This document shows, piece by piece, positions 1-59,243 of a DNA stretch of 59,243 nt. The notes beneath the pieces are model-generated. The model was given only the letters and a program-made list of their open reading frames with translations, did not search any database and had not been told where the DNA came from. The stretch is from contig JAJYWY010000012.1 of assembly GCA_021791245.1 (NCBI GenBank), positions 1 through 59,243 of the forward strand, in the 5' to 3' direction. The translations under genes and the position numbers were made by a program. How positions within the stretch are numbered: the stretch's first letter is position 1; each line of letters begins with the position of its first letter. The DNA is from Microcaldota archaeon. Its GTDB lineage: Archaea > Micrarchaeota > Micrarchaeia > Micrarchaeales > CABMGC01.

Positions 1-102
1 ATGGTTCCGAAATCCGCTCCGATGGCAACATGTGAGGACGGACAAAGGCAGAAGCGAAATGCAAGAGGAACCTCCTATCCCTCGGATAGGAGAGGATGTC
101 AG
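1..102 (+). mobile_element. right end of a TnpB (IS605-type) element, cut by the window edge
   Basis: The first ~100 bases stay open in frame 1 and end in a 9-bp perfect hairpin (CTCCTATCC, loop CTC, GGATAGGAG; about positions 72-92) followed by AGGATGTCA. The two elements at 47.9 kb and 55.5 kb end the same way: a hairpin, then AGAGGATGTCAC. I infer the 3' end of a tnpB gene with its overlapping omega-RNA and the element's right end. The nuclease gene itself lies outside the window. In such elements the bases just past the end (GATTCAATATTG here) act as the RNA guide. Confidence 0.5.
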
Positions 103-187
103 ATTCAATATTGCATCTGTGGTAGTTGAATATGTGGCTACAGAATTCTAAAGTGTAGTCGCATATTATGGGGTCCTATGAAAAATT

Positions 188-943
188 TCAATATAAGTCA
201 GAATACAGCCTGCTTATTACGCTGCCCATCTTTCTGCTCTTTATGTCTCTCGGATATTTCTCTTCTATTACGAGCCTGTCCTTTATCTTTGACGGGGGCT
301 TGGACATAACTATTACCCTGTCTGACAGCGATGCAACCTCGTCTATGTTGTGGCTGACCATTATCACTGACTTCACCGAAATCCTCCTGTTCCTGAGCAT
401 GTATATTATCTCTCCCCTGAGCTGCGATGCAGTGAGCTCGTCAAGGGAGCTGAAGGGCTCGTCCATGAGAAGGATCTCGGGCCTCGATGCAACCGCCCTT
501 GCTATGCCTACTCTCTGTTTCATTCCGCCGCTCATCTCCCCAGGGTATGCATGCTCGAATCCTTTGAGGTTCACCTTATCGAGCATCTCCATGCTCCTGA
601 TCTGCTTGTCGTACTCGCTCAGGGAAGTATTGTCCAGCGCTAGCTTGACGTTATCGAGTGCAGTGAGCCATGGAAGGAGGGCAAAGTTCTGGAATACCAG
701 CGATATCTTGCTGCTTGGGTGCTCTATTTGATTGCCTCTGTAGAATATCTTGCCTGAAGACGGCTTTATCAATCCTGCAATCATCCTTATCAATGTCGAT
801 TTGCCGCATCCAGACGGGCCTATTATCGAAAGGAATTCGTTGTCGTAAACGCTGAAGCTTATGTCGTCTATTACCTTGAATGTGACATTGTCCCTCAGAA
901 AGGAGAGCGAGACGCCGTCTATCTCAAGAAGCGTTTTGGGCAA
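188..943 (-). CDS. ABC importer ATPase, nitrate/sulfonate/taurine (NitT/TauT) type
   Basis: A 251-residue ATP-binding subunit that would power import by the permease encoded just upstream. Walker A GPSGCGKST is at residues 42-50, the signature SGGMKQR near 138 and Walker B ILLMDEP near 157. The length and the short C-terminus fit the TauB/SsuB group. The start is a TTG at 943; GGATGAT, overlapping the permease stop, serves as ribosome binding site, so the two genes are translationally coupled with a 4-base gap. No substrate-binding protein is visible, so the substrate (probably a small anion) cannot be named. Confidence 0.9.
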   Translation of the reverse strand: MPKTLLEIDGVSLSFLRDNVTFKVIDDISFSVYDNEFLSIIGPSGCGKSTLIRMIAGLIKPSSGKIFYRGNQIEHPSSKISLVFQNFALLPWLTALDNVKLALDNTSLSEYDKQIRSMEMLDKVNLKGFEHAYPGEMSGGMKQRVGIARAVASRPEILLMDEPFSSLDELTASQLRGEIIYMLRNRRISVKSVIMVSHNIDEVASLSDRVIVMSKPPSKIKDRLVIEEKYPRDIKSRKMGSVISRLYSDLY

Positions 944-947
944 TATA

Positions 948-2549
948 TCATCCGAACTTATATCTTGAAATTACCTTATTATAAACATTCTGCCATACGA
1001 GTTTGTTTATTATAAGCACCATTGCCACCATTGCAATTACCGAGACAAGCATCAGCGAAAGGTTGCCGCTGAACGTTGCCTTGTCTATAAGCTTTCCTAT
1101 TCCGAATCCGACCTGCGTGAGAACCACCTGGCTGCCAGTGCTAGACTGTACCGTGAAATACTCTGCAACTATCAGGGAGTTCCACGCCCCGCCTATTGCG
1201 GTTATGGAGCCTGTTACGAATGAAGGGAGTATTGCTGGCAGGTATATGGTCTTGAAGGATTTCCATCTGCTTAGCCTCAGCATGTTCCTGAGTTCAAGGG
1301 TCTGCAAAGGTATGGTTTTCATGCCTGATATTACGCTGAAGAGTATATACCAGATCATAGCCAGGAAGATTACAAAAGCCGCAGTAATCTCTCCGCCAAA
1401 AGGCAGGATAAAGAGTATGGCAACGGCAGCAGGCAGAAGTATTGTTGCAGGTATTGCAGATAAGACCTGCAGCAGGGACATTATCGGCTCGAACGCCTTT
1501 GTAGAAAGCGCGAGGAAGATGCCAAGCGGCACAGCTATGGCTGCGCATATTATATAAATTATCCATACCCTTGCAAACGAGGCAGCGAGCGCAGTCATCA
1601 CTTCAGGAATCATGCTTGCAGTGCCAGAATATACTGCTATCATTATGCCTGCGCCTATCAATATGAGTGTCAAATATGTTGCCATCTTCATTACCGCAGA
1701 GTTGTATTCCGGCTTCGCGAAGAAGAGAATCCTCTTAAAGTTGCTTCTCGGTATAAATTTCTTTACCGCCTTTATAGTTGACGCCGATTTGCTGAAGAAT
1801 ATAATGGCCGGGCTGAGTGCCGCCTTAATCCTGAAATATGTATTCCTATAAAATTCCAGTATTCTCGATTTCCTTCTCTCCTCTTCGTTCTCCCTGAACG
1901 AGAACCTTTCGGAATATACTGAGAACGGCTTCAGGAAAAGTATCCTAGTCATGACGACGAAAAATATGAAGACCATTATCGATGCTATGTATGCCTGCGT
2001 GTTCCCGGATGCGGCGAAATTGCTTATGTCAACCCCTATGCCATTGCTTACAGAAAAGTTCTTGTTTCCCGTGGAGAATATCTCGCTTGTCACGAGATAG
2101 AAAAGCCCTATGGACCATGATATTGTGGTCTGGTAGGCGATTCTGGGCAGCGAAGCCGGTATGTAAATCTTTTTGTACATTGTCCATTTTGAGAAGCCGC
2201 GGAGTTTTGCTATATCTATGAAATCAGTCGGTATTGATTTGACGGCTTCGTATATTCCGAACGTTATGTTCCATGCCATGCTCGTGAATATTAGCACTAT
2301 GACCGCAAGGTTTATACCTATAGTTCCAGGAACTATGGCAACTATCAGGTATATCGCAACTGGAAAGAACGCAAGTATCGGGATTGTCTGAAGCACGTCT
2401 ATTAGCGGCAGAAGGATCTTCTCCATCCTCTCATTTGTCGCCGCAGAGATTCCAACTATTATGCTGAAAAGTATCGATAGTATCAACGCTGCGAACATCC
2501 TGAGCCATGAGAAGCCGGTGTCGACCATCAATGCGCCTATATCCACCAT
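948..2549 (-). CDS. ABC importer permease, fused duplicate (anion type)
   Basis: A 533-residue multi-spanning protein with two binding-protein-dependent permease domains in tandem, roughly residues 5-220 and 290-525. Each carries the EAA-like cytoplasmic loop that contacts the ATPase (around IDIAKLRGFSKW in the first half and LELRNMLRLSRW in the second). This matches the duplicated anion-transport permease family (COG4986 type), in which one chain replaces a permease dimer. A TATA-like TATTTAAAA (minus strand) at about 2571-2579 puts the transcript start at the ATG, so the mRNA is probably leaderless. It heads a two-gene operon with the ATPase. Confidence 0.88.
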   Translation of the reverse strand: MVDIGALMVDTGFSWLRMFAALILSILFSIIVGISAATNERMEKILLPLIDVLQTIPILAFFPVAIYLIVAIVPGTIGINLAVIVLIFTSMAWNITFGIYEAVKSIPTDFIDIAKLRGFSKWTMYKKIYIPASLPRIAYQTTISWSIGLFYLVTSEIFSTGNKNFSVSNGIGVDISNFAASGNTQAYIASIMVFIFFVVMTRILFLKPFSVYSERFSFRENEEERRKSRILEFYRNTYFRIKAALSPAIIFFSKSASTIKAVKKFIPRSNFKRILFFAKPEYNSAVMKMATYLTLILIGAGIMIAVYSGTASMIPEVMTALAASFARVWIIYIICAAIAVPLGIFLALSTKAFEPIMSLLQVLSAIPATILLPAAVAILFILPFGGEITAAFVIFLAMIWYILFSVISGMKTIPLQTLELRNMLRLSRWKSFKTIYLPAILPSFVTGSITAIGGAWNSLIVAEYFTVQSSTGSQVVLTQVGFGIGKLIDKATFSGNLSLMLVSVIAMVAMVLIINKLVWQNVYNKVISRYKFG

Positions 2550-2570
2550 GGTTCATACTTCGCTGGGACT

Positions 2571-2579
2571 TTTTAAATA
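2571..2579 (-). promoter_or_regulatory. TATA box of the ABC importer operon
   Basis: TATTTAAAA read on the minus strand, centred about 26 bases before the permease ATG. This spacing fits an archaeal leaderless transcript. Confidence 0.6.
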
Positions 2580-2663
2580 CTTTTGCAGTTGCATAATGCC
2601 GTAGGAAGTTCAGTCAAGGCATGGATAGTACTAGGTGTTGGCTTTCCTAATGCCAGCCAACAG

Positions 2664-2984
2664 TTATTCGAAGATTTCTAGGAATGATGCCGCGAGTATG
2701 TTCTCGAGCACTGTCTCTACGAACTTGGATTTCTGCGTGCCCCTGTGCCTGCCGATGTAAAGATCGAACGTTTCCTTTATCTTTGGCCTGTGCTCGGCGT
2801 TATCGAGTGCATACAAGCCCAGCTGCATCGTCTTCTCGTTAAATTTGTCTCCGGATTCTTCCAGGATGCTTGCTAACAGCTCTGCGCATTTTTCATCGCA
2901 GACCCTCCTTTCGATCCAGTCGAGGTTTCCTCCTATTGACCCCCCATTTACCACTAAGACCCTCTCATTTCTCATATCCCCCAT
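2664..2984 (-). CDS. hypothetical protein, 106 residues
   Basis: I do not recognise this protein. It is soluble, predicted mostly helical, and has no signal peptide or membrane segment. A second start (codon 4, MRNER) is possible. A TATA box, TTTATATA on the minus strand at about 3012-3019, sits at the right distance for a leaderless transcript beginning at 2984, which supports a real gene. It stands alone between the ABC operon and the 23S rRNA gene. Confidence 0.6.
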   Translation of the reverse strand: MGDMRNERVLVVNGGSIGGNLDWIERRVCDEKCAELLASILEESGDKFNEKTMQLGLYALDNAEHRPKIKETFDLYIGRHRGTQKSKFVETVLENILAASFLEIFE

Positions 2985-3122
2985 CCCCTAATATTATTCT
3001 GAAAAATCTGGTATATAAAGTATGTGTACAAACTTCCGCTATACTATATTATACTTCGATAAAATATATTTTTGAAAGGATATGATCTGCCGTAATGCCA
3101 TATGTCAAAAATATAAAAAACC

Positions 3123-3137
3123 GGAGAAGGCAAGAAA
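3123..3137. other. pre-23S processing stem (partner arm at 5971-5985)
   Basis: GGAGAAGGCAAGAAA here is the exact reverse complement of the 15 bases at 5971-5985. The arms flank the 23S gene, so the transcript can close into a long stem, as archaeal pre-23S RNAs do before cleavage by the splicing endonuclease at a bulge-helix-bulge. Confidence 0.75.
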
Positions 3138-3139
3138 AG

Positions 3140-5970
3140 TTTCAGGTATTAGTAATGGTGCGCTCGCAAGTCGCCGAAGCTCCCTGCTTACACGCCCATC
3201 CTATCAACGCCATGTACTATGGCGACCCTAGCGTCTCGTTTCGGATGCCGCTTCGCCCTTAGATGCTTTCAGGGCTTATCGGCTTGGCGCGTGGCTACCC
3301 AGCTATGCCAATGACAACTGGTAAACTAGAGGCGCCGATCTTCCGTTCCTCTCGTACTAAAAAGACCTTATCCTCCAACGCTAACACTCCCAGTAGATAT
3401 TACCGTACTGTCTCGCGACGTACTGAACTCAGCTCATGTAGGTCTTTGATGGACGAGCAGTCCAGCCCTTGGTGGCTCCTGCACCACCAGGATGACCTAA
3501 GCCCATATCGGTGTATCAAACGGCTGGGTCGATGTGAACTCTCACCAGCCACGAACCGGTTACCTCTAGAGTAACTTGTTTGACAGCTTGGACCCCCATT
3601 AAAAGAGGTACCAACGTTCGTTAAGCCCCACTTTCGTGTCTGCATCCCCCGCTTTTCAGGATACAGTCAGCCCCGCATTTGCCTTTGTGCTTAACAGCGG
3701 GTTTCCAACCCGCCTAAGCGGAGCGTTGGTCACTTTCGTTTCTTTATCGAAAGCAACCGCCCAGTCTAACTATCCACCTGCTACTGTCCCTTCTGGTAAG
3801 TTGCGTAGAAAGCGAAGAGTGGTGTTACAAGATCGCTCCGCCATGGCCGCAACCATGGCATCGACGCTCCCACTTACGCTCTGCAACGCTCGCCACACAA
3901 CAATAACAGGCTATAGTCAAGCTTCATAGAGACTTCATTTCCCACTGAGAGAACGCGGCATGTACACCGCGCAGTGAGTTCACCGGATCCAAGATTGGGA
4001 CAGTGGGACAATCGTTACGCCCTTCATGCAAGTCACCTATTAAGTGACGAGGTATTACGCTACCTAAAGAGAGTCAGAGTTACTCCCGCTCTTTGCTAGC
4101 GCTTAGTCCCGTTGAAACGGGGTTTCGCATACTAGTAGTGAGCAGGCGTCACCCACTGTACTGAGCGTTTCCGCTTTGCGGTGAGTTGTGTTTTTGATAA
4201 ACAGTCGTTGTCCCCGAGTCAATGATATCTGCATCTAGCCAGACGCAGACATGGCTTGTCGAAAACTTACGCCACTATTTTGCCGATTTCCCTAACCTTG
4301 GTTCTTCCGCCACACCTTGGCCTTTTCAGCCAGCAGCACTTGTACTAGTTCTAGGTACGATTCAATATGGTCGTTGCAGATTCCCTTTTCACGGGCCCAT
4401 GAATTCGGCCAATGTTCATTTAGCTGCTTCTCCTCATAACGAGACTCCGCAGCCATTTGCACTTCTTTTCGGCTTATCCACAGGCGTCAGAAATCTGCCT
4501 TGTGTTGCCACGCCTACATATTAAGCGCCTGAATATTAACAGGCTTCCCTTTTGCGCGGTAGTGATTGGCTCCGCGCTTAGGATCGACTAACTCCCTGCT
4601 GACGATCATCGCAAGGAAGACCTTGTGCTTCCGGTGTATATGATTCTCACATATATTTGCTATTACTAACACCAGGATTTTCACTAGTGCATTGTCCATT
4701 TGATCTTAAGACCAAATTTCTTGCAATGCACCACGCCCTCTTACCAGTCTTTAACTCTGGGGTCTCGGTACCTAGTTTAGCCCCGTCCATCTTCGGAAAA
4801 TTCAATCTTGATCGGTACGCTATTACGCGTTTTTTAAAGGATGGCTGCTTCTGAGCCTACCTCCCGACTGTCTTAGAGAGAATCTTCCTTCATGACACTT
4901 AACTAGGATTTGGGGACCTTAACCTCAGTCACCGCCTTTTCGGTCTCGCGACGCTAGCTTACCCAACGCCGCCGACTCCCGGAGTCTACACAGCATATGC
5001 ATTCGGAGTTTGAGAATCTAGTGATCCCTTTCGGAATCTTGCCAGATAATCGGTAGCTCTACCGCATATGCAAGCTCGTCCGGAGCTATCCTAAAGATAC
5101 TTCAGAGGGGACACGCTATTGCCACGTTCGAGAGGTATATCGCCGCTACCCGCAGCTCACCCAACAAGATATACTATGACAGGTTGCTGGCCTCCATCGG
5201 GCGTCAACCCGACTTCGCCATGGCCGCGCGTAGTTCACAGTGGCTTCGTGTCGTACTCAAGCGACTTAGGCATATTAATGCCCAGCGCCTCGTTTCCTGC
5301 GCGCTCTCGCTTTCACTATGCAGCATAAGCTGCTTGCCGCTCAAGTACACTCCCTGGCTCTTGCTTCGAGAAGAAGGATGCCACACTGTCATGCATGTCG
5401 CTCTGCCCTCTCGGGCATTCGCTTCCATGCACTCAACCTTTCATGCAGCATCTTCTCGTAACCATTTAGTTTCAGATCTTTTCAGCCCCACGCGTGTGGG
5501 TTCTTTTCAGCTTTCGCTCGCGCTACTTGTTCACTATCGGTCTCTGAGCAATATTTAGGGTTGGGGTTTAATGCCCCCGTCTTCGCACAACATAACCAGG
5601 TTGCGCTACTCTCCTGCAGCCGACTCATCTCGCATGGGTACGAGGCTGTAACTCTCTATGGCCCCCCTTTTCAGAAGGTTTCCCACGTCCGACGAGTCTG
5701 ATCTGCGCCACATCTCCTTGCCCCTTGCGGGACAGGATTCAGCATGCCCTCTGCTGCTTTCATTCGCATTACTTACAGCATCGCTTTCGCTTTCTTCTCC
5801 TGCGGGTACTAAGATATTTCAGTTCCCCGCGTGCGCTCACGCCACTATTCATGGCGTGCATTCGGCAATCCTTGGTTCAAGGGCTGACTTGCGCCTACCC
5901 AAGGCTTATCGCAGCTTGCCACGGCCTTCTTCGCTCTCAGAGCCTAGCCATCCACTAAATGGCTTAAAAA
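3140..5970 (-). rRNA. 23S ribosomal RNA
   Basis: The minus strand carries recognisable large-subunit rRNA from the 5' region (GTGGATGGCTAGGCTC near 5955) to the 3' domain (GGCGTTGATAGGATGGGCGTG near 3205). Conserved domain V and sarcin-ricin-region sequence lies between. About 2.83 kb is slightly short for archaea and leaves no room for a large intron. Ends are approximate and set just inside the processing stem. A TTTAAA-type TATA element near 6076-6083 may drive it. No 16S or 5S is adjacent, so the rRNA genes are unlinked. Open frames inside this stretch on either strand are spurious. Confidence 0.96.
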
Positions 5971-6108
5971 TTTCTTGCCTTCTCCTCAATCAATTGCATC
6001 ACGCAATATCACAGCTGGCATATGCTAAATTAGAAAAAACATTTGCCAGGCATCGGAATATATTTGCATCAGAAGGTTTAAAAGGTTTTTCGGTATTCCT
6101 GACCAGCA

Positions 6109-7959
6109 TCATGCGCGCTGCCCATTGTTCTCAAGGAAGTATTCGCACAGCATTGAAGTTGATATGAGCGCGTATTTCTTTTGCATTGCATCTGATTCGT
6201 CGAAGCCGAGGTTGTGCGCAGAGTACCTGAGCTGAGGTATCCTGTAATTATTCATGTCCTCGTCTGCAGATACCCTGAAGGCGAACTCCCTGAGCATCCG
6301 CACAGTCTTGTGCAATCTTGCGATCTTCTTGTTCTTTGCAAGCATTCCAGGCAATCTTATATTGTCTGACAGCTTCTTCTGCCTCATCAAGATTCTTTCG
6401 AACTCTACAAGCTGCGACAGCTCTTCGTTCGAGTCTATTGGAGTATGTATGAACTTTAAGTCGTTCTCAAGTTTCACGATATCTTGTATCACATGGTAAT
6501 AGTAATCGGTATGCGAGAAATCTATAAGCCACATGTTGAGATTGTCGTCGAGTATTATATTGCCAGCATTGAGGTCGCCATGTGAAAGGGCCTGCCTTAC
6601 ATACGACACTTTCCTTTTCAGAAGCTCGTTTATGTTCTTTTCGCTGTAGAAGAGCGTAGGGTTTGCGAAGTCTCCAACCCCTTTAAATGAGATCGTGTCC
6701 CCTCTCGGCTCATGTCCTAGTATCTTCATTATGTTATCGCGTATCTTGCTGCAGCGCTCTGGCGTGAATGTATTGGAAGACCAGAGCTGTTTCTTCTCAA
6801 GGGTCCAGTTGCTGTACAACGGGGTTAGTATCTCGTCGAACAGTATGCTAACGTTCTTCTCTAGCCTGCTAATGTCTTTCTTTGTGCCTTTTACAGACAT
6901 GAAGAATTCCTTGAACGTCCTGGCGTTGCTGTTCTTGTTCATCATGGCGAAGGAGTATCTTATCCCTGCCCCCTTCTCGGTCTCTACGGAGTTTACTATC
7001 TTTGGTACATGAGGCCCAAGTATGTACTGCACCTTCTCGAAGCCCACCCTCTCCTTGCCTATCTTCTCCATACTGTCAAGCTTCATTATTGTAGGTGCAA
7101 GCTGGAACCCATGCCTGTCAACGCTATTTACGAAGAGGACCTTGGATCCGCTGTATCCTCCTGAAAGCTCCTTTATTCTTATGGACTTGCAGTCCCTGAA
7201 CAAGTATTCTGCTATCCTCTTCTCCTCTTCAAAAAGTTTTACTCTCTCTATGTATCCTATTGATGGAACGTCAAATCCCCTGAGGCCCAGTGAAGCCCTT
7301 GTTCTCACATTTAACCAGTTCCCGAACTGCTTTATGCTGTTGAACACTTTGACCCCGTACATATTCGAAAGATCCTCAAGCCCCTGGAAATGCCTTCTTA
7401 TGTTGTTGCTTGCGGTTAACGCGGAACACACTGCTATGTTGTCCATGTTGTAGAAGCCCTGCAGCGCTATGGCCATCTCCTCCACCTTTATGTTCGTAAG
7501 CACGCCGATTATTCCTATTCTTACATCTGACTTGTCTGTGTTTCCTATTGCCTTGTCCAACGCATCCTTGAATATATCCTCGGAGGCGGCGAGTATCTTT
7601 GTAGAATTTACCGTATAGGTATTGCCCCTCTCCTTGAGTATCCCCTTGTTCTCCCATACGAATTCCGCGCCCCACGTATTCTCCATGCAGTGCGGACCGT
7701 ATATGGAAAGTTCATGCTTTTGAGAAGGATCTGCAAGACTATGCCAGTCCCTTACATGTATTATGCCCATGTCTTTCTCGCTTTCCATATAGCAGGATTC
7801 CAAGAACTTCATCAATGGTCCGTTTTTCCAATCCATGCCTAGAAGCCTGAGGGATTCGTAGTATCCTATATGCAGTGGATTTGGAAGTGCGTCATCCTTT
7901 TCGACCCTGCTTATCATGTCGTTTGAGAGACTTATTGTTACCAGTATCGATTTTGCCAT
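6109..7959 (-). CDS. fusion of a degenerate isochorismatase-like (cysteine hydrolase) domain with an APH/kinase-like domain
   Basis: A 616-residue soluble protein. Residues ~1-215 follow the isochorismatase/nicotinamidase fold: HVRDWHSLADPSQ at 68-80, then HCMENTWGAEF at 90-100, and IGVLTNIKVEEMA at 151-163. In active enzymes the last motif reads GVxTxxCV; here Lys158 replaces the nucleophilic Cys. The first catalytic Asp is also missing (Ser10 in ISLSND), so the domain is probably non-catalytic. Residues ~260-500 look like an aminoglycoside-phosphotransferase/kinase fold: glycine-rich LSGGYSGSKV (265-274), a Lys in PTIMKLDS (289-296), HGDLNAGN (460-467) and IDF (479-481). These kinase residues appear intact. 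The ligand and substrate are unknown. A TATATAAT box on the minus strand near 8003-8010 gives a short leader. Confidence 0.65.
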   Translation of the reverse strand: MAKSILVTISLSNDMISRVEKDDALPNPLHIGYYESLRLLGMDWKNGPLMKFLESCYMESEKDMGIIHVRDWHSLADPSQKHELSIYGPHCMENTWGAEFVWENKGILKERGNTYTVNSTKILAASEDIFKDALDKAIGNTDKSDVRIGIIGVLTNIKVEEMAIALQGFYNMDNIAVCSALTASNNIRRHFQGLEDLSNMYGVKVFNSIKQFGNWLNVRTRASLGLRGFDVPSIGYIERVKLFEEEKRIAEYLFRDCKSIRIKELSGGYSGSKVLFVNSVDRHGFQLAPTIMKLDSMEKIGKERVGFEKVQYILGPHVPKIVNSVETEKGAGIRYSFAMMNKNSNARTFKEFFMSVKGTKKDISRLEKNVSILFDEILTPLYSNWTLEKKQLWSSNTFTPERCSKIRDNIMKILGHEPRGDTISFKGVGDFANPTLFYSEKNINELLKRKVSYVRQALSHGDLNAGNIILDDNLNMWLIDFSHTDYYYHVIQDIVKLENDLKFIHTPIDSNEELSQLVEFERILMRQKKLSDNIRLPGMLAKNKKIARLHKTVRMLREFAFRVSADEDMNNYRIPQLRYSAHNLGFDESDAMQKKYALISTSMLCEYFLENNGQRA

Positions 7960-8100
7960 CTAATTCATGCTTGTTGTTTGTAAGGTAAGGAAAACCACGC
8001 TAAAATTATATATGTTGCTTTTCAAAACACTGATTTCACAGAATATTTTCGTATACAAATCGAGAGCAATCTTTATAAAGGCGTAAAATGGGATTATACT

Positions 8101-9045
8101 ATGAAATATTACCGCATTAAAATAAATTCTGCGATTGGAAGAGATATGCCGACTGACACCTTTGCAATAAACTACAAAAATCTTGAGCATATTGAGAATT
8201 CGCGCTCCCTTGAAATACAAAGGAGAGGGATAAAAGGGATAAAATCAAAAAGTAAGTTCAAAGCAAATGGCAGAATGATTGCCACGGTCTCGACGATTGC
8301 CATAGCCTGCAGTCTTCTTTTCAGCAAGCCGGCGCCAAAGAGCATGAAAACATGGCAAAGTTCGCTTCAAAGCGCTATTAGCATGCAATCCCATACAAAT
8401 AAGGAGGTGCGCGAAAATAACGCGTCATCAAAAAGCGAGAATGCAGACCATAATAAAGGCGGCCTTTACAAATTAATTAGGGCAGAAGATATAAAGGATG
8501 CGAAAGCCACGCTTGAGAAAAGAGAAATATCTATATTCGGGCAGGAGCTAAAGTCGATGTTAAGATACGACGGCATGACAATATACGGCGGTTTATCCGA
8601 TAGATACCTTTCGGAAGTCCTTGTGGAAGCAAGGTGGTCATCAGCAAAGCTTGGCATACCATTCGGTTTTGTCCTGTCGGACTGGCTTATGGAATGCGGG
8701 AAATTATCTTACCTAAGCGTTCAAAACATATTAGACAACAATCTCTCAAATATGGGATACGAAACACAGTATGGATTCCATCTGTATTTTTACAATAACC
8801 TGCATTCCTTCGCAGAAAGCTATGTATCGACTCTGGGCAGAGCAGGCGCAAAAGACACAAGCAATTATTATGCTATCGTGTCTAAAATGATAAAAGCAAA
8901 CTTTTTTGTCGGTGAAAGCCCTGTCGACTATTACGAAAAAGTCATGGGCACACGCGTATGCATTGAAAAAACCATAGATATCGAAAAGAAAATAGAGGAA
9001 ATTGGCACAAAATTTCCTGTTTCATCAAACCCCAAAAAATTATAA
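8101..9045 (+). CDS. membrane-anchored protein with a possible glucosaminidase (lysozyme-like) domain
   Basis: 314 residues: a basic cytoplasmic N-terminus (1-57), one membrane segment (~58-76), a low-complexity linker (to ~115), then a folded domain. Residues ~165-285 resemble the FlgJ/Atl-type glucosaminidase layout: a helix ending in LGIPFGFVLSDWLMECGK, where the Glu sits where the catalytic Glu of LESG lies, followed by an Asn-rich turn and aromatic repeats around FAESYVSTLG and SPVDYYEKV. If right, the enzyme faces outward and cuts an amino-sugar polymer, perhaps of a neighbour or host. A TATA element (TTTATAAAG near 8073) fits a leaderless start at 8101. The family call is my pattern match only. 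Confidence 0.45.
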   Translation: MKYYRIKINSAIGRDMPTDTFAINYKNLEHIENSRSLEIQRRGIKGIKSKSKFKANGRMIATVSTIAIACSLLFSKPAPKSMKTWQSSLQSAISMQSHTNKEVRENNASSKSENADHNKGGLYKLIRAEDIKDAKATLEKREISIFGQELKSMLRYDGMTIYGGLSDRYLSEVLVEARWSSAKLGIPFGFVLSDWLMECGKLSYLSVQNILDNNLSNMGYETQYGFHLYFYNNLHSFAESYVSTLGRAGAKDTSNYYAIVSKMIKANFFVGESPVDYYEKVMGTRVCIEKTIDIEKKIEEIGTKFPVSSNPKKL

Positions 9046-9077
9046 CGGGGCACATATTAGTAGAGCCCGGAAATTCT

Positions 9078-9404
9078 TTAGATGAATATGCCCTTCTTCT
9101 TCAATCGCAATCTCCTATGTATATTCCTGCCATGTTTTCTTATGTGCCTGTTTACAGTTTTTCCATGCCTGCTGATCTCTCTGCTCATATGCATGTGCAC
9201 TTTCCTATGCAGTTTATGCCTGTAAAACCATTTGTGTAGGAAATGCGTAAGCGATATATATCCTGAGATAGGGAAGAAGCTTATGACCACATAGGCTATA
9301 TCCCTAAAGAATTCCCGAACTGTGCTTATGTCCTTTTTCTTATCCACACTTATATTTAGGTTAGAAAATATTAAATAATTGGCAATATTACAGAATCCAC
9401 ACAA
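9078..9404 (-). CDS. small, very basic, probable membrane protein
   Basis: Up to 108 residues. A hydrophobic stretch (about 37-60, AYVVISFFPISGYISLTHFL) is followed by a tail rich in Arg, His and Lys (HRKVHMHMSREISRHG and onward). Such a tail could bind nucleic acid or acidic lipid head groups, but no family is recognised. The start is uncertain: ATG at 9404, or a GTG about 19 codons in, which lies better relative to an AT-rich TATA-like site near 9370. Confidence 0.45.
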   Translation of the reverse strand: MCGFCNIANYLIFSNLNISVDKKKDISTVREFFRDIAYVVISFFPISGYISLTHFLHKWFYRHKLHRKVHMHMSREISRHGKTVNRHIRKHGRNIHRRLRLKKKGIFI

Positions 9405-9810
9405 TCAAGGAAAATAAAAGTTCATTTTCTTATGCATAAGCCTCATATGCCCGCTTTTCCTTATCGCTTATTTTTCGCGTTCCACCAAAGGGCTTTTCCC
9501 ATTACTGTCGCAATCTTATGTTGTCCGCCAGCGCTTTGCATTTGTCCCATCTAATGCAAGGCTTCATATAACTAAATTCTTGATGTCTCTTTGCATTCTT
9601 GAACTTTGTAGAGAAATATACCGCCGCAAGAATGGCTAGATTAGGAGAAAATCAGCATATTGCGTGTGAGAATGCTGCATGAATAATATCACATAATTTC
9701 ATGGAAGAAAAGGTTAAGAAGGTTGATGATGATAAATAAATCGACTACGCAACGATTATTTTGTTGCGAGAAGTTAACATGGGGTATGTCACCTGACAAA
9801 ATCCTCGTGT
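9405..9810. other. intergenic, no gene recognised
   Basis: About 400 bases with no credible coding frame. The one clear structure is a hairpin at 9748-9768 (CGCAAC, 9-base loop, GTTGCG), shortly before tRNA-Asp. An ATGATGA at 9726-9732 resembles a C box, but no convincing matching D box/guide layout follows. Confidence 0.5.
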
Positions 9811-9882
9811 GCTCTGGTAGTGTAGTGGTTAGCATGTAACCCTGTCACGGTTGAGACCCGGGTTCGAATCCCGGCCAGGGCG
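9811..9882 (+). tRNA. tRNA-Asp (GTC)
   Basis: Intronless cloverleaf: acceptor GCTCTGG/CCAGGGC, anticodon loop CTGTCAC with GTC at 34-36, T arm CCGGG-TTCGAAT-CCCGG, discriminator G as expected for Asp. The 3' half overlaps the end of the methylase gene on the other strand. Confidence 0.95.
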
Positions 9883-11023
9883 GATTTTTTTCCATGGCTG
9901 ACTCTGCAATTCCGTGGGAGATTCCCTTCAAAAATTCCAGTGATGCCTCCGGAACTTTTTTTGAAATGGAAAAATGCAGAATATCCTCCATAGTTCTATT
10001 TCCTCTCCTGTTTTTTGTTTCTCTTTCTTGCCTTAATAGCAGATTTAATCCGCAAGCGCCTACAGCCAATGCGTAAATCATTGCTGATGTCCTTATCTTT
10101 GTCCTGCCTGCTTCGGATTCCCTGCCAATGACTATTATCATCCTGCCTTTTTCTTTCAATACCCTCTTCATCTCAATTAAGGACATGCACATATCCTCTG
10201 CATACTTTTGTATGCCGTATTGAACCTGAGTAATCCCAAAAGTGCCCCCTATCTCACGATCTTTTGCCCACGTGATATTGTATCCGGCTATCCACATGGC
10301 ATGCTTATAGTTTCGGTAATAATCGAATGATCCTATATATGGCGGGGAGGTGAGAACTAGGTCAACTGAGCTGTCCTTCATGCTCATATCTCTTGCATCT
10401 TCTCTTGCCACAATGCACTTCTTACTGCAATACGGCAGAGACATCACAAGGTTTCTGTGGGTTTCAAATGCTTCGTATAAGCCGTTTATTCCGTTTCTGT
10501 TCTTTGATATTGAAAACCTCATAAGGGCATTCATAATTATACTGTGCACCAGGTCATCGTCCGCCGCGTTATCCAGCAGTCCCTTGAGAATTGCGGTGTC
10601 TTTGCCTTCAATATTTCCGTGTTTGCCTGGGAAAGCGTCTTCGATAATGCCCTTTGCACTGTCTAAGCAAGCTTTTCTCTTGTTTTTGCCTACATTGCAG
10701 AACATAACTGTTTCAGCAAGCTTTACTGCTGCTGGATTTATATCTGATCCATGGCATTCCATTCCCAACTTTGCAGCCTCAAACAGCGTTGTGCCGCTTC
10801 CACAGAATGGATCGAGCACAACTGAGTCCTTATTTGCATATTTCTTTAGCAGCTTTTCTGCAAGCCCTGGAGGGAATTGTCCGCTCCACTGAAATATGCT
10901 CTTCGCTCTATCTCCCTGAATGCCCAATTCCTTTTTAAAGTCAGGGTCGTAATCTATAGGAAAATCGTTGAACTGCATCATCAGCTGCAAAATATTATCC
11001 TGTGCTTTTTTGGTATTTGCCAT
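9845..11023 (-). CDS. DNA methyltransferase, amino-methylating (N6-adenine/N4-cytosine) type
   Basis: 392 residues. The SAM-binding motif DPFCGSGTT is at ~71-79 and catalytic TSPPY near 229-233, with ~150 residues between. Motif I precedes motif IV. This is the layout of amino-group DNA methylases. No restriction endonuclease gene is adjacent, so it looks like an orphan methylase or one acting with a distant partner. The last ~13 codons (PPWPGFEPGSQP, then stop) are encoded by the antisense strand of tRNA-Asp, so the original stop may have been lost or the gene grew into the tRNA. RNA methylation cannot be excluded. Confidence 0.8.
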   Translation of the reverse strand: MANTKKAQDNILQLMMQFNDFPIDYDPDFKKELGIQGDRAKSIFQWSGQFPPGLAEKLLKKYANKDSVVLDPFCGSGTTLFEAAKLGMECHGSDINPAAVKLAETVMFCNVGKNKRKACLDSAKGIIEDAFPGKHGNIEGKDTAILKGLLDNAADDDLVHSIIMNALMRFSISKNRNGINGLYEAFETHRNLVMSLPYCSKKCIVAREDARDMSMKDSSVDLVLTSPPYIGSFDYYRNYKHAMWIAGYNITWAKDREIGGTFGITQVQYGIQKYAEDMCMSLIEMKRVLKEKGRMIIVIGRESEAGRTKIRTSAMIYALAVGACGLNLLLRQERETKNRRGNRTMEDILHFSISKKVPEASLEFLKGISHGIAESAMEKNPPWPGFEPGSQP

Positions 11024-11150
11024 TTACACACAATATCGGAATCTTGGATCTCAAATAAGCATTAGTCCTGGCCATGTATAAATTTTTCCCTAAAATGGCT
11101 CTCCCAGATGCATGTGCCTTCAGATAGCGCAGGATTGCAAAAAACAAAGG

Positions 11151-11160
11151 CTTAAATTTA
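11151..11160 (+). promoter_or_regulatory. TATA box of the cold-shock gene
   Basis: CTTAAATTTA about 40 bases before the ATG. A GTGAT ribosome binding site at 11187-11191 lies 3 bases before the start, so this gene has a leader, unlike many others here. Confidence 0.55.
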
Positions 11161-11194
11161 CCAACCTCTTAATGATATTGAAAAAAGTGATAAA

Positions 11195-11386
11195 ATGAAA
11201 GGAAAAGTAAAAATGTTCAATGCTGCTCGCGGCTTTGGATTCATTACTGGCGAAGATGGAAAGGATGTATACGTGCATACATCAGCAGTTGAAGGAGGCG
11301 CAACACTTGCTGTTGGCGATTCAGTCGAATACGAAGTCGAGGCCGGAGAGCGCGGACCACGTGCAAAGAACGTAAAGAAACTCTAA
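11195..11386 (+). CDS. cspA: cold-shock domain protein (CspA-like)
   Basis: A 63-residue single cold-shock domain that binds single-stranded RNA/DNA. RNP1 appears as GFGFIT (13-18) and RNP2 as VYVHTSAV (~25-32). It has normal length and a complete five-strand barrel. CspA-type proteins are patchy in archaea, so transfer from bacteria at some time is plausible. The GTGAT site and a strong hairpin right at the stop codon suggest a short monocistronic, perhaps abundant, mRNA. Confidence 0.93.
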
Positions 11387-11406
11387 AGCCACATTACAGT
11401 GGCTTT
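11385..11406 (+). terminator. hairpin at the end of the cold-shock gene
   Basis: AAAGCCAC, 6-base loop ATTACA, GTGGCTTT: an 8-bp perfect stem that includes the last bases of the stop codon. It could end the transcript or protect its 3' end. Confidence 0.6.
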
Positions 11407-11498
11407 CACACTTCATATGCTTAGTGTGAATGATATTTCTTTGAATAGGGCATGCAGAAACGCAAGGCAGCGGCATTAGGCACAGCCGATTACTTTAT

Positions 11499-12227
11499 AT
11501 GGTGTTGGATTTGGGAGCTAATATTGCAGGAAATGCAAAGACCGAGGTTCATTCACAAACCAATTTCCTATCCGATTTTATATTGGGATCACAGGACGGG
11601 CTTGTGAATGTGCTTGGGATCATACTTGGTGTGTCTGCAGCAACAAGCGACATACGGATAATATTTGTTGCTTCACTCGCAGCCTTAGGCGCAGAATCCA
11701 TATCAATGGGTGCGGTCGCATATACTTCTACGCTGGCAAGGAGAAAGCAATACCTTAAGGAGCTTGGCCGTGAGAAACAGGAGATGAAGGATGTTCCTCA
11801 AACTGAACGCAAAGAAGTGAGGGATATTTTTGCAGGATGGGGATACAAAGGAGAAGAACTTGAAAGCATGACAAACCATATAGTATCAAACCCCAAGGCC
11901 TGGCTTGAATTCATGATGTCCTTCGAGCTAAAACTCGCACCTGTAAAAAAATCGCAGCCTTTGTACAGCTTCGCCACAGTCCTGCTTGCGACAATATTCG
12001 GTTCATTGATACCAGTGATTCCATTCCTATTTCTTCATAATATAATCTCTGGGATGATTGCATCTGTAGTGATCAGCGGGCTTGCACTGTTCTTCATAGG
12101 ATATTACGAGGCTAAAACAACAGTCGGATCCATATGGAAAAACGGAATGCAGATGCTAATAATAGGGTTGGCTGCAGGTCTGGTAGGCTATCTGATCGGC
12201 CACTTCATAGGCGCAGTGCCGATATAA
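11499..12227 (+). CDS. VIT1/CCC1-family iron/manganese transporter
   Basis: 242 residues with the two-plus-three membrane-segment pattern of the family. DFILGSQDGLVNVLGI (~28-43) is the characteristic first helix with the ion-gating Asp. A charged cytoplasmic segment (~85-145, metal-binding in VIT1) and three C-terminal helices follow. It would move Fe2+ or Mn2+ across the cell membrane, probably outward. The start is unsure: a TTTATAT motif overlaps the ATG at 11499, so a downstream start is possible. It converges with the next gene, with only 5 bases between. Confidence 0.85.
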   Translation: MVLDLGANIAGNAKTEVHSQTNFLSDFILGSQDGLVNVLGIILGVSAATSDIRIIFVASLAALGAESISMGAVAYTSTLARRKQYLKELGREKQEMKDVPQTERKEVRDIFAGWGYKGEELESMTNHIVSNPKAWLEFMMSFELKLAPVKKSQPLYSFATVLLATIFGSLIPVIPFLFLHNIISGMIASVVISGLALFFIGYYEAKTTVGSIWKNGMQMLIIGLAAGLVGYLIGHFIGAVPI

Positions 12228-12232
12228 TCCTT

Positions 12233-13225
12233 TCAACGGGATTTAAGATGGTTATTTAGCCTCTCGAGCTTCTTTGCCACGAAACAGGAATCGTAAAGCT
12301 TCGAGTCGCCTGTCTGGCCCAGAACATACTGCGTACTTGGGTCTATGCCTTTTGATTTCTGCCATTCTGTATACGCACCATAATATTTTGCGGCTTCGTG
12401 TGCAAGTTCGCGCGCAAAATCCGCTGCACCGCAATTTATTGCATCCTCTGCGCCCTGTATTAGCATAGATGCAACCACATTGTAATGTTCTGCGGAACCA
12501 GAAAAGGATTCCAGCAATGCGCGAAGCTCAAAGCTTAACGCGTTCTTGAACAATTCATTGTCAACTACCTCCCCCTTATAGCGTGATTCATGCGAGTCAA
12601 TCGTGTCTGTTATTGATTTTATTACTTCCTCTTTCATGTTCATTATTTTTGCTATTTCCTCGCCTTCCAAACGTATGCTGTATCCAACTTCTGCAAAACT
12701 GTCATCTCCGCATCCAGTCGCTTGCCATTTATTGTAGCAAGCATCTGCCTTTTTGTTAAGGATTTCCGCCCATTCCAGGTTCTTGCCCTTTATATTCCTG
12801 CTGTCTATTATCTCTTCAGCAGCCATATTGTAATAGTTTGCAGCTTGGTAGAAGTATTCTATGGCTTCGTGATACATTCCGAACGCTATGCAGCTTTTTA
12901 CCCTATTGAAAGCATTTGCGTCCCCGAATCCATCTCTCATTTGATCTATGTTCACGTCAGAATATTCCTTTATCCCTTTCCAGATCCTTTTTATCTCCAT
13001 TTCGGATCTTTTCCTGGGTTTTCCGTTATGCTCCCACTGCAGTTTTTCGATATCCGGTATCTTCCTTGTTGCATCCTTTATCTCAGATCCAGTGACTCTG
13101 TGAATTCCTGTTATTTCTGCCTTTTTTTGTTCCTTATCATTCTTCTTTTCCACAATCTCGCCACTTCTGGATAACTTAAGTTCGCCACATCCTAAAAACC
13201 TATAAGGTAGGTTACGTATTCTCAT
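12233..13225 (-). CDS. hypothetical helical-repeat (TPR-like) protein
   Basis: 330 residues with no membrane segments. The first ~60 residues are polar and probably disordered. The remainder is helical, with repeated Ala/Tyr-rich pairs such as HEAIEYFYQAANYYNMAAEE and ARELAHEAAKYYGAY, typical of TPR-like scaffolds. No catalytic motif is seen. A protein of similar style lies at 57892-58935. A role in protein-protein contacts is inferred from fold style only. Confidence 0.6.
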   Translation of the reverse strand: MRIRNLPYRFLGCGELKLSRSGEIVEKKNDKEQKKAEITGIHRVTGSEIKDATRKIPDIEKLQWEHNGKPRKRSEMEIKRIWKGIKEYSDVNIDQMRDGFGDANAFNRVKSCIAFGMYHEAIEYFYQAANYYNMAAEEIIDSRNIKGKNLEWAEILNKKADACYNKWQATGCGDDSFAEVGYSIRLEGEEIAKIMNMKEEVIKSITDTIDSHESRYKGEVVDNELFKNALSFELRALLESFSGSAEHYNVVASMLIQGAEDAINCGAADFARELAHEAAKYYGAYTEWQKSKGIDPSTQYVLGQTGDSKLYDSCFVAKKLERLNNHLKSR

Positions 13226-13279
13226 TGATTACATGGAGAACAATGTAACGCTACCAATAGACCGACATAATTGATTCGG

Positions 13280-14425
13280 TTAATCTAAATCAAACGCGTC
13301 AGTCTGCTTCAGTGTCTTCTTTACTGCCGCATCGAGTTTGCATCTCTTATACATCTTTTCTATCTCAAGCAAATCGCTGCGCGTTGCAGGATCCATCGCA
13401 TTAAGCGAACACACGTCTTTGTATGGTTTTATGGACAAGTCATGCGTTCCTATACTGCGCGCATTGTTGACTATTTCTTGCTTGTCGAACGAGATTAATG
13501 GCCTGATTATGAATTTATTGATTCCGTATTCGGAGGATCTCAGGTTGCTTATAGTCTGCGAAGATACCTGCCCCAGGCTTTCGCCGGTTATTATGGATTC
13601 TGCGCCTTCAATATTTGCCACTTCTTCCGCAAGCCTGTAAATAAACCTCTTGAAAAGTATGTGCTCATACCTAGTATCCGCTTTTAGCACAGCCGCCTGA
13701 AAGATATGTGAGGGCGAATAATAAATTTTTGAACGCCCAGAATAAAGCGAAAGCACTTTTGCTATATCCGTTATCTTTGATGCTGCTGCTTCCTTATTTG
13801 CAGCAAAAGGGTGTACATGTAGGAATATAGGGGTTATCCCTCTCTTCATTGCATAGAAGGATGCTACTGGGGAGTCTATGCCCCCTGACAATAGCGATAT
13901 TCCTGTTCCTGAAGAGCCTACCGGAAGCCCATTCAATCCCCTTATTTTGTTTAGGTAGAGGAGCGTGCCTTTTTCTGTCACGTTTATATGCAGTATCTTA
14001 TCTGATTTAGCATCCAAAGAAAATGGAAGCCTCTTCGCGTTCTTTATGAAATGCGTTACAATCTCAGTGGAATCAAACGGAACACTTTTTGTGGATCTGT
14101 GCGCCTCTATCCTAACATTATCCCCTCTTCCGAAGAAATTTTTGGAGGCTTCCATCATGGAGCCGATATCGTTTCTCGCAATTTCAACTGGTGCAAACCA
14201 GCTTATGCCAAATACGTGCCCAAGTTTGATGAGTATGGATCCGATATCCGAATTTTTGTTCAGGTATATCATTATCCTATCCCGATTATTTTCAAGAGAG
14301 TACGATTCTGGGCGGAGTGCATCTTTTATATTTCTGGTAAGGAGGCTCGTGAAGGTATGCCTATTTCTTCCCTTAAGCCATATCTCCCCGAAGTGTATTG
14401 TTATCGCAGAGTATTCCATATGCAT
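13280..14425 (-). CDS. thiI: tRNA 4-thiouridine synthase ThiI
   Basis: About 381 residues. An N-terminal ferredoxin-like/THUMP region binds tRNA (to ~165). A PP-loop ATPase domain with SGGIDSPVAS adenylates the tRNA uridine before sulfur transfer. TGESLGQVSSQT is also characteristic. There is no C-terminal rhodanese domain, so sulfur must come from elsewhere, as in many archaea. I place the start at the ATG at 14425 (MHMEYS): the family begins just before HFGEIWLKGRNR, and a TTAATAAAG TATA-like site at ~14449-14458 makes that ATG leaderless. The divergent gene nagA shares this short promoter region. Confidence 0.92.
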   Translation of the reverse strand: MHMEYSAITIHFGEIWLKGRNRHTFTSLLTRNIKDALRPESYSLENNRDRIMIYLNKNSDIGSILIKLGHVFGISWFAPVEIARNDIGSMMEASKNFFGRGDNVRIEAHRSTKSVPFDSTEIVTHFIKNAKRLPFSLDAKSDKILHINVTEKGTLLYLNKIRGLNGLPVGSSGTGISLLSGGIDSPVASFYAMKRGITPIFLHVHPFAANKEAAASKITDIAKVLSLYSGRSKIYYSPSHIFQAAVLKADTRYEHILFKRFIYRLAEEVANIEGAESIITGESLGQVSSQTISNLRSSEYGINKFIIRPLISFDKQEIVNNARSIGTHDLSIKPYKDVCSLNAMDPATRSDLLEIEKMYKRCKLDAAVKKTLKQTDAFDLD

Positions 14426-14484
14426 CCTTTGACAGTAATAGACATAACCTTTATTAACCGCCACAATAAAGTATTTTCGGTTCT

Positions 14485-15657
14485 ATGTCTTTGATGCTGC
14501 GCAATGCAAAAATCTACACGGGCTTAAGCCATAATGGCGAAATATTATGCGATCAATCCATATTCATAGAGGGAGATAAGATATCAAGGCTGGTGCACAA
14601 TTCTGCACTGGCTCCTTATCGCGAAAAACTAAAAAAGTGCGAAAATGATCATGATCACGATCTCCGAGGCATGAACATAGCGCCAGGTTTTATAGATCTC
14701 CAAGTGAACGGAGGAGGCGGAAGCATGTTTACATCAGACACGTCAGTAAAATCGATACGGCGAATAGTAAATGCCCATTCCAAACGCGGAACTACAAATA
14801 TGCTTCTGTCCCTAATCTCTCCAGATAACGCAACTATTGCAGAGGCTGTCAAAGCGACTAAAGAATACGCGCTTAGCTATGGAAATAGTGTACTTGGAAT
14901 ACATCTCGAAGGGCCTTTCATAACATTGGAAAAAAGAGGCATACACCCTAAGGAGAACATAAGAAGTATGAATGACGAGGATTTGAAGATTATACTGGAT
15001 GCAAAAGAAACGATAAGGATTGTGACTGTATCGCCAGAAAGCGTTAGTAACGAGCAGATAAAGAGCCTAAAAGATGCAGGCATAGTCGTATCGATAGGGC
15101 ACAGCAACGCAACGTATTGCAAAGCATTCGAGTCATTCATTCACGGAGTTTCATGTGCAACACATCTTTACAATGCCATGTCCGGAATCTCGGCTAGGGA
15201 ACCTGGAGTAATCGGCGCGGTTCTGGATTGCAACAAAGACGCAAGCATAATAGTTGACGGAATACATGTCAGTTATCCATTGGTGCGCATGGCGAAGAAG
15301 ATACTGAGAGATAAGCTATTTCTCGTGTCTGACGCTATGCCAGTTGTGGGTGGCAAAACAATGAGTTTCAAGATTGGAACTGAAGAGGTTATTTATGATT
15401 TGGCTGGATGTGAGACTAAAGAAGGGGTAATAGGTGGATCTGCAATCTCAATGCGTGATGCAGTAAAGGGGTGCATAGAAAAAGCAGGCATGGAAACTGC
15501 AGAGGCTATAAGGATGGCAACTTCCTATCCTGCAAGGGTTCTTGGAGAGGGTACGATAGGTGTCATAAGAGAGGGCAGCATTGCAAACATGGTCATATTT
15601 GACGACAGTTTCAACATCAAGGCCGTTGTCCTGTCAGGCGTATACAGGAAAATATAA
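14485..15657 (+). CDS. nagA: N-acetylglucosamine-6-phosphate deacetylase
   Basis: 390 residues of the amidohydrolase (TIM barrel) superfamily, near normal length. Family motifs in order: GFIDLQVNGGGG, HLEGPF with the metal-binding Glu, GHSNAT and THLYNAM with the metal-binding histidines, and LVSDAMP with the catalytic Asp. It converts GlcNAc-6-phosphate to glucosamine-6-phosphate in the cytosol. That would feed amino-sugar recycling or surface glycan synthesis. No other nag gene is in the window. Confidence 0.93.
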   Translation: MSLMLRNAKIYTGLSHNGEILCDQSIFIEGDKISRLVHNSALAPYREKLKKCENDHDHDLRGMNIAPGFIDLQVNGGGGSMFTSDTSVKSIRRIVNAHSKRGTTNMLLSLISPDNATIAEAVKATKEYALSYGNSVLGIHLEGPFITLEKRGIHPKENIRSMNDEDLKIILDAKETIRIVTVSPESVSNEQIKSLKDAGIVVSIGHSNATYCKAFESFIHGVSCATHLYNAMSGISAREPGVIGAVLDCNKDASIIVDGIHVSYPLVRMAKKILRDKLFLVSDAMPVVGGKTMSFKIGTEEVIYDLAGCETKEGVIGGSAISMRDAVKGCIEKAGMETAEAIRMATSYPARVLGEGTIGVIREGSIANMVIFDDSFNIKAVVLSGVYRKI

Positions 15658-15664
15658 GGAAGCG

Positions 15665-16261
15665 TCATAGCTTCCCTTCCGGGAAAACGAAGCAGTCTCT
15701 GCATCGCGGTTCGTAATCCTCCTTACCGCCCACATGGACCTGCTCGCCAAATATTGGAGTGCCCTTATCATCTACTCTCTGCGTGAATGATGCGCCGTCA
15801 GATCTGCACTTTCTGCATATGGCAGTAAGGCATTCTATCTCGTCTGCTTTTGCAAGTATCTCGCCTGCATTTCCGAATACTTCGCCAGTGTGGTCCTTGT
15901 TAAGCACGGTAACTATGACCCGCCTTCCCTTTGAAAGCTCCATTATGAGTTTTGGTATATTTGCATCTTTAGAGAAGAACTGCGCTTCCTCTATCCCTAC
16001 AACTCCCACATTCTTTGCACCCTTCATTATGATGCCATAAGCTTCTTCGCCTGTAGGAACCACGATTGCGCTTAGCTTCTGCCCTGCGTGCGTAACTATC
16101 TCCATTGCACTGTATCTGTTGTCAATGCGCGGCTTGAACACGGCTATCTTGTTTTCTGCATACTGCTCCCTCTCAAGATGGTGTATAAGGGTAGAAGTCT
16201 TTCCTGAGAACATGGGCCCTGTAATCACAATCACTCTTCCGTTTGTTTTTATGTTTGGCAT
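15665..16261 (-). CDS. tdk: thymidine kinase (type II)
   Basis: 198 residues. P-loop GPMFSGKTS (~15-23), a catalytic-Glu region GIEEAQFF, and a C-terminal zinc-type cysteine set (CRKC and CRDC). It phosphorylates thymidine for DNA precursor salvage. It follows the phosphoribosyltransferase gene in the same direction; a GGTGA site lies 4 bases before its ATG, so the two form an operon. It converges with nagA, 7 bases apart. Confidence 0.93.
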   Translation of the reverse strand: MPNIKTNGRVIVITGPMFSGKTSTLIHHLEREQYAENKIAVFKPRIDNRYSAMEIVTHAGQKLSAIVVPTGEEAYGIIMKGAKNVGVVGIEEAQFFSKDANIPKLIMELSKGRRVIVTVLNKDHTGEVFGNAGEILAKADEIECLTAICRKCRSDGASFTQRVDDKGTPIFGEQVHVGGKEDYEPRCRDCFVFPEGKL

Positions 16262-16273
16262 CCTTTCACCTAA

Positions 16274-16852
16274 TTATAATTTGAAATCTATGGGAATCCT
16301 GGCTCCATACTCTGCAATGAATTTCTCCATTATCGAAGCCTCCGTATCCCCGGGTTTCTTTATCCTTCCTATCAGGTTTTTCACGTCTTCGTGGTAATTC
16401 CACGGATACATATACCATATCCATTCAGATAGCTGCTCTGCGATGAAGTCCGGTTTAAATCTTGAGGTTTTGCCTATGAACTGAAAAGCAGCGGTCTTGG
16501 CCTCTTTTGGATTGCATGAGGATACGTTCTCTTTTGCAAGCATTAAGCTCTCGCCAGTGTCCGCAATATCGTCCACTATAAGTATTTTCTTCCCTGAAAG
16601 ATTGGCTCTAAGCGGCTCTTTGACTACGGCTTTTTCTTCAGGCTTTGCCGTCTCGTTCCAGTGTTCAATCCGTATAGAAAGCACATCCTTCACAGAGAGC
16701 ATATCTGCGAGCAGCCTTGCTGGCACAAGCCCGCCCCTAGCCACTGCAATTATCGCATCCGGCGCATATCCAGATTCAACTATGCTTCTGGAAAGCGAGC
16801 TGCTCCATCTCTCGACTTCTGTCCAATCCACAATCTTTACCTTCATGGGCAT
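16274..16852 (-). CDS. purine-type phosphoribosyltransferase
   Basis: 192 residues with the type I PRTase fold: a substrate-side loop AVARGGLVPARLL and the PRPP-binding motif ILIVDDIADTGES. It resembles archaeal hypoxanthine/xanthine-type transferases (COG2236). It would turn a free purine base plus PRPP into a nucleotide. The neighbours, MTA phosphorylase (divergent) and thymidine kinase (downstream), agree with a salvage role. The exact base used cannot be told from sequence. Confidence 0.85.
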   Translation of the reverse strand: MPMKVKIVDWTEVERWSSSLSRSIVESGYAPDAIIAVARGGLVPARLLADMLSVKDVLSIRIEHWNETAKPEEKAVVKEPLRANLSGKKILIVDDIADTGESLMLAKENVSSCNPKEAKTAAFQFIGKTSRFKPDFIAEQLSEWIWYMYPWNYHEDVKNLIGRIKKPGDTEASIMEKFIAEYGARIPIDFKL

Positions 16853-16879
16853 GGAACCAAACTATCTTTGTAAGCAAAA

Positions 16880-16887
16880 TTTAAATA
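16880..16887 (+). promoter_or_regulatory. TATA box of the MTA phosphorylase gene
   Basis: A TTTAAATA-type box about 28 bases before the ATG at 16912. It supports that ATG over the upstream in-frame ATG at 16894. Confidence 0.55.
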
Positions 16888-16911
16888 TGTGCTTTGCCGA
16901 TTATCTGCACC

Positions 16912-17709
16912 ATGGAAGCGGACATAGCAGTGATAGGCGGATCTGGTCTTTATTCGCTATTCGACAAGCACGAGAGCCTTGACGCAAAAAACAAGTACGG
17001 AAGCGCAAGCGGCACCATAAGCGTAGCGGAATTGGAAGGCAAGAGGGTAGCATTCCTGCCTAGGCATGGCAACAAGCATACAATACCTCCGCACAAGGTT
17101 CCTTATAGGGCAAACATACAGGCTCTGAGCGAGCTAGGCGTAAAGATGATAATAGGAACTTGCGCAGTGGGCTCCCTTTATTCTTCGTATAAGCCAGGTG
17201 ATTTCGTCTTCTTCGATCAGTTTGCAAACATGACTTGCGGAAGGGACGATACGTTTTTCGATGAAGATGAAGTGGTGCACGTGAGCATGGCGTATCCTTA
17301 TTGCGATTACATGCGGAGGGTGGCAGAAGAATCCTCAAACAGGATGAATCTCAGCTATCACAACACGAGTACGCTTGCAGTGGTAAACGGGCCGCGCTTT
17401 TCCACAGTGGCGGAATCAAAGCTGCTGATGGATAATGGGTTCCATTGCATAAACATGACCCAGTATCCAGAGGTTGCGCTTGCTAGGGAAAAGCAGATAT
17501 GCTATCTTGGCGTAGGGGTGATAACAGATTATGACGCTGGGCTTGTGGGAAAGATAATCCCGGTAAGTTTCGATGAGGTCAACAGGGTCTTCGCCGAGAA
17601 TATGGTAAAGCTTAAGGGATTGATAAAGGAGATAGTGTCCGGGCTGAATCCGGAAAAGCGCACATGCTCGTGCAGGAACGCGCTTGACGGTGCCAAAGTA
17701 AACGTATGA
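16912..17709 (+). CDS. mtnP: 5'-methylthioadenosine phosphorylase
   Basis: About 265 residues of the MTAP/PNP trimeric family. Phosphate-binding GGSGLY near the N-terminus, RHGNKHTIPPHKVPYRAN, then the substrate-binding NMTQYPEVALARE. It splits methylthioadenosine (or a related purine nucleoside) with phosphate, giving adenine for the neighbouring type of phosphoribosyltransferase. The C-terminus carries a CSC motif known from archaeal enzymes, where disulfides stabilise the fold. The start is chosen at MEADIAV from the promoter spacing. Confidence 0.92.
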   Translation: MEADIAVIGGSGLYSLFDKHESLDAKNKYGSASGTISVAELEGKRVAFLPRHGNKHTIPPHKVPYRANIQALSELGVKMIIGTCAVGSLYSSYKPGDFVFFDQFANMTCGRDDTFFDEDEVVHVSMAYPYCDYMRRVAEESSNRMNLSYHNTSTLAVVNGPRFSTVAESKLLMDNGFHCINMTQYPEVALAREKQICYLGVGVITDYDAGLVGKIIPVSFDEVNRVFAENMVKLKGLIKEIVSGLNPEKRTCSCRNALDGAKVNV

Positions 17710-17712
17710 CCG

Positions 17713-18387
17713 CTAATCCCGGATATTTCCAAGTATGGTCCTTAATATTATGAATCCATCGTGGAAAGTCCTCAGCTTTGCATCCCCGAACTGCCTCTTC
17801 TTCTCCACGCTTGGCACCTCTACTATCCTCATCCTGTTCTTCGCTGCCTTAATGCTTATCTCGGTCTCGATGCCAAATCCCATTTCCTTCAGGTTAAGCC
17901 TTTTCAAGATCCCTTTTTTGAAGCTCCTGTATCCATAGCACAGATCGCTGTAATGTGCATTGAACAGGGTGTTAACCATGGCCAGGAAGAATTTGTTCCC
18001 TAGTATCCTAAGAAGCGGCATATCCTCCGAAGCTCCGCCTTCCATGAACCTTGAGCCCATACATATGTCATAGCCAGATTCTATGCCTGCTATGAGCAGC
18101 TTTAGTTCATTGGGCTTGTGGGACAAGTCCGCGTCCATCGATATCTGTATGTAGCCCCTAGCGGCCTCAAGCCCCTTTATCAGCGCGCTTCCTTTCCCTT
18201 TGCCGTCGTATATTATCCTTGCCCCATACTTGCGTGCAATCTCCACTGTCCTATCCTTTGAATGTCCGTCTACCACTATTATCTCATAGTCGTATGGCGC
18301 AAGTTCCTCCTTTACCTCCCTGAGCAGCGACGCTATGTTTTTTTCTTCATTGAGGGTTGGTATTACAACAGATACGTACTTTCCCAT
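17713..18387 (-). CDS. family 2 glycosyltransferase (dolichol-phosphate mannosyltransferase-like)
   Basis: 224 residues. A GT-A fold with VVIPTLNEEKNI at the start, VVDGHSKDRT, and SMDADLSHKP carrying the metal-binding DxD. It ends without membrane helices, as soluble DPM1-type enzymes do. It probably loads a sugar from a nucleotide donor onto a polyprenyl phosphate for surface glycan or protein glycosylation. It converges with mtnP, 3 bases apart. A second enzyme of this type is at 31897-32607. Confidence 0.88.
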   Translation of the reverse strand: MGKYVSVVIPTLNEEKNIASLLREVKEELAPYDYEIIVVDGHSKDRTVEIARKYGARIIYDGKGKGSALIKGLEAARGYIQISMDADLSHKPNELKLLIAGIESGYDICMGSRFMEGGASEDMPLLRILGNKFFLAMVNTLFNAHYSDLCYGYRSFKKGILKRLNLKEMGFGIETEISIKAAKNRMRIVEVPSVEKKRQFGDAKLRTFHDGFIILRTILGNIRD

Positions 18388-18407
18388 TGCATCATTCTAT
18401 ATTTATC

Positions 18408-18514
18408 TGCAGGGGAAGGGATTTGAACCCTCGAAGGCGCTAAGCCACAGGATCTTAAGTCCTGCGCGTTTTTCCGTGGCTACTGCCAGCCAGACCAGAC
18501 TCTGCCACCCCTGC
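18408..18514 (-). tRNA. tRNA-Leu (TAA) with a ~21-nt insertion (intron) in the D loop
   Basis: Acceptor GCAGGGG/CCCCTGC, anticodon stem-loop CAGGA-CTTAAGA-TCCTG (TAA), a long variable arm, and a T arm with TTCAAAT. The gene is 107 nt, while the Leu tRNA at 21751 without its intron is ~87. The excess sits in the D loop between GGTC and AAACGCG and contains a TGGCT/AGCCA hairpin. I infer an intron at a non-canonical site, to be cut by the splicing endonuclease. Removing 21 bases gives a normal 86-nt tRNA. Confidence 0.88.
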
Positions 18515-18516
18515 AT

Positions 18517-18596
18517 ATGTATAAATAAAGAGCAATGAAAGAAATACCTTACGCACATGTATAAATAAAGAGCAATGAAAGAAATACCTTACGCAT
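18517..18596. repeat. 40-bp tandem duplication
   Basis: Two head-to-tail copies of a 40-base unit (18517-18556 and 18557-18596) that differ only at the last base. The unit starts ATGTATAAATAAAGAGC. The second copy includes the stop codon region of the PAC2 gene. Read on the minus strand each copy has a TATA-like CTTTATTTATA, so the duplication doubled a possible tRNA-Leu promoter element. Confidence 0.9.
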
Positions 18597-19332
18597 ATGT
18601 GGAAGGCCCCTCTCCGCTTGCCATATCCAACGCATTCTTGTATTCCTGATGGGTCTCTTTCGCATTCTTCAGCAACTCCTTCACCTTCTCCTGCACTTCC
18701 TTGGACTCTTCCTCCAGTTCTTCCGTATCTATATCCATGTTTATGAGTTTGTTCAGCCCAAGTATCGCCATCTCTGCATATTTTGGATCCATAACTGTCG
18801 CTATCACAGGGACAAGCACGCTAATTGCAGGTATCTTGTACGATGTGCATCTTGTAAGCAAAAGGGCAGAAACGCCTGCAACTACGCCTTCATTTATCGG
18901 AGTTATGCCTGCATCCTTCAACTTTTTGATAGAGGCATCGTTGGAGGCAGTGCCGTAAATGTTCTTCGATATTTTCTGTACTGGTATTCCGCCAACAGAA
19001 ATTATCTGGCCTATCTTGTTCTTTCTTATGAATCCTAAAAGCTCCTCCGCAAGAAACGAGATTGAAGTAGAGGGAACGGCAAATTCCGCTATTACCACAA
19101 TTATCCTGTACTTATCGTCTTTGTAAAGCCGTATCGGAAACATCGGCTTGCCATCGTGTATTGTTGCTATCGGAGGGAAGATGTCGCCGTCTATATATCC
19201 TATGTACTCCATCTTCAGCTTCTCTATCATGTAGCTGTTTGTCATTGGGCCTACGAGCCCTAATCCGGGAAATCCTTCTATCAGGGTGTACCCGGAAAGA
19301 TTGTAATCTTTGGTAAGCTTTATCTCTATCAT
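18589..19332 (-). CDS. PAC2-family proteasome assembly chaperone homolog
   Basis: 247 residues. GFPGLGLVGPMTNSYM near the N-terminus is the PAC2 signature; IISVGGIPVQ and a Glu/Lys-rich C-terminal helix follow. Archaeal members (PbaA/PbaB type) help assemble or bind the 20S proteasome, and a proteasome beta gene is at 39114. It is expressed alone from the promoter region before 19332. Some PAC2 proteins have other or unknown partners. Confidence 0.85.
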   Translation of the reverse strand: MIEIKLTKDYNLSGYTLIEGFPGLGLVGPMTNSYMIEKLKMEYIGYIDGDIFPPIATIHDGKPMFPIRLYKDDKYRIIVVIAEFAVPSTSISFLAEELLGFIRKNKIGQIISVGGIPVQKISKNIYGTASNDASIKKLKDAGITPINEGVVAGVSALLLTRCTSYKIPAISVLVPVIATVMDPKYAEMAILGLNKLINMDIDTEELEEESKEVQEKVKELLKNAKETHQEYKNALDMASGEGPSTYA

Positions 19333-19470
19333 AGAAACAAGAACACTTACAGAGCTAAAGTTTAAAAAGGCAACGCATACGTTTCACATAAAAAAATGCA
19401 TATATTTTACTCTCGATATACAGACGATAAATTTATAAAGCTGTTCTAGTATAGTATCCTCGGTGAATAA

Positions 19471-19695
19471 ATGGCTGAAAGAATAGGAAAGGAAAAAATA
19501 GAGAGAGAAGATGGATACCTATACTACCTAGGAAAGGATGGTTTTGTATGGAAAACGCCTATGAAATCAAATTCTAGGGGAAGAAAGGCAAAAATCAGCA
19601 AGGAAAAGGTTCAGAGGCAGGAAGGATACCTTTACTTCATAGACAAGAACGGCTATGTTGCAAGGTCAAAGATGAACAGAAAAGGAAGAAGGTAA
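19471..19695 (+). CDS. small basic protein with an internally duplicated motif
   Basis: 74 residues, strongly basic. Two similar ~25-residue halves: KIEREDGYLYYLGKDGFVWK and KVQRQEGYLYFIDKNGYVAR. Each half probably forms a beta hairpin around GYLYY..DGFV. Such small basic repeats could bind nucleic acid, but I do not recognise a characterised family. A TATA element (AAATTTATAAAG near 19430) and a poly-T run after the stop (19705-19733) support an independent, expressed gene. Confidence 0.75.
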   Translation: MAERIGKEKIEREDGYLYYLGKDGFVWKTPMKSNSRGRKAKISKEKVQRQEGYLYFIDKNGYVARSKMNRKGRR

Positions 19696-19704
19696 ACCCT
19701 TCTT

Positions 19705-19733
19705 CTTTCTTTTTTCTTTTATTTATATTTTTT
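19705..19733 (+). terminator. pyrimidine-rich transcription end after the small basic gene
   Basis: A run of T-rich sequence directly after the stop codon, including a stretch of seven T, typical of archaeal intrinsic termination. Confidence 0.5.
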
Positions 19734-19980
19734 TATCCGTTAGCAAATCAGATCTGCAGCATTGGCGGATTTTGGATACGGCTTCTATTGCTATTGCAAC
19801 ACCGCTTTCGCATACAAACGCGTATTTTATATGGATAGCTATTGAAAGCATTTTACTGACGACAATGTAATCTATTGATGTTGGATGCCCTATTGATGTT
19901 GGAATGCCACATATATACAGCTGCAATTTTGAATAGCACCAATGATCTATCGGGTTTATTCCTGCTGGCGTTTTAGACAA
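19723..19980 (-). CDS. doubtful small ORF with a short internal repeat
   Basis: 85 residues, not recognised. It contains two adjacent ~18-base repeats (19872-19889 and 19890-19908; CTATTGATGTTGGA core), read as PTSIG-HPTSID. The 3' end runs into the terminator of the gene on the other strand. It may be a remnant of a lost gene rather than an active one. Confidence 0.2.
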   Translation of the reverse strand: MSKTPAGINPIDHWCYSKLQLYICGIPTSIGHPTSIDYIVVSKMLSIAIHIKYAFVCESGVAIAIEAVSKIRQCCRSDLLTDKKI

Positions 19981-20033
19981 ATGCCAGATAAATTATTTAA
20001 ATGAGTAAATATATACATCATATTGGTTATATT

Positions 20034-20960
20034 ATGCCAGAGGCGCAGAAAAACAAAATCGCCAAGGAATCGAACGTATTGCATCAACTATCAGAGTTTG
20101 AACCAGGTGCGCGGGTTTTAGTTCTTGACATGGACGGAACATTATATTCCGTAGATAAAATCGTCGAAAAACATGCGAAAAGGCTTTTCAAGCACATTTC
20201 ACAGGAAAAACTTGAAAATGCAGAAAAAGAATACAAACTGGCGAGAGAAGGCATTTGCGGACCTTGCATAGGAACGACTTATGATGTGAAAAACGATATG
20301 CTTCTAGAGCTTGGCCAGGACATGAAAGTAGTAGCAGCATATAAGTGGGACGGCAGCAAACTCAATAGCAATGACATAATGGCGATGTATCCAGAACCAG
20401 TAAAGCATAATCTCGAATCAATGCTTTCAATAGGGGACGGGTGGTGGATACCCCTTTCTATAACCCTGCATCATTACAGCGGCTCTGCAGAAGACAGGCT
20501 GGCTCTGTCGAAGCAGACAGGAGAGGATTACATTGCGACTAAACAATATATGCATGAACATCCCGAGGAGTTCAGGATTCCAAGGAATGAAAGCATAGTG
20601 AATGCATTGAAGGAGTTCAGGAAGTCTGGAAACAAGGTGATAGTTGCAACAAATTCCGGACTAGAGGACGCGCAGCGCGTTCTTGACCAGCTAGGCATAC
20701 TGGATCTCTGCGATGAGGTGGTGGCCCGTGCCGGAAAGCCTACAAATTCTGATTTACTTTTTAAGAGCATCTCAAGGAGCAACAATTTAAGGAAGGGCGA
20801 AGGTATATCTATAGGGGACAATGTACTAAACGAAATACTGCCCGCGAAGCTGAACGGATTTAAAACTATATTTGTAGGGAATCCAGGAAAGCAGAATCTC
20901 TTTGGTACAGATGTGGTTGCAGATACAATAAAGGATGCCTTATCAATAATAAGGCATTAG
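20034..20960 (+). CDS. HAD-superfamily hydrolase (phosphatase)
   Basis: About 308 residues. HAD motif I VLDMDGTLYSVD, motif II ATNSG, a Lys in the AGKP segment as motif III, and motif IV GDNVLNEI. A large insert (~60-190) forms the cap that sets substrate choice. It should remove phosphate from a small metabolite; the target is unknown. A TATTTAAAT box at 19994-20002 favours the ATG at 20034 over the in-frame ATG at 20001. Confidence 0.82.
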   Translation: MPEAQKNKIAKESNVLHQLSEFEPGARVLVLDMDGTLYSVDKIVEKHAKRLFKHISQEKLENAEKEYKLAREGICGPCIGTTYDVKNDMLLELGQDMKVVAAYKWDGSKLNSNDIMAMYPEPVKHNLESMLSIGDGWWIPLSITLHHYSGSAEDRLALSKQTGEDYIATKQYMHEHPEEFRIPRNESIVNALKEFRKSGNKVIVATNSGLEDAQRVLDQLGILDLCDEVVARAGKPTNSDLLFKSISRSNNLRKGEGISIGDNVLNEILPAKLNGFKTIFVGNPGKQNLFGTDVVADTIKDALSIIRH

Positions 20961-21155
20961 GCATAAAGCAGCAAATGGATTTTCTTAGGAATATGCTATT
21001 TGCATTCATCCATCATCCAAAATATATGGGCTTTCTGCCATAAATTTTGCAATTCATCCCAGTTGGCAGATTCTGACATATATCGCTGACGTAAATGAAA
21101 GATTTATATAGTTAGATGTATATTTTTATCTGCTTCTGCTTACTGCAAATTCTAG

Positions 21156-21740
21156 ATGAAAATTATGGAGATAACAGTTGTTGAGAATACTCCCCATGCC
21201 GTAAAGCTTAGCCTCAGCGGCGCTGATACATGGTATGTTAATGCACTCAGAAGGGCGTGCATGAACAGTGTGAAGTGCTTTGCAATAGGGTCTGTAACTT
21301 TATATGAGAATACGAGCAGCATGTTCGACGAATACCTTGCGCACAGGCTAGGCCTGGTACCAATCCTGTCTCCAGACGGATACGGAGACAAGGATGAAAT
21401 ACTGTTCACTGCCGAAGTGGAAGGTCCTGCTACATTTTATTCAAGAGATCTTAAGAGCAAGGAGAAGGACGTGGCTGTTGCAAATGGAAATATACCTATA
21501 ATAAAGCTGGCTGAAGGCCAGAAGGTCAGGTTAGACTGCAAAGCAGTGCTCGGCAACAGCACGAATGGCGCAAAGTTCCAGCCTGCGTATGCGGCATACA
21601 AAGAGTTAGGCGGCAAGGAGAAAGGATACGAACTTTATGTAGAATCATTCGGTCAGATGAGCGCTTCCGAAGTATTGAAAAAAGCGCTGGAATCCATGAA
21701 GAAAGATATGAAAGTTATATATAAGGATGTGAAGAAATAA
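21156..21740 (+). CDS. rpoD: RNA polymerase subunit D (Rpo3)
   Basis: 194 residues. The alpha-like dimerisation domain (VNALRRACMNSVKCFAIG, ~28-45) and the insert domain (HRLGLVPIL onward) are present. The Fe-S ferredoxin-like insert seen in many archaeal subunits is absent; typical length with it is ~260. With subunit L it forms the assembly platform of RNA polymerase. It opens the conserved rpoD-ribosomal protein cluster. An upstream TATA (GATTTATATAG near 21099-21109) gives a leader of ~25 bases. MEITVV at 21165 is an alternative start. Confidence 0.95.
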   Translation: MKIMEITVVENTPHAVKLSLSGADTWYVNALRRACMNSVKCFAIGSVTLYENTSSMFDEYLAHRLGLVPILSPDGYGDKDEILFTAEVEGPATFYSRDLKSKEKDVAVANGNIPIIKLAEGQKVRLDCKAVLGNSTNGAKFQPAYAAYKELGGKEKGYELYVESFGQMSASEVLKKALESMKKDMKVIYKDVKK

Positions 21741-21750
21741 CACTACCCCT

Positions 21751-21852
21751 GCAGGGGTGGCGGAGCTTGGTCAAACGCGCAGGATTGAGGAACTCACGTT
21801 CAAAATTCCTGTAGCTTTAGTGCTTGCGAGGGTTCAAATCCCTTCCCCTGCA
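21751..21852 (+). tRNA. tRNA-Leu, probably GAG, with a 15-nt anticodon-loop intron
   Basis: Acceptor GCAGGGG/CCCCTGC, long variable arm, T arm AGGG-TTCAAAT-CCCT. The anticodon stem is CAGGA/TCCTG around 22 bases. Reading TTGAGG...T with a 15-nt intron at the canonical 37/38 site gives anticodon GAG. An alternative fold with the stem AGGAA/TTCCT and loop TTCAAAA would give CAA. It sits between rpoD and the eL18 gene in the same direction, so it may be cut from their common transcript. Confidence 0.88.
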
Positions 21853-21860
21853 AAGAGTTG

Positions 21861-22223
21861 ATGTTTATGAAAAAAGAAAGAATAAGTGAAAAACCAAATC
21901 TCAACGAATGGCTAGCTGCGCTTAAGGCGCAAGGTTTCACCAAGAAAAATGCAAAGCTGTGGCGCGATGCGTATTCATTCGCAAGCAGGCCAAGAAGGAA
22001 GATGATTACCGTAAACCTTGCAAGGCTATCTAAAATAGCCAATCCTGGGGAGAGCATAGTAGTGCCTGGTAAAGTTCTCGGATCCGGCAGGGTCAGCTTA
22101 AAATTCAACATAGCCGCCATTGAATATTCATTGTCTGCATTAGAGAAGCTCCGCTCTTCCGGGTGCACCATAGAAAGCATAAGCCAGGCGATCGAGAAGG
22201 AGAACGTAAGGCTAGTGGTTTGA
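21861..22223 (+). CDS. rpl18e: ribosomal protein eL18 (L18e)
   Basis: About 120 residues of the large-subunit protein eL18: NEWLAALKAQGFTKKNAKLWRDAY-type N-terminal helix, then VVPGKVLGSG, the family signature. Complete and of normal length. TTG 21858, ATG 21861 and ATG 21867 are all possible starts; MKKERIS (21867) would also be sensible. It directly follows tRNA-Leu and precedes uL13. Confidence 0.95.
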   Translation: MFMKKERISEKPNLNEWLAALKAQGFTKKNAKLWRDAYSFASRPRRKMITVNLARLSKIANPGESIVVPGKVLGSGRVSLKFNIAAIEYSLSALEKLRSSGCTIESISQAIEKENVRLVV

Positions 22224-22235
22224 AAAGTGATGATC

Positions 22236-22688
22236 ATGGATGCAAAGAACACAAATGAAAAAAACCGTGCAAATAAGGTAATAATAGACGGCAAAGGCCT
22301 TATTCTTGGGAGGGCTTCCAGCAGAATTGCAAAGATGCTGCTGACTGGCACTAATGTCATTGTGCTAAATGCATCAGAGCTGTACATAAGCGGGCACAAG
22401 AAGTCTATGCTCGGCAAATACAAGCAGAGGTTCGATCTTCAGGACAAGGCAAACCCCGAGCACTCCCCATACTGGTCGCACAGGCCGGATTTTTTCGTTA
22501 AGCGCGTAATAAGGGGAATGCTGCCTTATAAGAGGCCAAAGGGAAAGGAAGCATACAAGAGGCTCTTCGTTTACAGCAATTTTCCGGAAGAGTTCAAAAG
22601 CGAAAAGCTATTTAATCTTGGAGCTAAATCATCAAATGAAACGTTCGAAAGGGCGATTAGCGTAAAGGAGCTTACAGAGAGGTTATGA
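22236..22688 (+). CDS. rpl13: ribosomal protein uL13
   Basis: 150 residues. VIIDGKGLILGRASSRIAK is the uL13 N-terminal strand-helix, and the central VIRGMLPYKRPKGKEAYKRL is the conserved RNA-contacting loop. I prefer the ATG at 22236 because a GTGAT site precedes it; upstream GTG/ATG codons are in the same frame. Normal length, with the usual order in the archaeal cluster. Confidence 0.95.
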   Translation: MDAKNTNEKNRANKVIIDGKGLILGRASSRIAKMLLTGTNVIVLNASELYISGHKKSMLGKYKQRFDLQDKANPEHSPYWSHRPDFFVKRVIRGMLPYKRPKGKEAYKRLFVYSNFPEEFKSEKLFNLGAKSSNETFERAISVKELTERL

Positions 22689-22689
22689 A

Positions 22690-23226
22690 TTGGCAGAGAA
22701 AGAATCATTGGAAAACCTTAACAAGGAACTCTTCAATCTTGGCGGAGACGAGCCGAAGGCGGAGCAGCCTGCGGAGAAGAAATCCGCCAAACCAAGAAAG
22801 AAGCAGAAGCCAAAAACGCAGAAAGCGATAATTGCGACCAGCAGGAGGAAGATGGCGCGCGCGCGGGCAACTATAACGAAAGGCAATGGCACTATAAGGG
22901 TAAACGGCTTTGACATATCCACGATAAGGCCGCACGAGATGAGGGAGGTTATAACGGAGCCCATATATCTGTCGTCAATGGCAAAAGAGATAGCGTCTAA
23001 GCACAATATAAGCGTAAATGTAAGCGGAGGGGGGAGAAGCGCGCAGGCCAATGCGATACGCAGTTCTATAGCAAGGGCAATATATGAAGTCTCGAAGAAC
23101 GAAGAGATAAAAAGATCATACATGGCATACGACAGGACACTTATGGTGGACGACATAAGGCAAGTCGAGCCTAAGAAGCCCAAGGGGCCTAAGGCAAGGG
23201 CAAAGTTCCAGAAGTCTTATAGATGA
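22690..23226 (+). CDS. rps9: ribosomal protein uS9 with an N-terminal extension
   Basis: 178 residues from a TTG start one base after the uL13 stop. The first ~48 residues are an acidic then Lys/Pro-rich extension (EKKSAKPRKKQKPKTQK). The rest is standard uS9, from ATSRRKMARARATI to the conserved C-terminal tail KARAKFQKSYR that reaches the P site. Most archaeal uS9 proteins lack this extension; it may bind rRNA or be processed. An internal start near residue 49 would need an AUA codon, so the extension is probably translated. Confidence 0.93.
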   Translation: MAEKESLENLNKELFNLGGDEPKAEQPAEKKSAKPRKKQKPKTQKAIIATSRRKMARARATITKGNGTIRVNGFDISTIRPHEMREVITEPIYLSSMAKEIASKHNISVNVSGGGRSAQANAIRSSIARAIYEVSKNEEIKRSYMAYDRTLMVDDIRQVEPKKPKGPKARAKFQKSYR

Positions 23227-23241
23227 TTTTTAGTGATTTGA

Positions 23242-23442
23242 ATGATGATACCTGTAAGGTGCTTTTCATGCGGACAAGTGGTTGCTGACAAATGGGAGGA
23301 GTTCAACGAGCGGGTGAACAAGAAGGGCGAAGACCCTGAGAAAGTGCTCACTGACCTCAAGGTGGAGAGATACTGCTGCAGAAGAATGCTGGTCAGCCAC
23401 ATAGACCTTATAGACGATATAATGAACTACGGCAGGAAATGA
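23242..23442 (+). CDS. rpoN: RNA polymerase subunit N (Rpo10)
   Basis: 66 residues. [17 protein letters not shown] and [10 protein letters not shown] carry the CxxC and CC zinc ligands of Rpb10. The GTGAT at 23233-23237 serves either ATG 23242 or 23245. In most archaea rpoK and often eno follow; here the next gene in the cluster is a tRNA and then uS2. Confidence 0.95.
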
Positions 23443-23507
23443 TGCATAAGAAAAACAACGGGTATCGGCAATTAATATAAATAATTATGCATTTAAGATT
23501 AAAGAGA

Positions 23508-23610
23508 GGGGTCGTCTGCTAGCCTGGTTAGGCTTTGTGCTTAGGGAGCACAAGACCCGAGACAAAATATGCGGGAATTCAAAATGCAAATGAAAATCTC
23601 GGCGACCCCG
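23508..23610 (+). tRNA. irregular tRNA gene, Pro-like, with interrupted T arm
   Basis: Acceptor GGGGTCG/CGACCCC and anticodon stem TTGTGC/GCACAA are perfect. The loop TTAGGGA reads AGG at 34-36, which would be Pro but with A34, hardly ever used in archaea. The T stem CCGAG/CTCGG is split by 36 bases in which a T-loop-like TTCAAAA is set off by extra sequence on both sides. Either one or two introns interrupt the T arm, or this is a decayed tRNA. A TATA-like AATATAAATA at ~23473-23482 precedes it. Confidence 0.65.
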
Positions 23611-23653
23611 GTGTGCTCGAAAGGGATCATTGAATTGAAATAGGAATGGTTTG

Positions 23654-24268
23654 ATGGATGAACAATTATTGACGGAACAATCAGAGTATTTAGAGGCCGG
23701 AATACACATAGGCGCAAAGACGAGGGCGCCTGGCATGTCAAGATTCATATACAAGACAAGGGAAGACGGATTATGCCTTCTCGACCTGCCTTCCATAGAC
23801 GGCAGGATAAAGATTGCAGCCAAACTGCTTGCGAATTACAGCCCTGAGAATATAGTAGTCACTGCCTCCAGAATATATGCTATAGCCGCAGCATCCAAAT
23901 TCGCTGAAATAATAAACGCAAAGTTCATGAAAGGAAGGGTAATGCCAGGCATCTTCACCAATCCCAACAGAAAAGATTATACAGAGCCGGAGATAATACT
24001 GATGAGCGATACAAGGAACGAGAAGCAGGCGGTCAGGGAAGCGAGGAAGACAAATATACCTGTAATAGCGCTCTGCGATACCGACAACTGGATAAAATTC
24101 GTAGACCTGATAGTTCCTTGCAACAACAAGGGCAGAAAGGCGCTTGCGCTTACGTATTTCCTGCTTGCCAGGGAATACATGAAAGAGAAAGGATTAATAA
24201 AGTCTAATGAAGAATTCAATTACAAAGTCTCCGACTTCGAGGCAAAAGTGGAGATGAAGGCGAAGTAA
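23654..24268 (+). CDS. rps2: ribosomal protein uS2
   Basis: 204 residues from ATG 23654. YLEAGIHIGAKTRAPGMSRFIY and DTDNWIKFVDLIVPCNNKG are conserved archaeal uS2 segments. Complete and normal in length. It closes the ribosomal cluster. The pilin-like gene starts 4 bases after its stop, so read-through transcription is likely. Confidence 0.95.
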   Translation: MDEQLLTEQSEYLEAGIHIGAKTRAPGMSRFIYKTREDGLCLLDLPSIDGRIKIAAKLLANYSPENIVVTASRIYAIAAASKFAEIINAKFMKGRVMPGIFTNPNRKDYTEPEIILMSDTRNEKQAVREARKTNIPVIALCDTDNWIKFVDLIVPCNNKGRKALALTYFLLAREYMKEKGLIKSNEEFNYKVSDFEAKVEMKAK

Positions 24269-24271
24269 TTG

Positions 24272-24814
24272 ATGGATGCACAAAAAGGCAAGAAGGCGCA
24301 GGTAGCTATAGATTTCCTGATATCATATGGCGTAGCGATGCTTATAATCGCCGTATCCATAGTGGCAGTAGTGAAGCTCGGAATACTTAATCCAATCCTC
24401 TCCCCTGTATCATGCACCCCGTCGCCAGGATTCTCCTGCGGCTTCTTTTACATAACGCAGAATGGGATACTTACCATAAACATGTCGCAGGCTATAGGCG
24501 GGGCGATAACCATAAACGGCATATCCTGTTCTTCCAACTACAACCAGTCTGGAGACTTTCCGGAATACGGAAACGTATATGTTACAGGAAATTCCGTATA
24601 CTATCCTGCAGGAAGCGCGCCGGGATCAGGGATAGACATGTACAGCGGCACCTCGGACACGTTCGAAGTTTATTGCTATGACCCAAACGGAAAAGCAGTT
24701 GGAAGCATAAATAACATATTCTACGGTCATCTCTGGCTAAATTACACAATAGCAGGATCTGGATACAATACCGTAACGCAGAGCGTGGCTACATTCACTT
24801 CAAGCTATGTGTAA
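24272..24814 (+). CDS. archaeal type IV pilin-like protein
   Basis: 180 residues. Basic head MDAQKGKKAQ, then VAIDFLISYGVAMLIIAVSI: the class III signal peptide and hydrophobic helix of archaeal pilins, cut by a prepilin peptidase before the helix. The outer part is Gly/Ser/Tyr-rich with two Cys pairs and several N-glycosylation sites. It may form a pilus or sit as a surface adhesin. Its position directly behind uS2 is unusual for a surface protein. Confidence 0.75.
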   Translation: MDAQKGKKAQVAIDFLISYGVAMLIIAVSIVAVVKLGILNPILSPVSCTPSPGFSCGFFYITQNGILTINMSQAIGGAITINGISCSSNYNQSGDFPEYGNVYVTGNSVYYPAGSAPGSGIDMYSGTSDTFEVYCYDPNGKAVGSINNIFYGHLWLNYTIAGSGYNTVTQSVATFTSSYV

Positions 24815-24840
24815 AACCCATTGCATTCGGAGAGCGAATT

Positions 24841-24913
24841 TGCGACAGACGGGATTTGAACCCATGTTGCTGGCTTGGAAGGCCAGCGTCCTACCAGGCT
24901 AGACTACTGTCGC
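24841..24913 (-). tRNA. tRNA-Gly (TCC)
   Basis: Acceptor GCGACAG/CTGTCGC, anticodon stem CTGGC/GCCAG around CTTCCAA (TCC at 34-36), T arm with GTTCAAAT. Intronless, discriminator A. Confidence 0.95.
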
Positions 24914-24940
24914 ACGTCAGATATTCTGCAGCATTTCTAT

Positions 24941-26560
24941 TTATTTCTTTGTGCTTCTGGCTTTATCGCCCTTTTTTCTTGTTCTTCTATATGCTGCGGC
25001 AACCACAGCTATAACTGCAATCGCGCCAACTATTTCTTCCCACGGGGGCGCCCCCTGGCTCGAACTTGCAGCGCCGACCTCCACATAATAGTTGTCCGAT
25101 GACGAATACTGCTGGCTTGTAGCTCCGTTAGGCTGCGTCCACTGCTCATATATAGTAACAGGGTACTGCCCAGGGTTCCCCTGCGGATCTATGTTTACGT
25201 AAAAAGTCACATTTTCAGCTTCTCCAGGCGCGAGGCTGTCTATGTATGCGTTCCCATTTGACGTCGACACGGGATATATCGTCTGCAAGTCTAGATTTAG
25301 GTTCTGTGCAGCTTGGTTTCCTGTGTTCTTTATCCTGAACGTTACTGGCACGTAAGTGTTTCCCGGATTCAGACTGCCAAGCTCCTCCGTTATGTTGAAG
25401 ACTGCAGCAGACTGCATTCTTACAGGCACATACTCTATGGCGTCAGTTTCGTTGCCCATGTTGGCGTTGTAGTACTGCAGTCTTATCGGCAGGTAGTACA
25501 TGGAGGCGTTATCGCTTTTGTATGCGGAAATGAATACGTTCTGCATCACAGATGCGCCTTCATTTATGCTGCCAAGGTATGTGCTTGATGCGCTGTTTCC
25601 CAATGAAAGCCCCGATGCGTTGAGAAATGTAATTGTCGCATTCTTTGCTTCTCCGTTCCCTGAATTGTGTATGGATATGGACAGCGTCTGGTTGGTTCCG
25701 GGATATATGTACGGAGGGGTAGCGCCTGCAACGGTTGCAACAAGCGACGGGCTCTGCACGGCTATGCTGATAGGCATGGATACGTTTTCTGCCTCGCCCT
25801 GCCCGGAATCGAGGTTATAGCGGAGTATCGCAGGTATTGCCTCCTTTCCATTGCCTATGCTGCTGTTCACGTATATTTCAGCAGATGCAGTGCCTGTGCT
25901 TCCTGCATCTATATTTGACATATAGAATATGTACGGCCCTGTTATCGTGAAATTCTTGGAATCAAGAAGTTCAACAGATACGTTGTCCGCGCTTCCGGTC
26001 CCTATGTTTGTAGCTTCTATCGTCACATCGCTCTGGCTTCCCGGGGTAAGCGCCTGCTCCGGAAGCGGAGTCAGCCGTATGTCTGGCGTGCCGCTTATGT
26101 ATAGTGTGATCGGCATTACTGCAGTCTGCGTTACTGTTGTAGACAAAGTGCTTGTTCCTTCCGTAGTTGTGCTCGTTGTCATGTATTCCGCTATTACGTC
26201 AAGCGTATATGTTCCGGACTTTGCGTATTTCGGTATCTTTATATTATACGTAAAGTAGCTGTATAATCCGTTGTATAATCCTGTACCCATAGAATTTATC
26301 AGCGTAGTCTGCGACGGCGAATAGTTCAGCAGCGGATACGCCCCGGAAAGCTGCAGGTTCACGTTGTTGAGCACGTTAGGGTAGGAATTGTACAGCTGGA
26401 ATTTTATGGTGATATTGTCGCCTGCAACTATGGGCTGCGGAGTCACATACAAGTTCACAATGGACAGCGCTCCGCTGCCTGAAGTCGTTGTCTGCGCATG
26501 GGCAAGCATTGGCAGCATGGCAGCAAGAAGCAAAGCCGCAAAAAAGTTTATTCCTTTCAT
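24941..26560 (-). CDS. secreted CARDB/NEW3-type surface protein with C-terminal membrane anchor
   Basis: 539 residues. The start at 26560 is set by a GGTGAT site 4 bases upstream and by a clean signal peptide (MKGINFFAALLLAAMLPMLAHA). Then come several ~110-residue immunoglobulin-like repeats with the CARDB pattern (IKFQLYNSY, VTIEATNIGTG, LSISIHNSGNGEAKN, VTFRIKNTGNQAAQN). A single C-terminal membrane helix (~508-527) and a basic tail end the chain. Many N-glycosylation sites. It is encoded just after an ABC-2 permease and ATPase, so it probably works with them outside the cell, perhaps as a ligand-catching or assembly partner. Confidence 0.82.
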   Translation of the reverse strand: MKGINFFAALLLAAMLPMLAHAQTTTSGSGALSIVNLYVTPQPIVAGDNITIKFQLYNSYPNVLNNVNLQLSGAYPLLNYSPSQTTLINSMGTGLYNGLYSYFTYNIKIPKYAKSGTYTLDVIAEYMTTSTTTEGTSTLSTTVTQTAVMPITLYISGTPDIRLTPLPEQALTPGSQSDVTIEATNIGTGSADNVSVELLDSKNFTITGPYIFYMSNIDAGSTGTASAEIYVNSSIGNGKEAIPAILRYNLDSGQGEAENVSMPISIAVQSPSLVATVAGATPPYIYPGTNQTLSISIHNSGNGEAKNATITFLNASGLSLGNSASSTYLGSINEGASVMQNVFISAYKSDNASMYYLPIRLQYYNANMGNETDAIEYVPVRMQSAAVFNITEELGSLNPGNTYVPVTFRIKNTGNQAAQNLNLDLQTIYPVSTSNGNAYIDSLAPGEAENVTFYVNIDPQGNPGQYPVTIYEQWTQPNGATSQQYSSSDNYYVEVGAASSSQGAPPWEEIVGAIAVIAVVAAAYRRTRKKGDKARSTKK

Positions 26561-26586
26561 AAAATCACCTAATATAACCATTCCAT

Positions 26587-27693
26587 TCATTCTATCGTGG
26601 GTTTGAATATCATTAATAGCAGGGCAACAAGGAACGCAGAGAAGCATGCAAGTATTCCTCCGTCTATAAGGAGCACCTGCGTATTTATAAAGCCTACGAG
26701 TATGGCATCCCTTGCTATCTCGTTTGCATAAGTCAAAGGGTCTACAACAGAGACCGCCTGCAGCCAGCTTGGGAGGGAATATATCGGGGTTATGCCTCCG
26801 GATATGAACCAAAGCGGCAAGCCTATGGTCTGCGATATTATGGCGAATATCTCCGGCTTCCTTATTTTTCCGACTATAACTATAAGCATTGTAAGGGCCT
26901 GGAATCCTATCGCAATCAGTATCGCTATCAATATTATGTACGGTATGGCAGCGAAGCCCATCGCTATATTGGCTCCTGCAAGCAGGCCTACGGCAACCGC
27001 AGTAAACGCGTAAAGGAGAGCTTGCGTAGAACCGGACAGTATGCGGCTCACCATAATCGCATTCTTGTCTATTGGCGACACAAACAGGGCTTTCATATAT
27101 CCGAGCTGTATATCAGTTATGAGGGCAAGCCCTCCGCCAAAGAGCGCGCCGAATATAACCACCATCCCTATTATTCCGCTCATCAAAAAATCCTTATAGC
27201 TTCCCTTAGTGGCATACAAAGAGTTTGCGCTTATCCCTGTGCCTGGCTGCTGCGCAGGCTGCGCCATTTCGGTATACTTTGCTATGTACCCATCTATTAC
27301 CTGAAGCGTAGGCCCTGCCACCGTCTGCTGCGCATTGCTGTAATAGAGGTCTACGGATTTCTGCGAATAGCTTGGAAAGTCCTGGAGTATTACTATTACC
27401 ACGGAAACGCTTCCGTTCCTCAGCATTGCCATTGCAGTGTTCTGGTCAGTTATAGAGATTATCTGCAAATTGCTGCTTGATTCCAGCGAGTTTATCAGCG
27501 ATGTCGATGCGTGGTTGTTCGCATAATTCACTATTGCCACCGGGGTTCCTATGACTGTCGTGCCTATGCTTCCGAAAAAAAGGATTATTACCAGCGGAAA
27601 GATTATGGATCTCACTATGTTGCTCCTGAGGTTGGCCTTGAATATTAGCATATCCCTTTTGTAAAGGGTTATTGTATCCCTTACGAATGCCAT
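26587..27693 (-). CDS. ABC-2 type exporter permease
   Basis: 368 residues. One N-terminal membrane segment, an extracellular loop (~45-165) and five further segments in the C-terminal half, the ABC-2/YhgE-like layout. The start at 27693 (MAFVRDT) follows a GGAGGT site made of the last codons of the ATPase gene, so the two are coupled. It exports an unknown substrate, drug, lipid or peptide, powered by the upstream ATPase. Confidence 0.87.
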   Translation of the reverse strand: MAFVRDTITLYKRDMLIFKANLRSNIVRSIIFPLVIILFFGSIGTTVIGTPVAIVNYANNHASTSLINSLESSSNLQIISITDQNTAMAMLRNGSVSVVIVILQDFPSYSQKSVDLYYSNAQQTVAGPTLQVIDGYIAKYTEMAQPAQQPGTGISANSLYATKGSYKDFLMSGIIGMVVIFGALFGGGLALITDIQLGYMKALFVSPIDKNAIMVSRILSGSTQALLYAFTAVAVGLLAGANIAMGFAAIPYIILIAILIAIGFQALTMLIVIVGKIRKPEIFAIISQTIGLPLWFISGGITPIYSLPSWLQAVSVVDPLTYANEIARDAILVGFINTQVLLIDGGILACFSAFLVALLLMIFKPTIE

Positions 27694-27695
27694 TG

Positions 27696-28682
27696 CTACC
27701 TCCTCCACATAATGGACCTTGGGCTTGACATCTCCCCCGTAGTGTCCCTGAGCGCAGATCCGGTGAGCTTCATAAACACATCGTTAAGGTCGGGGAGGTG
27801 CATGCTCACAGAATGCACTTTTAGCTTTCTTTTATCCATCTGGGCGAGCATCTTCGATAGCATGTTCAACTTTCCCTCTTCTATCTCCCCCCGTATCCTG
27901 TCGCCCTCCAGAACCGTTTTCATCCCGAAGTCCTTCTCGAAAATCTCCCTGATGTCATCAATATCATCCTTCTCTGCTATTATCTCTAGTATCCTCCCAT
28001 TGCCAACCAGCCTCTTTAGCTCCGAAGTGGTCCCTATCGCCTTTATCCTGCCGTGGTCTATTATTGCTATCCTATCGCATAGCTCGTCGGCTTCTTCAAG
28101 ATACTGCGTAGTCATTATTATAGTCACCCCCTTTTCGTTCAGCCTCTTTATATGGTTCCACATGCTGACCCTATTCTGTATATCAAGCCCTACTGTGGGC
28201 TCGTCAAGTATCAGTATGTCGGGATTGTGTATCATCGCCTTGGCCACGTTGAGCCTCCGCTGCATGCCGCCTGAATACATTCCTGCCCGCCTGTCCCTGA
28301 AATCGTAAAGGTCGACTTCCTTAAGCGCTTCGTCAACTTTTGACTGTATCTCATCTTTTGGTATATGGTATAGGTTCGCATACATCTCAAGGTTCTCCCT
28401 TCCGGTAAGTTCTGCCTCTACTATCGTTTCCTGCGTCATCATCCCTATGTGCTTCTTGGCTTCTGCCATCTGGCTCTTTGCATCGTATCCAAGTATGTGG
28501 ATATTTCCTGATGTTATCTTTATCAGGCCCAATAGCATATTTATTATGGTCGTCTTTCCTGCCCCGTTAGGGCCCAGTATCCCAAACATTTCTCCTTTCC
28601 TTATTCCGAGGCTCACATGGTCAACAGCAGTGAAGTCGCCAAATCTCTTGACAACATTATTCAATGTTACCGCCATCTCCAT
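27696..28682 (-). CDS. ABC exporter ATPase
   Basis: 328 residues. Walker A GPNGAGKTT near 37, signature YSGGMQRRL near 138 and Walker B ILILDEP near 157. The C-terminal ~90 residues form the extra domain usual in drug/antibiotic exporter ATPases (DrrA/CcmA type). A GGTGAG site precedes the ATG at 28682. Operon order is regulator, ATPase, permease, surface protein, all on the minus strand with gaps under 30 bases. Confidence 0.9.
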   Translation of the reverse strand: MEMAVTLNNVVKRFGDFTAVDHVSLGIRKGEMFGILGPNGAGKTTIINMLLGLIKITSGNIHILGYDAKSQMAEAKKHIGMMTQETIVEAELTGRENLEMYANLYHIPKDEIQSKVDEALKEVDLYDFRDRRAGMYSGGMQRRLNVAKAMIHNPDILILDEPTVGLDIQNRVSMWNHIKRLNEKGVTIIMTTQYLEEADELCDRIAIIDHGRIKAIGTTSELKRLVGNGRILEIIAEKDDIDDIREIFEKDFGMKTVLEGDRIRGEIEEGKLNMLSKMLAQMDKRKLKVHSVSMHLPDLNDVFMKLTGSALRDTTGEMSSPRSIMWRR

Positions 28683-28686
28683 ATTC

Positions 28687-29010
28687 TCACCCTATTAATT
28701 TACCCACTTCTATAAGCGACCGTTTTAGCTCTGCAGAAGCATGCTTCAGAAGATCGTTGCCTTTTTTTGTAGTCGCATAGTATTTCTTCCCGTTTTTCAT
28801 CTTATACGATATGAATCCCCTGGATTCCAGCATGCTTATGGCATTGTATATGTCGTTCTTTGTTATTGAAGAGAAGAAGTGGGATTTGTGCATCTTCATG
28901 TCTTTTACCAGTGCATATGGGTATTGGGCTGAAATCCTAAACGTTCTCAGCAGTATAACCATGAGCATCACTCCCCTGAGCCTTCTATCAAAGTTGCGGC
29001 CTATATCCAT
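28687..29010 (-). CDS. PadR-like winged-helix regulator
   Basis: 107 residues. The core HFFSSITKNDIYNAISMLES followed by GFISYKMKNGKKYYATTKKG is a winged helix: recognition helix then beta wing, as in PadR. The start at 29010 is preferred over longer in-frame starts because the AT-rich TATA region (TTTAAATTTAAA and ATATAATATATA, 29023-29052) lies just before it. It heads the exporter operon, 4 bases before the ATPase gene, so it probably represses this operon until a ligand arrives. Confidence 0.72.
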   Translation of the reverse strand: MDIGRNFDRRLRGVMLMVILLRTFRISAQYPYALVKDMKMHKSHFFSSITKNDIYNAISMLESRGFISYKMKNGKKYYATTKKGNDLLKHASAELKRSLIEVGKLIG

Positions 29011-29101
29011 GCCAATCTCCAATATGTTTAAATTTAAACTATATAATATATAAATATGTGAATAACTAGATATAAAGGCCAATATCGATGCAGCTGGTAA
29101 A

Positions 29102-29284
29102 ATGAAGATAGAACCGCACAAAAAGATAAAAAACTTTTACAACGACTCAAAAAGGGTATTAAGCACTAGCTACAAGCCTACTAACGAGAGCTTCATGAAA
29201 ACTTTCAAGATGGTAATCCTTTCCATAGTGCTTATCGGCGCCCTTGGGTACGTAATATCCCTTGTAATAGGGCTGATAGCCTGA
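29102..29284 (+). CDS. secE: protein translocase subunit SecE/Sec61 gamma
   Basis: 60 residues. An amphipathic N-terminal helix (HKKIKNFYNDSKRVLSTSYKPTNESF) followed by one membrane helix, the exact Sss1/SecE plan. It clamps the SecY channel in the membrane. It is divergent from the PadR operon and shares its AT-rich promoter region. Confidence 0.9.
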   Translation: MKIEPHKKIKNFYNDSKRVLSTSYKPTNESFMKTFKMVILSIVLIGALGYVISLVIGLIA

Positions 29285-29343
29285 CATACTTCCATAATTT
29301 GAAGCCCGGGCTTTCTAACATTCCCTCTTAAACCGATGTTCCA

Positions 29344-30120
29344 ATGGATATAGATATAGACATAATGAAGTCGGCGCAGGAGAATGCCAACGATTATTTC
29401 AGCATGTCTAAGAAGGCAAAGAGAAAAAAAGAAGGGGCAATAGAAGCGCTTAAGGATCTTGAGAAAAGACTTGCGGAGCACGAAAAAGCTGGGAAGGAGA
29501 ACGCGCCTGTGCTAAAGAAAGTGGAGAAGCAGGAATGGTACGAGAAGTTCAGGTGGTTCTTTGCAAGCGACGGCTCCCTAGCAATAGGCGGAAGGGATGC
29601 AAGGCAGAATGAGATAATAGTGGGCAGATACTTTGAGGACAAGGATCTATTCTTCCATGCCGACATATTCGGCGCATCCGTAGTCATATTAAAAGATGGA
29701 ACTTATAAAAATCGCGGAATAAAGGAAGAGGTTGCGCAGTTTGCGGCATGCTATTCCAGGGCCTGGGAGCAGAGCGCAACTGTCAATGTGTATTCTCTTC
29801 CAAGGTCTGGTGTCAGCAAGTCAACGCAAAAAGGGTCTATTGGCACAGGCAGCTTCCTCTTAAGCGGGGAGAGGGAATGGTTCAAGGACGCAAAGCTGGA
29901 GCTCTGCGCATATGTAACAGAGCAGGAGGAGGGAATGAAGAAACTCAATATCGCGCCTGGGGAAACATGCCGAAAATTAGGCATACGCGGCGTGCTCATA
30001 ACTCCCGGAAATGTAAAGAAGTCGGATGCAGCGAAATTCATATCTAAGGTATTGGATTACAATGATCTCGATAAGATAATGCAGGCGCTTCCTGCGGGCA
30101 TGTTCTCATTGGTTTCCTAA
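29344..30120 (+). CDS. stand-alone NFACT-R domain protein (Rqc2/NEMF fragment-like)
   Basis: 258 residues. A charged coiled coil (~8-60) and then the NFACT-R (DUF814) domain: EKFRWFFASDGSLAIGGRDARQNE, FFHADIFGASVVI, EVAQFAACYSRAWE, TGSFLLSGER. In full-length archaeal and eukaryotic Rqc2/NEMF proteins this part follows NFACT-N and HhH domains and binds tRNA on stalled large subunits. Here the N-terminal half is missing, and no frame before it supplies it. It may work with an NFACT-N protein elsewhere, or in a trimmed ribosome-rescue pathway. Confidence 0.85.
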   Translation: MDIDIDIMKSAQENANDYFSMSKKAKRKKEGAIEALKDLEKRLAEHEKAGKENAPVLKKVEKQEWYEKFRWFFASDGSLAIGGRDARQNEIIVGRYFEDKDLFFHADIFGASVVILKDGTYKNRGIKEEVAQFAACYSRAWEQSATVNVYSLPRSGVSKSTQKGSIGTGSFLLSGEREWFKDAKLELCAYVTEQEEGMKKLNIAPGETCRKLGIRGVLITPGNVKKSDAAKFISKVLDYNDLDKIMQALPAGMFSLVS

Positions 30121-30290
30121 TAAAAGTGACATCTCACATGGCCCCTTCCAACTGCGAGACCATAAAAATGCAATCGAATATGCCCCATGATTCAAAGGCC
30201 CGGCTCGCAGCTGCCGGATTTGCAGCAGCTTGGCAATATGCATGTGCAATATGTACATATACCTGCATTGATCAAAGAATTAAGAATTCT

Positions 30291-30299
30291 TTTATATCT
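30291..30299 (+). promoter_or_regulatory. TATA box of pyrG
   Basis: TTTTATATC about 25 bases before the pyrG ATG, consistent with a leaderless message. Confidence 0.5.
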
Positions 30300-30317
30300 T
30301 AATGGATTCTTATTCTC

Positions 30318-31916
30318 ATGCAGACGAAGTTCATAATCATACTTGGCTCTTTGATGAGCGGCCTTGGCAAAGGTGTCATAACATCTTCCATCTCAAAGAT
30401 CCTCAGCTTCTACGACTACAAAGTGCTTCCGCTCAAGTTTGACGGATATCTTAATTATGATTCCGGGACCATAAATCCTTACAAGCACGGCGAAGTATTC
30501 GTACTTGAAGACGGAGCGGAACTGGACATGGATTTCGGTATGTATGAGCGCTTCCTAAATGTCAACCTGAAGAATGAACTCTCAATAACTGGCGGCAAGA
30601 TCATGACAACAGTAATCTCCAAGGAGCGCGTAGGGGAATTCCTTGGGGATGACATACAAATAATACCCCATCTTACCGGAGAAATAATAAAGTGGGTAAA
30701 AAACGTTGCCGCTAAGAACAATCTCGATGCGCTTGTGATAGAAGTCGGCGGTACTGTTGGCGACTTGGAGAACGGCTATTTCATAGAAGCTATGAGGCAG
30801 TTATCCCTTTCCGAGGACGTAGAATTCATCAATCTCACGTATATACCTCAGGTAGGATTAAGCAAGGAGCAGAAGACTAAGCCTACGCAGCTTGCATACA
30901 GATTGCTAATGCAGCTGGGCATAAAGCCGGACCTTCTCATATGCAGGTGCGGGAGTAAACTTGCGGAGAAGACAAAGGAGAAGCTTGCGCTATTCACGAA
31001 TCTTACAAACGACAGGATAATAGACGATAGCGATGTTGATACCATATACTCCATGCCCATTATGCTCATGGCGCAGGGCGCAGACAAGATCCTGCTTGAC
31101 GACCTTGGATTCAAGAACACGCGAAACGAAAGGAAAGTAAGGGAGTGGGCTGAAATAGTAGACAGATTATCAAAGCCCAAAAAGAAAGTCAGCGTAGCCA
31201 TAGTTGGCAAATATACAGGTGCAGACGATTCATATGCCAGCGTGAAAGAGGCATTGGTGAGTGCAGGTGCGGAATTGGGGGTAGGCGTAAGCATAGAGTT
31301 CATAGATTCCTCCCTCATCGAGAAGAAGGGATATGACCTTTCTCCATTCGACGGCATACTTGTCCCGGGGGGATTCGGCAACAGGGGAATAGAGGGCATG
31401 ATAGCGGCAATAAAATATGCAAGGGAGAACAACATGCCATATCTCGGAATATGCCTTGGCATGCAGCTGATGTGCATAGAGTTTGCAAGGAACGTGTGCG
31501 GAATTGAAGGCGCCACATCGTCCGAATTCGACAAAAACGCAGAGCATAAAATAATATCCCTTATGAGCGAACAGGAAGGGGTAACAGCAAAGGGGGCTAC
31601 GATGCGCCTAGGTACCTATGGGTGCATGATACAGGATAAGAATTCGCTTGCCTACGGTGCATACAAGCAGGAAAGGATAATGGAGAGGCACAGGCACAGG
31701 TACGAGTTCAACAACGAGTACAGGGAATTATTTGCAAAGGGCGGAATGGTTATATCTGGCATGTCCCCTGACAAGAATATGGTGGAGATTGTAGAATGGC
31801 AGAACGGGCTTGGCATAGGCACGCAAGCGCATCCCGAATTCAAGTCAAGGCCTGGAAATCCTGCCCCGCTATTCACAAGCTTTGTAAATTTATGCATCAG
31901 GACAAGAAAGACCTGA
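30318..31916 (+). CDS. pyrG: CTP synthase
   Basis: 532 residues, full length. The synthase domain starts with ILGSLMSGLGKG and has YKHGEVFVLEDGAELDMDFG. The glutaminase domain has GICLGMQ with the nucleophilic Cys and QAHPEFKSRPG with the His/Glu pair. It makes CTP from UTP, ATP and glutamine, the only de novo route to cytidine nucleotides. The last 20 bases overlap the end of the convergent glycosyltransferase gene. Confidence 0.96.
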   Translation: MQTKFIIILGSLMSGLGKGVITSSISKILSFYDYKVLPLKFDGYLNYDSGTINPYKHGEVFVLEDGAELDMDFGMYERFLNVNLKNELSITGGKIMTTVISKERVGEFLGDDIQIIPHLTGEIIKWVKNVAAKNNLDALVIEVGGTVGDLENGYFIEAMRQLSLSEDVEFINLTYIPQVGLSKEQKTKPTQLAYRLLMQLGIKPDLLICRCGSKLAEKTKEKLALFTNLTNDRIIDDSDVDTIYSMPIMLMAQGADKILLDDLGFKNTRNERKVREWAEIVDRLSKPKKKVSVAIVGKYTGADDSYASVKEALVSAGAELGVGVSIEFIDSSLIEKKGYDLSPFDGILVPGGFGNRGIEGMIAAIKYARENNMPYLGICLGMQLMCIEFARNVCGIEGATSSEFDKNAEHKIISLMSEQEGVTAKGATMRLGTYGCMIQDKNSLAYGAYKQERIMERHRHRYEFNNEYRELFAKGGMVISGMSPDKNMVEIVEWQNGLGIGTQAHPEFKSRPGNPAPLFTSFVNLCIRTRKT

Positions 31917-32607
31917 TAAGCGCGATGGCCTGCCTTGCTCCTGCCTTAGACCTGCCTTCTTTCCTGGAAGCGAACGCATAAGGGACTTCTGCTATCTTGG
32001 CATCCCCCTTTCTTATGCATTTCAGTATGTCAAACAGTATCTTGTATCCTTCTCCCACGAATCTCCCCCTGTTCTTCATGTATATGTTTTTGAAGAATCT
32101 TCTCCTTATCCCGAAGTAACCAGAGAATATGTCGCTGCTTCTTTCCCTTCCAAGGAGGACAAGCTCCGCATATCCCAATGTTATAAGGGCCTTAGAGATG
32201 AGTTTCCTGTACATCTGCCATCCCTCCACGCTTTTCCTTACAGCCACTGCAATATCATTCCCCGAGTCCAACTTTTCACTGATATCCCCTATCCTATCGA
32301 ATGGGTGCTGCATGTCTGCATCCATCACTATTGCAAATTTCGTACCTGATTCCATGATACCGTCGATAACGCTTCCTGTCAGCCCTTTCCTCCTCTTCAT
32401 GGAGCTCCTGTCGAGGAACCGTATCCTCCGATGGGCCCTTGCAAGCGACATGACAACGCTTTTTGTCCTGTCCGTTGACCCGTCGTCAGCCACAATTATG
32501 CTTATGCCCGGATACCGCCCTATTATCGCCGACATAAGTTTCCCTATGCTTCCTTCCTCGTTGTACGTTGGAAGCACTACCGTTACAGAAGAATAAATGC
32601 CCCTCAA
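31897..32607 (-). CDS. family 2 glycosyltransferase (polyprenyl-phosphate sugar transferase-like)
   Basis: 236 residues. VVLPTYNEEGSI, VADDGSTDRT and VMDADMQHPF are the nucleotide-sugar and metal sites. No membrane helices at the C-terminus. It is the last gene of the glycan operon with two flippases. It starts in a 4-base ATGA overlap with the flippase before it, so translation is coupled. The substrate sugar is unknown. Confidence 0.87.
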   Translation of the reverse strand: MRGIYSSVTVVLPTYNEEGSIGKLMSAIIGRYPGISIIVADDGSTDRTKSVVMSLARAHRRIRFLDRSSMKRRKGLTGSVIDGIMESGTKFAIVMDADMQHPFDRIGDISEKLDSGNDIAVAVRKSVEGWQMYRKLISKALITLGYAELVLLGRERSSDIFSGYFGIRRRFFKNIYMKNRGRFVGEGYKILFDILKCIRKGDAKIAEVPYAFASRKEGRSKAGARQAIALIRSFLS

Positions 32608-34181
32608 GGTATGAACCTCAGTATGTATCCAAGGAAGCCTATCATTATGCTTCCTATTATAGGTATGTTCTTCGCTATCTTTATTATAACCATTATCTCG
32701 CCTTTATTCAGCGCCTTCGTGAATGCGACAGCTATAGGATATACAATTGCAGTTATCGCGATTCCGATGACAAGCTGCACGAACGGCGAAATTCCAAGCA
32801 TTGAGAAGGCGAGCAGCACAATCCCAAGTATCACGTTTGCGGCTATTATCCTTGAGATGTTGTAGTCTATATCCAATTTCAGCACCTTCTTTACATACCA
32901 TATGTAGATGGCGTCTGTTGCCAGGGCATTCACGAAGAAGAGCGCGATTATCAGGCTAAATGTGCTGAATATCCTGGCAGAGACAAGCAGCGCTATTATC
33001 TCTGCCGCATCCACTGCCAGGGAGTACTTGAATACCCTAAGAACCTCCCCCCTGCTCATCGCTATCGCGCCGCCGCTCACGCTGAACAGGCCTATGAGTA
33101 TGCTTATCGCTATCGCTATCATGTACAGCGGCGCGGCTGCAAAAGAGTATGTAAACAGCGTGTTTATTATCTGGGTGGAGAAGACAATTATATACACTAT
33201 TATCGGGGTTGTGAAAAGGAAGGAGAAGTATATTGAATAGCGGTATATCTGGTTTGTCTTCCTTGCTATGCTATTCGTCTCATTTGCTATTGTAAACATG
33301 GGAATAAGCACAGCGCCTATGGATCCTACGACTATATCTATAAGATTGCCGATCTTTGTGGCTACTCCATACGAGCCTATCGAGCCTACTACGGATGCGC
33401 CGAAGAACGCGCTTATGAGAAGCATCGAAAGATTCGTTGTTGCGTTTCCAACTATGCCCGACAAAGTGAGAGGAGTTGAAAAGAACAGCATCTCCTTCAT
33501 CCTTTTCCGCATCCCCTCCATTTTGAGGCTTATGCTGCTAAACTTTAGTACATAGTATATCTGGTAAATTGCCCCCACTGCCAAACCTGCAGAGAATCCT
33601 GCCACTGCGCCGATGGGCCCGAACCCTGCAATTACGAGCGCTATGCTTATTATCGCCTGCAGCCCGTAATTTATCACGGAAGCCAGCGCAGGGTGGATTC
33701 CGTCCCCGAAACTTATCAGTATTGCAGAAAGATTGCCGAAGAGCAGGGATCCGAGCACGCTTGTTATCGTAAGAAGCACTATCGGCACATAGCTTGTGCT
33801 GTGGAATATGTAATTGGCTATGAATCCGCTCAGCAATACCGCAGCTATAGAGACTGCAAGCCCCATTATAGCAAGCAGCAGCATGCCGCTGCCTAGTATC
33901 TCAGCTACCTCGTCATTCTTCTTTTTCAGCACGTTTTGGGGTATGTATTTGTTGAAATACTGCGTTGCGCTTATGCTTGATACGGAAATAAGCAGGCTGG
34001 ACAACCCAAGTGCAAGCGTATATACTCCGTATCCGGATGAGCCGAGCAGCCTGGCTATAATTATAAACGTTATGCCCCCTATCGCAACCGAGGCAACCTT
34101 CCCAAGCAGCACCATCGAAGCTATGCTTCCGCTGCTGATCCCAAGCCTCTCAACGTCAGAGTTGTCGTACTTTCCATTCAT
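32604..34181 (-). CDS. polysaccharide flippase (Wzx/MATE-like), second copy
   Basis: 525 residues with about 14 membrane helices, a polysaccharide biosynthesis/transport protein of the MOP superfamily (COG2244). GKVASVAIGGITFIIIARLLGSSG-type first helix. It should flip lipid-linked oligosaccharides outward. It is adjacent to a second flippase and to a DPM-type transferase, which supports a surface glycan role. Confidence 0.87.
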   Translation of the reverse strand: MNGKYDNSDVERLGISSGSIASMVLLGKVASVAIGGITFIIIARLLGSSGYGVYTLALGLSSLLISVSSISATQYFNKYIPQNVLKKKNDEVAEILGSGMLLLAIMGLAVSIAAVLLSGFIANYIFHSTSYVPIVLLTITSVLGSLLFGNLSAILISFGDGIHPALASVINYGLQAIISIALVIAGFGPIGAVAGFSAGLAVGAIYQIYYVLKFSSISLKMEGMRKRMKEMLFFSTPLTLSGIVGNATTNLSMLLISAFFGASVVGSIGSYGVATKIGNLIDIVVGSIGAVLIPMFTIANETNSIARKTNQIYRYSIYFSFLFTTPIIVYIIVFSTQIINTLFTYSFAAAPLYMIAIAISILIGLFSVSGGAIAMSRGEVLRVFKYSLAVDAAEIIALLVSARIFSTFSLIIALFFVNALATDAIYIWYVKKVLKLDIDYNISRIIAANVILGIVLLAFSMLGISPFVQLVIGIAITAIVYPIAVAFTKALNKGEIMVIIKIAKNIPIIGSIMIGFLGYILRFIP

Positions 34182-34188
34182 CTGAACA

Positions 34189-35775
34189 CTAAACTTCTAT
34201 GTCGAACATTTCAATAAATAATTCAAGGTACATTATAATATAATTTGTAGCGTGCTCAAGCAGCGGTATGTTCTTTGTTATGTGCCTGAGCTCTGCAAAC
34301 TTCTCGTTGTTGAGTATTTTGAAGAGGACTAGGAGCACAGGATAAATAAAGACCAGGGAAAAGAGCGCAGTTGCGGCCTCCACAAGCACATTCTGCGATA
34401 AGAGGGAAGCATACATCAAGATGCCTATTATTGCAGAGCATACGAGTATGTTTCCCATGCTTCTGAAGTCAGGCGCAATCCCGAAATCCTTCTTTATGCT
34501 GCCAAGGAAGAGCACCACGTCGATTAGGTTGCCTACGAAGAAGATGGATATTATTGCGCCTATTGCCGAGAATCTTGGCACAAGCAGAAACAGGGAAAGC
34601 AGTTCCATTATCGTTGACACGGCCGAGAATTTAAGCACCATGAACGGCTTTCCCGACGCCACCAAAAAGCTTGACGTAAAGAGTGCGAAGAGGCTTACTA
34701 TAAAGCCTATCCCTATGAGTGTTATATACTCCGGCGCAAGGGCGTAATTGCTCGATATGAGCATATACACTATCTGCTTCGAGAATACGGACAGCACTAT
34801 CACTATCGGCACTACTATAAGCAATGCGTATATGAGCGCCTTGTCGTATAGCTTCTTCCTCTCCTTCTTTGTCCTTTTCGATATAAGCGAGGCGGAGAGC
34901 GACGGGAGCATCACGGTAGTTATGACTCCGGCAAGTATTGTCATTATTGCGAGAACGTTAAGGGATACTCCAAAGTTCCCTATTACATATGTAGTAGAGT
35001 ATATACCAAGGAGAAGCACTGCAACCCCGTTCATCGAATTAGTTGTAAGTATGTTGTTGAGCGCAACAGGCAGTGCGAAAGCGAATATTCTCTTCAGGTA
35101 TTTATTCTCGGGCCTTATTATCCTTATCTTTATGTATTTGCTAGCTTCTATGTATAACATTATGAATGACGTGGCGAAGCCTGCTGCGTATCCCGCAAGA
35201 AAACCGAAGAGCGCGCCGTTCACCCCAAATCCCATGAGTATCAGGGATATGCTTAACGCAAACGCGACCACATTCGTAGATATCGAGGATATCGCCGCCT
35301 TGTTGCCCATCCCAAGCCCGACTAATGCGGCATACGAAGTTCCGTAGAGCATGTAGAAGAGCACAGCCGCCGCAGCTATGGCAAAGGAGACGTAGCTTAC
35401 TCCAGTTGAATTGAATATGTATACGGACACAAAGCTGCTGAGCAGCATTCCAATCCCGCTCAGCAATATCGCTATTGCGGAAACAAGCACGTAGCTGTTC
35501 ATGAGGCTCGGCATCATCTCCGAATAGTCGTTCTTGTATTTCATCTCTGCAAGATGCTTGTTAAGATACGTGCCTATGCCGAAATGGTTCATTGCGGTAA
35601 GCAGGGTGAAGAACCCTATTGCAAGGGTGTAGAGCCCGTAGTCATGCGTGCTGAGCAGGCGCGGCACGAAAACCGACGTCATTACAGTAAAAAGCAGTGC
35701 GACTGCTCCTGCTATGAATATTGAGTACACCGAGCGTGCTGCAAGATGGCCCACGCTCTCTTTATTTTTACCCAT
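34189..35775 (-). CDS. polysaccharide flippase (Wzx/MATE-like), first copy
   Basis: 528 residues with about 14 membrane helices. It is paralogous in design to the next gene: both start with an AARSVYS/ASMVLLG-type helix and LLSTHDYG/LLGSSGYG turn. The start at 35775 (MGKNKES) is preferred, since the upstream frame MLYSCSAC overlaps the promoter region (TATA-like ATTATTATAAAG near 35826-35837). It leads a three-gene operon. Confidence 0.87.
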   Translation of the reverse strand: MGKNKESVGHLAARSVYSIFIAGAVALLFTVMTSVFVPRLLSTHDYGLYTLAIGFFTLLTAMNHFGIGTYLNKHLAEMKYKNDYSEMMPSLMNSYVLVSAIAILLSGIGMLLSSFVSVYIFNSTGVSYVSFAIAAAAVLFYMLYGTSYAALVGLGMGNKAAISSISTNVVAFALSISLILMGFGVNGALFGFLAGYAAGFATSFIMLYIEASKYIKIRIIRPENKYLKRIFAFALPVALNNILTTNSMNGVAVLLLGIYSTTYVIGNFGVSLNVLAIMTILAGVITTVMLPSLSASLISKRTKKERKKLYDKALIYALLIVVPIVIVLSVFSKQIVYMLISSNYALAPEYITLIGIGFIVSLFALFTSSFLVASGKPFMVLKFSAVSTIMELLSLFLLVPRFSAIGAIISIFFVGNLIDVVLFLGSIKKDFGIAPDFRSMGNILVCSAIIGILMYASLLSQNVLVEAATALFSLVFIYPVLLVLFKILNNEKFAELRHITKNIPLLEHATNYIIMYLELFIEMFDIEV

Positions 35776-35868
35776 AATTTCCCAAATACCACGCGCAAAA
35801 CATGCGGAGCATGAATACAGCAAGCTTTATAATAATTCAATAATCTATTTATAGATTGGTGTAAGTAT

Positions 35869-36240
35869 ATGGCAGTAGATGCAGACGCATTGTTCAAGCA
35901 GATGGCACGGAAGAGGGTAAACATCTTCTTCGCAATATTTTTGTTGATAGCGATGGCGGCTGCGGTTGCTGACGAGGTAAGTACATCGCTTCTGTTCGCA
36001 ACCGACGAGATAATGTTCGTCGTAATAGCATTGATGGGCATAATATACCTTGTCGCAATGTCGCAGAAGAAATCGCTGAAGGATCTTAGGATACAGAACA
36101 ACATGCTCTTTCTGCTGTTCCTCATAGCCCTGATAATACAGCTTGTCTGGATGCCTATAGAGTTTGGGACATCAGATTTCGGCGACGATGTGCCAATGCT
36201 GATATTCTTCGTGCTTGCAGTGCTGAACAGATTCCTGTAA
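35869..36240 (+). CDS. small membrane protein, unknown
   Basis: 123 residues: a short charged head, then about four hydrophobic segments (~20-37, 45-62, 76-93, 106-120). Not recognised. A TATA-like TCTATTTATAG at ~35842-35852 precedes the ATG. The T-rich tract after the stop (36241-36272) looks like a terminator. It lies between glycan genes, so an envelope role is possible. Confidence 0.65.
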   Translation: MAVDADALFKQMARKRVNIFFAIFLLIAMAAAVADEVSTSLLFATDEIMFVVIALMGIIYLVAMSQKKSLKDLRIQNNMLFLLFLIALIIQLVWMPIEFGTSDFGDDVPMLIFFVLAVLNRFL

Positions 36241-36272
36241 TTTCTTTTGTTTTTATAACTTTTTTCTTTTTT
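36241..36272 (+). terminator. T-rich termination region
   Basis: Runs of five to six T directly after the stop of the small membrane protein gene. Confidence 0.5.
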
Positions 36273-36322
36273 CACGAATATTTATATAAGCAGATGAGAA
36301 AGAGAGTAGATGCGAAAGGTTC

Positions 36323-38590
36323 ATGATGGTCTTTATGAATGATGAGAAAAAGGGCAGGATGCTGTACAGGTCGCTAGAATATGTCGCAGTATTTGCAATC
36401 TTCCTTCTTATAACAGTCTTCGCCTTCTATCCTCTGGCAACGCATATGTCATCATATGTAGTAAACGGAGGAGGGGATGCATTCCAGAGCCTATGGGGCC
36501 TGTGGTGGGCGCCATACTCGATGTTCGTGATGCATGCCTCACCATATTTCACAAACATGATATATTATCCTGTCGGGGCGGACCTTTCTACGCAGACCCT
36601 GATGCCGCTGGCCGGCGTATTTAGCGCCCCATTTCAGTTAATAAGCATGCCATTTGCATACAACATAATCTTCTTTCTGGGATTCGCGCTGTCAGGCCTG
36701 TTTGCATATATGCTTGCAAAGTACATAACAGGCAACAAGTATGCTGCGTTCATCGCAGGCATGGTCTTTGCATTTAGCCCGATGCACATAGCCCAGTCGT
36801 ACGGCCATCTTAATTGGACCACAATAGAATGGATTCCGCTATTCTTCCTCTTCCTTTTGCTAATGATAGACAGGAAGAAGGCGCTTTATGGGGTAGGCGC
36901 AGGCGCAAGCTTTGTCCTTCTAACGTTCATGGGAGATATAGAGCAGGGGATAATAGTTGTGCTTGCAACAATAATCATGCTTCTGCTTTATCTTGCAACG
37001 AAAAGCAGCAGGCCCAAGATACTAAACAAGAAGTTTGCAATTGGCTTCGCTGCTATGGTATTATCAATAATCATACTTGGAGCTGCGTTCTTTGTGCCGA
37101 TAGTGTCTAGCATAATCAACGGCGGCGCACTTTCGGCGGCGAGCCAGCTTTCCGACATATCCCACAATATGATATGGAGCGACAATGTAGCATCATTCTT
37201 CATCCCGAGCGTATTCAACAGCATATTCTCTGGAATAGCCAGGCATGCGTACGGCCCTGAGTTTTTTGCAGACCCGTCCGAGGGGATCGCATACGTAGGC
37301 TATGTGGTTATCGCACTTTCGCTCATAGCAATATACTATGACTATAGGAACAGGAGAGTGAAGCGTGCAGCATTCTGGCTTGCGCTTGCAATAATATTCG
37401 CATGGCTTGCGCTTGGCCCCTACGTCCAGATAGGAAGCGCAATTACCCAGATACCAGGCCTGTTCATGCTTTACCGGAATATACCTCTATTCAACATAAT
37501 AAGGGAGCCTGGCAGGTTCGACATCATTGCGACTCTTGCCCTTTCCGTTTTATCCGCGATAGGTTTCAGCGAACTGCTCAAGCACGAGAAGGTTATAAAC
37601 AAGAGGAATGCCGCCATGTTCCTGTGCGCGGCGCTGAGCATTATCATATTCATAGAATATTTCGGATTGCCAACATTAAGAGTCAACGGATCGAACCTTT
37701 ACATGAATGCCACTATACCAAACGCGTATTTCGAGCTAGGCAACGTAACTGGAAACTTCACTGTATTGGTACTTCCTGATACGCTAAATGTTACTTCTCC
37801 TCCGCTTTATCCGGGCATGGACATGTACTACCAGACGGCCTTCAGAAAGCCGATACTTGGCGGATACACGTCAAGGACTGTCTATAACCAGACCCTTTCA
37901 GTAGATATTCTTCCTCTCTCATTGCAGTCAGGGTATCTTGAGCAGGGCATCAATGGCTTTGGATATCCAATAAGCGAGAACCTCAGCAAGCTAAACGCAT
38001 TCATGCTTGTAGGCATATACAACACAAGATTCGTTGCAATTATAAGAAAAGCGTACAACTACACTGACTTCTACATACTGGCGTCATACCTGTACGGAAT
38101 GCTTGGGAATCCGGTATACAACAGCAACACGACGCTGATCTTTACGACTGACGGTGCGGCCAAGACCGTAGGGTCTATCCCTCTTGCCTACATAACCGGG
38201 AACTGGACCCCTGGATATGCGTTCTGCGGCACGCAGATAGCATGCAATTCTACGTTTAGCAACATGTGGTGGGGAGACAGCATAAGGCCAATGATAGTAT
38301 ACGTGCCCCCGAACGATACCAACGTGCTGCTCAACTTCACTGCAGCATCTGCCCAGGGCATGCCAACCATGTACATATACGGCTCGCTTAACCCGATAAA
38401 GCCGATAAACATAACTCCCACACTTGCCAGGTATTCTGTGCCGCTAAAGCTTGATCCCGGGTACAACAAGCTCGCATTCTACATGCCGCAATCTTCCAAC
38501 GATTCGTTATTTTCCATGTTTGTGCAGGGCTATGGCTATGTGTCACTGAGCAACTTCGGGGTCAATAACATAACAATAAGGGCAAGCTAA
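36323..38590 (+). CDS. large GT-C-like membrane glycosyltransferase
   Basis: 755 residues. About 11-13 membrane helices in the first ~470 residues, then a ~280-residue outer domain rich in Asn-x-Ser/Thr. The first outer loop carries GGGDAFQSLWGLWW, in the place where GT-C enzymes have their catalytic Asp, and a conserved-looking FSPMHIAQSYGHLN. It probably moves sugars from polyprenyl-phosphate donors onto surface molecules, which fits the DPM-type genes nearby. A TTTATATAA TATA box at 36280-36288 drives it. No exact family is claimed. Confidence 0.7.
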   Translation: MMVFMNDEKKGRMLYRSLEYVAVFAIFLLITVFAFYPLATHMSSYVVNGGGDAFQSLWGLWWAPYSMFVMHASPYFTNMIYYPVGADLSTQTLMPLAGVFSAPFQLISMPFAYNIIFFLGFALSGLFAYMLAKYITGNKYAAFIAGMVFAFSPMHIAQSYGHLNWTTIEWIPLFFLFLLLMIDRKKALYGVGAGASFVLLTFMGDIEQGIIVVLATIIMLLLYLATKSSRPKILNKKFAIGFAAMVLSIIILGAAFFVPIVSSIINGGALSAASQLSDISHNMIWSDNVASFFIPSVFNSIFSGIARHAYGPEFFADPSEGIAYVGYVVIALSLIAIYYDYRNRRVKRAAFWLALAIIFAWLALGPYVQIGSAITQIPGLFMLYRNIPLFNIIREPGRFDIIATLALSVLSAIGFSELLKHEKVINKRNAAMFLCAALSIIIFIEYFGLPTLRVNGSNLYMNATIPNAYFELGNVTGNFTVLVLPDTLNVTSPPLYPGMDMYYQTAFRKPILGGYTSRTVYNQTLSVDILPLSLQSGYLEQGINGFGYPISENLSKLNAFMLVGIYNTRFVAIIRKAYNYTDFYILASYLYGMLGNPVYNSNTTLIFTTDGAAKTVGSIPLAYITGNWTPGYAFCGTQIACNSTFSNMWWGDSIRPMIVYVPPNDTNVLLNFTAASAQGMPTMYIYGSLNPIKPINITPTLARYSVPLKLDPGYNKLAFYMPQSSNDSLFSMFVQGYGYVSLSNFGVNNITIRAS

Positions 38591-38766
38591 GCGAGACCGG
38601 ATGACGCCTTGCCCAATGCAATAATCATTGCAGCATGCAGTGACTTCTCCAAATAATGCATGCAAAAGCGCATCACTGCAGTTGGCGCACAATTTTTTTC
38701 TTATACACAATCTTTAAATATTTACCAATGAAACTAAGATTGACCGTTTTACCGAGAGTGGGATCT

Positions 38767-39006
38767 ATGGAAATATTGGGGATTGAAAAAGGGGAGTTAG
38801 TGGACTTGCAGATAAGGGCGAAGACCCCTCATGGCGAGGGAATAGGCAAAGTACGGGAAACTATGGTCTTCGTGAGGAACGCAAAGACGAGGATGGGGAA
38901 GTCTTACAAGGTGCGCATAACTGATGTGCACAGGTCGTTCGCATACGCAGAGCTTGCCGAAGAGAACAATTACCCGGAAGTTACATACAGCAGCATGATA
39001 GCATAG
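38767..39006 (+). CDS. TRAM-domain protein
   Basis: 79 residues from the ATG at 38767: one TRAM beta-barrel (KGELVDLQIRAKTPHGEGIG, VFVRNA, YKVRITDV), an RNA-binding fold. Archaeal single-TRAM proteins act as RNA chaperones, much like cold-shock proteins. The TTTAAATA box at 38713-38720 rules out the ATG at 38728, too close to it, and puts the likely start at 38767. Confidence 0.85.
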   Translation: MEILGIEKGELVDLQIRAKTPHGEGIGKVRETMVFVRNAKTRMGKSYKVRITDVHRSFAYAELAEENNYPEVTYSSMIA

Positions 39007-39113
39007 GAGGGACGGGCATGAATAAAGTATATATAGTTAACGTTGCATATGTGTATTGCCCTTTCAGTTAATTTCTTTACACTTTTTATTCTCGACTAGT
39101 ATTAGGTGGAATT

Positions 39114-39746
39114 ATGGAACAAAACGATAGTATTAAAAAATTGAAGACAGGTACGACTACAATAGGCTTAGTGTGCAGCGACGGGATAATACTCGGCGCG
39201 GATTCAAGGGCAACCTCAGACTCATTCATAGCGAGCACAGAGGCAGTAAAGATAATAAGGATAAACGATGGACTGGGCCTTACCATAGCCGGAGGCGTAG
39301 GCGACAATCAGTATCTTGGAAGGCTGCTCAAGGTGCATGCAGAGCTCTACAAGATGAACGAGGGCAAGGACATGACCCCCACCTCTGCAGGGTCTCTTCT
39401 CTCAATGATACAAACGGAGAACAGGATGTACCCTTATTATGCAGTCAACATGCTTGGCGGAATGAACGGGAACGTGCCAGAGCTGTACATATTCGCCCCA
39501 GACGGCAGCATGATAAAGGAATCCAAGTTTTATTCGGTAGGCAGCGGCTCGCCCATGGCATTCGGCTATCTTGAAGATGCATATAAGCAAGGGATTAGCA
39601 CGCAGGAGGGCATAAAGCATGTGCTAAAGGCGCTGAAGGTGGCGATGAAGAGGGACTCTGCATCCGGGGACAATTTGAGGATAGTCACAATAACCAAAGC
39701 CGGCTACAAGGAATATTATGGCTCTGAAGTGGAGAAGCTTGCATAA
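39114..39746 (+). CDS. psmB: 20S proteasome beta subunit
   Basis: 210 residues. A 13-residue propeptide ends at Gly13, and Thr14 of TTTIGLVC becomes the N-terminal nucleophile. GADSRAT and the SGDNLRI segment complete the catalytic site. A GGTGG site lies 5 bases before the ATG. It is followed by the FttA nuclease gene, a pairing found in other archaea. No alpha subunit is in this window. Confidence 0.95.
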   Translation: MEQNDSIKKLKTGTTTIGLVCSDGIILGADSRATSDSFIASTEAVKIIRINDGLGLTIAGGVGDNQYLGRLLKVHAELYKMNEGKDMTPTSAGSLLSMIQTENRMYPYYAVNMLGGMNGNVPELYIFAPDGSMIKESKFYSVGSGSPMAFGYLEDAYKQGISTQEGIKHVLKALKVAMKRDSASGDNLRIVTITKAGYKEYYGSEVEKLA

Positions 39747-39791
39747 TATAAGCAATAATATAAAATATCCGTATTTTCACACTGTGATAGA

Positions 39792-41723
39792 TTGGACGAC
39801 ATCAGCGAGAGTAAGACATTGCTAGATAAAGTAGAGGAGATAATGCCTCCCGAGGCAGGCTTCATAAAGGCAGTATACGAGGGCCCGGACATAGCCGTAT
39901 ACGTGAGCAATGCCCCATACCTGTACAATAACGACGGCATAATAAGGAATATCTCCGCATCCATAAAAAAGAAGCTGATAATAAGGAGCGACGCCTCGAA
40001 GCTGCTGGATGCCGAGAAGTCGAAGGAGCTGATAGACAAGATAGTTCCGCCAGAGGCAGGGATGACAAATGTGAGGTTTGTCCCGGATTTTTCCGAAGTG
40101 TGCATAGAAGCGTACAAGCCCGGCCTTGTCATAGGAAAGGGCGGAGTAACTCTGAAGAAGATAGTGGAGGAGACAAGATGGGTGCCGAAAGTCCTAAGGA
40201 CCCCAACAATGAACAGCGACGTAATAAAAGGGGTGAGGCAGCTGATATTCAAGGAGAGCGAATTCAGGAAAAAGTTCCTTACCGCTGTAGGCAAGTCGAT
40301 AAATCAGCCTATAATGAAGAGCGAATGGATAAAGGCCACTGCACTTGGCGGATTCAAGGAAGTGGGAAGGAGCTGCTTGCTCCTGGAAACGAACAAGTCA
40401 AAGATACTTGTCGACTGCGGGCTGAGCCCTGAGCCAAGCGTGAAAGGCGCTGCGGCAAACCAAGAGGAGAACAAGGCGTTTCCATATTTGGACAGCGCAA
40501 ACATATCGATAAATGACATAGATGCCGTCGTCATAACCCATGGGCATATGGACCACATGGGATTCATACCATATCTGTTCAAATTTGGATATGAAGGGCC
40601 CGTATACTGCACTACACCTACAAGGGACATATGCGCCCTCCTTCTATATGATTACATAAAGCTCGTGCAGAGGTCAGGGGGCACGCCTCTCTACGAAGAG
40701 AAAGACGTGAGAAAGATGCTTATGCACATGATAACAAGGGACTACAGGGAAGTAACCAATGTTACCGAGGAGGTGAAGATTACTTTCCACAATGCAGGGC
40801 ATATACTAGGCAGCTCCACTGTGCATTTTCACATAGGCGAAGGTTTGTACAACATGGTGCATACGGGCGACATGAAATACGGGTTCACAAAGCTCTTCGA
40901 TCCTACGGACACAAGGTACCCCAGGATAGATGCCCTTTTCATAGAGAGCACGTACGGAGGCAACAACGACATTACCCCTAACAGAAGCGATGCAGAGATA
41001 AATCTCATGAACTCGATAAAGGAGACAATAGACATCGGCGGAAAAGTGATAATACCCCTGTTCGCGATAGGGAGGAGCCAGGAATTGATGCTTGTGCTTG
41101 AGAATTATCTTGCAGCAAACCCTACATACAAGCTCGACATCCCAATATACCTTGACGGAATGATAATAGAGGCTAGCGCGATACACACCGCATATCCGGA
41201 ATATCTGAAGGAGAGCCTCGAGAGAAGGATATTGAGCAACAACTCCCCGTTCGAGAGCGAGATCTTCGAGATAGCAAAAGGCGAACGCCAGGACATAATC
41301 GACAAGGGCCCTGCAGTCATATTGGCAAGCGGCGGCATGCTTAACGGGGGAGCAAGCGTGGAATATTTTAAGGAGCTTGCGCCTGACCCGAAGAACAAGA
41401 TAATCTTCGTTGGATACAACAGCAGCTCTTCGATGGGAAGGCGGATACAGAACGGTGCTTCCGAAATCGTGCTGCCAGACCAGGACGGAAAGCTCACCCC
41501 AATAGACGTGAAGCTCAAGGTGCAGACTGTGGAAGGATTTTCAGGGCACAGCGACAGGAAGCAGCTCATGAACTTTGTCAGCAACCTTAGGCCTTCGCCG
41601 CACAAGATATTCACTATGCATGGCGAAGAACAGAAATGCGAGGATCTTGCAAGGGCGCTCTCATTCAGGATGCACGTAGAAGCGCGATCCCCAATGAACC
41701 TTGACACGATGCGGTTTAAGTAA
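39792..41723 (+). CDS. fttA: KH/beta-CASP ribonuclease aCPSF1 (transcription termination factor FttA)
   Basis: 643 residues from a TTG start (GTGAT site at 39784-39788). Two KH-type RNA-binding domains (to ~150; VIGKGGVTLKKI), then a metallo-beta-lactamase domain with THGHMDHMG, and the beta-CASP domain with SGGMLNGG and the final GFSGHSD and MHGEE motifs. It cuts nascent RNA behind T-rich tracts and releases RNA polymerase. Complete and of normal length. This matches the T-rich gene ends seen here. Confidence 0.95.
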   Translation: MDDISESKTLLDKVEEIMPPEAGFIKAVYEGPDIAVYVSNAPYLYNNDGIIRNISASIKKKLIIRSDASKLLDAEKSKELIDKIVPPEAGMTNVRFVPDFSEVCIEAYKPGLVIGKGGVTLKKIVEETRWVPKVLRTPTMNSDVIKGVRQLIFKESEFRKKFLTAVGKSINQPIMKSEWIKATALGGFKEVGRSCLLLETNKSKILVDCGLSPEPSVKGAAANQEENKAFPYLDSANISINDIDAVVITHGHMDHMGFIPYLFKFGYEGPVYCTTPTRDICALLLYDYIKLVQRSGGTPLYEEKDVRKMLMHMITRDYREVTNVTEEVKITFHNAGHILGSSTVHFHIGEGLYNMVHTGDMKYGFTKLFDPTDTRYPRIDALFIESTYGGNNDITPNRSDAEINLMNSIKETIDIGGKVIIPLFAIGRSQELMLVLENYLAANPTYKLDIPIYLDGMIIEASAIHTAYPEYLKESLERRILSNNSPFESEIFEIAKGERQDIIDKGPAVILASGGMLNGGASVEYFKELAPDPKNKIIFVGYNSSSSMGRRIQNGASEIVLPDQDGKLTPIDVKLKVQTVEGFSGHSDRKQLMNFVSNLRPSPHKIFTMHGEEQKCEDLARALSFRMHVEARSPMNLDTMRFK

Positions 41724-41891
41724 ATATACGAGCATCTTTATGAACCGGTTTTGCATCGGACTCTATGTATATAAAATGGATATGCAGCACCAGGATAAAT
41801 GCCTAGAGCCCTCTTGTTCTCCTTCCAAAGTTTATGCGGATAAGCCTTGCACGCATCCAAAACATAATGGAACAGCAGACGCAATCCGCAT

Positions 41892-43622
41892 TTACTCTTT
41901 TTGGATGACTTCTGTATAGCCATACTTGTCGATTCCTGCCTTGAAATATTTCTTCGAGCATAAAATTAATGAAGTAAGGTCTTCCCGCTCAAGGAAATTT
42001 ATCGCTATTGTTATCAGGTTTGCATTGGCTTCCTTTAGTTTTTTTTGTACTTCTACCATGTCTATCTCGTCTTCCCCATCTGTTATAAGGATTATGTCAA
42101 GCCTGTTTTTTGACTTCACCTTCTGTATTTCCCCACACATATCAATTATTGCATTTGTTATCCTTGTGCCTGCATTGCTGTTAGCAGACACTTTTCCCAT
42201 GTTTGATAAAAATTCCTTTTGCTCATTCTTCTTGCTTCCCCGCATAAGCTTCTGCAGGTTCCATGTTTCGCTGTCAAAAAACATCAAATGGAAGCTCCTC
42301 CTCTCTGATATTGCCTTAATGCACAGTTTAAGCGCAACTACTTTTGCGATGTCAAATCTCGTTGCGCTGCCTTTTTTGTCTTCTAGATAATGCATGCTCA
42401 TGCTTCCAGATTTATCGACAAGCAGGAATAATGGGGCCTTTTCTCCGATAGGGAAATATTTGTCATACTGGGTTAGCGAATCGCTTGCAAATTTTAGCAG
42501 AAATACAATATCCGGATATGCGAACTGGCTTGGTATGGCAAGGCGTATATTGGAACCAACGCCGTATCCGGTTATCGAACCTACTCCAGCTATTTTTTCA
42601 TCGCCTTCATATTTTTCGCCTTCTATCCTCTCAAGTACTTTCATTATGCTGCTGACATTTATGTCCTTGACCATTTCCATTATCTTTTGGAGTTCATCAT
42701 CATATGAGATAGAGTGGCCGGTTCCGGGCTTAGATGCATCTGCACCATGCTTTAATGGATTTCCTTTCTTCGCTTCTCCTTTGTCTCTTTTCCCATTTTC
42801 ATTCATCTCTTCATACTCAATGTCTTTTTTCTTGCCCATCTCCTCCAGGCGCTTAAGTATATTGTCAAGCGCGTTTTTTTCGAAATATGAGCTCTTTTTT
42901 TGTACCCTGCTAAGCAGAGAATCAAGAAGTTTTTTTGCGTTCTCTTTTGTTCTTTCTCTGTTTAAATCTATTCTGTCATTCTTTTCTGCGCCGTCTTCCT
43001 TGCTATTTCCATTCCTGGAATTTTTTTTCTGTGATTCATTTGCATTATAGCTTTTATTATCATCCTGCGATGCTTTTCCATTCTCTTCAGGTCCTATGCT
43101 GCCTGGCTGAGGCTGCCCATATTCGATATTGCTGTCGTCTCTCAACCCGGATTTCTGGCCGCTTTTGCTATTTTTTTTATTTCTTTTCGTATTATCCTGC
43201 ATGCTGCTGCCAGAATCTTGTGCATCATTTTCTAGTTCAAGCAAGGTTTCTATAATATCTGTGGCAAGTTTCTGCGCATGCTCTGAGGATAAATCAGGGT
43301 CTGCCAGCGCCTCACTGTGCATTCTTCTGAACATTTCGCTCTTTTTGATAATTTCTTTTATAAAAGTAGTGTAGATGTTTCCCTCATTTTTTGCAACGTC
43401 TTCGGCTTTTTCATTATCTACCAAGGGTATGGGCAGATACAGGCTTGCAAATATATCGGCAACAAATTCTTTCTTCAATTGCTTGCCGTATTTTTCAGCA
43501 AGTTTTTCATACGCTCTCTCTATCCTGTGCCTGTTGATCCCTTTATCAGCCTCAAACCCCGTGAATATGGATTTAAATCCGTCATTTTCGCCGGGTTTAT
43601 TGAAGAATTGGTTTTCTGTCAT
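41892..43622 (-). CDS. VWA-domain protein partner of a MoxR ATPase
   Basis: 576 residues. A helical N-terminus (~1-125), then a long polar Asn/Lys/Ser-rich linker (~130-230), another helical part, and a C-terminal von Willebrand A domain with an intact metal site: DKSGSMS, a Thr in AGTRIT, and ITDGEDE. It starts in a 4-base ATGA overlap with the AAA gene before it. In RavA/ViaA-type pairs the VWA protein ties the ATPase to its target and metals help binding. The target here is unknown. Confidence 0.85.
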   Translation of the reverse strand: MTENQFFNKPGENDGFKSIFTGFEADKGINRHRIERAYEKLAEKYGKQLKKEFVADIFASLYLPIPLVDNEKAEDVAKNEGNIYTTFIKEIIKKSEMFRRMHSEALADPDLSSEHAQKLATDIIETLLELENDAQDSGSSMQDNTKRNKKNSKSGQKSGLRDDSNIEYGQPQPGSIGPEENGKASQDDNKSYNANESQKKNSRNGNSKEDGAEKNDRIDLNRERTKENAKKLLDSLLSRVQKKSSYFEKNALDNILKRLEEMGKKKDIEYEEMNENGKRDKGEAKKGNPLKHGADASKPGTGHSISYDDELQKIMEMVKDINVSSIMKVLERIEGEKYEGDEKIAGVGSITGYGVGSNIRLAIPSQFAYPDIVFLLKFASDSLTQYDKYFPIGEKAPLFLLVDKSGSMSMHYLEDKKGSATRFDIAKVVALKLCIKAISERRSFHLMFFDSETWNLQKLMRGSKKNEQKEFLSNMGKVSANSNAGTRITNAIIDMCGEIQKVKSKNRLDIILITDGEDEIDMVEVQKKLKEANANLITIAINFLEREDLTSLILCSKKYFKAGIDKYGYTEVIQKE

Positions 43623-44956
43623 TTCTTATTACCATATACGTCGTATTTGTCTTTAAGCGCCCCATTTATCCTCTCTTTCAGCCCTTCAATATAGCCGCGA
43701 TTCTTCTGCACAAGCTCCGTTACTTCCGCATTGCCCAGATTGTCATTTTCCATATCCGAGAGCTTCTTTTCATATGCATCAATATCCTCCAGCCATGCGT
43801 TTAGCTCTTTCTTTTTTGCAGGGTAATTATCCTTCAAAATCTCGCCCTCAACGTTTTCAAAATGGCTGTGCATATAATTCAGCTCCTGTATATACCATTG
43901 CGGAAGCTTAAGCAAGTCATACAGGACGATCTCCGTTTTATAGTATTCTTCTTCATTTGCAGGTACCACATAAAGAAGCACAAGCAGGTCGTCTTTGATT
44001 GCCTTATCCCTTCCGTGCATTATGGCATTCGCCTGCACTGCCTTCAAAAGCTTCCCTCTCCTCCTGTCCGAAATGTGTACATGCCTCATTTCAAGCTCCT
44101 CCTCTATCTCAAGGAGCTTGTCATACACTTCAGAATAATCTACTTCCCCTGAGAGCGAAAAGAGCTTTTTCATATCTTCAAGGGTAGCAATGCCTCTTTT
44201 GTTGGCATAGCCTGCACCATGCTCTTTCCGTATAGTTATATCCTGGAGATCCTTCCACTTGTCCTTTCCTACAGGCTTTATAAAATGCCTGAAAAGTATT
44301 CTGTCGTAAAACGCATTTATGTTAGGGTCTTCCGGAACTACGTTGGTCGCTGCTATCACAGTATGCAGCGGTGCTTTGCCTTCCGGATTCTTTCGCGGAT
44401 CGTAACACCCTTTTTTCAGTTTTCTCTCGTTCAGTACTTCCAATACCGTATGCAGCAATGATTTATGTGCATTGAATACCTCATCAAGGAATGCGATCTC
44501 TGCTTCTGGGAGCATGTTGCTGGTCTCATACTTTCGCCTCCCTTTCTTCAATTCCTTTATATTTATGTCTCCCCACAATTCCTCAGCGGACATCTGCTCG
44601 TGCAACTGGTGCTTGTAAAATTTGGCGATTAGAAGCTCCGAAGCCTTCTGCGCAAGCTCGCTTTTGGCTGTACCAGGCTCTCCTACGAATATTACATGCT
44701 CTTTCATTATTAATGAGAGTACGATCAGCGCGGCTTCGGTCTCCCTCTCTATTAGATTCATGGAGAGTTCGGAGACGAGCATCTTTGGAATATTCAGCAG
44801 CCGCTTTCGTTCTTCATCAGAGAATGAGCTGCTATCCCTAAGAAGGTGCCAGAACTCTTCTTTCGCATGCTCTCCTTCATTGCACTTATTTCCGCTTTTT
44901 TTGTCTTCTGTAATATTACTAAATGCATTTATACCCGGTTTCGGCTTCTCCAACAT
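43619..44956 (-). CDS. MoxR/RavA-type AAA+ ATPase
   Basis: 445 residues. Walker A GEPGTAKSEL, Walker B AEIAFLDEVF, sensor 1 AATNVVP, and the MoxR family helix insert. The C-terminal ~100 residues are coiled coil. An in-frame TTG at 44983 exists, but the TTAAATA box (minus strand, ~44988-44994) favours the ATG at 44956. It should act as a chaperone-like motor with the VWA protein encoded next. Confidence 0.88.
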   Translation of the reverse strand: MLEKPKPGINAFSNITEDKKSGNKCNEGEHAKEEFWHLLRDSSSFSDEERKRLLNIPKMLVSELSMNLIERETEAALIVLSLIMKEHVIFVGEPGTAKSELAQKASELLIAKFYKHQLHEQMSAEELWGDINIKELKKGRRKYETSNMLPEAEIAFLDEVFNAHKSLLHTVLEVLNERKLKKGCYDPRKNPEGKAPLHTVIAATNVVPEDPNINAFYDRILFRHFIKPVGKDKWKDLQDITIRKEHGAGYANKRGIATLEDMKKLFSLSGEVDYSEVYDKLLEIEEELEMRHVHISDRRRGKLLKAVQANAIMHGRDKAIKDDLLVLLYVVPANEEEYYKTEIVLYDLLKLPQWYIQELNYMHSHFENVEGEILKDNYPAKKKELNAWLEDIDAYEKKLSDMENDNLGNAEVTELVQKNRGYIEGLKERINGALKDKYDVYGNKK

Positions 44957-45022
44957 TAAATATCTAGAGAAAATCTGATGCAATGTATTTAATGTTTTAC
45001 TACAACAAGATTTTGCACATAT

Positions 45023-46321
45023 CTACGGGGTGACCCTTGTCCTGTCCCTTGGAAACATCGAGCATTCCCTTATGTTTGGCATATTGGTAAGCTTCATTGT
45101 CATCCTTTCCAGGCCTATACTCCACCCCGCATGTGGCGGCGCCCCGTTCCTGAACGCATTTATATAAAATTCAAATTCGTCAGGGTTAATGCCTCTGCCT
45201 TTTAGCGCATCCATGAGCATAGACGGAATATGTATCCTCTGCGCCCCGCTGCTTATCTCGAGCCCTTTGTACAGGAGGTCAAAGCTATTGCATACTTCCT
45301 CGTCTCCCTCCTTCGGCATGCTGTAGAAGGCCCTTGCCGCAGTCGGATATTCCTTTACCATGAGAATATCCCCGTAAATCCTGCAAAGCTCCTCCTCATC
45401 CTTCCTGTTAAGGTCGTCTCCGAACTTCAGCTGTTCATTTTCCTTTGCAAGTGCGTCTATCGCTTCCCTGTACGTTATCTCCTTTATAGAATCAGGATCG
45501 GCTCTCTGCAGCTTTACCGAGAGCTGCTCCAAGTCGTTGCCATTCCATTTTATGACGTTGTTTATAATGCCTGCGGCAACCTTTTTAAGCATGCGTATAG
45601 CGTCAGTGTGGTCTGCGAATCCCATCTCTATATCCATCTGCGTAGACTCGTTGAGATGGTAAACAGTATTGTGCTTTTCTGCGCGCATGGCCTTAGTAAT
45701 CATGAATATCCTGTCCATGCCCCCTATCACTGCAAGCTGCTTATAGAGCTGCGGAGATTGCGTGAGATATGCCTTCTTCTCGAAGTATTTCACCTCGAAT
45801 AAGTCTGTGCCCCCTTCAGTCGCTGCCTCCACTATGATGGGCGTCACTATCTCCTGGAAGCCCTCCAGCTGCAGCGTCTCCCTAAAGCTCCTTAGTATCG
45901 ACGATTGTATGTTGAAGATGGATTTGGACTCGAGCCTTCTCAGGTCTATGTGCCTGTGGTCAAGCCTTACGTCTATCTCCGCAGGCACCTTTCCAGTAAC
46001 CTCGAATGGAATCTCTGAAGACAGCGGGTTCAGGTTGGTTATCCCTGCAGGCACTATCTCGAAGCCGTTCTTTGCTTCTTTGTTTGCTTTCACCTTTCCC
46101 TTTACAAGGACTACGCTCTCTTTTGGCAGATTCATCTCTGACATTATGGCGTCGTCTACGATCCCTTTTTTGGCGGTAATCTGCACTATGCCTGAATGGT
46201 CCCTAACGAGCATAAACGCTATCTTGCCCATGTTTCTCAGTTCGTGTACCCATCCAGCTACAACTACCTCCTTTCCGTCATCCTGCGCCGAGAGCTGATT
46301 GGCGTAATGGGTGCGCATCAT
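45023..46321 (-). CDS. aspS: aspartyl-tRNA synthetase (archaeal type)
   Basis: 432 residues. An OB-fold anticodon domain (~1-100, VVVAGWVHELRNMGKIAFMLVRD), then the class II core: motif 1 VTPIIVEAATEGGTDLF, motif 2 FMITKAMRAEKHNTVYHLNE, motif 3 GWSIGLERMTM, ending in FPRDRTRVTP, the AspRS/archaeal signature. There is no bacterial insertion domain. Whether it also charges tRNA-Asn depends on genes outside the window. It is divergent from tyrS, 63 bases away. Confidence 0.95.
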   Translation of the reverse strand: MMRTHYANQLSAQDDGKEVVVAGWVHELRNMGKIAFMLVRDHSGIVQITAKKGIVDDAIMSEMNLPKESVVLVKGKVKANKEAKNGFEIVPAGITNLNPLSSEIPFEVTGKVPAEIDVRLDHRHIDLRRLESKSIFNIQSSILRSFRETLQLEGFQEIVTPIIVEAATEGGTDLFEVKYFEKKAYLTQSPQLYKQLAVIGGMDRIFMITKAMRAEKHNTVYHLNESTQMDIEMGFADHTDAIRMLKKVAAGIINNVIKWNGNDLEQLSVKLQRADPDSIKEITYREAIDALAKENEQLKFGDDLNRKDEEELCRIYGDILMVKEYPTAARAFYSMPKEGDEEVCNSFDLLYKGLEISSGAQRIHIPSMLMDALKGRGINPDEFEFYINAFRNGAPPHAGWSIGLERMTMKLTNMPNIRECSMFPRDRTRVTP

Positions 46322-46384
46322 AAAATCAGGTATATCTTTGCTAAAAGGTTTAATATTTATTGCGTTAATCCTTATCTGGATTCA

Positions 46385-47467
46385 ATGGATGTTGAGACGA
46401 AGATGGAACTGGTGAAGAGCTTTGCGGAAGAGATAATAACGGAGGATGAGCTGCGCAATCTCTTCGAGACGAACAGCCATCCAGTTGCATATGACGGATT
46501 TGAGCCTTCCGGCCTTGCGCCAATGCACTTTGCCCTGCTAAGGGCCAAGAACATACACAAGATGCTTAAGGCAGGGATAAAATTCAAGCTCTACCTGGCA
46601 GACTATTTTGCAATGATAAACAACAAGCTCGAAGGGAATCTTGACAGCATAAAGGCCACTTCCGATTATTTTGTCGAGGTGTGGAAAGCCTGTGGAATAG
46701 ACTCAAGCAAGGTGGAATATGTTAAGGCAAGCGAGCTTCTAGACAACCTGGACTACTGGACAAGGGTGCTGAAGGTTGGAAAAGCAGTAACCCTTGACAG
46801 GATAAAGAGGGCAGTAACAATAATGGGAAGAAGGGAGGGAGAAGCGATAAGCGCAGGCCAGCTCTTCTACCCTGCAATGCAGGTAGCGGACATATTCGAG
46901 ATGGACATAGACATATGCCAGCTTGGAATAGACCAAAGAAAGGCGAACATGCTTGCAAGGGAGGTTTCGGAGAAGTACGGATGGAAGAAGCCAATAGCAG
47001 TGCATCATGCGCTTATGCTAGGCCTGAAAGGCATGCCAAAAGAGGCAAAGCTCATGGAAAAGGACGAAGCTTTCCAATACAAGATGTCAAAGTCTGATCC
47101 TGGCAGCGCAATCTTCGTCCACGACTCTTACGACGAGATAAAGAGGAAGATAGCCGGAGCATATTGCCCTGAGAAAATTGTAGAGGGAAATCCCATGTTC
47201 AATTACATTGAGCATCTTATCATAGAAGGCAGGCACTCGCAGATAAGGATAGACAGGCCGCAGAAATTCGGCGGGGCTCTAGATGTCGACAGCTACGATG
47301 AGCTTGTAAGGATTTACAAGGAAGGCAGACTCCATCCCATGGACCTAAAGGCTTATGTGGCTGCAGAGCTTGAGAGTATGATAAAGCCGATAAGGGAGCA
47401 TTTTGAAAGCAACGCGGCCGCAAGGGAGCTTTATGAGAGGGTAAAGGGATTCTCTGTTACAAGATGA
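46385..47467 (+). CDS. tyrS: tyrosyl-tRNA synthetase
   Basis: 360 residues. Class I core: YDGFEPSGLAPMHFALL holds the HIGH-like site, AVTLDRI, QLGIDQRKANMLARE and KMSKSDPGSAIFV. The start at 46385 is chosen because the family begins just before this point and a TTTAATATTTA box lies at ~46349-46359; a longer in-frame ORF begins inside aspS on the other strand and is rejected. No separate C-terminal anticodon-binding domain beyond the archaeal core. Confidence 0.95.
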   Translation: MDVETKMELVKSFAEEIITEDELRNLFETNSHPVAYDGFEPSGLAPMHFALLRAKNIHKMLKAGIKFKLYLADYFAMINNKLEGNLDSIKATSDYFVEVWKACGIDSSKVEYVKASELLDNLDYWTRVLKVGKAVTLDRIKRAVTIMGRREGEAISAGQLFYPAMQVADIFEMDIDICQLGIDQRKANMLAREVSEKYGWKKPIAVHHALMLGLKGMPKEAKLMEKDEAFQYKMSKSDPGSAIFVHDSYDEIKRKIAGAYCPEKIVEGNPMFNYIEHLIIEGRHSQIRIDRPQKFGGALDVDSYDELVRIYKEGRLHPMDLKAYVAAELESMIKPIREHFESNAAARELYERVKGFSVTR

Positions 47468-47470
47468 TCG

Positions 47471-47806
47471 CTAACTCAGCCCTATGAGCACAACCCCTAT
47501 AAATATCACGATTACGCCTATCCATCTTGTCAATGACACTGTTTCCCCTATCACAACAGAGGCGAATACAGTGGCGAAGAGATAGCTCAAGCCCCCGAAG
47601 CCATACGCCCAGCTGAGGTGCGACCTCCCAAGTATGTAGAAATAGAGTACAGTAGATATCACGTATGCAATAAACCCTGCTGCGATAAATGCCACGAGCA
47701 TGCCAAGGCTAGAGGACAGCCCGAGCTTGAAGAGAAGCTGGCCTACTGCGCCCAGGAAAGCGCTTATTACGAGAATAGTTGCGAAAAGCATTTTTCCGTC
47801 TTTCAT
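47471..47806 (-). CDS. small four-helix transporter (EamA/SMR-like)
   Basis: 111 residues with four membrane helices, the size of small multidrug resistance proteins and of half an EamA transporter. ISAFLGAVGQLLFKLGLS and GETVSLTRWIGVIVIFIGV are typical of the first and last helix pairs. It probably works as an antiparallel dimer or with a partner. A GGAGGT site about 9 bases before 47806 decides the start over the ATG at 47827. It converges with tyrS. Confidence 0.8.
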   Translation of the reverse strand: MKDGKMLFATILVISAFLGAVGQLLFKLGLSSSLGMLVAFIAAGFIAYVISTVLYFYILGRSHLSWAYGFGGLSYLFATVFASVVIGETVSLTRWIGVIVIFIGVVLIGLS

Positions 47807-47908
47807 GAAATCGTGACCTCCTCCCATTCGTAAACGGTGTGGGCTTCCTCAGCGACCTGAGAAAGTCAAATTGAAACGCAACGAATGATTAACATGGACC
47901 GAAAAAGT

Positions 47909-48210
47909 TTATAAATTCATAGCGGGAAAACTCCTATCTTTTAGATAGGGATGAAAGCGAAGAATGTGGAAACAAAAAATGCAAGCATAAACATACTCGA
48001 TAGAGCTTTGAACTCTGCGAGTTCAAATTTTGACAGCAAAACTGTCAAAGCTACCGAAGGACATTCGGGAAGTCAAGCCTGTGGAGACAATGTAAGACCT
48101 TCCGCAAGGAAGGCGGTTGCCGAAGAAACAGGAACTATACGGGTGGCAGCATGACGACCAATCATAGCCACTCTGAAAACTCCCAACCTTTAGCTGGGAG
48201 AGGATGTCAC
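47909..48210 (+). mobile_element. ORF-less derivative of the TnpB element, keeping both ends and the omega-RNA region
   Basis: About 302 bases. The first ~63 match the left end of the element at 55548 (TTATAAATTCATAGCGG, a CTCCTATC hairpin, GATGAAAGCGAAGAATGTGG). The remaining ~235 match its right end with about 4 substitutions, covering the last ~60 tnpB codons, the noncoding tail and the terminal hairpin CCCAACC/GCTGGG plus AGAGGATGTCAC. The tnpB body is deleted between GTGGAAA and AATGCAAGC. It has what an omega-RNA and element mobilised in trans would need. Its would-be guide starts TAGGAAAAATAG. Confidence 0.88.
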
Positions 48211-48391
48211 TAGGAAAAATAGAAAAGGAAACTTCAGGATTTGCAGGCCATCACATGTCAAAATGCAGACCATCGCGCAAAACAGCGGAATTAGTCTTCC
48301 GTCGTAACGCTTCGTTGATTGTGGAAGGGCACTTCTTTTATATGCTATTAATAAAATATTTTTTGTATAAAAAACATTAAACATAACTAGG

Positions 48392-48402
48392 GTATTTAAA
48401 TA
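48392..48402 (+). promoter_or_regulatory. promoter of the S-layer gene
   Basis: GTATTTAAATA, an ideal archaeal TATA box, about 30 bases before the expected transcript start. A GTGAT ribosome binding site follows at 48439-48443. Confidence 0.65.
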
Positions 48403-48446
48403 CTTTACACTTTCCAATACTCTTGAAAATGTATTTAAGTGATAGA

Positions 48447-51400
48447 ATGAAAAGTCTGAACGCAAAAAGAATCGCCGCGTTAGCGGCCAGTTTGGCTTTG
48501 GGAATTGCTGTAGCAGGACCTGTATCCTTTAGCAATATTCCAATAATTAACAGCGCTGGACAACCAGTAGTCCAGATAGTGGTTGGTTCCACAGCACAGC
48601 CTAGCGACGGAGTCGTTGCTGCGAACATAGCTGCTGTAATAGGAAACCTTGCATTCACGTCAACCCCTGTAACCGCAACAGTGCAGGGAACGAGCGGGCT
48701 TGGATGCGCTGCGACAGCCGCGTCATGCTCTCTCTCGAACCAGCAGGTATACCTTTCCGAGAAGGGATCTGTGACATCAAGCGGAAGCTTCAGCATAAAG
48801 GCGCTCATAGGCTCAGTGCTTAATGGAGGTGCGCTCAACTACCAGAACCTTGCAAACACAAAGAGTTTGACAAGCGGAAGCAGCAGCCAATATGTATATC
48901 CGGAGTATTCATCTTCTCCATTTAATATAACATATTCTCCAACAGCAGTATCAGTATACTCTGGAATAGGTCTTGGAGCAACAGGAACCGTAACAGCAAA
49001 TTCAAATGGCGGTGGAGTTTCGTTCAGCAGCTTGTCCCAGACATCAGGAGGATTGTCATACGACAATATAATGAGAATAGGAAGCTCACAGCTGCCTTCT
49101 CTTATGTCCTCTTCAGGAACACACTCAGAATCTGAATACATATGGATTGGTGGATTCCCTGTATATAACCAGAAAATTGGCTCATTCGAGCTTGTAAGCC
49201 CTGTTGAAGCATACCAGGTTCAGTTCGGCAACCCTCTGCAGGTAAACAACAGCAAAGGGCAGGTACAGCACCCATCATTCTTATTGTTGGGACAGAACTG
49301 GACTGTCAACAGCTACACACTGCCTAGCGTAGGATCCGAGCATCTTTCAACAGACAACTATACTGTTGGCGGAAAGCTTGTACTAGCTAAGTCTAGCACT
49401 CCTCTGAAGACAATATATGTAGGGCAGAACCTTACATCAGGTCCTTTCAAGGTCGTGCTTCAGGACTTGTCATATCCTGACAGCTCAGGAACGAGCAGCG
49501 CTTCAGTCGGAGTATACAATAACGGAGTACTTACAAACGAGACTTCGATATACCCTGGAAACACTATAACCGTAAACTCTTCAGGAACGCTCCTTTACGT
49601 TTACGTAAAGACTACATTCCCTGGATTGTACAGCTACCAGAAGTGGGCTGACATGCAGTTGTATTCACAGATATACAACATAACGTCAGGAAAACTCTTC
49701 AACCAGAGCGACCCTAACTGGAAGGCTGCATTGCAGTGGACTGTGAACCAGACATCAGTAGGAGGTTCGCAATTCGCGCCTAACGCAGAACTTGAGGGAA
49801 TAGTCCTATACAGCAACATGTCTAAGGCTACAACGCTCTCTCCAGGAGGATCTATTAATATAATAGACAATCCTGCGGCATGGAAGCTGACATTCGCTGG
49901 AGACTCTCTTGGAAATCCAGGAGCTGGAAACACGAACTATGATCCTGTTTCATTCTCTACAAGCGCAACATCAAGCCTTGTACAGTATGCAAACGCGGGT
50001 GGTTCAGACTCGGCTTCAGTGACATCCAACGGATTCGCTGCAAACGGTGAAGTCACGGGAGCGTTAGGGACAATAGGAAACTTTCTTCCTGATGAGTCTA
50101 TACCAAACGTCGGCAACGTTCTTAACGACTCATATGTGAGTGAGCCTGAGAGCCTGCTTACAGTATCAAGCTCTTCAGGAACAGCATTCTCTATAAACCC
50201 CCAGGATGGATCTACGTCGCCTAGCGCATCAACAGGGACTGTAAACTATAACCTGGACGCGTATGAGTATATACCTAAGAACGTTATAGCGCAGAACTCC
50301 AACAGCATAGCTACAATGCCAAATTCTGGAATGGCAATACAGCTATACTCTCTTAGTGGTGGTTCCAGCTCACAGGTATTGAACCCTAACTGGGTGGACA
50401 GCAGCCACAGCCTTACTGTAACAATAACAGGTTACAAAATGGGCCAGACTTCAAAGAGCAGCCCTCAGGTAACGTTCAATCCTTCTGGAGGATTGCCAAG
50501 TGCAAGCAGCACTGTAGGCTTGTTTGCAGGAGGAGCCAACCAGATCCTTTCAGGATGGCTCTTCAACAACGTAACAGACATAAAGCTTAGCGAGGCATTG
50601 CCTTCTCCAGGAGTACAGGTCAACGTATACGAAACGTCGAATGTTCTGAGTGACAATGGTATGAACTCTCAAAATTCCATACTTATGGGAGAGCTTATAT
50701 ATAGAGGCCCTACCATAAATTATATGGTAAATCAGTATCCATACCAGATAGCTACGACAGCGACAAGCGCAAACGTTCTGTATTCTGTAGGAACAGAGTC
50801 CAATATGCACTTCCAGCTATACACGAGCTCCATTCCATCTGACACTGCACAGAGGGCAACGTACTTTACGTACAACGTGCCTGAAGTGACAGAGCCTAGC
50901 CAGACATCATCTGCTGGTGCGAACATAACGTTCGACATAACAAACCAGTCCACACTTACTACAGGATACTGGCTTAACCAGACAAATGGTAATGGCAACT
51001 CTGTAAACTACTATGGCAGCGGTGCAACAAGTACGCAGGCTCAGCAGGGCTTCAGGACAGAGAGGGGCAGCGAGATAGGCTCAATCTCAACGACTGGATT
51101 GACGCTTGATCTTGCGGAATCTGTAGACACTTTGCAGTTCTTCGTAGGACCTCAGAGCTCTACAGTCTCATCGTCTGTGGCTACATATGGTCCATACAAG
51201 GTAGGCCAGGCTACGAACATAGCAAACGTCTCGATCGCTTCAGTAAACGCATCGTGTGCACTTGCATCTACGCCTAGCAGCTGCTCTGTATCCGGTGTTG
51301 CTAACCTGACTGCAGTGCCTTCAGTGACGCAGGCTGTAACTCCTGTGAAGCTGGACACAAGCACAACGCCTCTTGCAGTACTTGACAGCAACGCGAACAA

Positions 51401-51620
51401 TGCATCAACATTGATTCTCGTAGGAAGCAAGTACGTAAACAGCGTATCCGCGCAGGTCTTCGCACAGAACCCAAGCCTTGACTCTTCATTCGGGCCAAGC
51501 TCTGTAGTGGTTCAGGCATTCGGGACCAACAGGATTCTTGTAGCTGGATACTCTGCAAACCAGACAGTCCAGGCAGGAAACCAGTTCATACAGGACCTGC
51601 TGACTGCAGCGAGCTCGTAA
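48447..51620 (+). CDS. S-layer protein
   Basis: 1057 residues. A signal peptide (MKSLNAKRIAALAASLALGIAVAG), then the S-layer N-terminal domain with QIVVGSTAQPSDGVVAANIAAVIG. A long Ser/Thr/Gly-rich beta region follows with many Asn-x-Ser/Thr sites. The C-terminal S-layer domain (LILVGSKYVNSVSAQVF to NQFIQDLLTAASS) is like methanogen S-layer proteins. It should form the outer protein coat. The GTGAT at 48439 fixes the ATG at 48447; an upstream in-frame ATG at 48423 is too close to the TATA box. A hairpin terminator follows. Strong signals suggest very high expression. Confidence 0.92.
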   Translation: MKSLNAKRIAALAASLALGIAVAGPVSFSNIPIINSAGQPVVQIVVGSTAQPSDGVVAANIAAVIGNLAFTSTPVTATVQGTSGLGCAATAASCSLSNQQVYLSEKGSVTSSGSFSIKALIGSVLNGGALNYQNLANTKSLTSGSSSQYVYPEYSSSPFNITYSPTAVSVYSGIGLGATGTVTANSNGGGVSFSSLSQTSGGLSYDNIMRIGSSQLPSLMSSSGTHSESEYIWIGGFPVYNQKIGSFELVSPVEAYQVQFGNPLQVNNSKGQVQHPSFLLLGQNWTVNSYTLPSVGSEHLSTDNYTVGGKLVLAKSSTPLKTIYVGQNLTSGPFKVVLQDLSYPDSSGTSSASVGVYNNGVLTNETSIYPGNTITVNSSGTLLYVYVKTTFPGLYSYQKWADMQLYSQIYNITSGKLFNQSDPNWKAALQWTVNQTSVGGSQFAPNAELEGIVLYSNMSKATTLSPGGSINIIDNPAAWKLTFAGDSLGNPGAGNTNYDPVSFSTSATSSLVQYANAGGSDSASVTSNGFAANGEVTGALGTIGNFLPDESIPNVGNVLNDSYVSEPESLLTVSSSSGTAFSINPQDGSTSPSASTGTVNYNLDAYEYIPKNVIAQNSNSIATMPNSGMAIQLYSLSGGSSSQVLNPNWVDSSHSLTVTITGYKMGQTSKSSPQVTFNPSGGLPSASSTVGLFAGGANQILSGWLFNNVTDIKLSEALPSPGVQVNVYETSNVLSDNGMNSQNSILMGELIYRGPTINYMVNQYPYQIATTATSANVLYSVGTESNMHFQLYTSSIPSDTAQRATYFTYNVPEVTEPSQTSSAGANITFDITNQSTLTTGYWLNQTNGNGNSVNYYGSGATSTQAQQGFRTERGSEIGSISTTGLTLDLAESVDTLQFFVGPQSSTVSSSVATYGPYKVGQATNIANVSIASVNASCALASTPSSCSVSGVANLTAVPSVTQAVTPVKLDTSTTPLAVLDSNANNASTLILVGSKYVNSVSAQVFAQNPSLDSSFGPSSVVVQAFGTNRILVAGYSANQTVQAGNQFIQDLLTAASS

Positions 51621-51636
51621 GCGTAAGAGCGTTTCG

Positions 51637-51672
51637 ATAAAGCCTTTTTGAAAGGCTTTTTTCTTTCTTTTG
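51637..51672 (+). terminator. terminator of the S-layer gene
   Basis: AAAGCCT, short T-rich loop, AGGCTTT, followed by a run of T and a pyrimidine-rich tail: a hairpin plus poly-T. Confidence 0.75.
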
Positions 51673-51777
51673 TTTTTAACTTTCTCTTCCTTTTTTATTC
51701 ATATCCTTCAGCTATGCAGCGTCAGGATATTATATATATGCTGCATAATATATTGGAAAAACCAGAGGATTCTTTGA

Positions 51778-52509
51778 ATGCCATTACATATAAAAGCGGA
51801 TAAAAGCGACATATCTGACAAGGTCATACTTGTGGGAGACCAGGGAAGGGCTGAGTTCCTTTCGCATCTGCTAAGGGATCCAAAGCTTGTAAGCAGCAAC
51901 AGGGGCCTTCTTGTATATACTGGAGAATGCAAATGCTCTATCTGGAGGTCCCACGCTGCAAAGAGCGTAACAATAGCTACAAGCGGAATGGGCCAGCCGT
52001 CAATGGCAATAGTTGCAGAAGAGCTGCACATGCTCGGAGCAAAAAAGATAGTAAGGTTTGGAACATGCGGCGCAATCTCAAGGAATGTAAAGATAGGGGA
52101 CTACATAATTGCAACGCATGCATCGTTCACAGATGGGGGAATACATTCGCAGTACCCGGAAGGGCTTCTTCCAGTAGCCAGCCATGGCCTATCCAGCAAA
52201 ATATGGGAATCAATGAAATCGATGAACGCATCAGGGATTAAGGTGCATGCAGGAAAGATATTTACAAGCGATGCATTCTATGCCGAAGACGATGCATTCA
52301 GGCAGGCAAGGGAAGACGAGGGCAACATTGCTGCTGACATGGAGACTGCGATATTATTCAAGATAGCAAGGATGAGGATGTTCAGCGCAGCATGCGTGGC
52401 AGTAGCTGTAAATGAAGTGCAGGACAAGAGCGCATTCCTATCTGCTGATGCTCTTGCGGAGAGGATACGTGCAGGAGCAGAAGCGATACTCTCTGCATTA
52501 ACAAAATGA
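51778..52509 (+). CDS. nucleoside phosphorylase (uridine/purine phosphorylase family)
   Basis: 243 residues of the PNP/UDP family: VILVGDQGRAEFLSHLL (phosphate site), TSGMGQPSMAIVAEEL, VRFGTCGAIS and the ribose-binding ADMETA. It splits a nucleoside with phosphate to base and ribose-1-phosphate; uridine versus purine choice is not resolved here. It adds to the salvage enzymes at 15-18 kb. Confidence 0.87.
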   Translation: MPLHIKADKSDISDKVILVGDQGRAEFLSHLLRDPKLVSSNRGLLVYTGECKCSIWRSHAAKSVTIATSGMGQPSMAIVAEELHMLGAKKIVRFGTCGAISRNVKIGDYIIATHASFTDGGIHSQYPEGLLPVASHGLSSKIWESMKSMNASGIKVHAGKIFTSDAFYAEDDAFRQAREDEGNIAADMETAILFKIARMRMFSAACVAVAVNEVQDKSAFLSADALAERIRAGAEAILSALTK

Positions 52510-52610
52510 ATTTAGATATTGGGTGTAAAACCCTTTCCCTTGCTTCCAGTGCCTTCAATTCCGCATCTAGTGAGATTTATAAGCTTTCACAATATAATTT
52601 ATCTGATTGC

Positions 52611-54710
52611 ATGAGAATCCAAGCGCTGTGCATTATATTGTCGTCGTTAATTCTTATAACTGCGCTTAATGCGTCTTCCAGCATAAGCACATCCCTAATA
52701 AGGTACAATGTATCGCAGTCTATAGTGAACTCGCTGAAATACGTTAACGTCACAGCCAATGGCCTCAATTATACGATACTGTATTACAACAACGCGCCTT
52801 ATCTGGTGGTAAACGATTCCAGCAGCTACTCATTCGTATTTAACACATCCACAATCTTCTCTGTTATAAAGAACTACACATTGCATCAGAGCATCTCGTC
52901 CATCAACTTCACGTCGCTTGCCGCCAACCTGCAACAGTTCCAGGATTCCTCTGCATCGTCTTACAATGACTGCCTTACGGAGACGGGGCTAAATGCAGGG
53001 AGTACATGCACGCTCTCTAACAACTGCCAGAGCTGCCAGTCAACACCCGTATGCAACAAGGCGCTGTACGAATCCGGAGGCTTTGCCGAGGCAAACGGGC
53101 AATATGTAACGAAATATGCGACACAAGGCGGGGTCACGCTGACGAATCCTTTTGCCCAGGGCATACTCGAATTAAGCGTCAACAGAACGCAGCTTACCAA
53201 CAATTATACGGCATTTTATTCAAGTATACAAAAGATAAATGCGAGCAATGCAGCTGCCTATCTGCCAATTTTGGTAAACAGCATAGACAACATATCATCA
53301 ATAACCCATGATTTGTATACGAATCCCCTGTTCCCAGAGCTCTCAAACGTGACAAATTCCGAGCTCTCTACATGCATAACATATGTGCCGCAGTATACGG
53401 CGCCATGGTACTGCCAGATGTCGGGATTCTGCGAAAACCTTAATTATAATTTCTCTATGCTCTCTGCAATACAGCTGCAGCTGGCAAAGATTAGCACCAT
53501 TCCTATAACAAATGCCCAGATACTGGGAGTTGCGACGTCTGTGCAGCATAATACCCTGCAGACGGTTTATCCATACGTTGCAAGGGAAAGATATGCTGCC
53601 CTGCAGAATAAGACCTCGGCAGAGATAGCCTCATATTCTCTTCTTCTTAACCAGTCTAACTCGCTGCTGCTAAAGACATCAAATTCTTCGCTTTCGCTTT
53701 CCGTATCCGCACTGAAATCATACTACACGTATATGCAGGACAACTACCTGTCGCTCAATATAAGCGCACTTGCGCATAATTTCTCAATCGATCTTAGCAA
53801 GGCCCAATCTGCGTATATGCAGGCCAATGCAACATACAACTCAATGCTGAACCTATCTGCCCAGAACGACAAACTTCTTCTTCTGGCGCAACTGAACGGA
53901 ATGCAGGAAAGCTCCCTGGCCAATCTCTCCTTCCAGGAGCTTTCCCTTGACAACCAGATGCAGACTCACGTATCAAACACGATATATGCAGACCGCCAGC
54001 TAAGCCTCATAAACAATCTGGCGAAATCGGAATACCAGTCAAGCAAAACCCTCTTTTCGCTCAATGGCATATCAAGGGCCATAGGCGCGCCATTTGCGAT
54101 GCTTATACTGCCAATGATAAGCTCGGATTACGGAAATAATGTTGCGTCTGCTCCCCTGGCGGCTGCGCTCCTTGCAATCATAATTTCCATAGTAATACTT
54201 CTTGCCGTACTGCTGTGGCACAGGAGCCTCGCCAAAAAAGGCAAGCTTAGGGCAAGCGCAAGAACGCATAGCAACTGGATGAAACTCTTTGTAATAATCG
54301 GGCTTGCGCTCCTGCTATACATAATGCTCGCATATATTGCATCTTCGCAGGCATCTTCAGGCATACGCGGCGACTCCTTTAAGAGCATAATAAGTTCTTC
54401 GCCAAGCATTGCAATAATAACAAACGGCACATCCCAGGGCATAACAGCATGTGCAAATACGCTTAACCAGACTCTGAAGGGAAAGCATATCGACAGGATA
54501 AGCATAGTGAATGGGTTCTGCACAGGAGTAATAGCTGGAAACCTCAGCGACTGCCTTGAGAATTACGCGAAGCAAAACGAACCAGTTATATATTTTTCCT
54601 CTGCACAGAATAATTCTATAACGATGTATTCGTATTTCGGCACGCTTATGGACGTAGAAGGGAGCCCTGCATTCATGTTCAGGTGCTATCCCGCGTCTAT
54701 ATTAAGCTGA
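52611..54710 (+). CDS. large Asn-glycosylation-rich secreted/membrane protein, unknown
   Basis: 699 residues. A signal peptide or first helix (MRIQALCIILSSLILITALNA), then ~500 outer residues with dozens of Asn-x-Ser/Thr sites and a Cys cluster (CLTETG...CTLSNNCQSCQSTPVC), predicted helical. Then two membrane helices (~518-540 and 563-580) and a final ~100-residue outer domain with four Cys. The ATG at 52611 is chosen by the ATTTATAAG box at ~52574-52582. Not recognised; an envelope or adhesion role is inferred from layout. The next gene follows 10 bases later. Confidence 0.75.
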   Translation: MRIQALCIILSSLILITALNASSSISTSLIRYNVSQSIVNSLKYVNVTANGLNYTILYYNNAPYLVVNDSSSYSFVFNTSTIFSVIKNYTLHQSISSINFTSLAANLQQFQDSSASSYNDCLTETGLNAGSTCTLSNNCQSCQSTPVCNKALYESGGFAEANGQYVTKYATQGGVTLTNPFAQGILELSVNRTQLTNNYTAFYSSIQKINASNAAAYLPILVNSIDNISSITHDLYTNPLFPELSNVTNSELSTCITYVPQYTAPWYCQMSGFCENLNYNFSMLSAIQLQLAKISTIPITNAQILGVATSVQHNTLQTVYPYVARERYAALQNKTSAEIASYSLLLNQSNSLLLKTSNSSLSLSVSALKSYYTYMQDNYLSLNISALAHNFSIDLSKAQSAYMQANATYNSMLNLSAQNDKLLLLAQLNGMQESSLANLSFQELSLDNQMQTHVSNTIYADRQLSLINNLAKSEYQSSKTLFSLNGISRAIGAPFAMLILPMISSDYGNNVASAPLAAALLAIIISIVILLAVLLWHRSLAKKGKLRASARTHSNWMKLFVIIGLALLLYIMLAYIASSQASSGIRGDSFKSIISSSPSIAIITNGTSQGITACANTLNQTLKGKHIDRISIVNGFCTGVIAGNLSDCLENYAKQNEPVIYFSSAQNNSITMYSYFGTLMDVEGSPAFMFRCYPASILS

Positions 54711-54720
54711 AGGTGTTATC

Positions 54721-55260
54721 ATGGCATCATCAAAAAAAGAAACGACATCAAGAAAACATGACAGCGCAAAAGGATCGGATAAGAAGAATCAGCTTCTGCC
54801 TGCGCTTGCAGTTGTAGTTGTAATAATAATAGTTGCTGCCGTAGCTTATGAGGCATATTCAAATTATACATATGTCAATTTCAACACGTTTAAGGCAAAT
54901 TTCGATTCCGCAACGCGCGTGGCCATAGCAATTACTTACCAGAATACTTCCAACCTGCCGCTTCTCATACCATGCACAGACATGCTTGTCCAGGTAATAG
55001 CTCATTCAAGGAATGCAAGCACCATAGATTTCTTCATACTTAACAAGACTTCGTGCGCATATTCGCCTACCGGCCTTGGCCATGCAATCAACATATCCAC
55101 AAAGAGCGCGTCATCGTGCCTTAGCGTTGCGGATTCAGAGCCAAGCGTGTTCCTGAATGCAAGCCAGAGCAACAGCACAGTAATACTTCCATACCATTTC
55201 TACCAGAATGCAGACCCTTCATATCTCTCCAAGTGCGCAATAGCCGCAGAATTCGGCTAA
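54721..55260 (+). CDS. single-pass membrane protein with a Cys-containing outer domain
   Basis: 179 residues. A polar Lys/Ser-rich head (1-24), one membrane helix (~26-44, PALAVVVVIIIVAAVAYEAY), then an outer domain with four Cys and several N-glycosylation sites. It lies 10 bases after the larger envelope protein, preceded by GGTG (54712), so the two are probably co-translated and may form a complex. No family recognised. Confidence 0.72.
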   Translation: MASSKKETTSRKHDSAKGSDKKNQLLPALAVVVVIIIVAAVAYEAYSNYTYVNFNTFKANFDSATRVAIAITYQNTSNLPLLIPCTDMLVQVIAHSRNASTIDFFILNKTSCAYSPTGLGHAINISTKSASSCLSVADSEPSVFLNASQSNSTVILPYHFYQNADPSYLSKCAIAAEFG

Positions 55261-55547
55261 ATCCTATTGGAAACAAACGTATTGCAGCCCTGCAACGCTT
55301 TTGCATCGAATCCAGATATGGGATCTCAGGTATATTCCCAATCGGGTATCAAGCATCTTCAAAATAGCCTGCGGCAAAACCGGGATTTGATAATGCACCC
55401 CCCCTAGAAAGCGATAGCCAAGCCTGCCGGAATGCTGCTCAATATCCTGCGATTATGGTTGCGTAGTCATCTATCCGTCAAGCTGCGCTGGCTTTACAAA
55501 CAAAATAACGGAATAACATAGGGCAAAAATGCAAAGTCTCCGAAATA

Positions 55548-56510
55548 TTATAAATTCATAGCGGAAAAAACTCCTATCTTTTAAATAGGAGATGAAAGCG
55601 AAGAATGTGGAAAAAGTATATAAATTTTAATAGTATAATAGATATGGTCGTCATGAAAACTGCATATAAGTATCGTGCATATCCTTCAAAGGAACAGAAG
55701 GCAACACTCAATCGGCAGATGCTCCTTTCAAAGGAACTCTATAATCTGCTTCTCGAAAAGTCAAAGGCATACTATAAGGAAACAGGTAAAACCCTGACAG
55801 AATACAGAATGAATGTCTGGATTACGCAAACAAAAAAGGAAAAACCAGAATTTACCGAACTGCACTCGCAGGTTCTCCAGAATGTCTCAAGAAAGAGAAA
55901 AGGCTCTCGCAATAGAAAGAAGGCGGTAATAAGATTCTCAAGATACTCGGAGCACATTGCAAGAATAAGGCAGGATTACCTTCACAAACTTTCATACAAT
56001 CTTACCCACTCATATTCGTTAATCGCATACGAGGATTTAGAAATACCGAACATGGTGAAAAACCGAAGATATGCAAAGTCAATAAGCGAATCTTCTTGGG
56101 GGAACTTTACTCAAATGCTACAATACAAGGCTGAAAGTGCTGGTTGCGTAGCGGTTGTGGTAAACCCCCAATATACCACAATGACTTGCGGCAATTGTGG
56201 AAATGTGCAGAAAGTGTCAATATCGCAAAGGACATTCATCTGCGAGAAGTGTGGTATGAGAAAGGACAGGGATATAAATGCAAGCATAAACATACTCGAT
56301 AGAGCTTTGAACTCTGCGAGTTCAAATTTTGACAGCAAAACTGTCAAAGCTACCGAAGGACATTCGGGAAGTCAAGCCTGTGGAGACGACGTAAGACCTT
56401 CCGCAAGGAAGGCGGTTGCCGAAGAAGCAGGAACTATATGGGTGGCAGCATGACGACCAATCATAGCCACTCTGAAAACTCCCAACCTTTAGCTGGGAGA
56501 GGATGTCACT
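55548..56510 (+). mobile_element. TnpB (IS605-type) element carrying an internally deleted nuclease gene
   Basis: About 963 bases from TTATAAATTCATAGCGG to AGAGGATGTCAC. The left-end hairpin is CTCCTA/TAGGAG (~55571-55591), the right-end hairpin CCCAACC/GCTGGG. It contains one gene (tnpB, deleted form) and no TnpA transposase. The right ~235 bases, gene end plus tail, form the likely omega-RNA. Its right end lies 35 bases before tRNA-Val; the guide position begins TAATATTTTGAG. Confidence 0.9.
55653..56453 (+). CDS. tnpB: TnpB nuclease lacking the RuvC-I segment
   Basis: About 266 residues; intact TnpB proteins have ~370-400. The N-terminal part (KTAYKYRAYPSKEQKATLNRQM) runs normally to HSQVLQNVS, then jumps straight to RKRKGSRNRKKA, which normally follows the RuvC-I motif. 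The barrel part with GIDLG-like RuvC-I Asp is missing. RuvC-II Glu (IAYEDLEI), the CGNCG/CEKCG zinc ribbon and RuvC-III Asp (DRDINAS) remain. The frame is open to the end. The protein is probably unable to cut DNA but might still bind RNA. A longer in-frame start at 55605 overlaps the left end. Confidence 0.85.
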   Translation: MKTAYKYRAYPSKEQKATLNRQMLLSKELYNLLLEKSKAYYKETGKTLTEYRMNVWITQTKKEKPEFTELHSQVLQNVSRKRKGSRNRKKAVIRFSRYSEHIARIRQDYLHKLSYNLTHSYSLIAYEDLEIPNMVKNRRYAKSISESSWGNFTQMLQYKAESAGCVAVVVNPQYTTMTCGNCGNVQKVSISQRTFICEKCGMRKDRDINASINILDRALNSASSNFDSKTVKATEGHSGSQACGDDVRPSARKAVAEEAGTIWVAA

Positions 56511-56544
56511 AATATTTTGAGGCAAGTATACGAAACGCATGCAT

Positions 56545-56616
56545 GGGCCTGTGGTCTAGTGGTACGACGTTTCCTTCACACGGAAAAGATCCGGAGTTCG
56601 ATTCTCCGCGGGCCCA
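56545..56616 (+). tRNA. tRNA-Val (CAC)
   Basis: Acceptor GGGCCTG/CGGGCCC, anticodon stem TTTCC/GGAAA around TTCACAC (CAC at 34-36), T arm CGGAG-TTCGATT-CTCCG, discriminator A. Intronless. Confidence 0.95.
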
Positions 56617-56697
56617 TTGAGCGAGTTGCCAATGTAGCCTTAATGCCAATCGCCAAAAACACGAATCCTTTAATTGTTTGCCCAAGATATAACTAGC

Positions 56698-57009
56698 ATG
56701 AAACATAAGGATCTGGTTAGAGTAACCAGAATAAAGAAAACGCTCGACAAACTGGCTTATTTGTCGGTTGCACTAGATCTCTTGGTTACGCTTTTTTCTT
56801 TTATACTAGTAAAAACATCCTCTGCAGCAGCACAAACCATACTCCTCTATGTAGACTATGCCCTTTCTGCAGAGATGCTCATAATAGTGTTTCTTTTTGT
56901 GGTGATGCTTCTTATATCGTATTACGACAGGATATTAGACCCATTCACATTAAAGCATTGGAAGGGCTATATTAACCGCAATAAAAATGCAGGGAAAAAT
57001 AAAAGATAA
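56698..57009 (+). CDS. small two- or three-helix membrane protein, unknown
   Basis: 103 residues: a basic head (MKHKDLVRVTRIKKTLDK), two to three hydrophobic segments (~20-38, 45-60 and 62-78) and a basic tail. The ATG at 56698 is preferred over one at 56674, which lies within the TTTAATT promoter-like site. Not recognised. Confidence 0.6.
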   Translation: MKHKDLVRVTRIKKTLDKLAYLSVALDLLVTLFSFILVKTSSAAAQTILLYVDYALSAEMLIIVFLFVVMLLISYYDRILDPFTLKHWKGYINRNKNAGKNKR

Positions 57010-57236
57010 ATGCAGGGAAGCGGATAAATGCATGGCATTTACAAAATTACGGAGGAAAGCGGCATACCATTCGGATTTCATCATTTGCCTTGGCAATAGC
57101 AGATAAGGAATAATACAAGCGGATATCCAGGCCATTATCTATTTTTGCCATTCTAATGGGAAAAAGGAGAAAACTTCGAAAAATGCGCCTGGGATAAAGT
57201 ATTTAATCTATCATTTCTATAGTATAATGTGGGATT

Positions 57237-57857
57237 ATGGCATTTGTAGACATACTGACGAGCCAGCTCTTCGTTTTGGGGTTCATGGGTTTGATTCTAG
57301 TCTACGTAACTGTTGACAGCTATTTATCATACAGGAAGGACAAGAAAGGGTCTGATTTCAAGATAAGCGCTTACTCCGGATTTGTCGTACTGGCGTTCCT
57401 GGGGGCATATGCACTGATAACCGGGCTCTATGGTCAACTGACATGGCCGCTTCCTGGAAGCTACAACATACTCTTCTATGATGTTTATACAATGATAGGA
57501 TTGCTCATGATTGCAGCATACTTTTCGATCAAGGCTGGAGCGAAGCTACAATATGTTGGCTTTCTGGCGTTCCTGCTGGGATTAATGGTAATATTATATG
57601 GGTTATCGGGATACGCACAGGGCCTTACACAGGAGCCTATCGTACTCCTTCTTCTCTACATAGCATACGGCGGTGCAGGTATGCTGAGCTGGCCTGTTAC
57701 TGCGATAGTGGACAGGGCCATAAAAGGAACAAAGAACACCTGGCCAGGATGGAAGTATGTAATAGCACTTTTCGCATTTGCGCTTTTTTGCGGGAGCATG
57801 CTCGCATTGGTAACTGCAAGCATAGCTGTGCCTGCACATCTCGCTTCTCCGCCATGA
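57237..57857 (+). CDS. DUF981-family membrane protein
   Basis: 206 residues with about seven membrane helices. FLGAYALITGLYGQLTWPLP and YNILFYDVYTMIGLL are the family's hallmark around helices 2-3. The family is widespread in archaea and has no settled function. A TATA-like GTATTTAATC at ~57198-57207 gives a short leader. Confidence 0.75.
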   Translation: MAFVDILTSQLFVLGFMGLILVYVTVDSYLSYRKDKKGSDFKISAYSGFVVLAFLGAYALITGLYGQLTWPLPGSYNILFYDVYTMIGLLMIAAYFSIKAGAKLQYVGFLAFLLGLMVILYGLSGYAQGLTQEPIVLLLLYIAYGGAGMLSWPVTAIVDRAIKGTKNTWPGWKYVIALFAFALFCGSMLALVTASIAVPAHLASPP

Positions 57858-57891
57858 ACAAAGAATAGAAAATTAAGACGTTTAATCACGT

Positions 57892-58935
57892 CTACTTTAG
57901 CTTTGTTCTCATCATGGTAAACTTGTTTACGATTTCATCCATGCCAAGATTCGCAAAAACATTTACAGCTTCGTCGATCTCGTCTTTTGCAGGGACGTTC
58001 AATCCATCCTTTATGTACTCCTTTATTTTTTTCGCATAAATCTCTTCGAGCTTCTTTGTTGCGAATGATGCCTTATTCCTATCCTCTGCATATATATATG
58101 CAAGCACCGCGTTGCTGTAGTCGCTTATCCTGTCCTTTTCACTCTCACCGAGGAGCTTTCCGCCGGCCTTCATATATTCATCGCCAGCCCGCGTGAACAG
58201 CATAGTAGCCCTATCGTCTTTGATGCTGCTGCAGATTTTAGCCGCTGTCAAAAACTCGCATGCTGCCTCATAATGGTTCATTAATATCGAGTTCCTTTTT
58301 CCTGCACCTATATGTTTCTCTACGTCTTTTGCCGCTTCCTCATCCAGATCGTTCCTGCCCTGCGAAATTGCCTCATGCAGCGCATTCTCCTTGGCCAAAT
58401 ATGAATGGATCTCCCTTATCCTGAACTTTCCCAAGATTCCCTTGTCCAGGTCCATCTTCCTGCCAAATTCCTCTTTCTCCTCCTTTGCTTTATCCTCTTC
58501 TGTAAACGCCTCCTCTGCTGCACCTTTCATCATACCTGCAACGATATTTCCTATAAGCATTCCCTTCTTTTCCTCTTTATAAAGCTCAACAACATTTCTT
58601 CCCGTATCCGCTCTCAATTTGCCGATTTCTTTTTTCCTTGCATCGTCTGGGGGCAATTTGTCTAGCATTTCTTCCGCCTTTTTGTACCAAAGCCCGGCAG
58701 CACGATTCCCCTCCTTTCTTAACGTATCCCCATATTCCTTCGCAAGTGCGTATATCCTTTCGTATTGCTCCGATGCTCTTTCATTCATTCCCATTCCTAT
58801 GAACTGCCTAAGTACCTCCTCCCTAATCTTTATCGCTTTCTCTATATTGCCCACCGATTCCTCCTTCCCGGCGTCTTTCAGTTTCTTGTCTAAGTCGTTG
58901 AGCGCCTTCTTCAGTATCTTGTCCGAATTTGCCAT
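57892..58935 (-). CDS. helical-repeat (TPR/SNAP-like) protein
   Basis: 347 residues, highly charged, no membrane segments. Repeated helix pairs such as YEAACEFLTAAKICSSIKDD and FTRAGDEYMKAGGKLL look like TPR or alpha-SNAP repeats, with an acidic coiled segment (EEDKAKEEKEEFGR) between two repeat blocks. The ATG at 58935 is chosen from the ATTTAAAT box at ~58955-58962. It resembles the protein at 12233-13225 in style; shared ancestry is not shown. Confidence 0.65.
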   Translation of the reverse strand: MANSDKILKKALNDLDKKLKDAGKEESVGNIEKAIKIREEVLRQFIGMGMNERASEQYERIYALAKEYGDTLRKEGNRAAGLWYKKAEEMLDKLPPDDARKKEIGKLRADTGRNVVELYKEEKKGMLIGNIVAGMMKGAAEEAFTEEDKAKEEKEEFGRKMDLDKGILGKFRIREIHSYLAKENALHEAISQGRNDLDEEAAKDVEKHIGAGKRNSILMNHYEAACEFLTAAKICSSIKDDRATMLFTRAGDEYMKAGGKLLGESEKDRISDYSNAVLAYIYAEDRNKASFATKKLEEIYAKKIKEYIKDGLNVPAKDEIDEAVNVFANLGMDEIVNKFTMMRTKLK

Positions 58936-58976
58936 GGTTAATACTGCAAACAATAAATTTAAATGCTATTAAGTAG

Positions 58977-59205
58977 CGTCCAAATGTTTTGACAAAATGC
59001 CAAAGGCTTGGACTTTTAGCGGCCTATGCCGAATGCGACAGGACAATAGCGTTTCATTTTTCTCTCTGATACTCCATGTTTGTACTTGGTCGGAAGCGTG
59101 TCGCCCGCATGAATCGGGCCGCAGTTTCGCTAGATGTAACCTTCTACCAGGCAAAATAGTCCTCTTGGGATGACCTTCCGCATAATTTTTATGCGAAAAG
59201 ACAGA
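58977..59205 (-). ncRNA. possible structured RNA at the right edge
   Basis: No good coding frame, but many hairpins: GTCCAA/TTGGAC (58977-59013), CGGC/GCCG (59020-59031), GCCCG/CGGGC (59103-59119) and a perfect CGCATAA/TTATGCG (59179-59195). An outer pair TTCTACCA/TGGTAGAA lies at 59142 and 59220. A TATA-like TTTAAAATATATAC on the minus strand (59230-59243) could drive it; the palindromic ATTTAAAT at 58955 allows a plus-strand reading too. I could not match it to RNase P or SRP RNA. A 61-codon minus-strand ORF here is probably incidental. Confidence 0.3.
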
Positions 59206-59243
59206 ACAAAATCCTCTGATGGTAGAAATGTATATATTTTAAA

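Follow-up and report, generated by a model that had tools for sequence, protein, structure and literature searches.

A nicotinamidase-like pseudo-enzyme domain fused to a TCAD9 kinase in an archaeon and in Planctomycetota: a putative small-molecule-controlled kinase

What does a hydrolase-like domain that has lost its hydrolase residues do in front of a kinase? The question is raised by a gene on the archaeal DNA stretch analysed here (59,243 nucleotides, hereafter the window), for which an original prediction, made from the sequence alone, had proposed that an inactive isochorismatase-like domain senses a nicotinamide- or isochorismate-like ligand and controls an attached kinase, possibly as a signalling or conflict-type module. 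Hydrolases that turned into sensors are a known idea.

The gene and its genomic setting

The open reading frame is real and lies on the minus strand, and Ser10, Lys158, HGDLNAGN and IDF are located where the original prediction had placed them. The gene, its two halves and a possible promoter element are:

6109–7959, minus strand: whole gene, 616 aa, with the ATG start at 7959 and the stop at 6109–6111
7306–7959, minus strand: N-terminal pseudo-nicotinamidase (isochorismatase-like) domain, residues 1–218, supported by profile comparison with PDB structures and by hhalign against PncA
6112–7305, minus strand: linker and TCAD9/APH-like kinase domain, residues 219–616 (Pfam TCAD9, PF19974)
8001–8014, minus strand: candidate archaeal TATA box, CATATATAATTTTA, roughly 45 nt before the start codon, inferred from the sequence by eye

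The archaeal genome that carries the gene is small (838,607 bases in 42 contigs, 92.6% complete). On the same strand, 130 bases downstream, lies an archaeal 23S rRNA gene (3130–5979), genes for the proteasome, the transcription terminator FttA and RNA polymerase are found on the same 59-kb stretch, and the G+C content of the kinase-fusion gene (45.7%) matches the 45.2% of the whole window. These features place the gene on the archaeal chromosome and make an assembly chimera unlikely. There is no obvious operon around it, with a divergent upstream neighbour and the rRNA gene downstream. A 28-nt inverted repeat (3123–3150 and 5958–5985, 82% complementary) encloses the 23S rRNA gene, leaves the kinase-fusion gene outside and is probably a pre-rRNA processing stem. 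Elsewhere in the window, a DNA methylase ORF on the minus strand (9811–11023) ends with the residues GFEPGSQP, which overlap a plus-strand tRNA gene (9811–9882).

The N-terminal domain and its replaced catalytic triad

Taken alone, the archaeal N-terminal half remains under the Pfam Isochorismatase (PF00857) cut-off of 27 (13.9 bits, E = 0.058). Fused relatives from Planctomycetota score up to 41.2 bits (E = 2.4e-10) with the same model, and a profile of 14 N-domains matched solved structures of the family (PDB 3hb7, E = 8.1e-12; 3s2s, 6.6e-8; 1ilw, 1.1e-7), with Lys158 falling in the column of the nucleophilic Cys of isochorismatase and nicotinamidase structures. Comparison of the N-domains with two true PncA sequences by hhalign (E = 1.1e-5, probability 81.6) placed Lys158 and Cys in the identical register. 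Judged by these profiles, the predicted homology to the isochorismatase-like superfamily is real despite the sub-threshold Pfam score, the homologous domain being that of PncA and isochorismatase-like cysteine hydrolases (PF00857; PDB 3hb7, 1ilw/1im5, 3s2s). An AlphaFold model of the N-domain from single-sequence input reached a pLDDT of 48, and the Foldseek search with it, which the poor model makes uninformative, returned no match at E ≤ 0.001.

In PhPncA, Asp10, Lys94 and Cys133 are catalytic and Asp52, His54 and His71 are metal ligands (PMC3025910). The corresponding positions in an alignment of 14 N-domain sequences, consisting of the archaeal protein and 13 relatives, are:

7930–7932, minus strand: Ser10, replaces the catalytic Asp (Cys in 13/13 relatives); profile and alignment
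7603–7605, minus strand: Ser119, replaces the catalytic Lys (Ser in 12/14, Ala aligned in L103 and L104); alignment
7486–7488, minus strand: Lys158, replaces the nucleophilic Cys, invariant in 14/14; alignment, structure profile and hhalign
7741–7749, minus strand: Asp71-x-His73, a pair of residues predicted to bind the metal, unchanged in 14/14 and corresponding to PhPncA Asp52/His54 (PMC3025910)
7690–7692, minus strand: His90, invariant, the third residue predicted to bind the metal, corresponding to PhPncA His71 (PMC3025910)

The loss of the hydrolase triad had been proposed from Ser10 and Lys158, to which Ser119 adds a third change. Ser at position 10 occurs only in the archaeal protein, with Cys in the rest of the 14 sequences, and L103 and L104 are the two most distant stand-alone copies of the N-domain. 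Same-architecture relatives that keep Asp-Lys-Cys were looked for in the alignment; instead, the triad is replaced throughout and the Cys-to-Lys change is conserved in every N-domain. As the replacements occur in all relatives, triad loss is a family trait and not a mutation, and an active enzyme with a recent point mutation is ruled out. The sub-threshold score of the archaeal N-half and its divergence on a long branch might raise the suspicion of an accidental resemblance, or of an active hydrolase fused to a kinase whose copy here is decaying by mutation; identical replacements in 13/13 relatives and the match of the family profile to real nicotinamidase structures refute this and reduce its probability to practically nil.

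Unlike PncA, the pseudo-nicotinamidase is fused to a kinase and has Cys/Ser-Ser-Lys in place of the Asp-Lys-Cys triad, and amide hydrolysis would not be expected. The Thr and Val of the PncA-type GV.T..-V segment are kept. In nicotinamidases, the pyridine nitrogen of the substrate binds the active-site metal (PMC6271260). To go by the aligned residues, the amide-cutting apparatus of the N-domain is gone and the pyridine-holding apparatus, namely the putative metal ligands, is kept.

The altered site could also be read as a rebuilt one, in which Cys/Ser10, Ser119, Lys158 and the metal catalyse another chemistry (transfer, hydrolysis or lyase) and the kinase of the resulting bifunctional enzyme acts on the product or substrate. 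This would fit a conservation of the replacement residues that nearly equals that of a catalytic site, the swap of Cys and Ser at position 10, which nucleophiles can undergo, and the location of stand-alone copies among metabolic genes. We nevertheless consider a rebuilt site unlikely, since the usual nucleophile elbow is occupied by Lys, neither Cys nor Ser, Ser119 is not fully conserved (L103 and L104 have Ala in its column), and the searches made found no enzyme of the nicotinamidase fold with a Cys/Ser-Ser-Lys triad. Pseudo-enzymes frequently act as scaffolds, and a purely structural N-domain would make dimers or position a protein substrate for the kinase, with a pocket that binds nothing regulatory. 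A scaffold, however, need not keep an Asp-His-His metal site and Lys158 invariant from bacteria to an archaeon, which makes a merely structural role quite unlikely in our view.

The kinase half and the distribution of the fusion

The C-terminal half of the archaeal protein matches TCAD9 (PF19974) with 141.8 bits against a gathering cut-off of 40 (E = 4.5e-41). Its kinase motifs, which had been described as intact, are:

7147–7164, minus strand: Gly-rich loop SGGYSG, residues 266–271; alignment
7081–7083, minus strand: Lys293, ATP-anchoring Lys, invariant, partner of Glu303; alignment
7051–7053, minus strand: Glu303, invariant, pairs with Lys293; alignment
6559–6582, minus strand: catalytic loop HGDLNAGN (H460, D462, N467); alignment
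6520–6522, minus strand: Asp480, metal-binding Asp of IDF; alignment

K293, E303, H460-x-D462...N467 and D480 are invariant across 10 aligned fused proteins, and the same six residues are common to distant plasmid TCAD9 proteins, at 17–23% identity. The ATP Lys, alpha-C Glu, HxDxxxxN loop and metal Asp expected of active APH/protein-kinase-like kinases are all present in the archaeal protein, and nothing in its residues looks inactive. HGDLNxxN, IDF, the Gly-rich loop and the Lys and Glu pair are shared with APH, choline kinase and RIO kinases (PF01636, PF01633, PF01163). The region around HGDLNAGN gives weak matches to generic models of these kinases (RIO1, APH, choline kinase), and the protein stays under the curated cut-offs (RIO1, 20.0 vs 22; APH, 17.6 vs 23.2); unlike APH/RIO-type kinases, it bears an N-domain that we propose to be regulatory. 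A structure model of the kinase domain, made from 4 sequences only, reached a pLDDT of 37.

The plasmid relatives have receiver domains or other N-termini where the archaeal protein, which keeps all key TCAD9 residues, has the pseudo-nicotinamidase. A response-regulator receiver domain is recognised by Pfam in three of the five plasmid TCAD9 proteins (L033:2524–3957, L034:2470–3900 and L036:2473–3891; Rhizobium, Phaeobacter and Vibrio), and this kinase type is thus found repeatedly behind a regulatory N-domain. The genes in L034 and L036 are preceded by genes annotated as AAA-family ATPase and ATP-binding protein, and the plasmid receiver-TCAD9 loci are possible signalling or conflict operons.

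Single-query searches with the archaeal protein (genome contigs, viral contigs, and tblastn against plasmids and phages) gave no match because the protein is too divergent. A scan with a three-sequence alignment retrieved remote TCAD9/APH kinases only, and one Planctomycetota genome among them led to full-length relatives. Within the archaeal phylum, Planctomycetota and a sample of Pseudomonadota, the two-domain arrangement was found in 10/392 Planctomycetota genomes, and the family profile matched 1/301 genomes of the archaeal phylum, that of the archaeal protein itself, and 0/249 Pseudomonadota genomes, a result of little weight without a positive control in that group. TCAD9 above the cut-off was present in 11/294 Planctomycetota genomes and 1/245 genomes of the archaeal phylum. 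Nine intact planctomycete relatives have 30–35% identity to the archaeal protein in a full-length alignment, while the gene of the remaining genome (G381) is split by an assembly frameshift; the C-domains of the planctomycete fused proteins score 132–203 bits for TCAD9. To judge from these alignments, the gene looks like a pseudo-nicotinamidase-kinase fusion conserved across two domains of life and not like a broken gene. The scattered distribution and the occurrence in bacteria and an archaeon suggest horizontal transfer, the direction of which is not readable because the archaeal protein forms a long branch among its relatives. A pseudo-enzyme of the isochorismatase/nicotinamidase fold fused to a kinase was not described in the open-licence literature or family libraries searched, although domain databases may already show isochorismatase combined with TCAD9.

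At least two planctomycete proteins carry a further domain. A CDKN3/DSP-type phosphatase lies C-terminal to the kinase in L057, with an intact HCxxGxGRS motif, and in the end-truncated L056, and the same domain was recognised by eye in G381. DSP-type phosphatase and kinase also share one chain in the DSP-PTPase fused to NAD kinase (PF22741; CDKN3-like phosphatases, PF05706), but in L056 and L057 TCAD9 takes the place of NAD kinase, and the phosphatase is absent from the archaeal protein.

Conflict systems, NAD salvage and a proposed mechanism

The TCAD9 name comes from domains linked to vWA-MoxR-VMAP ternary conflict systems (PMC10910872), in which active APH-like kinases are rare effectors (PMC7159879). 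Together with the patchy distribution of the fused protein, this would suit an effector role in anti-phage defence or kin conflict. The main basis for proposing a conflict-type module is the Pfam family name, however, and the proposal found no backing in gene neighbourhoods: among the four neighbours of the archaeal gene, a domain scan recognised a DNA methylase but neither vWA nor MoxR nor VMAP, the planctomycete fused genes have no common neighbourhood (compared by ORFs, mostly without domain scan), and the PADLOC defence models have no family for the archaeal protein or for the planctomycete proteins L060 and L057. We regard a conflict effector as highly unlikely.

The N-domain occurs alone in four further Planctomycetota genomes, with the same Cys (former Asp) and Lys (former Cys) replacements. 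The stand-alone copies of G307 and G421 are clustered with nadE, nrtR, pncB, a genuine pncA, and HSP70-like and ThiF/E1-like genes (identified by Pfam in G307; NAD synthase of G421 read by eye). NrtR is a Nudix regulator of NAD genes, nadE encodes NAD synthase and pncB nicotinate phosphoribosyltransferase. These planctomycete loci (L101:1377–12965 and L102:1–12051) combine NAD-salvage, ubiquitin-like and chaperone genes in an unusual mix, and a second E1-like case near the family is seen in L074:7736–11603, where genes for ThiF/E1, JAB and FHA-domain proteins are oriented divergently from the G381 fusion gene. In G532 (L104:3668–4048, minus strand), a protein-kinase-like C-terminal fragment, cut by the contig end, lies about 60 bases upstream of the stand-alone N-domain on the same strand, so that the domain is again coupled to a kinase.

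Of the two ligand types in the original prediction, the nicotinamide-like one thus gained support from the stand-alone copies in NAD-salvage clusters and the isochorismate-like one gained none. We have modest confidence that the ligand is a pyridine or NAD-salvage compound rather than isochorismate, the basis being two related stand-alone loci and not the fused genes. Neither NAD synthase nor a canonical isochorismatase-family enzyme was detected in the 92.6% complete archaeal genome. Without a detectable NAD synthase, an NAD-salvage ligand would come from elsewhere; if it is an NAD precursor, the archaeal protein would, speculatively, report on imported compounds.

We give about even odds (roughly 50%) to a small-molecule-controlled kinase, in which a pseudo-nicotinamidase sensor controls the TCAD9 domain. 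Under this model, for which we infer ligand binding and identity, kinase activity and domain coupling, the N-domain would derive from a cysteine hydrolase of the nicotinamidase type. Hydrolysis would have been abandoned as the triad changed from Asp-Lys-Cys to Cys(Ser)-Ser-Lys, with the metal ligands retained. The ligand is probably a pyridine-like NAD-salvage compound, held through the metal. As a first candidate nicotinate is reasonable, since a carboxylate, not an amide, would suit a site in which the nucleophile has given way to an invariant Lys and the Asp is lost; Lys158 would then meet the carboxylate or a similar group. Ligand binding would activate or silence the C-terminal TCAD9 kinase, and the phosphatase in the same chain of some Planctomycetota could reverse the kinase reaction. 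Counting against the sensor-kinase reading, the former Asp position is not uniform (Ser in the archaeon, Cys elsewhere). More tentatively, these proteins may constitute a new class of soluble receptor kinases in bacteria and an archaeon, in which a nicotinamidase pocket retooled from amide cleavage to ligand binding senses a metabolite of NAD salvage and gates an APH-like kinase, accompanied in some members by an opposing phosphatase in the same chain.

The invariant Lys and the metal site make the sensor idea directly testable. If true, it would mean that a nicotinamidase pocket is reusable for sensing, would give the poorly understood TCAD9 kinases a plausible regulated role, and would link an NAD-salvage metabolite directly to phosphorylation in prokaryotes.

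Follow-up and report, generated by a model that had tools for sequence, protein, structure and literature searches.

A core-deleted, non-autonomous IS200/IS605 element that retains its omega-RNA segment in an archaeal genome

A short stretch of archaeal DNA that keeps the two ends and the RNA-coding part of a TnpB element, with the gene itself gone, raises the question of whether it is a mobile element, an RNA-only guide locus or a dead remnant. The window analysed, 59,243 nucleotides long, is contig C41 of a genome that comprises 42 contigs and 838,607 bases. The earlier note had described an ORF-less element with both ends and the omega-RNA region, matching only the left ~63 and right ~235 bases of the element at 55.5 kb with about 4 substitutions in the right part. 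A genome-wide BLAST with 47909-48214 as query bore this out, returning two blocks on the 55.5-kb element: query 1-64 (94%, 55548-55613, E 6e-21) and query 69-304 (98%, 56276-56511, E 4e-115), the right block differing between the two copies by exactly 4 substitutions. The similarity is far beyond chance. Positions 47909-48210 (302 bp) thus constitute an internally deleted IS200/IS605 (IS1341/TnpB-type) element, in which a left end (LE) of ~64 bp is joined to ~235 bp of the right end (RE). LE, RE and a complete omega-RNA were all found, while 302 bp is too short to encode a transposase and the sole coding trace is a start-less remnant of the tnpB 3′ end. The element, its flanks and the neighbouring copy comprise the following features.

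47905..47912, + strand: presumed target or TAM-like motif at the left junction (...GTTTAT/AAATTC), recognised from family left ends in the genome, with the exact cut position presumed
47909..47972, + strand: LE, ~64 bp, 94-98% identical to the LE of longer copies and 100% to that of a second short copy on contig C42
47931..47951, + strand: LE near-terminal palindrome CTCCTAT-CTTTTAG-ATAGGGA, read from the sequence
47967..47987, + strand: deletion junction GTGGAAACAAAAAATGCAAGC, joining LE to tnpB codon ~372 (tblastn start aa 372), identical in the C42 short copy
47977..48154, + strand: start-less tnpB 3′ remnant, aa ~372-429 plus TGA (tblastn)
48049..48210, + strand: omega-RNA segment overlapping the tnpB 3′ end and RE (family covariation, per-sequence pairing check, model match E 3e-48)
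48180..48200, + strand: RE near-terminal palindrome and last omega-RNA hairpin CTCCCA-ACCTTTAGC-TGGGAG (helix 6, covarying)
48210, + strand: right border, ...GGATGTCAC, common to the right ends found
48211..48230, + strand: flank that would serve as guide, TAGGAAAAATAGAAAAGGAA, assigned from its position 3′ of RE, with a putative function
55548..56509, + strand: neighbouring longer copy (alignment, tblastn against the C33 copy, Pfam)

Family left ends in this genome read TT followed by ATAAATTCATAGCG with 0-1 mismatches, and the right ends found in the genome stop at the equivalent of 48210, beyond which the flank is unrelated. As read from the occupied site, the ends (ATAAATTC.../...GATGTCAC) do not form inverted repeats, and the flanks show no duplication. 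Near-terminal palindromes related to IS605-type ends are present in LE and RE, as in the longer copies; the LE palindrome at 48 kb is 1 base shorter than in most LEs. Rfam gave no match to the element at gathering score, HPnc0580 being sub-threshold (26.3 vs 37 bits). The left junction and first element bases (47905-47916) read TTTATAAA, which is archaeal TATA-like; a box of this kind, created at a TTAT-type insertion, could drive transcription into the element if it has the role that its sequence suggests.

A genome-wide search for further short copies, as the earlier note had proposed, yielded one at C42:8779-9080, 94% identical to the 48-kb copy and with the identical deletion junction. The flanks of the two are unrelated to each other, the C42 copy lying between ileS and a methylthiotransferase-like gene (gene names by reading translations). 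Both copies have TT before ATAAATTC and end at GTCAC, and their LE hairpins share a one-base change. Because the identical junction recurs at C42 between unrelated flanks, there is good support for regarding 47909-48210 as a palindrome-associated transposable element (PATE), mobile but non-autonomous. The suggestion of a small non-autonomous element made from the window is thus strengthened by the shared junction, the unrelated flanks and canonical borders of both copies, and the presence of TnpB and TnpA genes at other loci of the genome. A non-transpositional copying route could in principle also have produced two short copies. The LE variant at the junction, GAAACAAAAA, differs from that of the intact copy and resembles the LE at C11:42150, and we infer a single deletion in an older copy whose product moved later. 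An exact-junction scan of viral contigs gave no matches; the same scan of genome contigs gave two, in Rickettsiales and Gallionella MAG contigs, which had only the 21-mer in common and were rejected as chance. In a perfect hairpin within the element, TGACAG-CAAAA-CTGTCA (loop at 48037-48041), the loop of the C42 copy is the reverse complement TTTTG (L021 ~1408-1412), a micro-inversion inside an inverted repeat.

BLAST detected ~20 pieces of this element in the genome, many cut by contig ends. The copy at C33:13971-15362 has an uninterrupted 429-aa frame (C33:14017-15304) with the RuvC motifs GIDLG/EDLE/RDIN and the zinc-finger cysteines, and its TnpB is apparently intact; its ends match those of the short element and its omega-RNA is near-identical. 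The 55.5-kb copy, which the earlier note had used as the full element, proved to be a deletion derivative itself: its TnpB frame (55605-56453) has lost 138 residues in frame (aa 101-238) between CAGAATRTCTCAA direct repeats, and with them the RuvC-I motif GIDLG. An open 282-codon frame remains, with HTH, TNB and zinc finger kept, and probably specifies a dead nuclease. Y1 TnpA genes are found at C38 and C8 (131 aa, open to the contig end), with an LE organised in the same way ahead of them (CATAGCGAGAAA-hairpin-GGATGAAAGCG). The RE of the TnpA-bearing element is unreadable at the contig ends, and the match of that TnpA to the short-element ends is presumptive. Judged by these genes, candidate helpers in trans exist for the short element, in the form of the C33 TnpB and the two Y1 TnpAs. 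Other core-deleted copies with other junctions lie at C7:3022, C11:40150, C20:27.6k and 12.4k, and C27:67685. In a further genome, G013, a copy considered as the autonomous TnpA+TnpB parent was rejected, its LE being interrupted by a different insertion sequence, and the TnpA-linked TnpB of G013:C1 is a distant sibling.

The structure of the RNA was assessed on an alignment of 36 sequences of the family, taken from this genome and its relatives and covering the last 162 nt. The family structure comprises five helices and a short loop-to-3′-end pairing (GACA with TGTC); it is paired in 95.3% of cells, with double-sided changes in 16 of 32 pairs, the covariation for which the earlier note had called. 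None of 500 shuffles reached the observed percentage paired, and pairing fell below 50% when partners were slid. On the strength of this pairing, the double-sided changes and the loss on sliding, the segment is a genuine omega-RNA structure; the covariation support does not extend to the GACA/TGTC pairing, where double-sided changes are absent. Since single-sequence folding is unexceptional (z -1.4), the evidence for structure rests on covariation. The 48-kb copy can form 32/32 of the family pairs and the C42 copy 31/32.

Omega-RNA matches were listed in 60 genomes; among the matches listed (at least 150), 89 have a TNB domain just upstream, 15 lie at contig starts and 46 have none, an approximate split, since contig ends hold many of the 46. 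Among the TNB-less loci with flanking sequence, several have lost the core between LE and RE (e.g. L141, L144, L148, L152, L153, L156 and L175). One related genome, G025, holds three near-identical RNA-only copies in different flanks and one truncated copy (L143, L149, L150 and truncated L155; contigs C2, C47, C24 and C13); these elements of ~300 nt comprise a left palindrome and an omega-RNA but no TnpB. Omega-RNA-bearing core-deleted derivatives are therefore recurrent. On C28, G025 additionally encodes a TnpB (400-aa frame) that comes with an omega-RNA of its own. At L144 and L148 (G042:C1:285775 and 245966), a different core-deleted TnpB element occurs twice, its N- and C-terminal parts fused in frame in the same way. 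The search for a Y1 TnpA in G042, a single-contig genome with ~20 omega-RNA loci, found none.

Is the RNA itself selectively kept? The earlier note had also raised an RNA-only guide locus, in which omega-RNA and flank guide would direct TnpB in trans, under selection for element retention or for a host target, e.g. the S-layer region. The complete omega-RNA in both short copies, the reality of the structured family RNA and the intact TnpB with a near-identical omega-RNA in the same genome speak for such a locus. Against it, the 48-kb and 55.5-kb copies differ at 4/162 positions in the omega part and at 0/72 in the adjacent pre-omega tnpB remnant; the RNA is thus not specially conserved, this comparison revealing no constraint on it beyond that on the surrounding element, and the near-unchanged RNA end, from which an RNA function had been argued, reflects a low divergence that is not RNA-specific. 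The 48-kb copy has three private alleles in common with its 55.5-kb neighbour 8 kb away, and LE and junction in common with C42. This mixed allele sharing points to gene conversion or recombination, and the low divergence is better explained by recent origin and gene conversion than by RNA function. Moreover, two genomes from a single genus carry an LE+omega remnant without an ORF at the orthologous site (L156, G021:C31; L152, G036:C18), and it is decaying faster than its flanks: most element windows are 82-93% identical (7-18% divergence) against 95-98% (2-5%) in most flank windows. Helices are lost in other short or truncated copies (G024short, G042i), and a search with the 18-nt guide from 48 kb gave 9 sites at ≤3 mismatches versus 13 for a reversed control, so that no second target stands out, the best site (2 mismatches, on C20) lacking the TTAT motif. 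The noted position, 150-240 bases before the S-layer promoter, is real; no regulatory link accompanies it, and the sister copy lies by ileS. A selected RNA-only function at 48 kb accordingly finds no support and is unlikely, although guide activity may occur.

The locus could instead be a dead, immobile remnant formed by local deletion of a full element, with C42 an independent deletion or a non-transpositional copy. Most IS605 copies in the genome are indeed broken or remnants, yet the two short copies agree exactly in their junction, down to the odd AAACAAAAAA segment, and in the LE hairpin change, and their unrelated flanks and canonical borders argue for movement after deletion; we regard this explanation as quite improbable. 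The locus is very probably a core-deleted non-autonomous IS200/IS605 element that has kept its omega-RNA, is presumably moved by TnpA in trans and has presumably had its RE homogenised by gene conversion. An internal deletion brought LE up to the final ~58 codons of tnpB, and the product, with one and the same junction, now occupies two sites that are unrelated. A Y1 TnpA from elsewhere in the genome would recognise the LE and RE hairpins and move the short element as single-stranded DNA into a TTAT-type site, the empty site at 48 kb being predicted to read GTTTAT/TAGGAAAAATAG; gene conversion may then have made the RE sequence uniform with that of neighbouring copies. Overlap in bases with RE and the adjoining 3′ end of tnpB would be the main reason why the omega-RNA is kept.

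Should it be transcribed, this RNA could conceivably load the intact C33 TnpB and cut the element's own emptied donor site. Work by Meers in 2023 reportedly found that TnpB with omega-RNA cuts emptied donor sites. The short element could accordingly be a parasite of two enzymes, borrowing TnpA to move, and TnpB with its own omega-RNA and flank guide to cut the emptied donor and be copied back, an extension that we consider conceivable but doubtful.

Near-identical PATEs (LE, tnpB 3′ end and RE) have been published, and the 48-kb element belongs to this known kind. The term PATE was introduced for Haloquadratum elements that have IS605 ends and no transposase, some derived by core deletion and one keeping a C-terminal coding segment (PMC3119063). 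Those of H. walsbyi, especially the HqIRS71 type, resemble the present element in having near-terminal palindromes as in IS605-type elements and, as read at the occupied site here, no terminal inverted repeats, in their core deletion, C-terminal coding remnant and length too short for a transposase, and in their presumed mobilisation in trans; they belong to another archaeal lineage (PMC3119063), whereas an omega-RNA has been identified and covariation-tested in the 48-kb element. In the bacterium Halanaerobium hydrogeniformans, a PATE-like element of 271 nt, made up of an LE of 28 nt, the final 58 nt of tnpB and the full RE of 160 nt, has almost the same anatomy but is a single copy (PMC7290912), while two copies of the 48-kb type share the junction and their tnpB remnant is longer (~175 nt). 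The omega-RNA, reRNA or sotRNA of IS200/IS605 TnpB systems is likewise a structured RNA over the tnpB 3′ end and RE with a guide from the 3′ flank (PMC8612924, PMC10278001, PMC12558985); unlike these, the 48-kb element lacks a TnpB gene of its own, and its RNA is a predicted one.

The main lesson is that near-identity of the RNA end alone is no evidence of RNA-only function. Omega-RNA-bearing, protein-free IS605 derivatives are here documented as recurrent, and sometimes multi-copy, in a group of small-genome archaea, and the short element offers a natural system for asking whether TnpB-guided retention works in trans. Were the two-enzyme proposal true, an RNA-bearing PATE would gain TnpB-driven retention without encoding a protein, and the multi-copy RNA-only elements in G025 would represent the same strategy.
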